Below, one piece after another: positions 1-64,000 of a stretch of 64,000 nucleotides of DNA. The translations under genes were made by a program, and so were the position numbers. A model generated the notes under the pieces. That model ran no database searches. It had not been told where the DNA came from and was given only the letters and a program-made list of their open reading frames with translations. Source of the DNA: Haloactinospora alba (GTDB lineage Bacteria; Actinomycetota; Actinomycetes; Streptosporangiales; Streptosporangiaceae); the NCBI RefSeq assembly GCF_006717075.1, contig NZ_VFQC01000001.1, positions 1,287,501-1,351,500 on the forward strand, read 5' to 3'. Positions within the stretch are counted from its first letter, which is position 1. Each line of letters starts with the position of its first letter.

Positions 1-2798
<2,798 letters not shown>

Positions 2799-2913
2799 AC
2801 CATGGATACATGGTTGTTCGCGCACACTATTTCACGGATTGCTGCTGCCTGTGGGTGGTGGTTGGTCCCTCATGAGTGTCCCCCCACGCGCGCGTGTGCG
2901 TGTGTGGGTGTGG

Positions 2914-3033
2914 GTTACGGCGGTGAGAGCGGAAGGGAAACACCCGGTGCCATTCCGAACCCGGTCGTTAAGCTTTCTTGCGCCGATGGTACTGCCCCTA
3001 TGGTGCGGGGTGGGAGAGTAGGTCACCGCCGGA
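2914..3033 (+). rRNA. rrf: 5S ribosomal RNA
   Basis: The sequence starts with GTTACGGCGG and ends with ACCGCCGGAC, so the ends form the terminal helix. The internal segment around 2953-2970 (CATTCCGAACCCGG) is the 5S loop B/C consensus. It lies about 115 nt after the 23S 3' end in the standard actinobacterial order 16S-23S-5S. The ends are accurate to one or two bases. Confidence 0.95.
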
Positions 3034-3041
3034 CATTCGTT

Positions 3042-3104
3042 GTGGGGTGTGGGTGTGGGGTGGAGACCCGGGTGGGTTTCCCTCACATCCACACCCCACT
3101 TTTT
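3042..3104 (+). terminator. rRNA operon terminator
   Basis: GTGGGGTGTGG near 3042-3053 pairs with CCACACCCCAC at 3089-3099, and TTTTT follows at 3100-3104. It sits 10 nt after the 5S gene and is a classic intrinsic terminator for the rRNA transcript. Confidence 0.85.
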
Positions 3105-3542
3105 ATGCTGTCAAAGAGATTGTGTCGACAACAGGGCTGGTTCGTGAGGAACCAAACAGCCGTGTGCCCTCTCGCCAGGGAAGACATACAATCGTATTCG
3201 TAACGGATGTAACCGAGCCACCAGGGTACAGGCGCGCGTTTGAGCACAGCCTGACGCGCCCGTACCAGGAAACACCTCGTCCGGACCCTAGATGTTGGGT
3301 AGGAGAATGCTCTAACGTCGCGTTCCGCTCCTGGACGCTCCTGGCTCTCCGCGTGCCACGGAACCCTGTCGGATGGCTTGCTCCGCAAAGCTCCGGGCGG
3401 GAAGAGCGTCCCTCGCGTTGCCGGAAACGGGGCGGGTGTGTGTCCGCTTGTCGTGACATGTTGGTGAGCCGCCTATCTTCCCGGAAAGGAGGAGGGGCGT
3501 TCCATCCCTTTGGATGGCTCAGAGACGGAGGCCCGGAAAACG
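3105..3542. other. Intergenic region before the TPR gene
   Basis: There are 438 bases without a convincing gene or tRNA. A short hairpin is visible near 3135-3161 (GGCTG/CAGCC arms enclosing GGTTC/GAACC), with no T-run. The region presumably holds the promoter of the downstream TPR gene, but no clear -35/-10 pair stands out. Confidence 0.5.
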
Positions 3543-4610
3543 ATGACTGATGAAAGCCGGCCGAAGGGACCACAGGGTTCTGGCAACCGTGGGCAAGGCG
3601 GCAGCGGTAAGAATGACCGTGCGAGGTCGGGCCAGAGCCGAGACGGGGGCAAACGCGGTGACCGAAAAAGTTCCGGTCAAAACGGACGCTCATCCGGCTC
3701 TGGCGACCGGCGTTCGGACAGCAAAGCCGGTGGCTCCGACAAGCGAAACCGTGATCCCCGCCAGGGGGACAAGGGGAAACCCGCCCAGCGGGGAGGGAAA
3801 ACTGCTGGCAGCCGTCCCGCCGCACAGACGGGGGAGTCCGCCCCGAAACTGCCGGACAGGATCACCGCGGATCAGCTCGATCGTGAGGTGCGCCGAGAGC
3901 TGGAAACCCTGCCACGTTCGCTGGCCGAAACCGTCGCTCGCCATCTTGTGATGGCCGGTGAACTTCTCGATGAGGATCCCGAAACCGCCTACGAGCACGC
4001 TACTTACGCGCGCCGTAAAGCATCCCGGGTCAGTGCCGTACGGGAAGCCTCAGGAGTAGCCGCTTACCGGGCCGGAAAATGGCAGGAGGCTCTGTCGGAC
4101 CTGCGTGCCGCGCGAAGGATGAGCGGCCAGAACAGTTTCCTGGCTCTTCTGGCTGACTGTGAACGCGGACTCGGGCGCCCGGAGCGTGCCCTCGAGTTCT
4201 GCGCCGACCCCCAGGCGCAACAGCTTGATGTAGCGGACAGGGTTGAGCTGCGGATCGTTGCTGCTGGAGCACGTACTGACCTCGGACAGTCGGAGGCAGC
4301 GCTCATAGAACTCCAGATCCCGGAACTCAAGGAGAGAAGAGCTCGCCCCTGGGTCGCGCGGTTGTTCTATGCTTACGCGGACGCTCTCCTGGCCGTCGGG
4401 CGGAATAAGGACGCTCGTGATTATTTCGCGCACGCTTCTGCTGTCGATCGTGAAGGCGTAACGGACGCCGACGAACGCTTGGCGGCGTTGGAAGGCCTCG
4501 AACTCGTTGACTCGGGAGACGGCTTGCTGTGGAGCGACGCGGAAGAGGACCCCGAAACCGGTGATTCGGATTCCGGGGAGGACGAAGCGTCGCCAGATGA
4601 GCGTTCCTGA
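3543..4610 (+). CDS. TPR-like protein, Rv1691 family
   Basis: The 355-residue protein has three parts. Residues 1 to about 105 are a low-complexity Gly/Lys/Arg/Ser-rich tail. Residues about 110-310 are helical, with TPR-like hairpins (for example around AYRAGKWQEALSDLRAARRM). The C-terminus is strongly acidic. It resembles the tetratricopeptide protein encoded between tyrS and the HAD phosphatase in actinobacteria (Rv1691 in M. tuberculosis); a scaffold or protein-interaction role is inferred only from the repeats. The ATG at 3543 is preferred because GGAGG lies 11 nt upstream. A TTG at 3510 is in frame but less likely. The basic N-terminus could bind nucleic acid, but this is untested. It is convergent with nhaA. 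Confidence 0.85.
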   Translation: MTDESRPKGPQGSGNRGQGGSGKNDRARSGQSRDGGKRGDRKSSGQNGRSSGSGDRRSDSKAGGSDKRNRDPRQGDKGKPAQRGGKTAGSRPAAQTGESAPKLPDRITADQLDREVRRELETLPRSLAETVARHLVMAGELLDEDPETAYEHATYARRKASRVSAVREASGVAAYRAGKWQEALSDLRAARRMSGQNSFLALLADCERGLGRPERALEFCADPQAQQLDVADRVELRIVAAGARTDLGQSEAALIELQIPELKERRARPWVARLFYAYADALLAVGRNKDARDYFAHASAVDREGVTDADERLAALEGLELVDSGDGLLWSDAEEDPETGDSDSGEDEASPDERS

Positions 4611-4624
4611 CGCTGCGCACGAAA

Positions 4625-4664
4625 AAAGGGGCGGCTTCCCGGTTCAAGGGGAAGCCGCCCCTTT
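4625..4664. terminator. Bidirectional terminator between the TPR gene and nhaA
   Basis: AAAGGGGCGGCTTCCC at 4625-4640 pairs with GGGAAGCCGCCCCTT at about 4648-4664 around an 8-nt loop. The A-run on the left and T-rich right side let it work on both strands between two convergent genes. Confidence 0.85.
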
Positions 4665-4677
4665 CTATGTGTGTAAC

Positions 4678-5925
4678 CTAGCTGTTTTCTGTCTCGTGTT
4701 CTGCCGTGGGCACACCGTGCCGCCGATAGTGTGCGCTTCGTTGCAGCAGGATGATGGTCGCCAGAATGGTTGCGGTGAACGACGCCAGAAGCACTCCGCC
4801 TTTCGCGTGCTCCAGCGTGGTGACCGCGTCACTGTAAGCCAACTCGGTGATCAGCAGAGATACGGTGAATCCGATTCCGGCGAGCATCGACATTCCACCG
4901 ATGTCGACCCAACTGAGAGTCGGGTTGAGTTCCGCGCGGGTAAGTTTGGTGGTGAGCCACGCCCCGCCGAGGATTCCCACGAGTTTACCGACGACCAAGC
5001 CCACCATCACGCCCAGGGCGACGCTATCCGCGAACATCGAACCGATACCGGAGAACACGACACCGGCCGACATCAGGGCGAAGATCGGCAGAGCGAGCGC
5101 GGAGGACCAGGGGCGCAGCATGTGTTCCGCGTGGTGGAGGGGGGACTCGTACTCGCCCTCGTTGATGTTGCTTCGCATGAGCATGCCCATGGCAACCCCC
5201 GCGATGGTGGCGTGAACCCCGCTCTCGTGCACAAGGACCCAGATAGCAACCGCGAGCGGTACGTAAACGACCCAGTTGGGGAGGGGAGAACGGTCCAGCG
5301 CCGCAGCGATCCCTCGTCCCTGTTGCAGGTAACCGAACACTCCCAACAGAACCAGGGCGATGAACAGCGGAAGGAACGACAGGTCCGCGGTGTAGAAGAC
5401 CGCGATCACCAGAATCGCACCGAGATCATCCACGATCGCCAGGGTCAGCAGGAAAGTGCGGAGGGCCGGCGGGAGGTGCCGGCCGACAAGAGCGAGAATG
5501 GCCAACGCGAAGGCGATGTCGGTGGCCATGGGAATGCCCCACCCGCTGAGTGCCTCGGGGCGGGCGGTGTTCAGACTGACGAAGAGTAGGGCAGGTACCA
5601 CCATTCCACCGATCGCGGCGACGATCGGAAGCATGGCACGCCGGGGATTACGTAGTTCCCCGTGTACGAACTCCTGTTTGAGCTCCGCACCGATGATGAA
5701 GAAGAAAACGGCGAGAAGTCCGTCGGCGGCCCACGTTTCGAGCGAGAGATCGAGGTGGAGGGAGGAAGGACCCACGGTGAAGTCACGGAGACTCTCGTAG
5801 ATTCCGGACAGTGGTGAGTTCGCCCAGAGGAGCGCGACAACGGCCGCCCCGATGAGGAGGAAACCGCTAACAGCGTCCTTGCGTAGCGTGTCGGCGATCG
5901 CATGCACACCAGTTTTTTTGACCAT
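4678..5925 (-). CDS. nhaA: Na+/H+ antiporter NhaA
   Basis: This 415-residue integral membrane protein exchanges Na+ (or Li+) for protons and serves sodium and pH homeostasis. About 11-12 hydrophobic segments are visible. Hallmark residues are present: D136 in MATDIAFALA and the D166-D167 pair in LAIVDDLGAILVIA, which correspond to the D133/D163/D164 ion-binding carboxylates of E. coli NhaA. The start at 5925 (MVKKTG) has GGGAG about 8 nt upstream; a longer frame reaching 6015 lacks a good ribosome-binding site. It is a single-gene unit facing the TPR gene. It is absent from the equivalent M. tuberculosis cluster, so it looks like a local insertion into conserved synteny. Confidence 0.95.
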   Translation of the reverse strand: MVKKTGVHAIADTLRKDAVSGFLLIGAAVVALLWANSPLSGIYESLRDFTVGPSSLHLDLSLETWAADGLLAVFFFIIGAELKQEFVHGELRNPRRAMLPIVAAIGGMVVPALLFVSLNTARPEALSGWGIPMATDIAFALAILALVGRHLPPALRTFLLTLAIVDDLGAILVIAVFYTADLSFLPLFIALVLLGVFGYLQQGRGIAAALDRSPLPNWVVYVPLAVAIWVLVHESGVHATIAGVAMGMLMRSNINEGEYESPLHHAEHMLRPWSSALALPIFALMSAGVVFSGIGSMFADSVALGVMVGLVVGKLVGILGGAWLTTKLTRAELNPTLSWVDIGGMSMLAGIGFTVSLLITELAYSDAVTTLEHAKGGVLLASFTATILATIILLQRSAHYRRHGVPTAEHETENS

Positions 5926-6492
5926 GCACCAGCTCCCGAGTCGTCCTTGGGGTTGTGTCACATCGCCGACCAGACTTCCCGGCACACCTAGCGGATTGTC
6001 GCAACACCGCCCCACCTACCCTGCCCGACACCACGCACACTGTCCAAATTGTTCCGGGCCGTCCGGTGTGGCGGAGCTCCGCCCAACAGCGGACTCCCTG
6101 ATCGTAGGAGACGCTAATCACACCTCGGAGGGCAGGGGGTGGGGTTATCACCTGAGCGTTCGTGGCGATCCGGGGAAGGCCTTCCGGTGTGTCCCCGACG
6201 GGGTAGGTGCGGCACTCTGCCGGGTCCCTCGGGAGCGTCGGGGCACGAGGGGTCACCATCCTTGCCGGGGAACTCCCCGAAGCGAGCGGGCGGGGATAGT
6301 GGCGCGGCCTCTCACTATCCACCGAAGACAACCTTCCCCGGGGTGGTGGTAGCAGGTGACGAAACAGCTGCCGGAGAGCGAGGACCGGGGCCGTAGGGCC
6401 GAAAACAGGGTTTCTGTTTCCATTCCGTTCCCCCGGAAGTCCGGAGTTCCGCGTGTCAGTGTTTCTGGCTGCGGGAAACAGGTTGCTGCGAT
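5926..6492. other. Intergenic region between nhaA and the MBL gene
   Basis: There are 567 bases with no recognised gene on either strand; the open frames here are short and lack family features. The region should contain the nhaA promoter (minus strand) and the 3' end of the hydrolase transcript. I see no riboswitch class that I recognise. Confidence 0.5.
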
Positions 6493-7482
6493 CTACGTTT
6501 CGCCCTGTTCTTTCCTCTGTTCCGCGGCCACCTGGTCCAGCCAGTGCCCGATTCCCGCCACATTGCTTTCCACCCCGCTGAGAACCTCCATGACCTCTGC
6601 TGCTTCGGTCGAAGCTTCTGGTGGGAGAGGACGGTAACGGGTGAGTACCTGGTCGCGGACCATTGCTATCGCATGGTCCAGGTCACCGGTGCTCGCGTGC
6701 GCGCTTTGTACTGTTTCAACCCAAAGGCGCAGTTCCTCTTCGGCGCGGTCAATGGTGTCATCCACAGTGGGAACAGCGCCGAAATGCGAGAACATGAGGC
6801 GTTGTGGTCCGATGTCGCGGAACAGTTGCAGGGAGGACAGAGCCGCGTCCAGATTGAAATCCGGGGGAGGGGTCGCGGGCCGGACGTCTTCCGTATGAGG
6901 GTTGTAGACACCCAGGGCATCACCCACATAGAGGTCGCCTGTACCGGAGTCCAGCAGTCCGACATGGTGTTTCGCGTGTCCCGGCGTGTAGTGGGACACG
7001 AGCTCGCGGCCGTTGCCCAGCTCGATCCGGCCCGTTTGGGAGACGGAACGGATCCGGGTGCTGTCGGTGGGCCGCATCTCACCGAACAGGACATCCAACC
7101 GGTCCCCCCAAACCTGGCGTGCACTGTGCATCAACCGTGTCGGATCGGCCAGGTGCCGGGCCCCGCGTTCGTGCACCACGACCTCGGCGTTGGGGAACAT
7201 CCGCGCCACTTCTCCGACACCGCCAGCGTGGTCGAGATGAATGTGTGTGACGACGATGGTGGCGAGGTCACGCGCGTCCACGCCGAGAGCAGCCAGCCTG
7301 TCCCGGAGCACCGGTGCTGAACCCGCGGTGCCGACCTCGACCACGCAGGGGTGTTCGGTCCGGATCAGGTAGCTGGAAGTGATCCCGGGATAGCCGGCCA
7401 TCCGGGTATCGATAGCGAAGACCTCGGCCCCCAACGGGACCACTCCTTCGGGGAACCCAGCCGAATCTGCCACGTCTTGCAC
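6493..7482 (-). CDS. Metallo-beta-lactamase-fold hydrolase
   Basis: This 329-residue MBL-fold enzyme has the metal-binding motif T-H80-I-H82-L-D84-H85. Further ligands are a His in HYTPGHAKHH, an Asp in LYVGDALG and a His in MFSHFGAVP, so two metal ions are expected. The C-terminal 90 residues are helical. The family covers thioesterases, glyoxalase II-like and lactonase enzymes, and the substrate cannot be read from sequence. The GTG start at 7482 has AAGGAGAG upstream at good spacing. It lies 133 bp downstream of the HAD gene on the same strand and might be cotranscribed with it. Confidence 0.88.
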   Translation of the reverse strand: MQDVADSAGFPEGVVPLGAEVFAIDTRMAGYPGITSSYLIRTEHPCVVEVGTAGSAPVLRDRLAALGVDARDLATIVVTHIHLDHAGGVGEVARMFPNAEVVVHERGARHLADPTRLMHSARQVWGDRLDVLFGEMRPTDSTRIRSVSQTGRIELGNGRELVSHYTPGHAKHHVGLLDSGTGDLYVGDALGVYNPHTEDVRPATPPPDFNLDAALSSLQLFRDIGPQRLMFSHFGAVPTVDDTIDRAEEELRLWVETVQSAHASTGDLDHAIAMVRDQVLTRYRPLPPEASTEAAEVMEVLSGVESNVAGIGHWLDQVAAEQRKEQGET

Positions 7483-7615
7483 GGTGTTCTCTCCTTTGCC
7501 TGCGGCTCCCGGCCGGTGCCAAATCTAGTGCACGGCGCTGGTTCCGGCCATGGGCCGGGCTGACGGCGTGCCCGAGAAGAACGAAAGGCCGCCTACGGGC
7601 CCCCGACGACTACGG

Positions 7616-8626
7616 TCAGTACCCCAGTCGGTGTAGCGCGGCGATAGTCTTGGGGCTGCCCACCCCTTCGCGCGCGGCCTCCCATACTGCCCCGCACAGA
7701 GCGCGGAGGGCATCCAGCCGTTCTCCGTTGCCGGTGAGTTCCACCTCGCCGCCCCGTACCGCGGCTGTCCAGCCACCACAGCGCATCCCGCCATCACCGT
7801 CGGGATACGTCGGGGGATGGGGCGTGTTGAGGCCGGTGAGGTCCGAAGCGAGGTAGGACGGCCGCGCGTGTTGTGGAGCATGGACCACGTCGGAGGGAGA
7901 GGTCACCCCGGAAAGCACGAGCAGACTCGCGGCTCCTCGCGCGTGTGCTCCCTCGATATCGGTGTCGAGGCGGTCTCCGACAACGATGGGGGAGACCGCT
8001 CCGGTCCGTTGCACCCCTTCCTCGTGGAGGGGAGGTTCCGGTTTTCCGGCGACGATGGGTTCCTTTCCCGTGGCGTGGGCGATGACTCGCGCCAATGAGC
8101 CGTTACCGGGCATGGCGCCCTCCGCGCCCGGAGCCGTCGCGTCGTTGTTGCTCGTCACGAAGAGAGCGCCGCGCGAGACGGCCCGCATCCCCTCACCGAG
8201 CAGGTCCGTACTCATGCGCGGGGAGTAGCCCTGTACGACTGCCACAGGGTGTTCGGCCGCGGCGGAGACCGGACGCAGCCCCTGGACGCGCAACGCGACC
8301 CGCACTCCGGTATCGCCGACGACCAGGACGGGAGAGCCGGCGGGGAACCGCTTGGCTACCAGCCGGGACGCGGCTTCGGCTGACGTCACCACCTCGTCGG
8401 CGACAGCTTCGATCCCCATGGCTGTGAGACGTTCGGCCGTCGCGGCGGGGGTCCGGGACGCGTTGTTCGTCACGAAAGCTATACGCATCCCGGCCCCACG
8501 CGCCGTGCGGACGGCTTCCGGCGCTTCGGGAACCGGCCGGGAACCGAGGTAAACCACCCCGTCGAGGTCGAGTAGAGCAGCGTCGTACGTGCTGTTGAGG
8601 GGGCGGTCGGAAGAGAGAAGAGCCAT
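7616..8626 (-). CDS. HAD-superfamily phosphatase (subclass IIA, Rv1692 type)
   Basis: The 336-residue protein has motif I D20-L-D22-G in LLDLDGVVYLG, motif II in FVTNNAS, and the C-terminal VVGDRLDTDIEGA motif. This is the NagD/phosphoglycolate-type IIA layout. M. tuberculosis Rv1692, at the same place in the cluster, is a glycerol-3-phosphate phosphatase, and that activity is a reasonable inference here. About 90 extra C-terminal residues follow the HAD core, as in other actinobacterial members. The gene is on the minus strand, opposite to tlyA, NAD kinase and recN, so the ancestral operon orientation is broken here. No clear SD precedes the ATG. Confidence 0.9.
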   Translation of the reverse strand: MALLSSDRPLNSTYDAALLDLDGVVYLGSRPVPEAPEAVRTARGAGMRIAFVTNNASRTPAATAERLTAMGIEAVADEVVTSAEAASRLVAKRFPAGSPVLVVGDTGVRVALRVQGLRPVSAAAEHPVAVVQGYSPRMSTDLLGEGMRAVSRGALFVTSNNDATAPGAEGAMPGNGSLARVIAHATGKEPIVAGKPEPPLHEEGVQRTGAVSPIVVGDRLDTDIEGAHARGAASLLVLSGVTSPSDVVHAPQHARPSYLASDLTGLNTPHPPTYPDGDGGMRCGGWTAAVRGGEVELTGNGERLDALRALCGAVWEAAREGVGSPKTIAALHRLGY

Positions 8627-8770
8627 GACTGTTCAGTAACGGTAGGCGGGAGTGAGAGGGTCGGGACCGGAACGGCACCGGAGCGTGGCTGTGGGTGGCG
8701 GAAGCCGAGATCCGGGAGACGGGTGTCTCGTTCGGCAGTGGTCCCTCGGGTACTCGGCGGCTCGGTGTTC

Positions 8771-9121
8771 TCAGATTAGCTTGCGCATCCGCATCAGGTC
8801 GGTGAAGCTGGCGTCGAGTCTCACACGCCCGGTGAGGACCGCCTTACGCGGGTCCAGCCTCTCCTCGGAAAGAGCGACCAGATCGGTACTGGAGACAGTG
8901 ATGCGGACCTGTGCGGGCGGGGAGGAAACCTCTGCGTCACGCGTGGTTGCCTCTGATATCCCTTGGCTGGTGAGCCGCATGTCGAAAACAACCTCCAGGT
9001 CGGGGACCGCGACGCTGATACTGCGTTCCACCAGATGTTTGCGGCGGCTGTGTTCGTCGAGTTCCGCCACTCTGCTGGAGAGGTTGCGGATCGCCGCCTC
9101 ACACTCTTCGATGCTGGTCAT
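8771..9121 (-). CDS. Small conserved protein, possibly SCP2-like
   Basis: A protein of about 116 residues begins MTSIEECEAAI; an ATG 12 nt upstream at 9133 is also possible. The N-terminal 40 residues are helical (AAIRNLSSRVAELDEHSR). The rest looks like the alpha/beta pattern of SCP2-type lipid-binding domains (SISVAVPDLEVVFDMRL, then VRITVSSTDLVALSEERLDP and a final FTDLMRMRKLI). The SCP2 link is tentative. It lies between the HAD gene (same strand) and the divergently transcribed coiled-coil gene at 9284. Function is unknown; lipid or sterol carrier activity is only a possibility. Confidence 0.7.
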   Translation of the reverse strand: MTSIEECEAAIRNLSSRVAELDEHSRRKHLVERSISVAVPDLEVVFDMRLTSQGISEATTRDAEVSSPPAQVRITVSSTDLVALSEERLDPRKAVLTGRVRLDASFTDLMRMRKLI

Positions 9122-9283
9122 AATGCCTATCATGCCTGATTCTGGTTCTCGTGGCAGGGCAAGGGCGACGTACCAGCCCGGTGGCTGACCGGTTTCCGCC
9201 GCAGGACCGTCCCGACACCGGTAGCGTTGGCACCGCTACCTGACTCGCAGTGACAGTGGTTGTTCGGCAAGGAGAATATAACG

Positions 9284-10189
9284 ATGGTCGTTGACGCGGT
9301 GCGCGCCTATGTTGATGCTGCCAGTGGTCTCACGGAGCTGACCCGCAAGCGCGCTGTGGCGGCGGCCAAAACACTGTTGAAGGAGAGGGAGAGCCACGGC
9401 ACCGGTGGGACGGACGCCGCTGCCTCCGAGGGGGAGCATCCGCCTTCTCCCCCCGGTGTGGGGCAGAGTATCCAGACCCTGGCCAACGATCTGCTCGAGA
9501 CCAGCAAAGCCAACCGGGACGCCCTGCTCCGTGTGGTGGAAGCCGAGGTCAACCGGGCTCTGTCCCGGGCTGACCTTGTGCGTCGCAGCGATTACGACCG
9601 TTTGGCACGCAGGGTGGCCGAGCTGGAGCGTCGGATGGCTACCCAGCGGTTCCACCAACGGAGCGGTGAGGCTCCCGGAGCCGAACCCGGTGCTGACCCG
9701 AACACCGCCTCTGTCGAACAGCCGGAGCAGACGTCACCAGAAACACCCGTTCCCGAGCTGGGAAGCTCCTCGGAAACGGCCCGGCAAACCTCGGAGCCGC
9801 GGGAGGACGTTTCCGAAGAAGAAACGACGACAGAGCACGCACAGGGAACCCCCGAGGCAGGAACGGACGGAGAGCGCCGTGCGCCGGAGGAAACACTGGA
9901 GGAGAAACCCAGTGAGAACGGTGATCCGGCCTCCTCGGGGATAACGGACGCCGATACCGGGAAGAAGCCTTCCAACAGCCAAGCGGGAAACAAGGCCAAA
10001 ACCGGCGGAGCCGCAGGGTCGCGGTCTGCGTCCAAAGCGGGAAACAAGCGGTCCGGAGGACGCGGAAAGAACGCTGGCTCGGTCTCGACCGCTGCCAACA
10101 CCCCCGCGGGGAACGTCACGGAGCCGGAGACGGCGCGGGGCAATGGTGCGCGGAGCGAGGGAAGGTCCGGTACGAACAAGCGGAAGTAG
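9284..10189 (+). CDS. Phasin-like coiled-coil protein with disordered tail
   Basis: The 301-residue protein has two helical parts near its N-terminus (residues about 1-37 and about 60-125, with AELERRMATQ as the end of the coiled coil). A tail of about 170 residues rich in Glu, Pro, Ser, Thr and Gly follows and becomes Lys/Ser/Gly-rich at the end. The helical part resembles the phasin-like proteins often annotated beside tlyA in actinobacteria. It has no catalytic motifs. The ATG at 9284 has AAGGAG 9 nt upstream. It probably forms a transcript with the small gene at 10221. A structural or granule-surface role is only suggested by the helical pattern. Confidence 0.8.
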   Translation: MVVDAVRAYVDAASGLTELTRKRAVAAAKTLLKERESHGTGGTDAAASEGEHPPSPPGVGQSIQTLANDLLETSKANRDALLRVVEAEVNRALSRADLVRRSDYDRLARRVAELERRMATQRFHQRSGEAPGAEPGADPNTASVEQPEQTSPETPVPELGSSSETARQTSEPREDVSEEETTTEHAQGTPEAGTDGERRAPEETLEEKPSENGDPASSGITDADTGKKPSNSQAGNKAKTGGAAGSRSASKAGNKRSGGRGKNAGSVSTAANTPAGNVTEPETARGNGARSEGRSGTNKRK

Positions 10190-10220
10190 GCACCGTCGTT
10201 CCGGAAAGGTGCGTGCAGAG

Positions 10221-10460
10221 GTGACGAACGCGGAAAACGGCGACGCGGATGCGCCCGGATTGGCCGAGCGGACGTTGCGCAGTGCGCGGGAACGGTTGGC
10301 GGCACTTGACGAGCTGCCGACAAGCGACCACGTTGCCGTATTCGACGAACTCCATCGTGAACTCTCCGGCGTTCTCGGGGTGCTGGACCGAGACGCCGAC
10401 ACCGGTACGGCACCTCCCGCTGGCTCCGGTGGTGTGAGCGGAAACGACAACGGCGGTTGA
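10221..10460 (+). CDS. Small conserved protein, Rv1693 family
   Basis: The 79-residue protein has the conserved core LDELPTSDHVAVFDELHRELSGVL, here split for reading as LDELPTSDHVAVFDEL followed by HRELSGVLGVLD. This matches the tiny protein found just upstream of tlyA in many actinobacteria (Rv1693). The GTG start at 10221 has GGAAAGG about 11 nt upstream; an in-frame GTG at 10209 has no room for an SD. It starts 31 nt after the coiled-coil gene. No function is known for the family. Confidence 0.78.
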   Translation: MTNAENGDADAPGLAERTLRSARERLAALDELPTSDHVAVFDELHRELSGVLGVLDRDADTGTAPPAGSGGVSGNDNGG

Positions 10461-11049
10461 GAGCGCGTCCCGCACGAACCTCCGCTGCTGGGAGACGCGC
10501 CCGTCGTGGTGCGGGAAGGACCCCCGGAGGGAAGGGGAGCAGCCGGAAGGCCCCGGCAGTGTGACAAGGCGGGCCAGGAGTGTCTCCTCCGCGCGTTCAC
10601 ACCATCCGAACCACAGCCGACGCTGTGCACGCGTGCGCGCCGCGCTGTCGTGGCGATGGAACCGGACACGGCCCGGACAACACCCGATGGCCGGGGCCAA
10701 CCGTACGGAGCTGGTACTCAGCGGGCAGAGGGACGAACCGGCTCCGTCATCCGTCGCTCCCTCCCCGAGGCAGGAACCGGGCGCGCTCCTTCCGGGGAGG
10801 GTTGCTGACGCCGTCGGGGCCACGAGGCCGTACCGTGGTCCAGGACGGATGGTGTCACGCACCCGGACGGGACCGTGCTAACCGGCCGTAGGGGGAACGC
10901 ACCGTTCACGCCGAGGGTGCGGAAGAGCCGTGCTGACGGCCGGTGGTCCCAGTGGCTCGTTGGCGACTCCTGCGTCCGGTGGGCAGTACACCAGGGATCC
11001 AACCCCCTCAGAGCGAAGACCAACGTCAGATAGGCGCATTCAGTCGACC
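10461..11049. other. Intergenic region before tlyA
   Basis: There are 589 bases in which several overlapping open frames exist in all directions, but none shows family features, a good ribosome-binding site or consistent codon-position bias. I regard it as non-coding. No riboswitch or repeat was recognised. Confidence 0.45.
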
Positions 11050-11850
11050 ATGGCCAAACGAAGCCGGCTCGATGCCGAACTCGTCCGTCGGGGGTACGCC
11101 CGATCCCGCGCGCACGCCGCTGAACTGATCGACAGCGGTCAGGTTCAGGTGGGAGCGATGCTGGCGGTGAAACCTGCCACCCAGGTGGGCACCGACCAGC
11201 CGATCGTGGTGCGCGTTCCGGACGAGGAACCGCCCTACGTGTCGCGCGGTGCGCACAAACTCCTCGGAGCGCTCGGGGCTTTCGGGATCGACCCGGAGGG
11301 AAGGCCGTGCCTCGACGCGGGAGCCTCCACCGGCGGATTCACCGACGTCCTGCTTCGGAGAGGCGCGGCGCACGTCATCGCGGTCGACGTCGGTTACGGA
11401 CAGCTGGCATGGCAGCTGCGCAATGATGACCGCGTTGCGGTGGTGGAACGGTGCAACATACGTGAACTCACCCCGGAACGGGTCGGGACCGTGGTCCCTG
11501 ACCTGGTGGTGGCGGACCTGTCCTTCATCTCGTTGACCCTGGTGCTTCCGCCGCTGGTGGAGTGCGCCACCGCGGACGCCGATTTCGTGCTGATGGTGAA
11601 GCCGCAGTTCGAGGTAGGCAAGGACCGGGTCGGTGCCGGGGGTGTGGTCCGTAGTACGGAGCTTCGCGGTCAAGCTGTTCGTTCGGTCGCGGGGAAAGCA
11701 GGGACCCTGGGGCTGGGGGTGGCCGACGCTGCGGCCAGCCCGCTTCCGGGTCCGTCGGGCAACGTCGAGTACTTCCTGTGGCTGCGTCGCGGGGCCGGTC
11801 CACTGGACGAGTCGCGTCTGCGGTCCACTCTCGGCGAGGGGCCCCAGTGA
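11050..11850 (+). CDS. tlyA: rRNA 2'-O-ribose methyltransferase TlyA
   Basis: The 266-residue protein has an N-terminal S4 RNA-binding domain (residues about 3-60) followed by an FtsJ/RrmJ-type Rossmann methyltransferase. SAM motif I is CLDAGASTGGFTDVLL; later blocks are VADLSFISL and LMVKPQFEVGK with the catalytic Lys. In mycobacteria TlyA methylates 16S C1409 and 23S C1920, and its loss gives capreomycin resistance. The ATG at 11050 is placed by alignment to the family start (MAKRSRLDAELV). No convincing SD is seen, so initiation may be weak or leaderless. It is followed 199 bp later by NAD kinase in the conserved order tlyA-nadK-recN. Confidence 0.95.
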   Translation: MAKRSRLDAELVRRGYARSRAHAAELIDSGQVQVGAMLAVKPATQVGTDQPIVVRVPDEEPPYVSRGAHKLLGALGAFGIDPEGRPCLDAGASTGGFTDVLLRRGAAHVIAVDVGYGQLAWQLRNDDRVAVVERCNIRELTPERVGTVVPDLVVADLSFISLTLVLPPLVECATADADFVLMVKPQFEVGKDRVGAGGVVRSTELRGQAVRSVAGKAGTLGLGVADAAASPLPGPSGNVEYFLWLRRGAGPLDESRLRSTLGEGPQ

Positions 11851-12049
11851 CACGGCGGCGGCCGGGGGCCGCCAGTTCCCGAAGAACCCCCCGGAAGCCC
11901 GGCACACTGTATGTGAACGAGGCGAGGGGCTTCGGGAGGGCGGCGGCGGCGATAACGTCGAAACGAGGCACCGTGTGCGCGGGTGGGTGGCCCGGACCGC
12001 AGAACAACGGTGCCTTCGGGACCGCCACGAGCGCGAGGAGTTTACTGCC

Positions 12050-13021
12050 ATGACCAGCGCGGGTCGGGATGACGGAACAACCACGTTCAGCAGCCCCAGT
12101 GACAGGAGCGTGCTGTTGCTGGTGCACACCGGTCGGCCCGCGGCCATGCGCAGTGCTGAGCTGGTTCACCACAGTCTGACCGAGGCCGGGCTGGTGGTGC
12201 GGATGCTGGCCAGCGAGGCGGACGAGCTCAAACGTGCCGGGTGCGCGTTGGAGCCGGTGGAGCTGGTGCGGGACCACGAGGCCGCGGACGGCGCTGAGGT
12301 GGTCATGGTGTTGGGGGGCGACGGTACGCTGCTGCGGGCGGCGGAGATCGCTCGGCCCGCAGGCGCCCCGCTTCTGGGAGTCAACCTGGGGCACGTCGGT
12401 TTTCTCGCCGAAGCCGAACGCGAGGATCTTTCCGCGACCGTGCACAGTGTCGTCGCGCGCGAGTACGAGGTCGAGGAGCGGATGACACTGGATATCGCCG
12501 TCTACAACGGCGGGCGTGACAGTGGTGTCCCCCCAGTGCGGACCTGGGCTCTGAACGAGGCCACGCTGGAGAAGGCGAGCGCACGCCGCATGCTGGACGC
12601 GGTGCTGGAAATCGACGGGCGCCCCCTGTCCCGGTGGGGATGCGACGGAGTGGTGTGTGCCACCCCCACCGGTTCCACCGCGCACGCCTTCTCCGCTGGC
12701 GGCCCCATCGTGTGGCCGGAGGTGGAGGCGCTCATGGTCGTACCGATCAGTGCGCACTCGTTGTTCGCCAGGCCCATTGTCGTTTCTCCCGAGGCGAGTA
12801 TCGCGCTTGAGGTGGTCCCGGAGACCACGGAGGGTGTGCTCTGGTGCGACGGGCGTCGTATGGTCGAGTTGCCCGCGGGAGCACGCGTCGAGGTGAAGCG
12901 CGCGGAGACACCGGTGCGTCTGGCTCGCCTGCAGCAGGCACCGTTCACTGACCGGCTTGTCGCCAAGTTCGGTCTTCCCGTTCTGGGATGGCGCGGACGC
13001 GCCGAACGTGACCAGGAGTGA
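12050..13021 (+). CDS. nadK: NAD kinase
   Basis: The 323-residue enzyme phosphorylates NAD+ to NADP+. The diagnostic GGDG motif is at residues 89-92 (VLGGDGTLLRAA), followed by the NLGHVGFLAE segment, the NE/GDG-like TWALNEATLEK and the nucleotide-binding TPTGSTAHAFSAGGP. The ATG at 12050 has GAGGAG about 10 nt upstream; the open frame extends back into tlyA, but that part does not align with the family. It corresponds to ppnK in Rv1694-Rv1696-type synteny. Its 3' side is followed by an insertion-sequence relic rather than directly by recN. Confidence 0.95.
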   Translation: MTSAGRDDGTTTFSSPSDRSVLLLVHTGRPAAMRSAELVHHSLTEAGLVVRMLASEADELKRAGCALEPVELVRDHEAADGAEVVMVLGGDGTLLRAAEIARPAGAPLLGVNLGHVGFLAEAEREDLSATVHSVVAREYEVEERMTLDIAVYNGGRDSGVPPVRTWALNEATLEKASARRMLDAVLEIDGRPLSRWGCDGVVCATPTGSTAHAFSAGGPIVWPEVEALMVVPISAHSLFARPIVVSPEASIALEVVPETTEGVLWCDGRRMVELPAGARVEVKRAETPVRLARLQQAPFTDRLVAKFGLPVLGWRGRAERDQE

Positions 13022-13194
13022 GCCGGGACGGATTTCCGGTCCGCGGGCGGCCGGCCCCACGCGGGAGAGGCCGGTACCGGTGTGTGACACGCGCTGCGGA
13101 GAGGGAGGCGCTCCGTGGTGCGGCCGCGGTACGGCTCCCCTACCGGAGCGCCCGTGAGAGCCCTCCGGTGTTTCGGAGGGCATCGGATCCGGTT

Positions 13195-13608
13195 CGTGCG
13201 CGGCTGGCGACAAGGGTCCACGACGCTTCCTGGGAAACGTTCCGCCGGTTACTGTCGGAAAAGTGCGGTTGGTGGGGGCACGCCCCCGTGGCCACACGGC
13301 CCGTGGGTTCCACCAGCCAGAGGTGGCGCACGCGCGGCTACGGCGACGGGACCGCACCGTGGCCCGCAGGTACCTGGCGGTGCCCACGCGACGTGGCCCA
13401 CGGCAGGGGTGCGAATGCCGCTGCTAATATCCTCGCCGCTGGGCGGGCGGAGAGGCGAAACGCTTGCGGATGCGGTGCGGGCCGCGGGGCGGCCGCCGCA
13501 GAAGCAGGAAGCAGCGGGAACCCGAAAGGAAGTACCGTCCTCCCGGCGGCAGGAACCGTGGGAAGGATCTTCGCCGTTCGCGGCGGAGAGCACGTCGACT
13601 GTAAGTGA
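13195..13608 (+). pseudogene. Decayed IS200/IS605-type TnpB, C-terminal remnant
   Basis: About 138 codons resemble the C-terminal third of TnpB (RNA-guided nuclease of IS605/IS607-type elements). LATRVHDASWETFRRLLSEK matches the helix before RuvC-II/zinc ribbon, and NAAANILAAGRAERRNACG matches the conserved NAARNILAAGRAE-NACG block. The element is dead. The zinc-ribbon Cys pairs are mostly gone (SSQTCxxCG is now TSQRWRTRG; the second pair keeps one Cys in WRCPRD), and the catalytic DRDxNAA Asp is Gly (GRGANAA). The N-terminal and central RuvC parts are missing. It lies between nadK and recN, which are adjacent in related genomes, so the insertion explains the gap. The frame ends at TGA 13606-13608. 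Confidence 0.75.
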
Positions 13609-13623
13609 ACAGTGGCGTTCACT
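13604..13623. repeat. Palindrome at the end of the TnpB relic, upstream of recN
   Basis: A perfect 7-bp inverted repeat, AGTGAAC at 13604-13610 and GTTCACT at 13617-13623, is separated by AGTGGC. It overlaps the stop codon of the TnpB relic and is 60 bp before recN. It could be the remnant right-end hairpin of the insertion element or an operator for recN. Spacing (6 nt) does not fit the LexA box found before uvrA. Confidence 0.55.
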
Positions 13624-13683
13624 GCCGACAGGCACACGCCGAGGACGAAGCGGCAATCACCGGTGGAAGCGGGAGAGAGTTCG

Positions 13684-15384
13684 GTGCTCGAAGAAGTCCG
13701 TATCAAGGGTCTCGGGGTCATCGACGACGCCATGCTGGAGCTGTCGCCGGGGCTGACGGTTGTTACCGGTGAAACCGGTGCGGGGAAGACCATGGTGGTG
13801 ACAGGGCTGGGACTGCTGTTCGGCGGCCGTGCTGATCCGCAACGAGTGCGCCCCGGTGCGGAACGCGCCCTCGTCGAGGGGCGTATCACACTCCCGGAGG
13901 AGAGCCGGGTCACGGAGCGCGTTTCCGAGGCCGGGGGGGAGCTCGACGAGGGAGCACTGATCCTCACCCGTTCGGTGTCGGCGGAGGGCCGTTCCCGGGC
14001 CTCCGCGGGCGGGCGCTCCGCCCCCGTGAGCCTGCTCGCCAGCCTCGCGGACGACCTCGTCGCCACACACGGCCAGTCCGACCAGCACCGTCTGCTGCGC
14101 ACGGAGCGGCAGCGCGCTGCTCTCGACCGCTACGCCGGAGAGGCGCTCACCAGGACACTCAACTCCTACGCCGCTGCCTACCGTCGGCACCGTGAGGTCT
14201 CCGAGGAACTGGAGGAGCTGACCAGCCGCGCGCGCGACCGCGAGCAGGAGGCCGACATGCTGCGGTTCGGTGTCGAGGAGATCGCTGACGCCGAGATCAC
14301 CCCGGGCGAGGACGCGGAGCTGCTCGCGGAGGAGAACAGGCTCGCCCATGCCGACTCCCTGCGTGTCGCCGCTACCACCGCCAACCGGGCACTCACCGGG
14401 GACCCGGACGCCGATATGCAGGCCGACGCTGTGGGGCTGCTCGCTTCGGCACGCCATGCGTTGGCGGCGGTACGGGACCATGACACGTCATTGGCATCGG
14501 TGACCGACCGGCTGGACGAGGCCAGCCACGTCCTCGGTGACATCGCCACCGAGCTGGCCTCCTACGCCGACTCGATCGAGGCCGACCCCGCTCGGTTGGC
14601 TGCCGTCCAGGAGCGCAGGGCCCACCTTGCCCAACTGTCCCGTAAATACGGGGAGAGCAGTGACGATGTCCTCGCCTGGGCCGAGGACGCCGCCAAACGG
14701 CTCGCGGAGCTCGAGGGGGACGACGAGCGCATCGACGAGCTGCGCGATGAAGAGGAGGAGCTGCGTTCCAAACTGCTCGAGTTGGCTGACGAGCTGACCC
14801 GGATCCGCACCGAGACCGCCGAGACGTTCTCCGCCGCTGTCACCGAGGAACTCACCGCGTTGGCCATGCCCCACGCCCAGGTCAGTGTTCGGGTGACAGC
14901 CGGGGATGATTTCGGTCCCCACGGCCGGGACGAGGTCGAGATCCTGCTTGTCGCCCATCCCGGAGCTCCGCCGCTCCCGTTGCACAAAGGGGCCTCGGGG
15001 GGCGAGCTTTCCCGGGTGATGCTCGCGATCGAGGTCGTGTTCGCCGGTGCCGACCCCGTGCCCACCTTCGTCTTCGATGAGGTGGATGCCGGAGTCGGGG
15101 GGAAGGCGGCGGTCGAGGTCGGTCGTAGGCTCGCCCGTCTCGCCAGAGCGGCACAGGTGGTGGTCGTGACCCACCTTCCCCAGGTGGCCGCGTTCGCCGA
15201 CGCTCACCTGGTCGTGGAGAAATCCGGGGCGGGAACCGTGACGGAGAGCGGCGTCACGCGTCTGGACCGGGCCGGCCGTACTCGGGAACTGTCCCGGATG
15301 CTGGCCGGGTTGGAGGACTCGGAGCTCGGCCAGGCCCACGCTGAGGAACTCCTGACGATCGCCGACACCGCTCGGGCGTCCTGA
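13684..15384 (+). CDS. recN: DNA repair ATPase RecN
   Basis: The 566-residue SMC-like protein has a Walker A at residues 29-36 (GETGAGKT), a long Glu/Arg-rich coiled-coil centre (about 150-360, for example RARDREQEADML), an ABC signature in KGASGGELSRVMLAIE, and Walker B in FVFDEVDAGVGG. RecN acts early in double-strand-break repair, tethering DNA ends for RecA-dependent recombination. The GTG at 13684 is chosen because GGGAGAG lies about 7 nt upstream and the protein then starts VLEEVRIKG, typical of the family. A recN start is often SOS-controlled, but no CGAAC-N4-GTTCG box is visible here. Confidence 0.95.
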   Translation: MLEEVRIKGLGVIDDAMLELSPGLTVVTGETGAGKTMVVTGLGLLFGGRADPQRVRPGAERALVEGRITLPEESRVTERVSEAGGELDEGALILTRSVSAEGRSRASAGGRSAPVSLLASLADDLVATHGQSDQHRLLRTERQRAALDRYAGEALTRTLNSYAAAYRRHREVSEELEELTSRARDREQEADMLRFGVEEIADAEITPGEDAELLAEENRLAHADSLRVAATTANRALTGDPDADMQADAVGLLASARHALAAVRDHDTSLASVTDRLDEASHVLGDIATELASYADSIEADPARLAAVQERRAHLAQLSRKYGESSDDVLAWAEDAAKRLAELEGDDERIDELRDEEEELRSKLLELADELTRIRTETAETFSAAVTEELTALAMPHAQVSVRVTAGDDFGPHGRDEVEILLVAHPGAPPLPLHKGASGGELSRVMLAIEVVFAGADPVPTFVFDEVDAGVGGKAAVEVGRRLARLARAAQVVVVTHLPQVAAFADAHLVVEKSGAGTVTESGVTRLDRAGRTRELSRMLAGLEDSELGQAHAEELLTIADTARAS

Positions 15385-15482
15385 CGGCGGTCCCCGTCGG
15401 GACGTGTCTCGCATGTGTGGTTCCATGGCATGATAGAAGAGTGTCACGAAGCTGCGACTGCGTGGACGCTGCGTGGCTCGTG

Positions 15483-15625
15483 AACGCATGGTGAGGGGAG
15501 TATCCCTTACACGGCGGTGTCGTCATCACGGATCGCGATAAGGCGAACCCGGTGCCGCCGGTCCATGGACGGTGCCGTGGCTGAGCCGTGGTGCTTCCGG
15601 GACGGGAGAGACCTCCGGTGCGAGA
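15483..15625 (+). ncRNA. yybP-ykoY (Mn2+) riboswitch upstream of terC
   Basis: The leader carries both conserved internal-loop blocks of the yybP-ykoY class: GGGGAGTA (15495-15502) with the neighbouring GTCGTCATCACGG, and GGAGAGACCT (15605-15614). CGCATGG near 15485 pairs with CCGGTGCG near 15614-15621 as P1. This class senses Mn2+ and often controls TerC/Alx and MntP-type membrane proteins. The 3' strand CCTCCGGT (15612-15619) is perfectly complementary to ACCGGAGG (15656-15663), the terC ribosome-binding site. This suggests that ligand binding frees the SD and turns translation on. Confidence 0.85.
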
Positions 15626-15672
15626 CATGTCCGTTTGCGCATTACGGGCACGGCAACCGGAGGAGTGTATCC

Positions 15673-16680
15673 ATGAACGTCCCGATGTGGGTGTGGCTTG
15701 TCACGGTCGGCGGGATGCTCGCCGTACTGATCGCCGATCTCGCCATCGTCGACCATCCGTGGAGCAAGAAGAGCGGGCCGCGTGAGTTCGGCATGCGTCA
15801 GGCCGCATGGTGGGCGGCCTTCTACATGGGGATAGCCCTGCTCTTCGGAGTCGGCCTGTGGTACGTGGGCGGCGGGACAGTGGCAGGGGAGTACTTCGCC
15901 GGCTTCATCACGGAGAAGAGCCTCAGCGTCGACAACCTCTTCGTGTTCTACCTGATCATGGGTAGTTTCGCCGTCCCGAAGAAGTACCAGCACGAGGTGC
16001 TGCTGGTGGGGATCGTGATCGCCCTGGTCATGCGCGGTGCCTTCATCGCCGTGGGAGCGCAGGCGATCAACGCCTGGAGCGAGATCTTCTACCTGTTCGG
16101 CGCGTTCCTCATATACACGGCGGTCAAGATCGTCCGCGACCACGTCTCGCGTGACTCCGACGAGGACTACTCGGACAGCTTCGCCGTGCGCATGGTACGG
16201 AAGGTCTGGCCGGTCACCGAGGAGTACCACGGCCCGCGCCTCACGGTGCGCCAGGGGGGGCGGCGCTACGTGACCCCGATGCTCATGGTCATCGTGGCGA
16301 TCGGTGTCACCGACCTCGTCTTCGCCATCGACTCCATCCCGGCCATCTTCGGACTGACGCAGAACGCCTACATCGTCTTCACCGCCAACGCGTTCGCCCT
16401 GCTGGGGCTGCGCCAGCTGTACTTCCTGCTGGCAGGGCTGATGGACCGGCTGGCCTACATCAGTTGGGGCCTGGCCGCCATCATGGTCTTCATCGGGATC
16501 AAGATGATCCTGCACGCCCTGCACGAGAACGGTGTCGAGGTCGTGGAGGTCACGACCTCCCTCTCCCTCTCGGTCATCATCGGCGTGATGACTGTCACCG
16601 TGGTGGCCAGTCTGCTGACCTCCCGTCCGACACCGCGCGCGGAAGCTGTTCCCCAGGAGCGGGAAGAGTCCGGAGAGTAG
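15673..16680 (+). CDS. TerC/Alx-family membrane protein
   Basis: The 335-residue integral membrane protein has about nine hydrophobic segments and typical TerC blocks: FITEKSLSVDNLFVF (acidic residues within the membrane), GVTDLVFAIDSIPAIFG and NAFALLGLRQLYFLL. TerC/Alx proteins are linked to Mn2+ export and to metalation of exported proteins; tellurite resistance is the historical name. The ATG at 15673 has GGAGGAG 8 nt upstream. Control by the adjacent Mn2+-class riboswitch supports a manganese role over tellurite. It stands as a single gene between recN and uvrA. Confidence 0.93.
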   Translation: MNVPMWVWLVTVGGMLAVLIADLAIVDHPWSKKSGPREFGMRQAAWWAAFYMGIALLFGVGLWYVGGGTVAGEYFAGFITEKSLSVDNLFVFYLIMGSFAVPKKYQHEVLLVGIVIALVMRGAFIAVGAQAINAWSEIFYLFGAFLIYTAVKIVRDHVSRDSDEDYSDSFAVRMVRKVWPVTEEYHGPRLTVRQGGRRYVTPMLMVIVAIGVTDLVFAIDSIPAIFGLTQNAYIVFTANAFALLGLRQLYFLLAGLMDRLAYISWGLAAIMVFIGIKMILHALHENGVEVVEVTTSLSLSVIIGVMTVTVVASLLTSRPTPRAEAVPQEREESGE

Positions 16681-16688
16681 CCCGGTAT

Positions 16689-16702
16689 CGAACGAGTGTT
16701 CG
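16689..16702. promoter_or_regulatory. LexA (SOS) box upstream of uvrA
   Basis: CGAACGAGTGTTCG is a perfect match to the Gram-positive/actinobacterial LexA operator CGAAC-N4-GTTCG. It abuts TATATAGT (16703-16710), a good -10 element, so LexA binding would block the uvrA promoter. The distance to the uvrA start is about 220 nt. Confidence 0.85.
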
Positions 16703-16923
16703 TATATAGTGGTGGCATCCGCGGGGGTCTCGCGGATGGGCGCGCGCTGGAAGATTCCGCGTCCGTGAGTGGTTATCGTCAGAGGGTTGACGCCGCGCGA
16801 CGACCGGTGTCCGAACAGTGTTTCGATCCGCCCTGGGTGCGGCGGCCGTATTTCCGCGCGGCAAGCAGATAAGAGTCCTGGTGCGTCTGTTGCGCGCCGG
16901 TGCCGAAGGGGCTGATGGCACGT

Positions 16924-19758
<2,835 letters not shown>

Positions 19759-19858
19759 GGCGGCTGCTGGTCCGCCGCGTGGCAGGGAGGGGAGCACCGT
19801 GGGGTCCCCGGCACGGGCGCCAGCGGGTACCCCACGGGAAACAGGACGGAATACCCTC

Positions 19859-20467
19859 GTGTCAGAACCGTCGCGGGATCGCGCGGGGTCCCCGGTTCCG
19901 ACAACGGCGACGTCCCAAGGACGGGGTGGTATGAACGCAGCAGACCAGCGGGGTGGCAGTCCTCCGCAGCCGCAGACCGCTCTGCTCCGGCGCGTCCTGG
20001 CGCGTTTCGTCGATCTGGTGATCTTCGCCGGCCTGGCCGCGCTGGTCAACGCGGTCATCGCACGCACGGTCCCCGGCGGGGACAGCGTCGACGCGACGGG
20101 GATGATGGAGCTCCCGGCGAGCCTCGTCCAGTCGTTGGTGGTGTTCACGCTCTACGTGGCCTACGAGGCCCTGTTCACCAGCGTGTACGGTGCGACCGTG
20201 GGCAAGCTCCTGGCCGGGGTGCGCGTTGTCGGCGCCACTGGCGGCCACCCCTCCCCACCGCCCATGCTCTCCCTGGTGAAACGGTCAGCCGTGCTGTTCC
20301 TCTCGGTACTACTGAACTTTGTCAGTGTCCTCAGCCTCCTGGGAGCGGGAGTGTCGATCTACGCTGTGGTCTCCGCGCTCATAGACCAGCCGCGGCACCG
20401 GGGGTTGCACGACAAGCTCGCGGACACCGCTGTGATCCGTTGGGAGAGGAACGCGGTACCGTCGTAG
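19859..20467 (+). CDS. RDD-family membrane protein (first copy)
   Basis: The protein of about 202 residues has a polar N-terminus followed by an RDD domain: RRVLARFVDLVIFAGLAALV carries the Arg and Asp of the family, a second membrane segment is around VFTLYVAYEALFTSVYG, and the conserved TVGKLLAGVRVV and HRGLHDKLADT blocks follow. About three to four membrane helices are seen. RDD proteins have mostly unknown function, though some are tied to Na+/H+ exchange. The start could be GTG 19859 or ATG 19931 (179 residues); both have moderate upstream purine runs. It is 100 bp after uvrA and 82 bp before a second RDD gene, likely one transcript. Confidence 0.82.
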   Translation: MSEPSRDRAGSPVPTTATSQGRGGMNAADQRGGSPPQPQTALLRRVLARFVDLVIFAGLAALVNAVIARTVPGGDSVDATGMMELPASLVQSLVVFTLYVAYEALFTSVYGATVGKLLAGVRVVGATGGHPSPPPMLSLVKRSAVLFLSVLLNFVSVLSLLGAGVSIYAVVSALIDQPRHRGLHDKLADTAVIRWERNAVPS

Positions 20468-20549
20468 CCCGCTTCGGCCCGTGACATCCGTACAGCACCG
20501 CCGAACGGGTCTTCCCACGAGTTTCCCGACGCGCCAGGAGCACAGGAAC

Positions 20550-21185
20550 GTGTCCTTCGAGAACCCCGATCCCAGGTCCGGTACCGCGGAAGGAGCGGCC
20601 GCTTCCCCCGGGACCCCTCACACCGGCGCGGACGCCGCCTGGCAGCCCGCCGCCGGCGCTGAGCAGTGGCAGGCCTCCGGCCAGCGGCAGCGGTTGGCAT
20701 CGTGGCCGCAACGGGTGGCGGCGCGGTTGATCGACGGCGTGGTATTGGCCCTGCCGACGGTCCTGGTGGTCCTGCTCACGATGTTCCTGGTCTCCACGGC
20801 GCGGTGGATCGCGGGAGACGGTTTCTCATCGGGCGAGGGAGCCTCGATCCTGACCGGTGTCGTACTCTTCCTCGTTCTGACCGTCTACGACACGGTGTGT
20901 GTCCGCAAGTGGCGCCGGACCCTGGGGAAGCACCTGCTGGGGATCGAGGTGGCGCCGCTCGCCGGGGCGGGATGGCAGGGGCCGATCCCGGTCGCGTCGA
21001 TGCTGGCTCGGGCGGCGCTGCTGCACCTCTGGGCGCTGCTCTGCTACAGCCTTCCCTTCGCCCTCGCCGTCCTGGTCGCGGCCGCGGCTGCGGTGTTCCT
21101 CGCACTGTGGCCGACGTGGGACCGTCCCAACCGTCAGGGGTGGCACGACAAGCTCGGCGGCACTGTCGTCGTACGTACGAGCTGA
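20550..21185 (+). CDS. RDD-family membrane protein (second copy)
   Basis: The 211-residue protein has about 50 Pro/Ala/Gly-rich residues, then an RDD domain: PQRVAARLIDGVVLALPTVL (R and D), VYDTVCVRKWRRTLGKHLLG and a C-terminal WHDKLGGTVVV. Four hydrophobic segments are visible. It resembles the preceding gene in layout but diverges in sequence, so the pair is probably an old tandem duplication or a heteromeric pair. The GTG start at 20550 has AGGAG upstream. Function is not known. Confidence 0.85.
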   Translation: MSFENPDPRSGTAEGAAASPGTPHTGADAAWQPAAGAEQWQASGQRQRLASWPQRVAARLIDGVVLALPTVLVVLLTMFLVSTARWIAGDGFSSGEGASILTGVVLFLVLTVYDTVCVRKWRRTLGKHLLGIEVAPLAGAGWQGPIPVASMLARAALLHLWALLCYSLPFALAVLVAAAAAVFLALWPTWDRPNRQGWHDKLGGTVVVRTS

Positions 21186-21240
21186 TCGTTCCCCGGCCCC
21201 GCGTGTCGGGGGCGGTGGAGCAGGGCCTGACACGCACCGC

Positions 21241-21281
21241 GGCGGGCGCCACCGCAGCGGCCCGACAGGGCGCCGCCCGCC
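21241..21281. terminator. Hairpin between convergent genes
   Basis: GGCGGGC (21241-21247) pairs with GCCCGCC (21275-21281) between the 3' ends of the second RDD gene and the F420-type oxidoreductase gene. It is GC-rich without a T-run, so it acts as a weak or actinobacterial-type terminator at best. Confidence 0.4.
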
Positions 21282-21291
21282 CCCGGGCGGA

Positions 21292-21756
21292 CTACAGGCG
21301 GACGGTGGTGCTTCGCACGATCTCGAAGACCGGGTGGGCCGCGGCCTCGTCCTCGAACCGGTCGACGGGTGCGTCCGGGGAGGCGGAGAAATAGGGGCCG
21401 ACGACCGCGGACCGCGGATGGTCCAGGTATTCCCTGAGAACCGGGGCTGCCCGGCCCGGCCCCACCTCGACCACGCTGATCAGCTCGATCCAGCCACCGT
21501 GACGCAGCGTGGCGAATCCGTCCTGGCGTATGTTGTGTACCCAGCCCACCGGGCCGTAGGGAGCGACGAGGAAACGTCCCCGGTCGTTCTCGAGCAGACT
21601 GATCGGAGTTGTGTGGAGAAAACCCGACCTGCTGCCGCGCGTGGTGAGCAGCCGTAGGTCCGGGGTGCCGATGCCGTACTTGACGAACCCCGCAATGATG
21701 GCGTTCGTGGTACGCCAGAACTTCGTCGTGGGGAAACGCGACGTGTCGTTGGCCAT
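21292..21756 (-). CDS. Nitroreductase family, deazaflavin (F420)-dependent oxidoreductase
   Basis: The 154-residue protein belongs to the Ddn/FDOR split-barrel family, which uses F420H2 to reduce diverse substrates. Visible blocks are LRLLTTRGSRSGFLHTTPI (phosphate/cofactor-contact region with the GR-SG pattern), LLENDRGRFLVAPYG, VGWVHNIR and the C-terminal RSTTVRL. The ATG at 21756 is preceded by GAGGAG. It is a single gene, convergent with the RDD pair and 97 bp downstream of the acyl-CoA dehydrogenase gene on the same strand, so cotranscription is possible. The physiological substrate cannot be told. Confidence 0.88.
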   Translation of the reverse strand: MANDTSRFPTTKFWRTTNAIIAGFVKYGIGTPDLRLLTTRGSRSGFLHTTPISLLENDRGRFLVAPYGPVGWVHNIRQDGFATLRHGGWIELISVVEVGPGRAAPVLREYLDHPRSAVVGPYFSASPDAPVDRFEDEAAAHPVFEIVRSTTVRL

Positions 21757-21852
21757 CGGGTATCTCCTCAGGGTCGCCCCGCGGTCGCGGAGTTCTCAGG
21801 ATCGAGCCTACCCACTCTGCCGGGAACGTGGAGCAGGCTGCGCACCGGGGAC

Positions 21853-23043
21853 TCAGCGGAAGGCGGAGACGCCTGTCACAGCCTGTCCCAGGCTGAGCGC
21901 ATGGATCTCCTCAGTGCCCTCGTACGTGGCGACCGTTTCCAGGTTCGCCATATGCCGCATGACCGGGTACTCCAGGGTGATGCCGTTCGCGCCGTGCACG
22001 GAGCGCGCGAGGCGCGCCACCCGCTGCGCCGCGGCGACACAGGAGAACTTGCCGAAGCTCACATGGTTGTGGTGGCACGCACCCTGGTCCTTGAGCCGCC
22101 CGATCTGCAGGGCGGTGAGTCCGGCCTGGTTGACGTCGACGAGCATGTCGGCGAGCTTGCGTTGGGTGAGCTGGAACCCGGCGATCGGCCCGCCGAACTG
22201 CTCCCGCGTCGTGGCGTAGTCCAGAGCGGCCCGGTAGCACGCACGCGCGGCGCCCGCGGCTCCCCACACGATCCCGTAGCGCGCCTCGTTGAGGCAGGAG
22301 AGCGGAGCCCCCAGCCCCGACGCCCCGGGCAGTAGCGCCTCCTCGGGCAGCCGCACGTCCTCCAGCACCAGTTCCGACGTGATCGACGCCCGCAGGGAGA
22401 GTTTCCGGTGCACCGTGTTGGCGGTGAAACCAGGAGTGTCGGTGGGAACGAGGAAACCACGTATGCCGTCCTCGGTGCCGGCCCACACGATGGCGACGTC
22501 GGCTATGGAGCCGTTCGTGATCCACATCTTCGTGCCGTTGAGCACCCAGCCGTCACCGTCGCGGCGGGCGCTGGTACGCATCGACCCCGGGTCACTGCCG
22601 GAATCCGGTTCGGTCAGGCCGAAGCAGCCGATCACGTCCCCCGCCGCCATACGCGGCAGCCACGTCTCCTTCTGCTCCTCCGAACCGAACTTGTGGATCG
22701 CTGTCATGGCCAGGGACCCCTGGACGGAGACGAAGCTCCGCAACCCGGAGTCGACCGCCTCCAGCTCACGGCACGCCAGCCCGTAGGCCACGGCACTCGC
22801 CCCCGCACAACCGTAACCGTGCAGGTGCATGCCGAAGACGCCGAGTTCTCCGAGCGATTTCGCTAGGGCGCGCGGTTCCGGGATGGTCCCGGCGTCGAAC
22901 CACTGCGCGACGTGGGGAAGCAACTCCCGCGACCCGAACCCGCGGACGGTGTCGCGGATGTCGCGTTCCTCACCGGACAGCGACCCGTCGACCGCGAGGA
23001 AGTCGTCCGGGTCCGGCGGTGAGGCTTTGCGCTGGTCAGTCAT
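21853..23043 (-). CDS. Acyl-CoA dehydrogenase, glutaryl-CoA dehydrogenase-like
   Basis: The 396-residue FAD enzyme has the acyl-CoA dehydrogenase motifs CFGLTEPDSGSDPGSM and KMWITNG, the FAD-binding TREQFGGPIAGFQLTQ and the region of the catalytic Glu in ATYEGTEEIHALSLGQAVTG. That last block matches glutaryl-CoA dehydrogenases. The reaction would convert glutaryl-CoA to crotonyl-CoA in lysine, tryptophan or glutarate breakdown. It starts 11 bp after the CoA-transferase gene on the same strand, so the two form an operon. This supports the glutarate assignment, as activation and dehydrogenation of one substrate. Confidence 0.9.
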   Translation of the reverse strand: MTDQRKASPPDPDDFLAVDGSLSGEERDIRDTVRGFGSRELLPHVAQWFDAGTIPEPRALAKSLGELGVFGMHLHGYGCAGASAVAYGLACRELEAVDSGLRSFVSVQGSLAMTAIHKFGSEEQKETWLPRMAAGDVIGCFGLTEPDSGSDPGSMRTSARRDGDGWVLNGTKMWITNGSIADVAIVWAGTEDGIRGFLVPTDTPGFTANTVHRKLSLRASITSELVLEDVRLPEEALLPGASGLGAPLSCLNEARYGIVWGAAGAARACYRAALDYATTREQFGGPIAGFQLTQRKLADMLVDVNQAGLTALQIGRLKDQGACHHNHVSFGKFSCVAAAQRVARLARSVHGANGITLEYPVMRHMANLETVATYEGTEEIHALSLGQAVTGVSAFR

Positions 23044-23054
23044 GACAGTCCTAT

Positions 23055-24290
23055 CTACTCGCCGTTACTCGCCACCCGTACCGCACCGCGTTCGATCATC
23101 TCCGAGATGCGGTCGGCGCTCAGCCCCACCTCGGTGAGGATCTGTCTGGAGTGCTGCCCGAGCAGGGGAGGCGGATCCGACCCTCCATCCCTCCTCCCCT
23201 CGGCGGTTCCCAACCGGAACCCCGCGCGCAGGAGCTCCAAGCTCCCCGCTGTGGGGTGGTGCACGGTGCGGGTCACGTCGTCGCCGGCCGCGTCGGCGGT
23301 ACGGATCGCGTCCAGCACGCCGCGCACCTTGCCGACCGGCACCCCGGCCTCCAACAGCGACTCCGTCCACTCGTGCGCTGGCCGGGTGCGCAGCTCGGCC
23401 TGGATCTCCTCCACAAGCTCCGCGCGGTGAGCGACCCGGTCGGGATTGGTGGTGTATCGGGGGTCACTGCTGAGGTCGTCCCGCCCGAGTACGGCGCACA
23501 GCTTGCGGAAGAGCGCGTCGTTGCCGGCGGCGACCATGATGTCGGCGTCGGCGGTGCCGAACACCTGGTAGGGCACGATCGCCGGGTGGGCGTTCCCGTA
23601 CCGCTGAGGCTCCGTTTCCGTAGCCAGCGCCCCCTGCGCGACGTTCACGAGGCCGGACAGCGCGGAGTTCACCAACGACGCCGAGATGTGCTCACCCTGA
23701 CCCGTGACGCGCGCGCGCAACAGGGCCCCGAGGATGGCGACCGCGGCGTTGAGGCCGGTAAGCACATCGGTGATAGCCACTCCCACTTTGCTGGCCTGGT
23801 CACCAGCCCCGGTCACGGCCATGAGCCCGCTCTCGGCCTGCATGACGGCGTCGAAACCGGGACGGTCGGCGGGATCGTGCTCGGGGCCGAACCCGCTGAT
23901 GGAGCAGTAGACCACAGCGGGGTTCCGTTCCCGGACCGAGGCGTAGTCGAGCCCGAGCCTGTCGATGACGCCGGGGCGGAAGTTCTGGATCAGCACGTCG
24001 CAACCGGCGCAGATCTCACGCACAGCGGCCGCCCCGTCCGGGTCCTTGAGGTCGACGGCCAGACTGCGCTTTCCCCGGTTCACGGAGAGGAAGTAAGCGG
24101 ATTCGCCCGATTCCCACGGCGGCCCCCAGGCACGGGTGTCGTCGCCCTCGCCTGGGTGTTCGACCTTGACGACCTCGGCACCCATGTCCGAGAGGAGCAT
24201 GGTCGCGTAGGGACCCGCAAGCACACGTGAGAGGTCAGCAACCCTGACACCCGCCAGGGGCTGGTCCGAACCGGAATCGCTGTTGGGCAT
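23055..24290 (-). CDS. CaiB/BaiF family (class III) CoA-transferase
   Basis: The 411-residue protein has class III features: N-terminal PLAGVRVADLSRVLAGPYAT, the GAEVVKVEHPGEGDDTR nucleotide-contact block, LIQNFRPGVIDRLGLDY, and the catalytic Asp in RPGFDAVMQAESGLMAVTG. With the glutaryl-CoA dehydrogenase 11 bp downstream, the likely reaction is transfer of CoA from succinyl-CoA to glutarate (SUGCT type), though specificity is not proven. The ATG at 24290 has GAGGAG 10 nt upstream; an extended frame to 24389 does not align. It is transcribed away from the SAM-IV riboswitch unit. Confidence 0.9.
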   Translation of the reverse strand: MPNSDSGSDQPLAGVRVADLSRVLAGPYATMLLSDMGAEVVKVEHPGEGDDTRAWGPPWESGESAYFLSVNRGKRSLAVDLKDPDGAAAVREICAGCDVLIQNFRPGVIDRLGLDYASVRERNPAVVYCSISGFGPEHDPADRPGFDAVMQAESGLMAVTGAGDQASKVGVAITDVLTGLNAAVAILGALLRARVTGQGEHISASLVNSALSGLVNVAQGALATETEPQRYGNAHPAIVPYQVFGTADADIMVAAGNDALFRKLCAVLGRDDLSSDPRYTTNPDRVAHRAELVEEIQAELRTRPAHEWTESLLEAGVPVGKVRGVLDAIRTADAAGDDVTRTVHHPTAGSLELLRAGFRLGTAEGRRDGGSDPPPLLGQHSRQILTEVGLSADRISEMIERGAVRVASNGE

Positions 24291-24421
24291 GTACGCACCA
24301 CTCCTCATCGTCCTCGATGGGCGCGCCCCGATGTCATCACCATGCCATGGCGCCGGGGCGTCGTCGTCGAGCGGGGGGCGATTGCGCACAATCCGCCATG
24401 GTGCGCTAAAGTTCCCAAACA

Positions 24422-24545
24422 GGTCATGAGTGCCAGTGTTAAGCCCCGGCTAACTGGCCGGCAACCCTCCTTCCGCGGTGGGGTGCCCCGGGTGAGGACC
24501 AGGTCGAGACACGACCGAACGCAACCGTGTCAGGCAAGCGCGGAC
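24422..24545 (+). ncRNA. SAM-IV riboswitch
   Basis: The sequence matches the actinobacterial SAM-IV class in order and spacing: GGTCATGAGTGCCAG at the 5' end, AAGCCCCGGC, CTGGCCGGCAACCCTCC, CCGCGGTGGGGTGCCCCGGG, GACCAGGT, and a 3' arm with GGCAAGCGCGGACC forming the pseudoknotted end. GGTCA and TGAGGACC close the core helix. SAM-IV binds S-adenosylmethionine and usually represses sulfur or methionine genes when SAM is high. It precedes a class V aminotransferase by 72 nt. Confidence 0.92.
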
Positions 24546-24617
24546 CCCGCGGGAAGCAGGCGACGACGGCGCCGCCGCATCTCCAGGGGTCCCTAACGGC
24601 CCCGTGGAGGTGCCTTG

Positions 24618-25952
24618 ATGACGACTGTCGCCACTGACCCGCTGTCCTCCTGTGCCGCAGGGAACGAACCCGCGGACACGAGCCTCGTCGGATCCGAGGT
24701 TCCCGTCCCGCTGGTGACGGGAGAACGGGTCGACTACGCCAACTTCGACTACGCCGCGAGCGCCCCGTGCCTCAGCACGGTGCAGGAGGCGTTGCACGCC
24801 GCACTGCCCTACTACGCGAGCGTGCACCGCGGCGCCGGTTTCCACTCCCAACTCAGTACCAGGGCCTACGAGCGTGCGCGGCTTTCGGCGGCGGAGTTCG
24901 TCGACGCGCGCGACAACGACACCGTGCTGTTCGTCCGGGGAACCACCGACGCGCTCAACCTGCTGGCCCGTGCCGTTCCCGACGGTTGTTCGGTGGTGGT
25001 CTTCTCCACGGAACACCACGCGAACCTGTTGCCGTGGCAACACCGCGGCAGCCGCGTCGGCCACCTGAGCCAGCTCCCGCTGCCCTCCGACCCCCAGGAG
25101 GCGGTGGCGGCGGCCCGGGCGGCGCTTCGCGCCGCTCCCGAGGGGCCGCGCCTGCTCTGTGTCACGGCCGCGTCCAACGTCACCGGGGAGGTGTGGCCGG
25201 TGGAGGAGCTGGCGGACGTGGCCCACGCGGAAGGCGCGCGTATCGTCGTCGACGCCGCCCAACTCGTCCCGCACTGCGCCTTCAGCCTGGCCGAGACCGG
25301 AGCCGACTACGTGGCCTTCTCCGGACACAAGCTCTACGCGCCCTTCGGCTCGGGTGTGCTGGCGGGCCGCACCGACTGGTTGCGGGCCGCGGACCCCTAC
25401 CTTGCCGGCGGAGGCGCCACCCGTCTCGTGTCCGAGGACGGCGTACGGTGGAACGACCTGCCCGCCCGCCACGAGGCGGGCACCCCCAACCTGTTGGGCG
25501 CCGTGGCGCTCGGAACCGCCTGTGACACGCTCCGGGCCGCTGGTCAGGACCGGCTGCACGAACGGGAGCAGGAGTTGCTGACCCGGTTGCGGGAGGGGAT
25601 AGCAACCGTCGGAAAGGTGCACGACCTCGGTCTGTGGCACAGGAACCATCCCCGTGTGGGAATCGTGTCGTTCGTGGTCGACGGTCTGCCCAGCGATCTG
25701 GTGGGAGCGGCCCTGGCAGCGGAGTACGGGATCGGAGTGCGGGACGGACTGTTCTGCGCCCACCCCCTCACCCGCGGGCTGCTTCCGGACGGTCACGGGC
25801 AGGCCGTACGCGCCAGTCTGGGCCTGGGAACGACCCCCGAGCACGTCGACAGGCTGGTCGCGGCGCTGTCCGAACTCGCCGACCACGGTCCGCGCTGGGA
25901 GTACCGGGACGACGGGGGGCACCTCGTGCCCGTGCCCGACCCGCGCTGGTGA
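24618..25952 (+). CDS. Class V aminotransferase, cysteine desulfurase/selenocysteine lyase-like
   Basis: The 444-residue PLP enzyme (fold type I) has FDYAASAPCLSTVQEAL at the N-terminus, the cofactor-binding FVRGTTDALNLLARAV and STEHHANLLPW, Asp/Gln in VVDAAQLVPH, and the Schiff-base Lys in AFSGHKLYAPFG. This is the SufS/Csd layout, but no confident active-site Cys loop was identified. The SAM-IV riboswitch upstream implies SAM-repressed expression and so a role in sulfur or methionine metabolism; Fe-S assembly genes are not nearby. The ATG at 24618 has GGAGG 7 nt upstream. The exact substrate is open. Confidence 0.88.
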   Translation: MTTVATDPLSSCAAGNEPADTSLVGSEVPVPLVTGERVDYANFDYAASAPCLSTVQEALHAALPYYASVHRGAGFHSQLSTRAYERARLSAAEFVDARDNDTVLFVRGTTDALNLLARAVPDGCSVVVFSTEHHANLLPWQHRGSRVGHLSQLPLPSDPQEAVAAARAALRAAPEGPRLLCVTAASNVTGEVWPVEELADVAHAEGARIVVDAAQLVPHCAFSLAETGADYVAFSGHKLYAPFGSGVLAGRTDWLRAADPYLAGGGATRLVSEDGVRWNDLPARHEAGTPNLLGAVALGTACDTLRAAGQDRLHEREQELLTRLREGIATVGKVHDLGLWHRNHPRVGIVSFVVDGLPSDLVGAALAAEYGIGVRDGLFCAHPLTRGLLPDGHGQAVRASLGLGTTPEHVDRLVAALSELADHGPRWEYRDDGGHLVPVPDPRW

Positions 25953-26105
25953 CAGCAACCTGTCGCACAGGAGTGTTGCGTATGGGTGAATAACGTCACC
26001 GGCACCGGGTAACATCGAACCCCAACGAAGGGGTGGGTGCGGCAGGCGGACACAATCCGTTCTGGTCCGGCCCCGGAACCGGCCGACGGCGCTGGGAGTG
26101 CGATC

Positions 26106-26816
26106 GTGACTGACGAGCGGCGGGCACTGCACACGGATCCGGAGAGGCCCGCCGCTGAGATTCCCAGCCCGCGCGTGATCGACATGGAGACCCACCGTCC
26201 CCGGCCCGGCGCCGGCGCGGAGCCGGTCGGGAACGCGGAAGAGAAGCGGGGTTTCCTCCGGCGGGTCGTGGCCTACCTCGCCGCTGACGCTGGGGTGCGG
26301 CAGTTCATCGACATGGGCTCGCGGCTTCCGGTCCGGGAGGTGGTCCAACAGGTCGCTGACGCCCACGTCGCGACGGCGCGGATCGTCTATGTGGATCCGG
26401 AGGGAACGGTCCCGCTGCGTGGCAGGGCGCACGCGCGCGGTGAGGCCGTGTCCGTGGTGGCTGCGGGGTCGGGCCCCCACGAGCTCGCCGAGCGGCTCCA
26501 ACAACGGGGACTGGTGGACTTCCGGCTTCCGGCCGCGGCCCTGTTGGTGGACAGCGGGTGTTTCCCGGAGAGCGTGATGAGGGGTGGCGACCTGGTGCCG
26601 GCACTGTACGAGGTGATGCCCTCCGGCAGCTACCTGGCGATGGCACGGGAGCCGGACAGCGCTGACACGGCCCGGACCACTCTGACAGCCGCCGTGTTCT
26701 CCCCCTTCACACTGCTCGCCCCCGGCGTGGCCGACCTCGCGTGGTGGCCGTACCCGGACCATGAGGTGGCCAGCGCCGGAACGGGGATACCGGCGGGAGT
26801 GGGGCGCAAGGAGTGA
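26106..26816 (+). CDS. Shortened DUF574-type SAM methyltransferase-like protein
   Basis: The 236-residue protein resembles the actinobacterial DUF574 (S-adenosyl methyltransferase) family from residue about 55: EEKRGFLRRVVAYLAADAGVRQFIDMGSRLP, then ARIVYVDPEG where the family has a VDND-type motif, and the MPSGSYLAMA block near the end. The usual N-terminal NYxLGGKDN signature is absent and the cofactor Asp motif is changed, so activity is doubtful. The N-terminal 45 residues are polar and Pro-rich. The GTG at 26106 has GGGAG upstream. The family is abundant in filamentous actinomycetes and unassigned in function. It is convergent with priA. Confidence 0.72.
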   Translation: MTDERRALHTDPERPAAEIPSPRVIDMETHRPRPGAGAEPVGNAEEKRGFLRRVVAYLAADAGVRQFIDMGSRLPVREVVQQVADAHVATARIVYVDPEGTVPLRGRAHARGEAVSVVAAGSGPHELAERLQQRGLVDFRLPAAALLVDSGCFPESVMRGGDLVPALYEVMPSGSYLAMAREPDSADTARTTLTAAVFSPFTLLAPGVADLAWWPYPDHEVASAGTGIPAGVGRKE

Positions 26817-26841
26817 ACGGTCCCTTTCCGCTCCCATAGCC

Positions 26842-28881
26842 CTAGACGACTTCCAGCGGATCCATCCGTACACGCGCCAGATGCTCGTCCTTGCGGGCGC
26901 TACGGGCAGCCGTCGCCGTTTTGAGAGCCCTGGCCAGCTCCAGAACGTCCCCGCGTGGCACCCGCAACAGTGCGCGTTCGGTGCTGTCGCTGTCCTCGTT
27001 GGAAACAGGGACCGGTCCCAGTACCTCGGCGGACTCCGGGAGGGTGACGTCGGCGAGAAGTTCGCGCACGTGTTCCGGTTCTCCCGTTACCGACGCCATG
27101 GCCACCGCGGGCGGAAACCCGAGCTCCCGGCGTTCGGCGAGTTCCCGTTCGGCGAAGCCGGCCGGGTCCCACCGGACGAGCGCCTGGGTCGCGGACAGCC
27201 CGGCTTCGGCCACGACGGCGACCCGTCCACCGTCGTCGGCGGGGCGTACCAGGCTCGCAGCGTTGTACCACCGCCGAAGCGCCTCCTCCGCCGCTCGCAG
27301 GTCGGCACGGTCGAGCAGAGCCCACCCGTCCAGCAACAGCGCGGCCGTGTAACCGGACGGGGCGCTCGGTTCGGCCCCGGGGGTGGCCACCACGAGAGCG
27401 GGACGGTCCGACACGGCGGTGAGGACCTCGTCCCGTCCGGAGGTGTGCACGGGCAGGGAGGGAAACGCCCGTCCCAGCTCCTCGGCGGTCCTCCGCGTTC
27501 CCACGACGCCGGCGCGGAGGCGCGAACCGCCGCAGGTGGGACAGCTCCAGGCTCCGGCGAGGTGTCCGCACCACCGGCAGTAGGGCATGGCGTGAGCGCT
27601 GCGGACCGCCAACGGCCCCTGGCAGGAGGCGCACCGGGCTGATCCCCGGCACCCCTGGCACAGCAGGGACGCGAGGTAGCCCCGTCGCGGTACCTGGATG
27701 AGTACCGGGCCCGTCTGGGAGGACTCGCGTGCCATCCGCAGCGCCCGGAGCGGAAGGCGGGCGCTGCGCGCGGCGTCGTCGCGGGCGAGTTCGCTGTCGT
27801 CGCCGGAGGCGTGCACCCGTGGGGCATGGGAACGCAGGGTGGTGCGGTCGGCGGTCAACGGATGCGCCCACCCGGACTCGATGAGCTGCGCGGCGTCGGC
27901 GGTGCGCGCGAATCCCCCGACAAGCGCGGCGGTTCCCAGGTGGTGGGCGCGCATGGTCAGCACGGTACGCGCGTGGGGATAGGGGGCGTGCGGATCGCAG
28001 TGGACGTCGTCACCGTCGTCCCACAGGACCACCAACCCCAGCTCGTGGACGGGAGCGAACATGGCGGCACGCGTTCCCACGACCACGCGCACGTGTCCCC
28101 GCAGCACAGAGAGCCAGCGACGGTAGCGTTCGGCGGGACCGAGGTCGGCGGTGAGCGCCACGTGGCGCCCGCTTCCCAGCCGCTCGCGCATCGCGGTGTC
28201 GAGAGCCTCCACATCCCGACCGTCCGGGAGGACCGCGACCGTCCCCTGGCCGGACCAGAGCGCGGTGGCCGCCGCGATGGCGACCGTGTCGGCCCAGTCG
28301 GACCCGGGTAGCGCGTTCCAGACCGCGCGGGGGCAACGTTGCGAACGCAGCGCGGCCAGGAAGGACGGCCCGTGCGGGTAGTTCTCCCACGGTCCGTGGG
28401 GAGGAAGCTCCGCGGGAGCGGGTTGGGGCGGTTCCGGTTGTTCCCGCTCCACCCGCGCGTGTCGCGGCGGTATCGCCAGCCGCAGCACGTCACTGAGCGT
28501 TCCGGCGTAGCGGTCGGCGACGGCACGGGAGAGCCGGCGCACCTCCGGGGTGAGGACGGGTTCCGAGGAGACGACCTGGTGCAGGTAGGACAGCTGGCCG
28601 TCGAAGTCGGAGGAGGACGCCCGTTCAAGGAGGAACCCGCTGCGGACCTGGCCACCGAACCGCACCCGCACCCGGCACCCCGGTACGGCGGTGGTGTGCA
28701 TGCTCTCGGGCACGCGGTAGTCGAACGGTCGGTCGAGGTGCGGGAGCGGAGTGTCCACCGCGACACGGGCGATCGGTTCCTCGGGGGCGGGAGCGCGCTT
28801 TTTCGGACCGGACGCCGCGGCGGTGGCGGCTCGTGGCGTGTCGAAGAGAGTCCCTTCCCCGGGGGTGGGCTGCGCAGTCAT
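26842..28881 (-). CDS. priA: Primosomal protein N' (PriA), helicase motifs lost
   Basis: The 679-residue protein has the PriA N-terminal DNA-binding domain (IARVAVDTPLPHLDRPFDYRVP, then GCRVRVRFGGQVRSGFLLE) and the zinc module CQGC...CASC...CRWC...CPTCGG. The superfamily II ATPase signatures are missing. No Gly-rich Walker A is found where GSGKT is expected (NALPGSDWADTVAIA), and the DEEH box reads LWDDGDDV. Actinobacterial PriA proteins are known to lack helicase residues, so it probably acts as a replication-restart scaffold. The ATG at 28881 is followed by MTAQPTPGEG; longer frames upstream do not align. It is divergent from fmt, as in many actinobacteria. Confidence 0.92.
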   Translation of the reverse strand: MTAQPTPGEGTLFDTPRAATAAASGPKKRAPAPEEPIARVAVDTPLPHLDRPFDYRVPESMHTTAVPGCRVRVRFGGQVRSGFLLERASSSDFDGQLSYLHQVVSSEPVLTPEVRRLSRAVADRYAGTLSDVLRLAIPPRHARVEREQPEPPQPAPAELPPHGPWENYPHGPSFLAALRSQRCPRAVWNALPGSDWADTVAIAAATALWSGQGTVAVLPDGRDVEALDTAMRERLGSGRHVALTADLGPAERYRRWLSVLRGHVRVVVGTRAAMFAPVHELGLVVLWDDGDDVHCDPHAPYPHARTVLTMRAHHLGTAALVGGFARTADAAQLIESGWAHPLTADRTTLRSHAPRVHASGDDSELARDDAARSARLPLRALRMARESSQTGPVLIQVPRRGYLASLLCQGCRGSARCASCQGPLAVRSAHAMPYCRWCGHLAGAWSCPTCGGSRLRAGVVGTRRTAEELGRAFPSLPVHTSGRDEVLTAVSDRPALVVATPGAEPSAPSGYTAALLLDGWALLDRADLRAAEEALRRWYNAASLVRPADDGGRVAVVAEAGLSATQALVRWDPAGFAERELAERRELGFPPAVAMASVTGEPEHVRELLADVTLPESAEVLGPVPVSNEDSDSTERALLRVPRGDVLELARALKTATAARSARKDEHLARVRMDPLEVV

Positions 28882-29077
28882 CGAGTTCCGGTTTACCAGA
28901 GCGCTACGACGTATTCCGGGAGCCGGTCGCGTTGGCGGCGGTTCCGGCATCCGGAGCGGTGCCGTGTCCGTTGTCCGCCGGCCGTCTCCCGCCACGGCGG
29001 GCTCGTGTGTCCGCTGACCGCTGGTTCCCCTGGTAAACAAGGACACGATCGCCCGACGGTGAGTGAGGAGAGACGCC

Positions 29078-30016
29078 TTGAAGCTGGTCTTCGCTGGAAC
29101 GCCCCAGGTAGCGGTGCCGTCGTTGCACGCGCTGCTGTCGTCCGGGCACGAGGTGGCAGCGGTCGTCACCAGGCCGGACGCCGCCGCGGGGCGCGGCCGC
29201 AAGGTAACGGCCAGTCCGGTGGCCGAGACCGCCGTAGCCGCTGGTGTGGAAGTACTCAAACCGGAGAAGGCGGACGATCCGGATTTCCTGCAGCGGTTGC
29301 GGGAGATCGCGCCGGACTGCTGCCCCACCGTGGCCTACGGTGCGATGCTGCGTCGTGAGACGTTGGACGTCCCCGAGCACGGTTGGGTCAACCTGCACTT
29401 CTCGCTGTTGCCGGCGTGGCGCGGCGCCGCGCCCGTACAACACGCGGTGCTGCACGGGGACGACGTCACGGGAGCCGCCACCTTCCAGATCGAGCCCGAC
29501 CTCGACTCCGGACCGGTCTACGGCGTGGTCACCGAACCGGTCGGTCCACGCGACACCAGCGGAGAGCTCCTCACACGCCTCGCGTACGCCGGCGCCGGCC
29601 TGTTGGTGCGAACGGTGGACGGCATCGAGTCGGGTGACGTCGTGGCCCGCCCGCAGGACGGCGACGCGTCCTACGCGCCGAAGCTCACCCCGGCCGACGC
29701 GGAGGTGGACTTCGGGACCCCCGCGATGCGGGTGGACCGCCTCGTGCGCGCCTGTACACCCGCGCCTGGGGCGTGGACCACGTTCCGCGGCAGTCGGTTG
29801 AAGCTCGGGCCGGTCCGTCCCCGCACCGACGCGGAACGGTTGGAAGCCGGACGTGTCTCGGCGGACAAGCACCGTGTGCTCGTGGGAACAGCCACTCACC
29901 CCGTTGAACTGGGCGACGTGCAACCCCAGGGGAAACGCTCCATGACAGCGGTGGACTGGGCACGGGGGGTGCGGCCCTCGGAGACGGAACGCCTCGGTGC
30001 CTCCCAGGACGGGTAA
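29078..30016 (+). CDS. fmt: Methionyl-tRNA formyltransferase
   Basis: The 312-residue enzyme formylates initiator Met-tRNA using 10-formyl-THF. The formyltransferase core shows the signature [23 protein letters not shown] with the catalytic Asn-His-Asp environment, the [16 protein letters not shown] block, and a C-terminal OB-like domain (from about 205) that holds tRNA. The start is taken as TTG 29078 (LKLVFAGTP), with GAGGAGAG 6 nt before it; the GTG at 29063 overlaps that SD. It begins the cluster fmt-rsmB-rpe, the same order as Rv1406-Rv1408. Confidence 0.95.
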
Positions 30017-30091
30017 GGCGCCGTTCTCGGGTGGCGTACCCTCGGTTTGTGCCAACCGCGTTCCCGGTCGACACTGAGACGGATTCCAGAA

Positions 30092-31537
30092 GTGACACAG
30101 CGTTCCGGTTCCCCGAAGCGTTCCCCTCGTAGCGGGACCCACGGAGGTGCGTCCGGGGGTGCCGCACCCACCTCAGCCGGTGGTGGCGACCCCGCTCGTC
30201 GGGCCGCCTACGACGTCCTGTGCGCGGTGCTCCGACGGGACGCCTACGCGAACCTGCTGTTGCCCTCCGTGCTGCGTGACCGAGGCGTGTCGGGAAGGGA
30301 CGCCGCTCTGGCGACCGAACTCACCTACGGTACGTTGCGCGGCCAGGGGAGCTATGACGCGGTGCTGGACGTGTGCATCGACCGCTCGTTGGCGTCGGTG
30401 GACGCCGAGGTCGTACCGCTGCTGCGACTGGGCGCCCACCAGCTGCTGGCGACGAAGATCCCGCCGCACGCTGCCGTGAGCGCGACGGTCCAACTGTCGC
30501 GGACCGTCGTGGGACGCCACCGCTCCCGGTTCGTCAACGCGGTGCTGCGCAAGGTCGCCGCCCGCGATCTGGAACAGTGGCTCGCGGTCGTTTCCCCACC
30601 GCGGTCGGAGGACCCGCTGGGCAGTCTCGCGGTGCGCCACAGCCACCCGCGTTGGATCGTCGCGGCCCTGGCCGAAGCGCTGGGAGAGGCGCCTGACGGC
30701 GAGCTGCGGGAGACCGAGCAGCTGCTGACGACACACAACGAACGCCCTCTGGTCCCTCTGGTGGCGAAGCCGGGGCGGGCCACGGTGGAAGAGCTGTCGC
30801 ACAGTGGCGCGGTACCCGCGGCCTATTCCCCCTACGCCGCTTACCTGCCGGAGGGCGACCCGGCAGCGCTGCCCGAGGTTCACCAGCGTCGTGCCGCCGT
30901 GCAGGACGAGGCCAGCCAGTTGGCGGCGCTGGCCGTGCTCCGTACCCCGATCGAGGGAAGGGACGCCCACTGGCTGGACGCGTGCGCGGGACCGGGCGGG
31001 AAGGCCGGCCTGCTCGCCGGCATCGCTGGCGAGCGCGGGGCGCGGTTGCTCGCTGCCGAGATGCGTCCCGCCCGGGCGGGACTGCTCGCCGGCGCGGTCG
31101 AGGGTTCCGCCGGTGAGGCGCAGGTGGTCGTCGCCGATTCCACCCGTCCGGCGTGGCGGAACGACACGTTCGACCGGGTGCTCGTGGACGTTCCGTGCAG
31201 CGGGTTGGGCGCGTTGCGCAGACGCCCGGAGTCGCGGTGGCGGCGCACGGAGGCGACCGTGACCGAGCTGGTGCCGCTGCAGCGTGAGCTGCTCGAACGC
31301 GCGCTGGACGCGGTTCGCCCCGGCGGGGTGGTGGGGTACGCCACGTGCTCGCCGCATCTGGGGGAGACCCGGGGCGTCGTCGACGCGGTCCGCGGCGAAC
31401 GCGACGACGTCACCGCCGTGCGCGCCGCTGACCAGCTCACCGGTGTCGCGGACGTGGCGGCGGGCGAGTACGCGCAGTTCTGGCCGCACCGGCACGGTAC
31501 CGACGCGATCTTCGTGGCGCTGCTGCGCAAACACTGA
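30092..31537 (+). CDS. rsmB: 16S rRNA (cytosine-5) methyltransferase RsmB/Sun
   Basis: The 481-residue protein has a basic tail, a NusB-like RNA-binding domain (about residues 40-180, [13 protein letters not shown] ... [14 protein letters not shown] ... [10 protein letters not shown]), and a Rossmann methyltransferase. The SAM site is [16 protein letters not shown], and the two essential cysteines lie in [16 protein letters not shown] and [16 protein letters not shown]. It methylates C967-equivalent in 16S rRNA. The GTG at 30092 is the likely start ([11 protein letters not shown]); a GTG at 30047 is in frame. It follows fmt by 75 bp and precedes rpe by 73 bp. Confidence 0.93.
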
Positions 31538-31610
31538 GGTGGTGGTCCGGGAACGGAAGCGGCCGGTGCCGTTCCCGCCTCCCACGAGGGGACTCGTTAG
31601 ACTGCCGGAT

Positions 31611-32276
31611 GTGGCAATCCAGATCTCTCCCAGCATCCTGTCCGCTGACTTCACTCATCTCGCGGACGAGGCGGCGGCGGTGGCGAACTCGGCCGACTGG
31701 CTGCACGTCGACGTCATGGACAACCATTTCGTACCCAACCTGACGTTGGGGCTTCCCGTTGTGGAGTCGTTACACCGCGTGGCGGACCTTCCGCTGGACT
31801 GTCATCTGATGATCGAGGACCCGGACCGGTGGGCTCCGTCCTACGCCGAGGCCGGAGCCGGCGGGGTGACCATCCACGCCGAGGCCGCCAAGGCGCCCGT
31901 GCGGACCCTGCGCACCATCCGTGCTGAGCACGCGCGTGCGGGACTGGCGATCAACCCCGCCACACCGGTCGAGCACTACGCCGAGCTGTTGCCGGAACTG
32001 GACATGGTTCTGCTGATGACCGTTGAACCGGGGTTCGGCGGGCAGAGTTTCCTCGAGATGGTCGTACCGAAGATCCGGCGCGCCCGGGAACTGATCGACG
32101 GTGGTGGGGGAACGGTCCGACTCCAGGTCGACGGTGGCGTCAGCGCCGACACGATCGAGCAGGCCGCCGCGGCGGGAGCGGACGTCTTCGTGGCCGGATC
32201 GGCGGTGTACGGGAAGGAGGACCCCGCCGCCGCTGTTGACGCGCTACGTGCCCAGGCACAACGGGAAGCACACTAA
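31611..32276 (+). CDS. rpe: Ribulose-phosphate 3-epimerase
   Basis: The 221-residue TIM-barrel enzyme interconverts ribulose-5-P and xylulose-5-P in the pentose phosphate pathway. Features are [31 protein letters not shown] (metal His/Asp), [27 protein letters not shown] and [20 protein letters not shown]. The start is GTG 31611 ([10 protein letters not shown]). No SD is present; TAGACT at 31598-31603, a -10-like element 7 nt upstream, suggests a leaderless message. Its supply of ribulose-5-P feeds the riboflavin branch whose genes lie 1.5 kb downstream. Confidence 0.95.
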
Positions 32277-32420
32277 AGGCTCTGGAGCGAAGGAGCCCCA
32301 CCACCGAGGGAGAGGTGAGCTCGCGGCTCTGGGCTTGTACGGATTTCACCTTTACCATCCGGTAGCAATTGCTTGCTCCGGACGGGTGCGAGCGCTGGTC
32401 GAAACAGCGAGGTGTGTCCA

Positions 32421-33419
32421 TTGAACGCGGTCTGGGACGTCGAGGTCAGCATCATCCGGGGCATCCAGGCTCTGGGGCGATGGCTGGAACAGCCGATGCT
32501 CGCGGTGAGCGCCCTCGGTTCGGAGATGCTGTTCCTCGCGCTGCTGCCGCTGCTGTTCTGGTGCGTGCACGCGGGCTTCGGCGCGCGGATCGGTGTAGCC
32601 CTGCTCGGAACATCGGTGATTAACGGGTTACTCAAGAGCCTCGCCTACGGTGCGCGACCGTACTGGTTCGACTCGTCCGTGACGCCGATGTCCACGGAGA
32701 ACACGTTCGGCGTTCCCTCGGGCCACACACAGACGGCGACGGTCGGGTGGGGGTACGCGGCCGCCAGGATATCCTGGCGGTGGTCGTGGCCGGTGGCCGG
32801 AGCGGCGATCGGTCTGACCGCGTTCTCCCGTGTCTACCTCGGGGTGCACTTCCTGAGCGACGTACTGGTCGGCCTGGCGGTAGGGCTGGGACTGTTGTGG
32901 GGGATGCTGCGCTACGAGGGCACCGTGCTGCGTTGGTGGCGCCAGCGCAGCCTGACGGTCCAGCTCGGCATGGCAGGAGGCGTCTCGCTTCTCCCCCTGG
33001 CACTGGCGGCGTCGTGGCAGGCAGTCCGCGGCGGGTGGGAGCCCCCGGAGGGGTGGGGCGGATCGGTCCCGGGGACGGTGCCCGGTGCGTCCGTGGAACA
33101 CCTGGTCACCACGGGTGGTGCGTTTTTCGGCGTGCTGGCGGGACTGTCCGTGCTCGCGGTGCGGGGCTGGTACAGCGCGTCGGGTCCGGTCGTTTCCCGC
33201 GTGACACGGTACGTGTTCGGTGTTACCGGGCTGGTCCTCATCATGGTGGTACTGCGCCTCGCGCTGCCTGGTGGGAACGGTGCTGTGGGAGCGGTGGGCG
33301 ACTACGTCGGTTACGCGCTCATCGGGGCCTGGACCGCGCTGGGAGCCCCCGAACTGTTCGTGCGTATGGGGCTGGCGCAACGCCCCGGCACCCAGGAAGC
33401 CCAGGAAGCGGGAGTGTGA
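32421..33419 (+). CDS. PAP2-family membrane phosphatase
   Basis: The 332-residue membrane protein has the three PAP2 signature motifs: KSLAYGARPYW (C1), PSGHTQTA (C2, catalytic-loop His) and SRVYLGVHFLSDVLVG (C3, nucleophile His). Eight or nine hydrophobic segments are visible. Substrates in this superfamily include phosphatidic acid, undecaprenyl pyrophosphate and inositol lipids; none can be chosen. The TTG start at 32421 has GAGGTG about 8 nt upstream. In M. tuberculosis this slot between rpe and ribC holds ribG and lprG, so this gene replaces them. It lies before the FMN riboswitch, hence outside its control. Confidence 0.88.
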   Translation: MNAVWDVEVSIIRGIQALGRWLEQPMLAVSALGSEMLFLALLPLLFWCVHAGFGARIGVALLGTSVINGLLKSLAYGARPYWFDSSVTPMSTENTFGVPSGHTQTATVGWGYAAARISWRWSWPVAGAAIGLTAFSRVYLGVHFLSDVLVGLAVGLGLLWGMLRYEGTVLRWWRQRSLTVQLGMAGGVSLLPLALAASWQAVRGGWEPPEGWGGSVPGTVPGASVEHLVTTGGAFFGVLAGLSVLAVRGWYSASGPVVSRVTRYVFGVTGLVLIMVVLRLALPGGNGAVGAVGDYVGYALIGAWTALGAPELFVRMGLAQRPGTQEAQEAGV

Positions 33420-33497
33420 GAACAGGAACGCTGCGGGTTCCCCGCTCCCCAGGGAATGCTCCGTCATGGCACACTTGTTTCAACAAACGTAAATCCA

Positions 33498-33630
33498 ACG
33501 CGTGCTCCGGGGTCGGTGAAAGTCCGAACCGGCGGTGACAGTCCGCGACCCGACCGACATGCTCGGCCGGTGGAACCGGTGGAATTCCGGTGCCGACGGT
33601 GAAAGTCCGGATGGGAGGAAGTACGCGTGC
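33498..33630 (+). ncRNA. FMN riboswitch (RFN element)
   Basis: The RFN blocks are all present: CGGGGTCGGTGAAAGTCCGAACCGGCGGT, read as GGGGTCGGTGAAAGTCC then ACCGGCGGTGACAGTCC; CGACCCG; GCCGGTGG..GGTGGAATTCCGG; GACGGTGAAAGTCCGGATGGGAGGA; and a closing pair between ACGCGT at the 5' end and ACGCGTG at the 3' end. It would repress the riboflavin genes when FMN is abundant. A perfect 9-bp hairpin (CGTTCGGAT 33630-33638 with ATCCGAACG 33663-33671) follows directly and may form the expression platform. Confidence 0.95.
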
Positions 33631-33733
33631 GTTCGGATGGCGCCGGTGATGTGTGCCGCCGTATCCGAACGTCGAGACGGTCGCCGCACCAGTCCATCCC
33701 CGGAGCCGAGCAGGTGAAGGGGATAATTCGGAC

Positions 33734-34348
33734 GTGTTTACCGGAATCGTGGAGGAACTGGGTGAGGTTCGCTCCATTGCGCCTGTCAGCGACGCGCCGG
33801 GGGAGAACCACCGTCTGGAGCTATACGGGCCAACCGTCGTCTCGGACGCGCGGCCCGGTGACTCCATAGCCGTCAATGGCGTCTGCCTGACCGTGACCGA
33901 AGCGTCGACGGACAGCTTCACCGTCGACGTCATGCAGGAGACACTGCACAGCTCCGGCCTCGGCAACCTGTTCCCGGGGGCCCCGGTCAACCTGGAGCGC
34001 GCCGCAGCGGTCTCGGACCGGATCGGCGGACACATCGTCCAGGGCCATGTCGACGGGACCGGGGAGATCCTGGAACGCCGTGACGACGAACACGGCGAGA
34101 CCGTCCGTGTCTCACTCCCGGAGGAACTCGCCCGATACACGGTGCGGAAGGGTTCCGTCACCGTGGACGGAGTCAGCCTCACCATCGCGTCGCTGACCGA
34201 GACCTCCTTCAGTGTCGCTCTGATCCCGACCACCCTCGCGTGGACCACTCTCGGCCACAAACAGGTCGGTGACCCGGTCAACCTGGAGGTCGACGTCCTC
34301 GCCAAGTACGTGGAACGCCTGCTCGGCGACCGGAGCGCGGCCGGATGA
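33734..34348 (+). CDS. ribE: Riboflavin synthase, alpha subunit
   Basis: The 204-residue enzyme is built of two lumazine-binding beta-barrel repeats: VFTGIVEELGEVRSIAP ... GDSIAVNGVCLTVTE ... ETLHSSGLGNL, and GHIVQGHVDGTGEI ... KGSVTVDGVSLTIASL ... TTLAWTTLGHKQVGDPVNLEVDVLAKYVERL. It dismutates 6,7-dimethyl-8-ribityllumazine to riboflavin. The GTG at 33734 is the conserved start, with GAAGGGG about 11 nt upstream. It is the first gene behind the FMN riboswitch, followed by ribBA and ribH. Confidence 0.95.
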   Translation: MFTGIVEELGEVRSIAPVSDAPGENHRLELYGPTVVSDARPGDSIAVNGVCLTVTEASTDSFTVDVMQETLHSSGLGNLFPGAPVNLERAAAVSDRIGGHIVQGHVDGTGEILERRDDEHGETVRVSLPEELARYTVRKGSVTVDGVSLTIASLTETSFSVALIPTTLAWTTLGHKQVGDPVNLEVDVLAKYVERLLGDRSAAG

Positions 34349-34616
34349 GAACGATCCGGGAACCGCGGCCGGTCCGGAACCGCGCCACCGTGTTCCGGTG
34401 CTCGGGTCCCGACCAGCGGATCCGGCTTCTCCATCCCCGGCTCCGGTACGCGGGGGGAGGGAGCACCCCACCGTGCCGTCGCCGTGGGAACCGGAAACAG
34501 GGGCCGACGGTTGCCCACGTACGCGAGACATGACCCCTACCGCAACGGGGAGGCGGTGAGCCGTGACAACCGGGCGCACCCACCTCTCCAGCAATGACCC
34601 ACAGCAAGGAGCGAGG

Positions 34617-35891
34617 ATGGCCAGTACCGTCAGCGAGACGCCCGAAACCCCGATCCACCTCGACGACATACCCGGTGCTCTCGCGGACCTTGCCGCGGGC
34701 CGTCCCGTGGTCGTGGTGGACGACGAGGACCGGGAGAACGAAGGTGACCTCATATTCGCTGCCGAGAAGGCCACCCCGGAGCTCCTGGCCTTCATGATCC
34801 GCTACACCTCGGGCGTCATCTGCGTACCGATGCTCGGGGACGACCTCGACCGGCTCGAGCTCCCCCTGATGACCACGGCCAACCAGGAGAGCATGCGTAC
34901 CGCCTACACCGTCACGGTGGACGCGCGCTCGGGCATCACGACCGGAATCTCCGCCGCGGACCGTGCCCGTACGATCGGTTTGCTCGCCGACGGGGAAAGC
35001 ACGGCGAAGGACTTCGTCCGCCCCGGCCACATCCTGCCGCTGCGGTACCGCTCCGGCGGCGTCCTCAACCGGCGTGGGCACACCGAGGCCTCGGTCGACC
35101 TGGCCCGTCTGGCGGGACTGCAGCCGGCGGGTGTGCTCGCCGAAGTGGTCAACGACGACGGGACGATGGCCCGGCTACCGCGGCTGCGCGAGTTCGCCGA
35201 CGAACACGGCCTGCGTCTCGTCTCCATCGAACAACTCGTGCAGCACCTGGGAGCAGCGGAGACCACCCCCTCGGCCGTCCCCGCCCGGATCCGGCGCGTG
35301 GTCGAGACGCGGATACCCAACCGGCACGGGGAGTGGCGTGCCGTGGGTTACCGGGGATCGGCGGACGGGGCCGAGCACGTCGCTCTGATCCACGGTGACA
35401 TCGGTAACGGCACCGATGTCCTCACCCGGCTCCACTCGGAGTGCCTCACCGGCGACGCCTTCGGTTCACGCCGCTGCGACTGCGGTACCCAGCTCGAGGT
35501 GGCCATGGCCAGCATCGCCGAACACGGGAGCGGGGTCATCGTGTACCTGCGCGGACACGAGGGGCGCGGCATCGGGCTGTTGCACAAACTCCGCGCGTAC
35601 CACCTGCAGGACGACGGAGCGGACACCGTCGACGCCAACCTCGAACTGGGACTGCCCGCCGACGCGCGGGACTTCAGTGCCGGCGGCCGGATCCTCGACG
35701 ATCTCGGTGTCCACTCGGTGCGTCTGCTCAGCAACAACCCCGGCAAGGTCGAAGGGCTGGCCCGGCACGGCATAGCCGTGACCGAACGGGTCACCATGCC
35801 CACCGCCGTCACGGACGACAACCTGCACTACCTGCGCACGAAACGGGACCGAATGGGCCACGACCTTCCGGACATCGCCGCCGCCACCTGA
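34617..35891 (+). CDS. ribBA: Bifunctional DHBP synthase / GTP cyclohydrolase II
   Basis: The 424-residue fusion enzyme supplies both precursors of riboflavin. Residues about 1-205 are 3,4-dihydroxy-2-butanone-4-phosphate synthase ([19 protein letters not shown] acidic motif, [14 protein letters not shown]). The rest is GTP cyclohydrolase II with the zinc cysteines in [19 protein letters not shown] and [17 protein letters not shown]. Catalytic residues of both halves appear intact. The ATG at 34617 is preceded by AAGGAGCGAGG. A gap of 268 bp separates it from ribE, so it may have an extra promoter. RibD is not in this cluster. Confidence 0.95.
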
Positions 35892-36467
<576 letters not shown>

Positions 36468-36510
36468 GACGGCGGGGCGGCAGCGCGCGAGATACGGAGG
36501 AAGAGGGCTT

Positions 36511-36963
36511 GTGCAGAAGGCGGCTGGGGACCCGATGGCGACGGTGACGTGGCGGCCACGCAACATTCGCCTCGTCGCCTACGGACTCGCTGCTCTCGTC
36601 CTGGCGACCATGGTGGTCCTCGCGCTGATCCTGCCGCCGGACTGGAGGCTGCAGGACCGCGCCGGCCTGGTCCTCTTCGGGGTGTTCGCGGTGTTCGCAC
36701 TTCACCTGCTGGGGCGGCCACGGTTGGTGGCCGAACAGAACCAGGTCATCGTGGTGAACAGTATCCGGACCCACGTGCTGGAATGGGCGGAGATCATCGA
36801 CATCCGGATGCCCACGGGTGAGCCGTGGCCGACGATCGACCTGGCCGACGGCTCGACCCTGGCCGTACTGGGTATCCAGAGCAGCGACGGTGAGACCGCC
36901 CGGAGGAACCTCTCCCGCTTCCGGAGCCTGCTGCACGACCGCGGCGAGGCACAGGAACCCTGA
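36511..36963 (+). CDS. PH-domain membrane protein (Rv1417-like position)
   Basis: The 150-residue protein has two membrane helices (VAYGLAALVLATMVVLALIL and a second around GLVLFGVFAVFALHLLG), then a bacterial PH domain (RLVAEQNQVIVVNSIRTHVLEWAEIIDIRMP ... TLAVLGIQSSD). A similar membrane PH protein follows ribH in M. tuberculosis. GTG 36511 has GGAGGAAG 8 nt upstream and is preferred over ATG 36535. It has no assigned function and is probably cotranscribed with ribH. Confidence 0.82.
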   Translation: MQKAAGDPMATVTWRPRNIRLVAYGLAALVLATMVVLALILPPDWRLQDRAGLVLFGVFAVFALHLLGRPRLVAEQNQVIVVNSIRTHVLEWAEIIDIRMPTGEPWPTIDLADGSTLAVLGIQSSDGETARRNLSRFRSLLHDRGEAQEP

Positions 36964-37096
36964 ACACATCCCCACCCCGCGTCCGCCGCGGGGCGGCCAG
37001 CGGCTGCAGCCGCCGGTCCCTCCCGAAGGCTCGGAGGCTCCTCGGGAACGAGCGCGAAACCGTTCGGCGCTGCCGGGTGGGGGTGAGTGGCTCAGA

Positions 37097-38371
37097 TCAT
37101 CCGGAGGAGGGAACCGTGACGGTCTCCTCCCCGAGGAAACTGGGTTTGTGCACCTGGGCGGTGGTAACCAGGTGCTCGGCGAGCTCCTCGGCATCCAGCC
37201 GCTTCTCGATCCGGCGCAGGTCGCCGACGTTGGCCGCCGTCTCCGCCTGGCGGGGGGTGAGCAGGGTGCAGCAGTCCTCGTCAGGGAGCTCGGAGATGGA
37301 CAACGTCCCGATCGCCCGTGCCTGGTCCATGATCTCGACCTTGTCCATACCGATGAGGGGGCGAAGGATCGGAAGATCCACCGAGTCGTCCAGCGCGGTG
37401 ATGTTCGTCATCGTCTGACTGGAGACCTGCCCCAGCGCGTCACCGGTGATCAGGGTCTCGGCGCCGAGGTTGTCGGCCAGCGCCTCAGCGGTCTTGAGCA
37501 TCAACCTCCGCTGGGCGAGGATCTGTAGCCGGTCGGTTCCCGACGTCGTGAGCTGCTGCTGAGCCTTGCCGAAAGGCACCACGAACAGCCGGGACCCCAC
37601 CTGGAACCGGTCCAGCTGGCGCACCAGGCTGTAGGCCTTGTAGATCGAGTCCGGGCCGGTGAACGGCATACCGGAGAAGTGCAGGAAGTCGACCTTCAGA
37701 CCTCGGCGCATCATCCGGTGCGCGGCGACGGGAGAGTCGATACCGCCGGACATCAGGGCGAGGCCACGCCCGCTCATCCCGACCGGGAGTCCTCCCTGGC
37801 CGGGGATGCCGTCGGTGAAGACGAACACCTCGTCCTTGTCGACCTCCAGGAAGACCGTGTTGTCCGGGTGTTTCAGGTTCACCGCGAGGCCGTGGTGCTC
37901 CTTGATCCGCGCTCCCACGTAGCCCGCGAGTTCGGAGGAGCTCATCGGGAACCGCTTGTTCCGCCGCCGGGCCCGCACCGCGAAGGTGCCGGTGCGGTCA
38001 GCCAGGGAACGCACGGCGACGTCGGTTACCGTGTCCACGTCCTTGGCGACGCGGCGCACCAGGTGTACCCACACGATCCCCATGACGTTGCGTACCCGCT
38101 CGGCGAGTTCGGCCACACGCTCGTCCGGGGCGTCCGGCAGCCGGATGATGATCACCCCCGAGCCGCGCTGCGAGAGCTTGATGTCGCCAAGCCCCCGTGC
38201 GGCCGAGCGGATGTTGCTGTGCAGCCTGCGCTCGAACAGCTTGCGGTTGCTGCCCTTGAGGACGATCTCGCCGAGTTTCATCAGCAGGCACAGCTCGCCA
38301 GCATCACGTCCGGCCGGGCCGGCAGCGTGTGCGGTCTGCGACCCTTCTGTGGTCTCGGACGTAGCGGTCAC
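37097..38371 (-). CDS. thiI: tRNA 4-thiouridine synthetase ThiI
   Basis: The 424-residue protein has a ferredoxin-like/THUMP N-terminal half (LLMKLGEIVLKGSNRKLFERRL ... GVRNVMGI-like RVRNVMGIVWVHL) and a PP-loop AANH ATPase with ALMSGGIDSPVAAHRMMRRG. It adenylates U8 of tRNA for thiolation and, in some bacteria, donates sulfur for thiazole synthesis. The C-terminal rhodanese domain of the E. coli form is missing, as in many Gram-positives. The GTG start at 38371 has AGGAG just upstream. It lies before pfkA on the same strand, 167 bp downstream of it, and is convergent with the PH-domain gene. Confidence 0.93.
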   Translation of the reverse strand: MTATSETTEGSQTAHAAGPAGRDAGELCLLMKLGEIVLKGSNRKLFERRLHSNIRSAARGLGDIKLSQRGSGVIIIRLPDAPDERVAELAERVRNVMGIVWVHLVRRVAKDVDTVTDVAVRSLADRTGTFAVRARRRNKRFPMSSSELAGYVGARIKEHHGLAVNLKHPDNTVFLEVDKDEVFVFTDGIPGQGGLPVGMSGRGLALMSGGIDSPVAAHRMMRRGLKVDFLHFSGMPFTGPDSIYKAYSLVRQLDRFQVGSRLFVVPFGKAQQQLTTSGTDRLQILAQRRLMLKTAEALADNLGAETLITGDALGQVSSQTMTNITALDDSVDLPILRPLIGMDKVEIMDQARAIGTLSISELPDEDCCTLLTPRQAETAANVGDLRRIEKRLDAEELAEHLVTTAQVHKPSFLGEETVTVPSSG

Positions 38372-38538
38372 GTGCGTCTCCTATGCGTGCTCCGGAGGGT
38401 GCGGTGGGCGTAGCCCCGGCGTACGGGGCCCTACCTCCAGTATCGGCCATGCGGGCCACTGGTCGCACCGGTACAGAGACGCGCTCCGCCACAGCGGAGG
38501 CTGCGGCGGAGCGCGGAACGTGGCTGGGGAGGTCCGGG

Positions 38539-39564
38539 TCAGCCGAAGAACACCTCAGCCTCCTCGTACCGCTCCGAGGGAACGGTCTTGAGCTTGTCCG
38601 TCGCTGCGGAAAGCCCCACCCGGTTGATGTCGGTACCCTGCAGCGCCACCATCGTTCCGAACGCGCCGTCGTGCACCGACTCGATGGCGTTCACACCCAG
38701 GCGGGTCGCCAGCACCCGGTCGAACGCGGAGGGGGTGCCGCCGCGCTGCACGTGACCGAGCACGACCGAGCGGGCTTCCTTGCCGGTCCGGGACTCGATC
38801 TCCTCGGAGAGGCGCTGGCTGATTCCGCCCAGCCGGACATGGCCGAAGGCGTCCTTCTCCCCGGTCGCCAGCTCCATCTGGCCCTCCTGCGGGTGGGCCC
38901 CCTCCGCGACGACGATGATGGGAGCGTAGTTGGTCTTGAACCGGCTCTCCACGTGGGAGACGACCTCGTTGATGTCGAAGGGCTTCTCCGGGATCAGGAT
39001 GACGTTCGCCCCCGCGGCCATACCGGAGTGCAGGGCGATCCACCCGGCATGCCGCCCCATGACCTCGACGACCAGAGCGCGGTGGTGGGACTCGGCGGTG
39101 GTGTGCAGCCGGTCGATGGCCTCGGTGGCAATGTTCACGGCCGTGTCGAAGCCGAACGTGTAGTCGGTCGCGTTGAGGTCGTTGTCGATGGTCTTGGGCA
39201 CTCCGACGACCTTGACCCCGCTGTCGTGGAGCTGGGTCGCGACCCCGAGCGTGTCCTCGCCCCCGATGGCGACCAGGGCGTCGATACCGAGTCCGGCCAT
39301 GTTGTCCTTGACCCGCTCGACCCCACCGTCGATCTTCAACAGATTGGTGCGTGAGGACCCGAGAATGGTGCCGCCACGCGGAAGGATTCCGCTGACCGCA
39401 GCGCGGTCCAACGGCATAGTGTCGCCCTCGAGGGGGCCGCGCCAACCATCGCGGAAACCTACGAACTCGTAGCCGTAGTCTTTGATGCCTTTGCGGACCA
39501 CCGCGCGAATGACCGCGTTCAGTCCCGGGCAGTCGCCGCCACCGGTCAGCACCCCGACTCGCAT
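38539..39564 (-). CDS. pfkA: 6-phosphofructokinase with PPi-type residues
   Basis: The 341-residue protein has the phosphofructokinase fold: GVLTGGGDCPGLNAVIR, the phosphate-binding GGED at 101-104, the catalytic PKTIDNDL (D127), MGRHAGWIAL and HVQRGGTPSAFDRVLATRLG. In E. coli numbering, residue 104 is Asp and residue 124 is Lys. These are the two changes that mark PPi-dependent enzymes such as that of Amycolatopsis methanolica; ATP-dependent enzymes have Gly at both. It could thus catalyse reversible phosphorylation of fructose-6-P with pyrophosphate. The ATG at 39564 has GAGGAG upstream. Divergent from glpK. Confidence 0.92.
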   Translation of the reverse strand: MRVGVLTGGGDCPGLNAVIRAVVRKGIKDYGYEFVGFRDGWRGPLEGDTMPLDRAAVSGILPRGGTILGSSRTNLLKIDGGVERVKDNMAGLGIDALVAIGGEDTLGVATQLHDSGVKVVGVPKTIDNDLNATDYTFGFDTAVNIATEAIDRLHTTAESHHRALVVEVMGRHAGWIALHSGMAAGANVILIPEKPFDINEVVSHVESRFKTNYAPIIVVAEGAHPQEGQMELATGEKDAFGHVRLGGISQRLSEEIESRTGKEARSVVLGHVQRGGTPSAFDRVLATRLGVNAIESVHDGAFGTMVALQGTDINRVGLSAATDKLKTVPSERYEEAEVFFG

Positions 39565-39830
39565 GCGTGTACTCCTCGAACTCGTTGGAACATCTCGAAT
39601 GCCATGCCGGGAGCAGAGCGCCCGCGCATGGACACTTGACCTCGCGGCCCGCCGCCGTCAGCCTAACGACAACGATGTGGCGGACGTCACGGTATCCGTC
39701 CTTCCTGTGTGACCAGCTGGTCCCTCCGCAACGATGCGCAGGACGACAGTCCACAGCGAGACGCGCGTGCCCGTCCGGTCCGCCCACATGGTCTAGACCA
39801 TAGTCGTCCAACATGCTGGAGGCCAACCCG

Positions 39831-41309
39831 ATGTCCGTGCTCACCATCGACGCCGGGACGACGGGCGTCACCGCGCTCATCGTCAGTGAGAACGGCACAG
39901 TTCTGGCCCGCGGTTACCACGAATTCGGTCAGCACTATCCGCAGACCGGCTGGGTGGAACACGTTCCCGAGGAGATCTGGCAGGCGACACTGGCAGCGTG
40001 CCAAGAGGCTCTGGACGCGACCGGAACCACCCCCACGTGCGTCGGCATCACCAACCAGCGTGAGACGGCCGTGCTGTGGAACCGCGCGCGCGGCAACTCG
40101 CCCCGCCGCGCGATCGTGTGGCAGGACCGACGCACCGCGGGGATCTGCACGGAACTGCGCGACGAGGGACACGAGAGCCGGGTGACGGACGTGACCGGGT
40201 TGCGGCTGGACCCGTACTTCACCGCCACCAAACTCACCTGGGTGAAACGCAACGACCGGCGCGCGTGGAGCGGTGTCGAGTCCGGCGACGTTGTCGTCGG
40301 AACCGTGGACTCCTACATCGTCTCCCGGCTGACCAACGGGGCCCGGCACGTCACCGACGCCAGCAACGCCTCACGGACCCTGCTCTACGACATCAGGACC
40401 CGACAGTGGTCCCCGGAGATGTGTGAGCTGTTCGGAGTGCCCGCGAGCGCCCTGCCGGAGGTGGTGCCCTCGTACGGCAGGGTGGGAGAGACCGACCCCG
40501 ACGTGTTCCTGGGGCTGCGGATCCCGATCTCCGGGATCGCCGGAGACCAGCAGGCCGCGATGTTCGGCCAGACCTGCTACCAGCCGGGTTCGTCCAAGTG
40601 CACGTACGGAACGGGATCGTTCGTGCTGCTCAACACCGGCACGGAGGTGGTGGAGCCGAAGCACGGCCTGCTCAGTACGGTCCTGTGGCAGCATCCCGAC
40701 GGTGCGACGGAGTACGCACTGGAAGGGTCGATCTTCGTCACGGGCGCGGCGGTGCAGTGGTTGCGCGACGGTCTGGGGCTGATCGACCGGGCTCCGCAGT
40801 CCGAGGCGCTGGCAGCCAGCGTGAGTGACTCCGCGGGGGTCGTGTTCGTTCCCGCACTGACCGGTCTGGGCGCCCCGGACTGGGATCCCCAGGCGCGTGG
40901 TGCGGTCTTCGGTATCACCCGCGGTACCGGCCGGGCGCACCTGGCACGCGCGACGCTGGAGGCGATCGCGTTCGAGGTGCGGGACGTCGCCGAAGCCATG
41001 GCGAACGCGTCGGGGAAACAGCTGCCCGAGCTACGGGTCGACGGCGGCGCGGCCGGTAACAACCTGCTGTGCCAGATCCAGTCCAACCAGCTCTCCGTGA
41101 GCGTCGCCCGTCCCGTGGTGCAGGAGACCACCGCTTTGGGAGCCGCCTTCCTCGCCGGCCTCGGCACGGGAGTCTGGGAGTCCACCGAGGAGCTGGCACG
41201 AACGTGGCAACTCGACCGGCGCTTCGAGCCCGGTCAGCGCGATGACACCGCGTACCGCCGGTGGCGCGCCGCTGTCGAACGTTCCAAGGGGTGGGCGGAC
41301 CTGGGGTGA
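39831..41309 (+). CDS. glpK: Glycerol kinase
   Basis: The 492-residue FGGY kinase phosphorylates glycerol to glycerol-3-P. Features are the N-terminal phosphate loop TIDAGTTGVTALIVSE, ITNQRETAVLW with the substrate-contact RE, IVWQDRRTA, ISGIAGDQQAAMFGQ (catalytic Asp), KCTYGTGSFVLLNTG, and the C-terminal LRVDGGAAGNNLLCQIQ adenosine-contact motif. ATG 39831 is chosen over 39813 because GGAGG at 39816-39820 sits about 10 nt before it. No glpF or glpD is seen beside it. The 3' end is 19 bp from the convergent response regulator. Confidence 0.95.
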   Translation: MSVLTIDAGTTGVTALIVSENGTVLARGYHEFGQHYPQTGWVEHVPEEIWQATLAACQEALDATGTTPTCVGITNQRETAVLWNRARGNSPRRAIVWQDRRTAGICTELRDEGHESRVTDVTGLRLDPYFTATKLTWVKRNDRRAWSGVESGDVVVGTVDSYIVSRLTNGARHVTDASNASRTLLYDIRTRQWSPEMCELFGVPASALPEVVPSYGRVGETDPDVFLGLRIPISGIAGDQQAAMFGQTCYQPGSSKCTYGTGSFVLLNTGTEVVEPKHGLLSTVLWQHPDGATEYALEGSIFVTGAAVQWLRDGLGLIDRAPQSEALAASVSDSAGVVFVPALTGLGAPDWDPQARGAVFGITRGTGRAHLARATLEAIAFEVRDVAEAMANASGKQLPELRVDGGAAGNNLLCQIQSNQLSVSVARPVVQETTALGAAFLAGLGTGVWESTEELARTWQLDRRFEPGQRDDTAYRRWRAAVERSKGWADLG

Positions 41310-41328
41310 GTTCCCCTCCCCGCGTTCC

Positions 41329-42015
41329 TCACTCGTCCAAGCCTTGGTCGATGGCGTAGCGGGCCAGTTCCACGCGGTTGTGCAGCTGGAGTTTGCTCAG
41401 CGTGTTCTGCACGTGGTTCTGCACTGTGCGGTGGGAGACAGTGAGACGCTCGGCGATGCGTTTGTAGCTCAGCCCCTTGGCCACCAGGCGCAGAATCTCC
41501 GTCTCCCGAGGGGTCAGGTAAGGAGTGTCTCCCCGCTCGTTCTCACCCGTGGCTGCTGACTGCGGTCCGGAAGCCATCCTGCGGTACTCACCGAGGACGA
41601 GTCCGGCGAGACCGGGGGTGAAAACCGCTTCGCCCTCGTGGACGCTTCCCACCGCCGCGATGAGTTCCTCCCGGCTGGCTGACTTCACCACATAGCCAGT
41701 GGCTCCCGCTTTCACCGCGTCGAGCACGTCGGGTTGCTCACCGCTGGCCGAGAGCACCAGGACACGGGGTGGTTCGGCCATGGCGACGAGCCGCTGCGTC
41801 ACCTCAACCCCGGAGATGTCGGGAAGCTGGAGGTCAACCACCGCGACGGTGGGTTGGGCGGCGGGCGCCACGCGGATCGCCTTGTCGCCCCTGCCGGCTG
41901 TCGCCACAACGTCCATCCCGGCTTCAGCGAGGTCACGCGCCACCGCGTCACACCACATCGGGTGGTCGTCGACCACCATGACCCGGACTCGGTTCGCATC
42001 GGCGGGTGTGTCCAT
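41329..42015 (-). CDS. Orphan LuxR-type response regulator
   Basis: The 228-residue protein has a receiver domain (D16, D17 acidic pocket; D61 phosphoacceptor in VAVVDLQLPDISG; K at TGYVVKSAS) and a C-terminal LuxR/FixJ helix-turn-helix (LTPRETEILRLVAKGLSYKRIAERL ... VQNHVQNTLSKLQLHNRVELARYA). No histidine kinase gene is nearby, so its partner is encoded elsewhere or it is activated otherwise. The ATG at 42015 is the likely start; the upstream extension to 42090 does not align. It is transcribed in the same direction as pknL, 108 bp downstream of it, which makes a functional link with that Ser/Thr kinase possible but unproven. Confidence 0.9.
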   Translation of the reverse strand: MDTPADANRVRVMVVDDHPMWCDAVARDLAEAGMDVVATAGRGDKAIRVAPAAQPTVAVVDLQLPDISGVEVTQRLVAMAEPPRVLVLSASGEQPDVLDAVKAGATGYVVKSASREELIAAVGSVHEGEAVFTPGLAGLVLGEYRRMASGPQSAATGENERGDTPYLTPRETEILRLVAKGLSYKRIAERLTVSHRTVQNHVQNTLSKLQLHNRVELARYAIDQGLDE

Positions 42016-42123
42016 GCCACGAGACCATAGCCTGTCCCCACCGCTGGCGACACACCTCTTGTCCCTCTCCGAGGCGCCCGGCGCCATCAACCCCGTTGCG
42101 GGGAACCTCGCCGGTTCCCGGAG

Positions 42124-44004
42124 CTACCCGTCATCGGGGCCGCCCCGTTGGGGCGGTGGGATGGGGGTGGTGAGCAGTTCCACGGTGTCGCCCTTCGTCA
42201 CCGTTCCGGTGGGCGAGTAGTCATTGACCCGCTGGCCACCGCCGAGGATCTCGTTGACCTCCACGTTGAGACCGAGATCCTCCAACTCCTCGCGGGCGTC
42301 CTTGACCTTCCACCCCGTCACGTCGGGGACAGTGAACTCCTCCTCACCGGAGGAGACGGTGAGCGTGACCGTGTCGCCGGCGCTGACGTTGTCCCCCGAG
42401 GCCGGGTCCTGCTCCATGACCTCGCCCTCGGCGACGTCCTCGCTGGACTGTTCGGTGACCTCGACACCGAGTCCCTGGTCCTCCAGTTCCGAACGAGCCT
42501 CGTCCTCGTCCATGCCCGTGACCGAGGGAACCTCGACCCCGGAACTCACGGTCAGTGTCACGGACTCCTCCCGGTCGGCGTTGTCACCGGGAGCCGGGTC
42601 CGTTGCCAGAACCGTACCCACCGGCTGTTCCCGTGAGGCTTCGTCCTTCTCCTCGAACTCGGAGAAGCCGGCGTCCTCCAGCGTGGAACGGGCGTCCTCG
42701 GCCGAGGAGTTCGTGACGTCCGGCATATCCACGGTCCGCGGCCCCTTGGACACGACCACTGTCACGGCCTCGCCGGGAAGGACGCGGTCCCCGATGGCGG
42801 GCGCCGCGGAGGCGATCTCTCCTTCCCGCGCGTCGTCGCTGTAGACCGTGTTGTCGTCCACCTTGAGCCGCAGGCCGTCCTCGGCCAGCTGCTCCTCGGC
42901 GGCGGAGGGGGTAGCCCCGACGACGTCGGGGACCTGCTCGTAGCGGCCGAACAGGAACCACCACCCGAACGCGATCAGGACGAGAGCGAGCGCGCCGGCC
43001 ACGACCAGCGCCGGCCACCGGGACCACCAGCGCCGGGAGCCGGGGCCGTCATCCTCGACGCTGTCCACGTCGACGACCAGGGTCTCGTTGCCTGACCCGG
43101 GGGTGGCTTTCCCCGCCGTGTGGGGCAGGGTGGGCTCCACCGGGGCGTTCGGCTGCGGGGAAGCGGCCTGTGCGGCTTCCAGTACTTCGGACAGGTACTG
43201 GTTCGCGTCCGCCGGGCGGTAGCGCGGGTCGCGCTCGGTCGCTTTGGTCACCAACCGGTCGACCCCGTCCGGAAGTCCGGGAACCGTGGCGGAGGGGCGG
43301 GGAACGTCGGCATTGACGTGCTGGTAGGCGACAGAGATCGCGTTCTCGCCGGTGTGCGGCTGCGCGCCGGTGAGGAGTTCGTACAGCATGATGCCAGCGG
43401 CGTAGACATCGCTGCGCGTGTCCGAACTGCCCTGTTCGATCTGTTCCGGGGCGAGGTAGGCGGCGGTACCCATCACCGTGCCGGTGCGGGTCATCTGCTG
43501 GTTGTTGGACTGCCCTGCCCGTGCCAGCCCGAAATCGGCCACCTTGACCCGGTTGTCCTCGGTGAGCAGAACGTTCTCGGGTTTCACGTCCCGGTGCACG
43601 ATGCCGGCGTTGTGCGCGGCCCCCAGCGCCGCCAGCATCGATCCCATGATTCCCAGGGCCTCCGCGGCGGGGAGGTTCCCACGCTCGTCGAGGACCTCGC
43701 GCAGCGTACGACCGGGAACGTACTCCATGGCGAGGTAGACATGCCCCTGGTCGGTCCCCTGGTCGAACACCTGTACGACGTTGGGGTGGGAGAGTCTGGC
43801 CACCGAGTGCGCCTCGTTGATGAAACGGCGGACAGCCACCGGGTCCTGGGCGAGAGAGGCATGCATCACCTTGCACGCCAGCCGCCGGTCGAGGCGGGTG
43901 TCACGGGCCACGTAGACGGTGGCCATACCACCACCGGCGACGGTCGACTCTATGCGGTACCGGTGGTCGAGCGTCGAACCTATGAGGGGGTCCGCAGTTA
44001 CCAT
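42124..44004 (-). CDS. pknL: Ser/Thr protein kinase with four PASTA domains (PknL type)
   Basis: The 626-residue protein has a Hanks-type kinase domain (about 1-280): Gly-rich loop VAGGGMATVY, Lys45 in LACKVMHA, catalytic HRDVKPENVLL, DFGLARAGQ and the activation loop TRTGTVMGTAAYLAPEQ. After a linker, one membrane helix (about 330-352, ALVVAGALALVLIAFGWWFL) leads to four extracellular PASTA repeats, each starting with a PDV or PSV motif, that typically sense peptidoglycan fragments. Synteny with the Rv2175c homologue, polyprenyl synthase and metF points to PknL. The C-terminal tail is Pro/Gly-rich. It likely phosphorylates the Rv2175c-type regulator. Confidence 0.93.
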   Translation of the reverse strand: MVTADPLIGSTLDHRYRIESTVAGGGMATVYVARDTRLDRRLACKVMHASLAQDPVAVRRFINEAHSVARLSHPNVVQVFDQGTDQGHVYLAMEYVPGRTLREVLDERGNLPAAEALGIMGSMLAALGAAHNAGIVHRDVKPENVLLTEDNRVKVADFGLARAGQSNNQQMTRTGTVMGTAAYLAPEQIEQGSSDTRSDVYAAGIMLYELLTGAQPHTGENAISVAYQHVNADVPRPSATVPGLPDGVDRLVTKATERDPRYRPADANQYLSEVLEAAQAASPQPNAPVEPTLPHTAGKATPGSGNETLVVDVDSVEDDGPGSRRWWSRWPALVVAGALALVLIAFGWWFLFGRYEQVPDVVGATPSAAEEQLAEDGLRLKVDDNTVYSDDAREGEIASAAPAIGDRVLPGEAVTVVVSKGPRTVDMPDVTNSSAEDARSTLEDAGFSEFEEKDEASREQPVGTVLATDPAPGDNADREESVTLTVSSGVEVPSVTGMDEDEARSELEDQGLGVEVTEQSSEDVAEGEVMEQDPASGDNVSAGDTVTLTVSSGEEEFTVPDVTGWKVKDAREELEDLGLNVEVNEILGGGQRVNDYSPTGTVTKGDTVELLTTPIPPPQRGGPDDG

Positions 44005-44463
44005 CGAGATTTCCGGGGCGAAAGCCCTTGCCTACTCTCTGCTTCGGGGAAGTCTCCAGCCGCGTTCCTCGCGTCGCCGGACGGCCGGGCCCTGTTCGGT
44101 GGACGCCTGTCCCACCGTGCGGCGCTGGATGCGTCGCTCGTGACGAACGGCGTCCACCGAACACGGCCCCGGCACGAGGTCGCGCCACCCACGTGATTAT
44201 AGGTGTGATCGCGCGTGCTCGATCTGGCCTGGACCAACCGCGACGCGTGCGCGGACCTCCGGGCGGCTCGTGCCGTCGGGGAGCCCACCCGTCCCGCGGG
44301 CTTTGCTTCCGCCCGTTCCTGTGACACATGCCGCCCCGGGGAGGAGGGGCCGCGTCCCGGCCGGGCACCGGGCGGAACAGCCCGGCCGCGCCACCCACGC
44401 GGAGGTGACCGCGCGCCTTCCCGGGACGTCTTGGCACGGCAACGGGATCGTGCCACTCGGACC
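44005..44463. other. Intergenic region between thiG and pknL
   Basis: There are 459 bases without a recognised gene. On the minus strand a perfect TATAAT (44201-44196) lies about 190 nt before pknL and may be its -10 box, though no good -35 is seen. GGCACG (44433-44438) and CGTGCC (44449-44454) form a hairpin just after the thiG stop codon and may end that transcript, without a T-run. Confidence 0.45.
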
Positions 44464-45457
<994 letters not shown>

Positions 45458-45461
<4 letters not shown>

Positions 45462-46615
45462 CGTTCCTCCTCGCTCCCGGTGGGCAGACGGTCCGTGGCG
45501 AACGCGCGCGCATAATCGGGAAGTTCGCCACCGGCCAGGGCCTCGGCCATGGCATCCCCGGTAGCAGGAGTGAGGAGCACGCCGTGCCGATGGTGTCCGA
45601 CTGCCAGATGCAGGCCGGGAGTGCGGGTCGGACCCAACAGGGGGGCATTGTCCGGGCTTCCCGGCCGCAAACCCACACATGTTTCGGTGATCTCCAGCTC
45701 ACTGACGCCGGGGACGAGTTCGTGGGCATCCCGCAGGATCTCCCACACGCCGCCCACGGTCAGCCGGGTGTCATGGCCCATCTCCTCCTGGGTGGCGCCC
45801 AGCACGATCTCCCCGTTGGCGCGCGGAACGAGGTAGACGGGCGTTCCCTTGACGAGCCCTCGGACGGTACGGGTCACGACCGGTTCCTGGTCCTCGGGCG
45901 TCCGGAGCCGCAGAAGCTGGCCCTTGACCGGTCGCAGTTCCGGTAGGAGGCCGGGTGCCAGGCCGCTGATGGCGCCGGTCCACACACCGGCCGCCAGTAC
46001 CACGTGGCGGCCGCGCACCTCGCCACCGGACTCCAGCCGCAGCCCCGCGGCCTGTCCCTGCGCGTACAGAACCTCGGTAACGCGGTCCCGCACGCCGACG
46101 GCACCATGCCGTTCCGCCGCTGTGCGCAGCGCTGCCATGAGCGCGCGTGGATCGACGGAATGGTCGTCCGGGGCGACGATCCCGCCCCGCACCGCCGGTG
46201 CCAGCATCGGCTCCAAGCGGCGGCACTCGCGAGCGGTGAGCCGTTCGGTCTTGATCCCCAGCCGGTTCTGCAACTCACCGAGGTCGGTGAGTTTTGCGAG
46301 GTCGTCAGTGTCGAATGCGACCTGCAGTGTGCCTTCGGTCCGGTACCCCGTCGGAGTGCCGCTCTCCTCCTCCAGCTCGGTGATGAACTCCGGGTAGCGG
46401 TTACGGGACAGGGTTCCGAAGCGCATCAGCGTTTCCTCGCCGAACGTGGCCTCTGACGCGGGAGTGAGCATTCCCGCCGCGACTGGGGAAGCGGCCTCGG
46501 AGATCTCAGGGGCGACGATGGTGACGTGCAAGCCGCGTTGTGCGGCCCGCCACGCGGTGACGAGGCCGATCACTCCCGCGCCGGCGATCACGACATCGGA
46601 GTCGTTCGTGTGCAC
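45458..46615 (-). CDS. thiO: Glycine oxidase ThiO
   Basis: The 385-residue FAD enzyme of the DAAO family oxidises glycine to iminoglycine for ThiG. The dinucleotide motif VVIAGAGVIGLVTAWRAAQRG is at the N-terminus; later blocks are HVVLAAGVWTGAI, GEIVLGATQEEMGHD and GLRPGSPDNAPLLGPT, and the FAD-binding HHRHGVLLTPATGDAMAE is near the end. The GTG start at 46615 has GGAGG 9 nt upstream, inside the 3' strand of the TPP riboswitch, so translation can be blocked by ligand. Confidence 0.94.
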
Positions 46616-46627
46616 AGCTGTTCCTCC

Positions 46628-46722
46628 CTCCCTTCGCCGGTATGACCCGGATCAGGTTTGCGGTCGGAGGCACGGCGCCTCCCTCTCAGCCGGTTCGGCT
46701 CCCGCGGGGTGTTCTCTCCCTG
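46628..46722 (-). ncRNA. TPP riboswitch (THI box)
   Basis: Read on the minus strand, the RNA contains GGGAGCC, CGGCTGAGAGGGAGGC, CCTCCGACCG, AACCTGATCCGGGTCATACCGGCGAAGGGAGGG in conserved order (here broken into AACCTGATCCGGGTCAT and ACCGGCGAAGGGAGG). These are the pyrimidine-sensing and pyrophosphate-sensing arms of the THI box. The 3' strand runs into the thiO SD. A TAGACT -10-like element lies at 46730-46725, giving a short leader. Confidence 0.93.
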
Positions 46723-46829
46723 CGAGTCTAGGACCTCTGTCCGCAGCGCGGTGTTCCCCGCGGGAACCGGAGGTCGGGGCGGGGAACGGTTCGGACGCGT
46801 TACCCGGAGGTGTGTGCGATATTGGAGGG

Positions 46830-47186
46830 GTGACACGGAACGATCGCGATACGGACGCTCTTGTCGGGGAGTGGCTGCCCATCGGGGCGGCCGCGAAGAA
46901 GCTCAACGTCAGCCCCAACCGGATCAAGCAGTTCATCCGGGAGCACAAGCTTCTCGGGGTCCAGCGCGGAGGTGAGCTCGCGATCCCGGCGGCGTTCGTC
47001 GTGAACGGGAACATCCTCAAGGGGCTCCCCGGGACACTGACGCTCCTCTCCGACTGCGGCCTGACGACGGACGAGGCGCTGCGGTGGCTGTTCACCTCCG
47101 ATGACTCGCTGCCCGGCTCTCCCATCGAGGCCCTCACCGAGGACCGCGGAACCGAGGTGCGCCGCCGGGCCCAGGCGCTGGTGTAA
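46830..47186 (+). CDS. Rv2175c-family DNA-binding protein
   Basis: The 118-residue winged-helix protein has a helix-turn-helix in [33 protein letters not shown], followed by LAIPAAFV and a C-terminal helical DEALRWLF...[12 protein letters not shown]. In M. tuberculosis, Rv2175c is phosphorylated near its N-terminus by PknL, which abolishes DNA binding; Thr residues are present here too (VTRNDRDT). The GTG at 46830 has no usable SD, and GATATT (46818-46823) lies 6 nt before it, which suggests a leaderless message. Divergent from the TPP-controlled operon. Confidence 0.88.
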
Positions 47187-47271
47187 AGCCGGTCCGGATC
47201 CCGAACCCGGGGCCGCGCGGCCGTCGGCTCCGTCGACGTGGCGGGCGTGCGCCGGAAGTTATCCTGGCGGC

Positions 47272-47955
47272 GTGAATCACAGTCTTCTGAGACAGCGCCT
47301 GAACGACGCCCGACTTTACCTGTGCACCGACGCCAGAACGGAGCGGGGCGACCTCGCCGAGTTCCTCGACGCGGCGTTGTCCGGGGGCGTCGACATCGTC
47401 CAGTTGCGCGACAAGGGGCTGGAATCCCGTCAGGAACTGCGGTACCTGGAGACGGTGCGTGCCGCCTGCGAGCGCCACGGTGCTCTGATGGCCGTCAACG
47501 ACCGCGCCGACATCGCCTGTGCCGCTGGAGCTGACGTCCTGCACCTGGGGCAGAACGACCTTCCGGTCCCCGAGGCCCGTTCGATCATAGGGGAGACTCC
47601 TCTGGTGGGCCGTTCCAACAATCGGGCCGACCTCGCCGCCGCCTCTGCCCAGCAGGAGGGCGTCGACTATTTCTGTGTCGGCCCCGCATGGGAGACGCCG
47701 ACCAAGCCGGGCCGTCCCGCGGCTGGGCTGTCCCTCGTCGCCGAGGCCGCCGCTCTGGGAAGTTCCCGTCCGTGGTTCGCCATCGGTGGGATAGACCTGG
47801 AGAACCTCGGTGAGGTGCTGTCCGCCGGAGCCAACCGGGTGGTGGTCGTGCGTGCGATCACGAACGCCGAGGACCCGGCGGCGGCCGCTGCCGAGTTCCA
47901 ACGGAGGCTGTCCCGGGACACGGCCCCATCAACAGCACCCGACAGCCGTTCCTAA
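47272..47955 (+). CDS. thiE: Thiamine-phosphate synthase ThiE
   Basis: The 227-residue TIM-barrel protein joins HMP-PP and thiazole phosphate to form TMP. Motifs are [90 protein letters not shown] and [12 protein letters not shown]. The GTG at 47272 has TATCCT (47260-47265) 6 nt upstream and no SD, consistent with a leaderless transcript. It is on the opposite strand from thiO-S-G and has no THI box of its own, so its control differs. Confidence 0.95.
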
Positions 47956-48057
47956 CACCGTTAGGTAACGATTGCCGGGAGGATTCTGTACGCGGCGCGC
48001 TTCCGCCTCTAGCGTCGGGTGATAGATGTCACGGACAACCCACGAGGGGCGAGGCTC

Positions 48058-49683
48058 ATGCGTAGCACAATGCAGGATGCACCGTTGTTCATCGCTGATC
48101 TGGTTGATTACGGAACCACCGTGCACAGCGACGCTCAGGTCACGACATGGACCGGTGACGGGCCACGCCGGAGCAGCCTGGGCGAGGTGGGCCGCCGTAC
48201 AGCCCAGCTCGCCCACGCGCTGCGCGGGCTGGGGGTCACGGGCGACCAGCGTGTGGCCACGTTCCAGTGGAACAACCAGGAACACCTGGAGGCCTACCTC
48301 GCCGTCCCCGCGATGGGCGCGGTGCTGCACACCCTGAACATCAGGCTGCACGGCGAGCAGATCACCTACATCGCGGACCACGCCGAGGACCACGTGGTCA
48401 TCGTCGACGCCGCGCTGCTTCCGCTGTTCGCGCCGATCCTGCCGCGTATGGCCACGGTCCGGCACGTCATCGTTGCCGGGGGAGATCCCGGTGAACTCAA
48501 CGTCGAGGGCGTGCAGGTACACCGTTACGAGGACCTGCTGGAAGGCCAGCCCGAAAGTTTCTCGTGGCCCGCCGTCGACGAACGCGACGCCGCTGCCATG
48601 TGCTATACATCCGGCACGACCGGTGCTCCCAAGGGTGTGGCGTACAGTCACCGTTCGATCTGGCTGCACTCGATGCAGGTCTGCATGACCGATGGGAAGG
48701 GGCTGAAGCAGTCGGACAACGCACTGGCCGTGGTCCCCATGTTCCACGCCATGTCCTGGGGGCTGCCCTACGCCGCGCTGATGGTGGGCGCCTCACTGCT
48801 GCTTCCGGACCGTTTCATGCAGCCGGCGACGCTGGTCGACATGATCGACGCGGAGCGTCCCACGATCGCGGCCGCGGTCCCCACGATCTGGCAGGGCGTG
48901 GCCCAGGAGCTGGAAGCCATGCCCCGCGACGTCTCCTCGTTGGAGAGCGTCCTGGTGGGCGGTTCCGCATGCCCACCCGCCCTGATGGAGATGTTCGAGG
49001 AACGCTACGGGATACCCATCCTGCACGCGTGGGGCATGACAGAGACCTCACCCCTGGGAAGCGTCGCCCATCCTCCGGCGGGGACCGCGGGCGAGCAGCG
49101 GTGGGGATACCGGCTCAGCCAGGGGCGCCTTCCGGCATCGGTCCGGGGCCGGCTCATCGACTCCGACGGGTCCCCCGTCCCACACGACGGGGAGAGCGTC
49201 GGCGAGCTCGAGGTGCGTGGTCCCTGGATCGCTGGCTCGTACTACGGGGACGAGGACCCGGACAAGTTCCACGACGGCTGGCTACGCACCGGTGACGTGG
49301 GAACCCTCACGCCGGACGGCTTCCTTTACCTCACCGACCGGTCCAAGGATGTCATCAAGTCCGGAGGCGAGTGGATCTCCTCGGTCGAGCTGGAGAACAA
49401 GGTGATGGCGCATCCGGCCGTGGCCGAGGCGGCGGTGATAGCCGTTCCCGACCCCAAGTGGGACGAGCGCCCACTGGTAGCGGTGGTGCTGAGGGAGGAG
49501 AACGACGCCACGGCAGAGGAGCTCCGCAACTTCCTGTCCGACCGGGTGGCACGCTGGCAGCTTCCCGAAAACTGGGTGTTCGTGGCCGAGGTGCCCAAGA
49601 CCAGTGTCGGCAAGTTCGACAAGAAAGCGTTGCGGAGCCAGCACTCCTCCGGTGAGCTGACGGTGCTCGAGACACGAGGGTGA
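48058..49683 (+). CDS. Acyl-CoA synthetase (long- or medium-chain fatty-acid CoA ligase)
   Basis: The 541-residue ANL-superfamily enzyme activates a carboxylate to its CoA thioester through an acyl-adenylate. The P-loop is CYTSGTTGAPKGVAYSHRS, motif A5 HAWGMTETSPLGSV, A7/A8 WLRTGDVGTLTPDGFLYLTDRSKDVIKSGGEWISSVE, and the catalytic Lys in VPKTSVGKFDKKAL. Length and VPMFHAMSWGLPYA suggest a fatty-acid substrate of medium to long chain. The ATG at 48058 has GAGGGGCGAGG upstream. It stands alone, convergent with the QorB-like gene. Confidence 0.92.
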   Translation: MRSTMQDAPLFIADLVDYGTTVHSDAQVTTWTGDGPRRSSLGEVGRRTAQLAHALRGLGVTGDQRVATFQWNNQEHLEAYLAVPAMGAVLHTLNIRLHGEQITYIADHAEDHVVIVDAALLPLFAPILPRMATVRHVIVAGGDPGELNVEGVQVHRYEDLLEGQPESFSWPAVDERDAAAMCYTSGTTGAPKGVAYSHRSIWLHSMQVCMTDGKGLKQSDNALAVVPMFHAMSWGLPYAALMVGASLLLPDRFMQPATLVDMIDAERPTIAAAVPTIWQGVAQELEAMPRDVSSLESVLVGGSACPPALMEMFEERYGIPILHAWGMTETSPLGSVAHPPAGTAGEQRWGYRLSQGRLPASVRGRLIDSDGSPVPHDGESVGELEVRGPWIAGSYYGDEDPDKFHDGWLRTGDVGTLTPDGFLYLTDRSKDVIKSGGEWISSVELENKVMAHPAVAEAAVIAVPDPKWDERPLVAVVLREENDATAEELRNFLSDRVARWQLPENWVFVAEVPKTSVGKFDKKALRSQHSSGELTVLETRG

Positions 49684-49854
49684 GCGCACCCGCCCGATGT
49701 CCGGAGGGCTGTTCCCGACGGGTGCCGGGGCCAGTGTCGGGACGCTCTCCCCGCGAGCGCACGGGTACGCGGCAGTGTGGGCTTGTCCCGCTGCGGGCGT
49801 TCCCGTGCGCCGGACACCCGCCCAGTCGGGTTCCGCGCGGGCGGGGTTCCGCGG

Positions 49855-50739
49855 TCAGCCGTGCACGTGCGCCAGAGCGCTGGGGTGTTTACGTAGGTAC
49901 CCCTCGATGGACTGGGCCGGGTGGCCCGCTACGTCCGGCACGGTGGAGGAGACGGTACTGAGCTCGCCGGAGGCGATCGCCGCGTACGAACTGGCCCACC
50001 CCTCGACGGCCCACTCCGGAGCGCCCGAGGACCGGCGTGAGGCCAGGGCCTCCTGCCACGTCTCGGGAACGTAGCGCACCGCGCGGCCGGTGAGGGCGGA
50101 GAGTTTCTCCGTTGTCTGGCCCAGGGTTACGGCCTCCGGCCCAGTGACGTCGTAAACGCGCCCGTCGTGTGCCGGAGCCTCAGCGAGTACGGCGGCCGCC
50201 ACGTCTGCGATGTCGTCCCGGGAGACCCAGGCGATACTCCCCTGGCCCGCTGGCCCACGGATCACTCCCCGCTCATCGGCCCAGTGCGGAACCAGGTCCA
50301 GATACAGGCTGGGGCGTAGGAACGTGTATGCCACACCGGTGGAACGGATGTGGGCCTCGGTGTAGAAGTGGTCCCGGGCGAAGGTGAACGTCGCCGCCGG
50401 TCCAGCGGCGAGGAAGGAGAGGTAGACGATCCTGGTCACTCCGGCGGCGACCGCGGCGTCCACCGCTCCGATGTGCTGGCGCACCCGTTCCGGGGATTCG
50501 GCGGCCGACACGAGGAACAGTGTGTCGGTTCCCTTCACCGCTCGGGTGAACGTGTCCGTGTCCTCGTAAGCGGCCATGGCCGCGGCAGCGCCGGGAAGCT
50601 CCGGTGCCCGGTTGATGTCACGAACGATGAGCCGCTGCGTGGCACCGCTGCGCGCCAGGCGCGCGGCCACGCGTCCGCCGAGAGCGCCAGTGGCACCGGT
50701 GACCCCGACAGTGTGCGATATTGCCTGATCCTCACCCAT
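49855..50739 (-). CDS. NAD(P)-binding protein, NmrA/QorB-like atypical SDR
   Basis: The 294-residue Rossmann protein has the nucleotide motif VGVTGATGALGGRVAARLARSG and the atypical-SDR pattern without YxxxK: RLIVRDINRAPELPG, LFLVSAAESPERVRQH, RIVYLSFLAAGPAATF. This resembles NAD(P)H:quinone reductase QorB and NmrA-type sensors. The substrate is unknown. The ATG at 50739 is preceded by AGGA. It is convergent with the acyl-CoA ligase and isolated by 500 bp from the next gene. Confidence 0.86.
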   Translation of the reverse strand: MGEDQAISHTVGVTGATGALGGRVAARLARSGATQRLIVRDINRAPELPGAAAAMAAYEDTDTFTRAVKGTDTLFLVSAAESPERVRQHIGAVDAAVAAGVTRIVYLSFLAAGPAATFTFARDHFYTEAHIRSTGVAYTFLRPSLYLDLVPHWADERGVIRGPAGQGSIAWVSRDDIADVAAAVLAEAPAHDGRVYDVTGPEAVTLGQTTEKLSALTGRAVRYVPETWQEALASRRSSGAPEWAVEGWASSYAAIASGELSTVSSTVPDVAGHPAQSIEGYLRKHPSALAHVHG

Positions 50740-51241
50740 GTTTTCCTATTGTCCCGATGGAAGGCCGCGGGCGCACTTGTCCATGGCGACTGCGCGGGAA
50801 TTCAGGGTGGGAACAGTCGCCACCCCCGCCACTTCCGGCGGGAGCATGGGGGGTGGAACCGCCCTGTGACCGGGGATGAGAAACGGACACGGGGCGGTTC
50901 GCGTTCCGACTCCGGTGGCGGCGGTCGCCTGCACCTCCCGGTCGTCAGGCAACCGCCCTCAGGGTGGAAAGAGGCACACTCGGGCCCGTGCCCGGCCGAG
51001 AGGGGCCACGCGACGTGGAGCCAGCGGACCCACAGCACGGGCCCCTGCCGGAAACACCACGCACAACGCGCTGGGACAGGGCTCCTGCCCGTGGGACCGT
51101 GCTGGAACCCGTGGACACCCCCGTCTCCGGCTCATCCGTCCGGCGGGTGAGCGACGGACACAGCACCACGGCCCGCGGGACACGTGGTGGCGGGGCGTAC
51201 ACACCTCCTCTACCCCGACCGGAGCCGCGAGCGGGCGGGCG
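50740..51241. other. Intergenic region without recognised gene
   Basis: There are 502 bases with several open frames on both strands but no family resemblance or ribosome-binding site that I can support. It holds the QorB-like gene's promoter side and the 3' end of the polyprenyl synthase transcript. No repeat or known RNA class was seen. Confidence 0.45.
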
Positions 51242-52312
51242 CTAGTGTTTCCGTGCGGTAGCGGCCACGATCAGGTCCGAGAGTGCCCGACGGGCGTCAT
51301 CGGTGATCCGGCTCCGGTCCAGCGCCCGGTTCGCGTTCTCCACGTACTCCTCGATGCGCCGCTCGCACGCTGCCAGCGCTCCGCTGCTTTCCACCAGGTC
51401 CCGCATCCACTCCACCGCGGGATCCGACAGTTCGGGTTCTCCCAGGAGCTGCTGGAACCGGTCCGAGGTCGTCGTGTCGACACGCTGCAGCGTCTCGGCG
51501 ACGAGCAGGGTGCGTTTACCCTCCCGCAGGTCGTCCCCCGCCGGCTTCCCGGTCTGCTCGGGATCGCCGAACACGCCGAGGATGTCGTCACGCAGTTGGA
51601 AGGCCGTACCCAACGGGATCCCGTAGGAGCTGTACACGGGGGCGAGTTCCTCGTAGCGCCCCGCCAGTGCCGCACCGAGCTGGAGCGGGCGTTCCACCGT
51701 GTACTTGGCCGACTTGTAGTGCATTACCCGCTGGGGGGCCTCCGTGGAGCTGGTTTCGCGTACCTGTTCCACCATGTCCAGGAACTGTCCCGCCATAACC
51801 TCGGTGCGCATGTCCGCGAAGGGTTTGCGTCCCGCACGCAGCGCTTCGGCGGGAAGGGCGCTGCCCGCGTACATGTCCTCACACCAGCTCAGACACAGGT
51901 CGCCGAGGAGTACGGCCGCCCCCCGCCCGAACTCGGCGGCGTCACCGCGCCACCCGGCTTTCTCGTGGAGCTCCGCGAGTCGCCGGTGGGTTGAGGGAAG
52001 CCCCCGGCGCGTGTCGCTGTTGTCGATCACATCGTCGTGAATGAGGGCACACGCTTGCAGGAACTCCAGCGACGCCGCGGCGGTGTAGACGGCCGGGTCT
52101 TCCGTGCCGCCGGCTCCCCGCCATCCCCAGTAACAGAACGCCGGACGCATCCGTTTGCCGCCGGAGAGCAGGGCGTCCAAGGCCTGCAGGACCGGAGCGA
52201 GTTCGGTTCCGATCCGGTGTACCTCGGAGCTTCGCTGTTCTAGGAAGGCCGTCAGCTCGGCGTCCACGGCCGGACGGACCGAGGCGATGGGGGAGGAGTA
52301 CGAGGAGTCCAT
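51242..52312 (-). CDS. Polyprenyl diphosphate synthase (IdsA2-like)
   Basis: The 356-residue all-helical isoprenyl synthase has both aspartate-rich motifs: LIHDDVIDNSDTRRG (first) and QLRDDILGVFGDPEQTGK (second), plus the substrate-binding SGGKRMRPAFCYWG. It condenses IPP with allylic diphosphates (GPP/FPP/GGPP). By position it matches Rv2173 (idsA2), next to the metF-like gene. The ATG at 52312 has GATAAT (52326-52321) 8 nt upstream and no SD, so the mRNA may be leaderless. Divergent from metF with 93 bp between the starts. Confidence 0.93.
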   Translation of the reverse strand: MDSSYSSPIASVRPAVDAELTAFLEQRSSEVHRIGTELAPVLQALDALLSGGKRMRPAFCYWGWRGAGGTEDPAVYTAAASLEFLQACALIHDDVIDNSDTRRGLPSTHRRLAELHEKAGWRGDAAEFGRGAAVLLGDLCLSWCEDMYAGSALPAEALRAGRKPFADMRTEVMAGQFLDMVEQVRETSSTEAPQRVMHYKSAKYTVERPLQLGAALAGRYEELAPVYSSYGIPLGTAFQLRDDILGVFGDPEQTGKPAGDDLREGKRTLLVAETLQRVDTTTSDRFQQLLGEPELSDPAVEWMRDLVESSGALAACERRIEEYVENANRALDRSRITDDARRALSDLIVAATARKH

Positions 52313-52405
52313 GGCCGCAGATTATCCCTTGTCGGAAGGGGGAAACGCCGCTTAGGAGGGGGTGGGTTATCAGGTGGCGTAGGTGCGTGGCCTAGGGTAT
52401 TAACC

Positions 52406-53362
52406 ATGTTTGGCTCACCGACATCCAATGAGACAGGGCGCCCGGCCGAGACCCGGCCGCGTCACATTCCTGATCTGCTCTCCGCCGGCGAACCGACATT
52501 CTCCTTCGAATTCTTCCCGCCGAAGACTCCGGAAGGCGAGCAGAAGCTTTGGCGGTCCATCCGCGACATCGAGGCTCTGCAGCCCTCGTGGGTGTCCGTC
52601 ACGTACGGGGCCGGTGGCGGAACCCGAGACCGGACAGTGGAGATGACCGAGCAGCTGGCGACGGACACGACGCTGCTCCCGCTCGCGCACATGACCGCTG
52701 TCAACCATTCGGTGAGCGAGCTGCGCCACCTTATCGGCAGGTTCGCCAGTGCGGGTGTGAACAACATGCTCGCGCTGCGCGGGGATCCGCCAGGAGACCC
52801 GCTGGGCGAATGGGTGAAGCATCCCGAGGGACTGGAGTACGCCTCGGAGCTGGTCCGGTTGGTCAAGGAGAGCGGCGACTTCAGCGTCGGTGTGGCGGCC
52901 TTCCCGTTCAAGCACCCGCGCTCGGCCAGTGTCGACGAGGACACGGACTTCCTCGTACGCAAGTTCCAGGCCGGAGCCGACTACGCGGTCACGCAGATGT
53001 TCTTCGATGCCGAGGACTATCTGCGGTTGCGGGACCGGGTCGCTGCTAAGGGGGGAGGCGACACCCCGATCATTCCCGAGATCATGCCGGTGCTGCAGCA
53101 CTCCACGATCGAGAAGTCCGAGCAGCTGTCCGGCGCTCCGTTCCCCAAACACCTGGCCGAAGAGTTCGAGAGAGTGTCGGACGACCCGAAGGCAGTGCGT
53201 GAGCTGGGAATCGACCAGGCAACCCGGATGTGCGAGCGTCTCCTGGACGAAGGCGCACCCGGGATCCACTTCATCACGTTCAACCAGTCCACAGCCACCC
53301 GTGAGATCTATGAGCGGCTTTCCGGGAGCCGCGTTCCCGCAGCGGCAGGCGCGCGGACATGA
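52406..53362 (+). CDS. metF: Methylenetetrahydrofolate reductase
   Basis: The 318-residue FAD enzyme reduces 5,10-methylene-THF to 5-methyl-THF for methionine synthesis. Features are FSFEFFPPKTPEGEQ (catalytic Glu region), SVTYGAGGGTRDRT, NNMLALRGDPPGDP, GAAFPFKHP-like VGVAAFPFKHP and DYAVTQMFFDAEDYLRL. The ATG at 52406 lies 7 nt after TAGGGT and no SD is present, suggesting a leaderless message. It is syntenic with Rv2172c. Its 3' end overlaps the convergent GNAT gene by 83 bp. Confidence 0.95.
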   Translation: MFGSPTSNETGRPAETRPRHIPDLLSAGEPTFSFEFFPPKTPEGEQKLWRSIRDIEALQPSWVSVTYGAGGGTRDRTVEMTEQLATDTTLLPLAHMTAVNHSVSELRHLIGRFASAGVNNMLALRGDPPGDPLGEWVKHPEGLEYASELVRLVKESGDFSVGVAAFPFKHPRSASVDEDTDFLVRKFQAGADYAVTQMFFDAEDYLRLRDRVAAKGGGDTPIIPEIMPVLQHSTIEKSEQLSGAPFPKHLAEEFERVSDDPKAVRELGIDQATRMCERLLDEGAPGIHFITFNQSTATREIYERLSGSRVPAAAGART

Positions 53363-53891
53363 CGGTGAACGGTTGGTGCGGATTCCCGGGGAAGTAGAAC
53401 TCCCGGAGCACGTCAGTGAACCCGCACGAACGGTACAGCCGGTGCGCAGCGGTTGCTCCGCTGTGTGTCGACAGGGCGGCGGTGCGCTCGGAGCGCACCG
53501 CCGCCAGCCGTTCCAACAGGGACCGTCCGACACCGTGTCCCTGCCAGGAGGGGTGGACGTGTAGCTCGGCGAGTTCGAACGGGTTACTGAACCACTGGTG
53601 CTCCTCGGATGGAGCGCGGGTCAGGAGTTCCTGAAGGACGCTGTCGTGCCACCACTGGCCGCGTTGGCCGCGGAAACCGTAGGCGAACCCGGCAGCTGTC
53701 CCGTTGCCGGTGGAGACGGCGACAACCGCGTGGAAACGCGGGTACTGCGCGTGGTGCTCCATGATGGCCCGACGCCCGGCGGCGTGGTCCGCGGGAGGTG
53801 CCATCGCGTTCATGTAGATATCCACGAGCGCGGGCAACGCGCGGAGGAATGCCGGGGCGGCCAGGTAGCGTAGTTCCACGCCGGTGCTCAC
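53280..53891 (-). CDS. GNAT-family N-acetyltransferase
   Basis: A protein of about 203 residues has the GNAT acetyl-CoA site ELHVHPSWQGHGVGRSLLERLA (Q-GHG pyrophosphate loop) and the C-terminal LYRSCGFTDVLREF strand. The substrate is unknown. GTG 53891 is taken as the start (VSTGVELRYLAAPAF); TACTCT lies 7 nt upstream and no SD is seen, so it may be leaderless. The open frame continues to 53984, but that part does not align. The last 27 codons overlap the end of metF on the opposite strand, so the two genes share coding DNA. Confidence 0.85.
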   Translation of the reverse strand: MSTGVELRYLAAPAFLRALPALVDIYMNAMAPPADHAAGRRAIMEHHAQYPRFHAVVAVSTGNGTAAGFAYGFRGQRGQWWHDSVLQELLTRAPSEEHQWFSNPFELAELHVHPSWQGHGVGRSLLERLAAVRSERTAALSTHSGATAAHRLYRSCGFTDVLREFYFPGNPHQPFTVMSARLPLRERGSRKAAHRSHGWLWTG

Positions 53892-54135
53892 ACTGTCCAG
53901 AGTATCCGCAGCATCCGCCTCGGTGGCAGGGACGGGGCTCCACCGTGCCCGAACGCGTGCTCGACGCACGGGGAGCGGCGGCAACCGGGTGCCGCCTGGA
54001 CGGGCTGGGCTCGTGAGCGCGGAAGCGGGTGAGGGTCCCGTACTCCGTTACTGACGGGACCGCCGGTCTTCTCTGCGGTACGGAGGACGGCGGCCCCGCA
54101 CGCCGCTATTGCGCGGGGGCGCCGTCAGGGCCTCG

Positions 54136-54630
54136 TCAGAAGGCCTCCACTGCGCGGCGCGCTTCGGGGTCCAGAACGCCCCAGTTGATCAGCTCCTCGG
54201 TGAGCTCCCCTGGCGACCGGTCGTAGATCACGGCCAGCGACCTGAGGTCCTCCTGCCGGATGGAGAGCACCCGGCCGTTGTAGTCGCCGCGTTGGCTCTG
54301 GATCGTTGCCACGTAGCGAGCGAGAGGACCTGCTTTGTCCTGCGGAAGCTGCTGCATACGTTCCAGATCGATGACGAGCTTAGGGGTGGGGCCCAAGGGA
54401 GCGGGTGCGGAACCGCCCGGCAGCAGCTCGGACATGGGCACACCGTAAAAGTCGGCCAACTCGGAGAGTTTCTGTACGGTGACCGCCCGGTCGCCCCGTT
54501 CGTAGGAGCCGACGACGACGGCTTTCCAGCGCCCGTGGGACTTCTCCTCCACTCCATGCAGGGAGAGCCCCTGCTGAGTGCGGATGGCGCGCAGCCGCGC
54601 ACCTAGGGACTTGGCGTATTCCGTTGGCAT
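54136..54630 (-). CDS. bldD: Developmental master regulator BldD
   Basis: The 164-residue protein is nearly colinear with Streptomyces BldD. The XRE-type HTH is at residues about 8-66 (LGARLRAIRTQQGLSLHGVEEKS, KAVVVGSYERGDRAVTV). The c-di-GMP site fits the RGD-X8-RQDD pattern here as RGD-YNGRVLSI-RQED. BldD bound to tetrameric c-di-GMP represses sporulation genes. The ATG at 54630 has GGGGAG upstream. As in Streptomyces it is divergent from pyrR. Its presence implies a differentiating actinomycete. Confidence 0.95.
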   Translation of the reverse strand: MPTEYAKSLGARLRAIRTQQGLSLHGVEEKSHGRWKAVVVGSYERGDRAVTVQKLSELADFYGVPMSELLPGGSAPAPLGPTPKLVIDLERMQQLPQDKAGPLARYVATIQSQRGDYNGRVLSIRQEDLRSLAVIYDRSPGELTEELINWGVLDPEARRAVEAF

Positions 54631-54726
54631 CTTCTTGTCGCTCCCCGGCCGTGAGGTGGTTTGGTGTGGGCTTGTTCATCCGGGTGGTGCGGTTGTGCCG
54701 TTATCCCGGGAATCAGCAGAGCGCGG

Positions 54727-54780
54727 TTACGCAGTGGTGCTCACCGAACTCCCTCCACCCAGACTAGTTACGGACAGTGA
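54727..54780. promoter_or_regulatory. Candidate BldD operators upstream of bldD
   Basis: Two sites resemble the BldD box (TNAC-N5-GTNA). TTAC-GGACA-GTGA at 54768-54780 has both arms intact. TTAC-GCAGT-GGTG at 54727-54739 has the left arm and CAG core but an imperfect right arm. BldD represses its own gene in Streptomyces, which supports the reading. They lie 97-150 bp before the start codon. Confidence 0.4.
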
Positions 54781-54909
54781 CCATAAGACTGTCTGGGGGC
54801 CAGGTCAAGCTGTTGGGCGGAAACGGGTTCATTGTGTAACCAAACCGTGCGTAAGTGAAACTCCGCTGAAAATGGGGGTTATCCGGGCGATGTAGGAATC
54901 CCTTGCTAC

Positions 54910-54938
54910 CCACAAGCCCGTATTCGTCGGGCTTGTGG
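54910..54938. repeat. Perfect 11-bp hairpin between bldD and pyrR
   Basis: CCACAAGCCCG and CGGGCTTGTGG flank a 7-nt loop TATTCGT at 54910-54938. No T-run is adjacent beyond CATTTCG. It could isolate the two divergent units, act as an attenuator in the pyrR leader or be an operator. No function is assigned. Confidence 0.6.
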
Positions 54939-55128
54939 CATTTCGAGGCCCGTGTTCGGAGGAAGGGCGTCGCTCTCCCCACTTGCTTAGTGTCGGTTAT
55001 GTCAACGCATTTTACCGTGACGATGGTCACATTTTTTGTATGTTTCGTGCCGCTGTCTGGTGGGGTCCGTGGGCGGAAGTGCTGCCGAGGCGCTGGTAGC
55101 GTGATCAGTAATCGACGTCCTTTAACGG

Positions 55129-55146
55129 CCTGTTCAGCGAGACAGG
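55129..55146 (+). promoter_or_regulatory. PyrR-binding hairpin at the pyrR ribosome-binding site
   Basis: CCTGTT (55129-55134) and GACAGG (55141-55146) form a stem around the hexaloop CAGCGA, which fits the CNGNGA terminal loop recognised by PyrR. The SD GGAAGGAGG begins at the foot of the stem and the GTG start is at 55163. This matches the mycobacterial scheme in which PyrR with UMP represses translation of the pyr operon. Confidence 0.75.
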
Positions 55147-55162
55147 GAAGGAGGTCATCACT

Positions 55163-55798
55163 GTGTGTGCGCAAAAACGCGCTGAGAGTGATGCTCACAC
55201 GAATGCCGACGGGAGCCGGAACCAGGACAGGAGTCACGACGCACGTGCCGTCCTGGAAGGCCCCGAGATCCACCGTGCCCTGACACGGATAGCGCACGAG
55301 ATCCTGGAGCGGACCAAGGGCGGCGGCGACATCACGCTGCTCGGAATCCCGACCCGGGGCGTTCCGCTCGCGAAGCGGCTGGCCGAACGCATCCACCGGG
55401 TGGAGGAGCGCTCCGTTCCCTGGGGAGCGCTGGACATCACCATGTACCGCGACGATCTGCACCTGGCGCCGGCGCGTGCCGTGGGTCGCACCGAGATCCC
55501 CAGTGACGGAATCGACGGCAGTATCGTCGTCCTCGTCGACGACGTACTGTTCTCCGGCCGCAGCGTACGGGCAGCCCTGGACGCGCTGAACGACCTGGGG
55601 CGCCCCCGCGCGGTACAGCTGGCCACCCTCGTCGACCGCGGCCACCGCCAGCTGCCGATCCGGGCCGACTACGTCGGGAAGAACCTGCCCACCTCGCTGC
55701 GCGAGACGGTGACGGTCACACTCGAGGAGACCGACGGCGAGGACGCGGTCCTTCTCGGTCCCACCAGATCCCGTTCCAGCCAGGGAGAGGACCAGTAA
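55163..55798 (+). CDS. pyrR: Pyrimidine operon regulator PyrR
   Basis: The 211-residue PRTase-fold protein has the PRPP loop [21 protein letters not shown], the N-terminal [21 protein letters not shown] and [19 protein letters not shown]. It binds pyr mRNA in a UMP-dependent manner and can show weak uracil phosphoribosyltransferase activity. A C-terminal tail (about 15 residues) and 25 N-terminal residues are polar. The GTG at 55163 has AAGGAGG 8 nt upstream. The stop overlaps the pyrB start by one base (TAATG). It heads the pyrimidine operon, as in other actinobacteria, and is likely autoregulated through the hairpin at its SD. Confidence 0.95.
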
Positions 55799-56724
55799 TG
55801 CGGCACCTGCTCTCCGCCGGAGACCTCTCCCGGGACGAGGCCAACCACGTTCTGGACACCGCGCAGGAACTCGCCCGGATCAGCGGGCGCTCAGTGAAGA
55901 AGTTCCCCACCCTGCGGGGGCGAACCGTAGTCAACCTCTTCTACGAGGACTCCACCCGTACCCGGACCTCCTTCGAGCTCGCGGCGAAACGCATGTCCGC
56001 GGACGTGATCAACTTCTCCGCCAAAGGCTCCAGCGTCGCGAAGGGCGAGAGCCTCAAGGACACCGCGCTCACCCTGCAGGCGATGGGGGCGGACGGCATC
56101 GCGATCCGGCACGGTGCTTCCGGCGCGGCACACCGCCTGTCCACGTGGGTCGACGGTGCCGTGCTCAACGCGGGGGACGGTACGCACGAGCACCCCACCC
56201 AGGCGCTGCTGGACGTTTTCACCATGCGGGAACGGATGGGAAGCCTGGAAGGGCTGCGCGTCACCATCGTCGGCGACGTGCTGCACAGCCGGGTGGCGCG
56301 TTCCAACGTGCTGCTGTTGCACACGCTCGGTGCCGAGGTGACGCTTGTCGCCCCGCCGACGCTGCTTCCCGTTTCGGTGGGTACATGGCCGTGCTCCGTC
56401 TCCTACGAGCTGGACGGGGTCCTGCCACACAGCGACGTGGTGATCATGCTTCGCGTCCAGGCCGAACGCATGCAGGACGCCTTCTTCCCGAGCGCACGGG
56501 AGTACATCCGCCGCTACGGCATGGACGGGGAGCGCGTCGCCAAACTCCACGACGACGCCATAGTGATGCACCCCGGTCCCATGGTGCGCGGGATGGAGGT
56601 AACGGCCGAGGTCGCCGACTCCCCCCGCTCAACCGTTACCGAGCAGGTCACCAACGGCGTCAGCGTACGGATGGCCGTTCTGTACCTCCTGCTCGGCGGC
56701 TCAGAGTCGGCTATCGGAAACTAG
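55798..56724 (+). CDS. pyrB: Aspartate carbamoyltransferase catalytic chain
   Basis: The 308-residue enzyme makes carbamoyl-aspartate. The carbamoyl-phosphate site is [19 protein letters not shown], with [18 protein letters not shown], the [14 protein letters not shown] block and [18 protein letters not shown] at the end. No regulatory chain (PyrI) is encoded nearby, as expected for this class. The ATG overlaps the pyrR stop by one base, and pyrC starts 14 bp after its end, so translation is coupled. Confidence 0.96.
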
Positions 56725-56738
56725 CAGGGAAACATCCG

Positions 56739-58028
56739 TTGTCTGAGACATACCTGATCCGCGGCGTCCGGCCCGCCGGCGCCGCACCAACCGATGTCCT
56801 CGTGTCCGAGGGCACTGTCGTCGCGACGGGAACCGACCTCGAGTCCGCCGGAGCCACGGTTGTGGAGGCGGACGGCCTCATCGCCCTGCCCGGTCTCGTC
56901 GATCTGCACACCCATCTCCGCGAACCCGGACGCGAGGACGCGGAGACAGTGGCGAGCGGTTCCCGGGCCGCGGCCAAGGGCGGCTACGCGGCGGTTCACG
57001 CGATGGCCAACACGAACCCCGTGGCCGACACGGCCGGTGTCGTCGAACAGGTGTGGCGCCTCGGCCGGGACGCCGGCTACTGCGACGTCCAACCGGTCGG
57101 TGCTGTCACCCACGGCCTGGGGGGTAGCCACCTGGCCGAGCTGGGCGCGATGGCCGACTCCATGGCCACCGTCCGGATGTTCTCCGACGACGGGGTCTGC
57201 GTCTCCGACGCGTTGCTGATGCGCCGCGCGCTGGAGTACGTCAAGGCCTTCGACGGAGTGGTGGCACAACACGCCCAGGAACCCCGGCTGACCGAGAACG
57301 CGCAGATGAACGAGGGCGTCGTCTCCGACCAGCTCGGTCTGGCCGGGTGGCCGGCTGTGGCGGAGGAGGCCATCATCGCCCGCGACTGTCTGCTCACCGA
57401 GCACGTGGACTCACGGCTGCACGTGTGCCACGTTTCCACCAAGGGAGCGGTGCAGATCATCCGCTGGGCCAAGAGCCGCGGGTGCAACGTGACGGCGGAG
57501 GTGACACCGCACCACCTCCTCCTCACCGACGAGCTCGCCCACAGTTACGATCCCAGTTACAAGGTGAACCCGCCGCTGCGCACCGAAGACGACGTGCGGG
57601 CGCTGCGCGAGGGGCTGGCTGACGGGACGATCGACTGCGTGGCCACCGACCACGCCCCGCACCCCACGGAAGCGAAGGAAACCGAGTGGGCCACTGCCGC
57701 GATGGGAATGCTCGGTTTGGAGACGGCGCTGCCGGTGGTGCAACGCACCATGGTCGACACCGGCCTCCTCGACTGGGCCGGGGTGGCGGAACGGATGTCG
57801 AGGATTCCGGCCCGTATCGGCCGACTCGCCGGACACGGCCGTCCGATCGCCGCCGGGGAACCCGCCACCTTCACGCTGTACGACCCACAGGCGGGCGGGG
57901 AGGTAAGCCCCGACGCCCTGGTTTCCAAAAGCCGTAACACCCCCTACCGGGGTATGCGCATGTCCGGACGGGTGGTCGCCACGTTCCTGCGTGGCGTTCC
58001 CACGGTCCTCGAGGGAGAGATCCAGTGA
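56739..58028 (+). CDS. pyrC: Dihydroorotase
   Basis: The 429-residue amidohydrolase of the type I family cyclises carbamoyl-aspartate. Metal ligands are H57 and H59 in [13 protein letters not shown]; later blocks are [56 protein letters not shown] and [13 protein letters not shown] (catalytic Asp). The start is TTG 56739 ([10 protein letters not shown]), with AGGGA about 10 nt upstream. The stop overlaps the carA start by 4 nt (GTGA). Confidence 0.94.
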
Positions 58029-59182
58029 GTCCACACACATCCGATTCCAGCGTCCCCGCTGTTCTCGTGCTGGAGGACGGCCGCGCGTTCCACGGGACCT
58101 CGTTCGGCGCCCGGGGTGAGACGTTCGGCGAGATCGTGTTCAACACCGGGATGACCGGGTACCAGGAAACGCTCACGGACCCCTCGTACCATCGCCAGAT
58201 CGTCACGATGACCGCCCCGCACATCGGAAACACGGGGGTCAACGACGACGATCCGGAATCCGGTCGGATCTGGGTGTCCGGGTACGTCGTCCGCGAACCC
58301 TCGCGCACCTCCTCCAACTGGCGCGCCGAGCGCACCCTGGAGGCGGAACTGCAGCGTCAGGGGGTTGTCGGCATCGCGATTCCGGGGACCCGAGCGCTGA
58401 CCCGGCACATACGCGACCACGGCGCCATGCGTGCCGCCATCAGCACCACCGAGACCGACACCAGCGTCCTGCACGAACGCGTGCTCGCCAGTCCGGAGAT
58501 GTCGGGAGCGGAGCTCGCCAACGAGGTGAGTACGGAGAGTCCCTACACTGTTCATCCGCCCTCCGGCGTGGCCACCCGCTTCCGGGTCGCCGCTGTTGAC
58601 CTGGGTATCAAGGCGATGACGCCGCAGCGGCTGGCGGAGCGGGGGTGTGAGGTGACCGTACTGCCGGCCAGCTCCACCGCCGAGGACATCCTCGCGGTCA
58701 ACGCGGACGGGGTGTTCTTCAGCAACGGGCCGGGAGACCCCGCTACCGCTGACAGGGACGTCGCCGCGATGCGCGCCGTCCTGGACGCCGGGACGCCGAT
58801 GTTCGGCATCTGCTTCGGCAACCAGATCCTGGGCCGCGCCCTCGGTCTGGGAACCTACAAGCTCCGGTTCGGCCACCGCGGCGTGAACCAACCGGTCCGT
58901 GAGGTGCACAGCGGTCGGGTCCACATCACGAGCCACAACCACGGCTTCGCTGTCGACGCCCCGGTCGACGGCCCCTTCGACACGCCCTACGGGCGTGCCG
59001 AGGTCAGCCACATCGACCTCAACGACAATGTCGTCGAAGGGCTCCGACTCCTGGACCGCCCCGCTTTCAGCGTCCAGTACCACCCTGAGGCCGCGGCCGG
59101 ACCGCACGATGCCGCCGCCCTGTTCGACGCGTTCTGCGACCTGATGGCCGAGCACGCCGCATCCCCAGCACCGCCTGCCTGA
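58025..59182 (+). CDS. carA: Carbamoyl-phosphate synthase small chain
   Basis: The 385-residue glutaminase subunit delivers ammonia to CarB. The N-terminal domain has [21 protein letters not shown] and [17 protein letters not shown]. The class I amidotransferase triad is Cys in [16 protein letters not shown], and His/Glu in [14 protein letters not shown]. The GTG at 58025 overlaps the pyrC stop. Carbamoyl phosphate made here also feeds arginine synthesis. It lies 27 bp before carB. Confidence 0.96.
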
Positions 59183-59209
59183 ACGTCCTGCTGAAACGTA
59201 GAGGAAGAA

Positions 59210-62200
59210 ATGCCACGCCGTAGCGACCTTTCGTCTGTCCTCGTGATCGGCTCCGGGCCGATCGTCATCGGTCAGGCGTGCGAGTTCGACTATTCGGGAA
59301 CGCAAGCCTGCCGGGTCCTCAAGTCCGAGGGGCTGCGCGTCATCCTGGTCAACTCCAACCCGGCCACGATCATGACCGATCCGGAGTTCGCCGACGCCAC
59401 CTACGTCGAGCCGATCACCCCGGAGATGGTCGAGAGGATCATCGCCAAGGAGCGCCCGGACGCGCTGCTGCCCACCCTGGGCGGCCAGACGGCGCTGAAC
59501 ACCGCCGTCTCGCTGCACGACACCGGGGTGCTGTCGAAGTACGACGTCGAACTGATCGGCGCCAACATCGACGCGATCCAGTCCGGGGAGGACCGGGAGA
59601 CGTTCAAGACCATCGTGGAGCGCATCGGCGGTGAGTCCGCCCGGTCGCGTATCTCCCACACCCTGGAGGAATGCCTGGAGGCCGCTGACGACCTGGGTTA
59701 CCCGGTCGTCGTGCGGCCCTCGTTCACCATGGGCGGTGCCGGTTCCGGCCTCGCCCACAACGAGGACGAACTGCGCCGCATCGCCGGCCAGGGGCTCGAG
59801 CTCTCCCCGACCACCGAAGTGCTCATGGAAGAGTCCATCCTCGGGTGGAAAGAGTACGAGCTGGAGCTCATGCGCGACGCGAACGACAACGTCGTGGTCG
59901 TCTGCTCCATCGAGAACGTCGACCCGATCGGCGTGCACACCGGTGACTCCATCACGGTCGCGCCGTCCATGACCCTGACCGACCGTGAGTACCAGCGGAT
60001 GCGCGACATCGGTATCGCGGTGATCCGCGAGGTGGGAGTGGACACCGGGGGCTGTAACATTCAGTTCTCCGTGCACCCCCGCACCGGTCGGATCGTCGTC
60101 ATCGAGATGAACCCCCGGGTGTCGCGCTCCTCGGCCCTCGCGTCCAAAGCCACCGGTTTCCCGATCGCCAAGATCGCGGCGAAGCTCGCGGTCGGCTACA
60201 CGCTGGACGAGATTCCCAACGACATCACCGCCGAGACCCCGGCCAGCTTCGAGCCGAGCCTGGACTACGTCGTGGTCAAGGTGCCGCGCTTCGCCTTCGA
60301 GAAGTTCCCCGGTGCCGATCCGAAGCTCACCACGACGATGAAGTCGGTGGGTGAGGCGATGGCGATCGGGCGGTCCTTCCCCGAGGCGCTGCAGAAGGCG
60401 ATGCGTTCCGTGGAGAAGCCCGGGATCGGGCTGACCTGGGAAGGACCCGCTGGGGGAGAGTCCGAGAAGCGGGAGCTGCTGGAAGCCGTACGCACCCCGA
60501 CCGAGCACCGGCCGCGCCAGCTCCAGCAGGCGCTGAGAGCCGGAGCGACAGTGGAGGAGCTGTACGAGTCCACCGGAATCGACCCCTGGTTCCTGGACCA
60601 GATGGCGCTGCTGGAGGAGCAGGCCCGGGAGATCGCGGCCGCTGGCAGGCTGGAGAGCGGACCGCTGTGCTCGGCCAAACGGCTGGGGTTCAGCGACGCG
60701 CAGCTCGGCGAGATCACCGGCAAGTCCGAGGAGGTGGTCCGGGAGCTCCGCTACGCGTTGGGGATCCACCCGGTCTACCTCACCGTCGACACGTGCGCCG
60801 CGGAGTTCGCGGCGCGTACCCCCTACCTGTACTCCAGTTACGACGAGGAGACCGAGGTCCCGGCAAGTAGCCGCCCCAAGGTGGTGATCCTGGGCTCCGG
60901 ACCCAACCGGATCGGGCAGGGCGTGGAGTTCGACTACAGCTGTGTACACGCCTCCTTCGCCCTCTCACAGGCCGGGTACGAGACCGTCATGGTCAACTGC
61001 AACCCGGAGACGGTCTCCACCGACTACGACACCAGCGACCGGCTGTACTTCGAACCGCTCACCCTGGAGGACGTCCTGGAGGTGGTGCGCGCCGAGCGTG
61101 CCACCGGCGAGGTCGTGGGCGTGATCGTGCAGCTCGGCGGGCAGACGCCATTGGGCTTGGCCCGTGAGCTGACAGCCGCCGGTGTTCCCATCGTCGGTAC
61201 CACTCCCGAGGCGATCGACCTCGCCGAGGACCGCGGGGAGTTCGGCAAGGTGCTGGCCGACGCCGGCCTTCCCGCTCCCAGGTACGGCACCGCCCACTCG
61301 TTCGAGGGGGCAAAGCAGGTCGCTGGGGACATCGGTTACCCCGTCATGGTCCGTCCCTCCTACGTACTGGGCGGACGCGGTATGGAGATCGTGTACAACG
61401 AGAACATGCTGCGTGACTACATCGGCCGTAACGCCGAGGTCAGTCCCGAGTACCCGGTGTTCATCGACCGGTTCCTGGACGACGCGGTCGAGATCGACGT
61501 CGACGCGCTCTACGACGGCCACGAGCTGTACCTCGGGGGCATCATGGAGCACATCGAGGAGGCGGGCATCCACTCCGGCGACTCCGGGTGCGCGCTGCCG
61601 GCCGTGACCCTGGGGAACGAGGACTACGAACGGATCCGCTACTCCACGGAGGCCATCGCGCGCGGTACGGGGGTGCGTGGTCTCCTCAACGTGCAGTACG
61701 CGTTGGCGTCCGGTGTGCTGTACGTGCTGGAGGCCAACCCGCGTGCCTCCCGTACCGTCCCGTTCGTGTCGAAGGCGACGGCGGCCTCCCTGTCGAAGGC
61801 GGCAGCCCGGATCATGCTCGGCTCCACCATCGCGGAGGTGCGCTCCGAGGGGATCCTGCCGGCGGAGGGCGACGGGGGAACGCTGCCGATGGACGCCCCG
61901 GTCGCGGTCAAGGAAGCGGTGCTGCCGTTCAACCGGTTCATGAACAAGCAGGGCGAGAGCGTGGACACCGTGCTCAGCCCGGAGATGCGTTCCACCGGTG
62001 AGGTGATGGGGCTGGACGCCAACTTCGGTCCGGCCTACGCCAAGTCCCAGTTGGCGGCCTCCGGTCCGCTGCCGACATCCGGATCGGTGTTTGTCTCGGT
62101 GGCGAACCGGGACAAACGCAGCATGATCTTTCCCCTCAAGCGTCTCGCCGACCTCGGGTTCGAGATCCTGGCGACGGAGGGGACCGCATGGGTGCTCCGG

Positions 62201-62515
62201 CGGAACGGGGTGAACGCCCGGGTGGTGCGCAAGCACAGTGCGGGCACCGGTCCGGATGGCGAACCGACTATCGTGCAACGTATCCACGATGGTGGGGTGG
62301 ACCTCATCGTCAACACTCCGTTCGGCAGCGCTGGACAGTCCGGGCCGCGGTTGGATGGCTACGAGATCCGTACCGCCGCGATCATGCGCGGAGTGCCGAG
62401 CGTAACCACTGTCCAGGGACTGGCGGCAGCGGTGCAGGGGATCGAGGCACTGGTACGCGACGAGCTCGGTGTGCGTTCCCTCCAGCAGCACGCTGACGCG
62501 TTGCGCGCACGGTGA
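59210..62515 (+). CDS. carB: Carbamoyl-phosphate synthase large chain
   Basis: The 1,101-residue enzyme has two ATP-grasp synthetase halves (N-half [20 protein letters not shown] ... [16 protein letters not shown]-half [20 protein letters not shown] ... [14 protein letters not shown]), an oligomerisation segment between them, and a C-terminal MGS-like allosteric domain ([33 protein letters not shown]) that binds UMP/ornithine in other bacteria. Length and motif order are standard. The ATG at 59210 has GAGGAA upstream. It is the fifth gene of the pyr operon and is followed 38 bp later by pyrK. Confidence 0.97.
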
Positions 62516-62553
62516 GAAGGCACGAACCCGTGGTCGTGGGAGGGCGGTGACCC

Positions 62554-63456
62554 GTGAGCGAGATGGGGCCGGTGCAGATGCGCAGCCCGGTGCTGAACGT
62601 GCGTCGGGTGGAGGCGTACCACTCCATCACGATCGTGGCTCCGGGTATCGCCGACCGGTTCCGCCCCGGGCAGTTCATCGCTGTCGCCGTGGGTGGGGAG
62701 CAGTCGAGCATGCTGCTTCGCCGACCGTTCGCGATCCATGACGTCAAACCCGACTACGGAGGGACCGTGGAGTTCCTCTTCCAGGCGCGCGGTCCCGGAA
62801 CGGCGTGGTTGGCCGAACGCCGTTCCCGGGACCTGGTTGACGTGGTGGGGCCGCTGGGCCGCCCGTTCCCGCTGCCCCGGGACCCGGTGAACTGCACACT
62901 CGTCGGGGGCGGTTCCGGAGCGGCCCCCCTGTTCCCGCTGGCCCAGGCCCTGCGTCGCAGGGGATGTCGAGTGGACTTCGTGTTCGGTGCCGACTCGTCC
63001 GACCACCTCTTCGGCATCATCACCGCACGCCGGGCAGCGGCGACCGTTACCTGTACCACCGAGGACGGGACGTTCGGCGAGCACGGACGGGTCACCGACG
63101 TGTTCGAACGCGTGCTGCACGAGACCAGCGCCGATGCCGTGTACGCGTGCGGCCCCATGCCGATGCTGCGTGAGGTCAGTGCGAGTGCTGCCAGGCACGC
63201 GCTCCCGGTACAGGTGTCAGTGGAAGAGTCCATGGCCTGTGGCACCGGTATGTGTATGAGTTGTGTGATTCCGGTGGTGGGGGAGGACGGCATCACCCGG
63301 ATGGTGCGCTCATGCGTCGACGGGCCGGTGTTCCGCGGGGAACAGGTGCGTTTCGACGATGCCGGAACGATACCGTTCGACGCCCTGGGCGCACCCGGGT
63401 GGAAATCCCCCGACGAGGAGACGGGCTACGGCGGCAGCACCCGCGAAGCCGGCTGA
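62554..63456 (+). CDS. pyrK: Dihydroorotate dehydrogenase electron-transfer subunit PyrK
   Basis: The 300-residue FAD/[2Fe-2S] protein passes electrons from class 1B PyrD to NAD+. Features are FRPGQFIAVAVGG, LLRRPFAIHDV (FAD), LVGGGSGAAPLFPLAQALRRRG (NAD-binding) and the cluster cysteines in ESMACGTGMCMSCVIPV plus MVRSCVDGPVF. The C-terminal 50 residues are extra. The GTG at 62554 has GGGAGGG upstream. Streptomyces pyr operons use a membrane class 2 PyrD, so pyrK predicts a class 1B pyrD nearby; it is not seen, because an IscB element follows directly. Confidence 0.92.
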   Translation: MSEMGPVQMRSPVLNVRRVEAYHSITIVAPGIADRFRPGQFIAVAVGGEQSSMLLRRPFAIHDVKPDYGGTVEFLFQARGPGTAWLAERRSRDLVDVVGPLGRPFPLPRDPVNCTLVGGGSGAAPLFPLAQALRRRGCRVDFVFGADSSDHLFGIITARRAAATVTCTTEDGTFGEHGRVTDVFERVLHETSADAVYACGPMPMLREVSASAARHALPVQVSVEESMACGTGMCMSCVIPVVGEDGITRMVRSCVDGPVFRGEQVRFDDAGTIPFDALGAPGWKSPDEETGYGGSTREAG

Positions 63457-63460
63457 GTGG

Positions 63461-63608
63461 TTCTCGGGCGCGGCCTCCTGGCAGGAGGCGAGGAGTAGGG
63501 CAGCCAAGTAACGGGTTCCCCCGCCTGAAGGCGGGGGCTTTCACCCCGCGAGTGAAGGTCCGCCGTTACCAGCACTAGCCAACATGAAGGGAGGTGACCC
63601 CGTTGGCT
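63461..63608 (+). ncRNA. omega-RNA (HEARO-type) guide scaffold
   Basis: Stems found by eye: GCCTCC/GGAGGC (63473-63489) within a TTCTCG/CGAGGA helix; GTAACGG (63508-63514) with CCGTTAC (63563-63569) enclosing CCCCCGCC-TGAA-GGCGGGGG (63518-63537) and TTCAC/GTGAA (63540-63556); AGCCAAC (63577-63583) with GTTGGCT (63602-63608). The order and position immediately 5' of an IscB gene match the HEARO/omega-RNA class, whose 5' end carries the guide. The last hairpin covers the iscB start codon. Confidence 0.8.
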
Positions 63609-64000
63609 ACGTTCCACACAGGACCACAGACCCACCAGGCCGTGCCTCCTCAGCGGCCTGCTCTGGAACCCGACCCAGCAGACACCCCCGGGAACAGGGA
63701 CGAAACGGGGGTCGGGCGCCACGACGCACCCGGTGTGGAACATGTGCGAGAGGAGACCCCCGGTGCTGCACCTGGCGCCGGGGGCGCCACCCCCGCCCCC
63801 TCCGGGGTCGGGGAGCAGCCGCGTGAGCGGCACCCCTGCGTCATGGTGCTCGACGCCCACCACCGGCCGTTGCAACCGTGCCACCCTGCTCGGGCGCGCA
63901 CGCTGTTGGCCAAGGGCCGCGCGGTGGTGCACCGCCGTGTTCCGTTCACGATCCGGCTGAAGGACCGCACCGTCGCCGAATCCGACGTCGATGGGGTCGA
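63603..64000 (+). CDS. iscB: IscB-family RNA-guided HNH/RuvC nuclease, N-terminal fragment
   Basis: The first 132 codons are visible. The PLMP domain is clear: CVMVLDAHHRPLQPCHPARAR, TLLAKGRAVVHRRVPFTIRL and KDRTVAESDVDG, which in IscB immediately precede the first RuvC motif; the window ends there. TTG 63603 has GGGAGGTGA (63589-63597) upstream. About 78 Pro/Gly/Glu-rich residues precede the PLMP domain, an unusual extension; ATG 63843 would give a conventional length. IscB with its omega-RNA cuts DNA matching the guide, and Cas9 descends from this family. RuvC, bridge helix and HNH parts lie outside the window. Confidence 0.88.
   Translation, partial: MATFHTGPQTHQAVPPQRPALEPDPADTPGNRDETGVGRHDAPGVEHVREETPGAAPGAGGATPAPSGVGEQPRERHPCVMVLDAHHRPLQPCHPARARTLLAKGRAVVHRRVPFTIRLKDRTVAESDVDGV

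Follow-up and report, generated by a model that had tools for sequence, protein, structure and literature searches.

A predicted P2-less Mn2+ riboswitch of the yybP-ykoY family in the terC leader of Haloactinospora alba

The leader of the terC gene in Haloactinospora alba (15493-15663 of the window, which is the whole 64,000-nt stretch of DNA that was analysed) is best read as a Mn2+ riboswitch of the ON type that acts on translation and belongs to the yybP-ykoY family, in a form without helix P2, as at alx of E. coli, and we give this reading a probability of roughly 0.8. The type of riboswitch is already known and the leader is a new member of it; of interest are a P2-less branch that the present Rfam model misses and a strand that two helices share. 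A sequence-only reading of this DNA had proposed a Mn2+ riboswitch and an ON switch worked by an anti-Shine-Dalgarno (anti-SD) strand, and comparison with other genomes supports both: the former through covariation in two alignments, a match to the alx leader and the gene context, the latter through the pairing of each anti-SD with its own SD and through covariation in helix P1.1. That reading had placed the anti-SD at the 3' edge of the aptamer. Its position (15612-15619) stands, but the strand is more than an edge, since the CCUC within it also forms the 3' side of the switch helix P1.1, opposite GAGG at 15493-15496. Likewise, the earlier range of 15483-15673 also takes in the SD, while the modelled aptamer is 15493-15619.

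The genome comprises 4.9 Mb in 4 contigs. The terC gene is flanked by uvrA and by a gene with domains of the RecN/SMC type, and its ATG at 15673 follows the SD region ACCGGAGG (15656-15663) with a spacer of 9 nt. The aptamer also contains an in-frame GTG (15517), from which a reading frame of 387 aa runs across terC (15517-16680), so that automatic gene calling could take the riboswitch for coding sequence. A promoter scan around the leader found none. The folding energy of the leader, taken alone, is only mildly unusual (z of -1.98; 9 of 200 shuffles fold equally well or better). Other riboswitches above the Rfam cut-offs in the window are SAM-IV, FMN and TPP, at 24422-24546 (+), 33498-33628 (+) and 46612-46715 (-), respectively. 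The parts of the predicted element are listed in Table 1.

Table 1. Predicted parts of the terC leader and the terC gene, in positions of the window. A1, A2 (alignments) and R1 (covariance model) are defined in the text.
Feature	Position	Strand	Basis
Aptamer including anti-SD (span of R1)	15493..15619	+	R1 match of 86.7 bits; window copy (L004) is among the 26 training sequences of R1
P1.1 5' strand GAGG	15493..15496	+	partner 15612-15615; helix 1 paired in 99.2% of A2 cells
L1 5' strand GGAGUA	15497..15502	+	GGAGUA in 116 of 120 rows (A1 + A2)
P1.2 5' strand UCCC	15503..15506	+	partner 15604-15607; 3 of 4 pairs compensated in A2
6-nt linker, at the position of P2 in P2-bearing relatives	15507..15512	+	linker of 4-8 nt in 26 A1 rows, 3-11 nt in 94 A2 rows
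P3.1 5' strand	15513..15522	+	partner 15550-15559; 8 of 10 pairs compensated in A2
L3 UCAUCAC, with A15525 at the place of Mn-sensing A41 (L. lactis) / A48 (X. oryzae)	15523..15529	+	A in 26/26 and 94/94 rows; register according to the excerpts of PMC6754395
P3.2 hairpin	15530..15549	+	fold; 3 of 4 modelled pairs compensated in A2
P3.1 3' strand	15550..15559	+	fold
P4 arm	15562..15602	+	R1 alignment; 5 of 5 modelled pairs compensated in A2
P1.2 3' strand GGGA	15604..15607	+	pairs with 15503-15506
L1 3' strand GAGA	15608..15611	+	GAGA in 113 of 119 elements
Shared strand: P1.1 3' strand (15612-15615) and anti-SD CCUCCGGU (15612-15619)	15612..15619	+	sequence, covariation, own-versus-foreign pairing, fold
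SD region ACCGGAGG, complement of the anti-SD	15656..15663	+	sequence; own-versus-foreign pairing test
terC	15673..16680	+	335 aa, TerC family; PF03741 E=2.2e-51; 35% identity to E. coli Alx

The consensus blocks of the yybP-ykoY family that the sequence-only reading had reported were located in the leader: GGGGAGUA at 15495-15502, GAGACC at 15608-15613 and UCAUCAC at 15523-15529, which supply both strands of L1 (GGAGUA/GAGA) and L3. Two traits of the family were looked for and are present. First, GGAGUA of L1 stands opposite GAGA, with P1.1 and P1.2 on either side; P1.2 pairs in 94.4% of the A2 cells. Secondly, L3 lies over P3.1 and contains an invariant adenosine, which is A in 120 of 120 rows (26 from A1 and 94 from A2). 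P2 is absent from the leader, where a 6-nt linker is found, and with it the four-way junction seen in the structures from L. lactis and X. oryzae. A15528 had been considered as the Mn-sensing residue from plain similarity to CGUCAACAUAC. It was rejected, as it is A in only 77 of 94 rows and the L3 loops given in the excerpts of PMC6754395, UCA41AU43UC for L. lactis and ACA48U49ACU52 for X. oryzae, lead to A15525.

A TerC protein search of 60 relatives matched 51 of them and returned 30 loci, including that of the window. The element was present in 28 of these 30 terC loci, 26 by motif and two (L009 and L029) by covariance model, and in L021 and L030 it was found neither by motif nor by R1. The 26 motif-bearing actinomycete terC leaders, with the window copy among them, form alignment A1, and R1 is the covariance model made from A1. 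The structure of A1 (P1.1, P1.2, P3.1, P3.2 and P4) pairs in 94.9% of cells, as against 45-54% for slid structures; 13 of its 27 pairs were changed on both sides, and its covariation was 0.323 versus 0.179 for the shuffled alignment. In the window, R1 scored its own copy, a training member, at 86.7 bits, and the next best place at 16 bits (E=0.27), which is at chance level. Alignment A2 holds the 94 matches of R1 in 93 loci that were not used for training, with one place represented twice (L144/L145) and 91 distinct rows. It paired in 95.2% of cells and 21 of 27 pairs were compensated, with a covariation of 0.549 versus 0.196 shuffled and at most 0.131 slid, figures that lean towards the structure of R1 because A2 was fitted to it.

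The element is widely distributed. As the filter loses weak matches, the R1 scans give lower bounds: at E<=0.01, at least 54 of the 296 genomes sampled from the phylum carry a match, and at E<=0.001 at least 237 of the 394 sampled from the class. Among the matches listed, the motif occurs, by record title, in Streptomyces, Mycobacterium, Corynebacterium, Micromonospora, Nocardioides, Amycolatopsis and Nocardiopsis; for 80 of the at least 117 motif-bearing stretches (L152-L231), only the record titles were used. The listed matches also include MAG contigs with the titles Chloroflexi, Prevotellaceae and Acidobacteria (L155, L197 and L222), identified by title. One locus, L144 (G691:C1:323232-325077, - strand), has two R1 elements, at 310-414 and 1601-1696, about 1.3 kb apart, with a terC match downstream of both.

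The complementarity between the anti-SD and the SD was evident in the letters themselves, where the sequence-only reading had noted it: CCTCCGGT (15612-15619) and ACCGGAGG (15656-15663) form 8 perfect base pairs. The complementarity of an anti-SD to its own SD exceeds chance. In 118 homologous leaders (119 elements minus L054, which has too little downstream sequence), 8 Watson-Crick pairs between the anti-SD and its own downstream region were found in 60, compared with 4.4% for foreign anti-SDs and 0.55% for shuffled downstream regions, kinship being ignored. At 7 bp or more the values for the same leaders were 69.5% (own), 32.7% (foreign) and 2.1% (shuffled), again irrespective of kinship; foreign pairing is common at this length because SDs resemble each other. 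The contrast was weaker for 8 bp with G-U pairs allowed (58.5% own versus 30.3% foreign, kinship likewise ignored), and 21 of the 118 leaders had no 7-bp helix between the anti-SD and the downstream region, even with G-U.

The shared strand also covaries with its partners. At fixed columns in the 91 distinct A2 rows, the outer pair of P1.1 was G-C in 65, A-U in 24 and unpaired in 2. Where the anti-SD has CCUU instead of CCUC, P1.1 is altered to match, and in many cases so is the SD. In genome G270, for example, none of the three strands is the same in its two terC-linked elements, one of which has GAGG/CCUCCGGU/ACCGGAGG and the other AAGG/CCUUCGCG/CGCGAAGG. When the 118 leaders were sorted by P1.1/anti-SD/SD triplet, 76 were G-C-G, 11 A-U-A, 7 A-U-G and 3 others, with 21 lacking a 7-bp helix, but the third column of this count is not independent, since the SD is picked by its complementarity to the anti-SD, and some picks (e.g. 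in L136) are far from the likely SD. The own-versus-foreign comparison and P1.1 at fixed columns are the better tests.

The proposed mechanism is as follows. At low Mn2+, CCUCCGGU would pair with the SD region ACCGGAGG and little terC would be translated. At high Mn2+, together with Mg2+, L1 would dock onto L3 around the metal and the weak P1.1 (GAGG/CCUC) would be stabilised. The stabilised P1.1 would take CCUC from the SD, the SD would become free and TerC would be made, and TerC would then handle the excess Mn2+, most likely by export. The direction of this switch is probably ON. In the ligand-free fold, the SD-paired form had an energy of -95.3 versus -86.7 kcal/mol for the forced aptamer, with metal and tertiary contacts outside these numbers. 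Stabilisation of P1.1 by Mn2+ has been described for the X. oryzae riboswitch (excerpts of PMC6754395; see also those of PMC11087558).

Mn2+ is suggested as the ligand, and also as the substrate of TerC, by the genes downstream and by kinship with known members. Within 1.5 kb downstream of the 119 distinct elements, there was a terC match in 99 and a P-type cation ATPase match in 11, with two of the ATPases confirmed in Pfam. The other nine elements preceded GDT1 (UPF0016) genes (three), Na/Ca exchanger genes (two), a gene for an M50 peptidase (one) or a gene without a family (one), or had too little sequence (two). Transporter genes of types linked to Mn export thus follow 115 of the 119 elements. 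TerC, UPF0016, P-type ATPases and a Ca:cation exchanger share one table, with notes that mention Mn export, in a review of which the excerpts also call the transport direction of the homologue Alx disputed (PMC9936198). The element before the M50 peptidase, which has a CBS domain and is not a transporter, has a full anti-SD/SD pair, CCUUCGGC/GCCGAAGG (L117, 151-237).

With respect to kinship, the best outside match of R1 was the E. coli alx leader, which aligned end to end (41.7 bits, E=2.8e-7). R1 also matched L034, which is above the RF00080 cut-off at 49.1 bits, with 37.1 bits (E=3.3e-6), and more weakly L038 (E=0.01), L040 (E=0.02), L039 (E=0.09) and L036 (E=2.4); mntP, L035, L037 and L044 were not matched at E<=10. 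The tie to the P2-bearing members therefore rests on L034, the weaker matches and the shared core. A model of P2-bearing members (alignment A3) was dropped, as L3 of L038 and of L040 was one base out of register. According to the excerpts of PMC9603457, both alx and mntP reporters in E. coli respond to Mn, and alx responds to alkaline pH as well. Since alx is the best outside match, the same fold and SD switch might be driven in the cell mainly by pH, or by pH and Mn2+ together, which is what has been reported for alx. We regard this as unlikely, as the downstream genes point to Mn-type transporters and the Mn2+-contacting adenosine of L3 is invariant; moreover, a pH input would add to Mn2+ as an input and would not remove it.

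A different alternative is that the switch is transcriptional and the anti-SD:SD helix secondary. The X. oryzae riboswitch does work in this manner, by antitermination, with P1.1 competing against a terminator (excerpts of PMC6754395 and PMC11087558). For the leader studied here such a switch appears quite unlikely. No terminator-like site of the Rho-independent type was found on the + strand of 15380-15760 (one is present on the - strand), and the alternative helix takes in the SD, which in 26 of the 30 loci lies 3-12 nt upstream of the first start codon found by pattern. It is improbable that the leader is a relative of the Mn2+ riboswitches that prefers another metal (e.g. Cd2+, Fe2+ or Ni2+/Co2+): P2 is missing and L3 is partly unlike those of L. 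lactis and X. oryzae, but the leader retains both the L1 strand and the invariant adenosine, and the genes downstream encode Mn-type transporters. Lastly, a plain RNA thermometer or constitutive brake, with upstream blocks unrelated to metal, would agree with the paired SD of the ligand-free fold and is very improbable, given that L1, L3 and P1.1, which lie far upstream of the SD, either are conserved or covary, and that R1 finds alx.

The sequence-only reading had looked to Rfam model RF00080 for confirmation, and this was not obtained. RF00080 of Rfam 15 had no match at the gathering score in the 64,000-nt window and none at E<=10 in 401 nt around the leader. In the same 401 nt, the sole match of Rfam up to E<=10 was a chance-level plant-virus pseudoknot, and the NiCo (czcD) riboswitch model was not matched. 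RF00080 gave three weak matches in the H. alba genome (best 14.6 bits), none at the terC leader, and in 13 relatives, each of which has the element, it gave no match at E<=1. Across 198 genomes of the phylum, 17 had a match at E<=1, one of them above the cut-off, and no such place was among the phylum-scan matches of R1; over 20 further R1-matched loci there was a single match (L116, 23 bits).

The controls show how this silence should be read. RF00080 had no match at E<=10 in the E. coli K-12 alx leader (L052 2800-3120; L051 2880-3200, the E. coli K-12 stretches of the controls), and it scored the E. coli K-12 mntP leader at 44.9 bits against a cut-off of 45. Among 14 control genomes, some match was found at E<=10 in nine, C. 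glutamicum included, and at E<=1 in five, C. glutamicum not included. RF00080 thus fails on alx, which is an accepted member and is likewise built without P2. Because it fails there and mntP falls just below the cut-off, the missing match at terC was taken as a limit of the model and not as a refutation, and a match to RF00080 was not treated as a defining trait. Similarly, P2 was not treated as a defining trait because the accepted alx, too, shows a linker of 6 nt when aligned to R1.

These results make it rather probable that Actinomycetota possess a widespread branch of P2-less Mn2+ riboswitches, with a three-way junction, that is shared with alx. One strand of this branch would serve both as a strand of P1.1 and as the anti-SD, and the 5' end of the aptamer would imitate the SD and compete with it directly. 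The branch would be nearly invisible to the present Rfam model and its metal core would be able to dock without a four-way junction. Control by Mn in Actinomycetota is probably under-annotated because the current RF00080 misses a branch that includes alx. For a gene family named after tellurium resistance, the proposal offers a specific metal and a testable mechanism, here and in the genomes of the class that carry the element. In addition, the P2-less form poses a structural question, namely how two legs dock without a four-way junction. In the literature covered, which was partial and mainly open-licence, the P2-less actinobacterial branch or its anti-SD was not found described beyond Corynebacterium and general mentions.

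Known systems resemble the terC leader to different degrees. According to one sentence in the excerpts of a review (PMC8164766), yybP-ykoY Mn2+ riboswitches were found by RNA-seq in Corynebacterium and Streptomyces; these excerpts give no gene, structure or anti-SD for them. The leader of Corynebacterium glutamicum cg2157 comes from the same phylum, precedes the same gene (terC) and, in the published annotation by which it is known here, is a yybP-ykoY element; it was detected by RNA-seq and scored 49.13 bits with RF00080 of an earlier Rfam (excerpts of PMC3890552). The yybP-ykoY Mn2+ riboswitches of L. lactis and X. oryzae, for which crystal structures exist, share with the terC leader the P1.1 switch helix, L1, L3 with its invariant adenosine, P3 and P4. 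They differ in that they have a four-way junction with P2 and are transcriptional, whereas the terC leader has no P2 and its P1.1 competes with the SD helix. L3 also differs in part, being UCAUCAC here, UCAAUUC in L. lactis and ACAUACU in X. oryzae. The three elements before GDT1 genes (L119, L133 and L136) have ACACACU as L3, which resembles ACAUACU of X. oryzae more than it does the UCANYAC type. The E. coli alx leader aligns with R1 from end to end, including L1, a 7-nt L3 and a 6-nt linker instead of P2, and it too has a gene of the TerC family downstream, while past GAGACC it has a downstream arrangement of its own.
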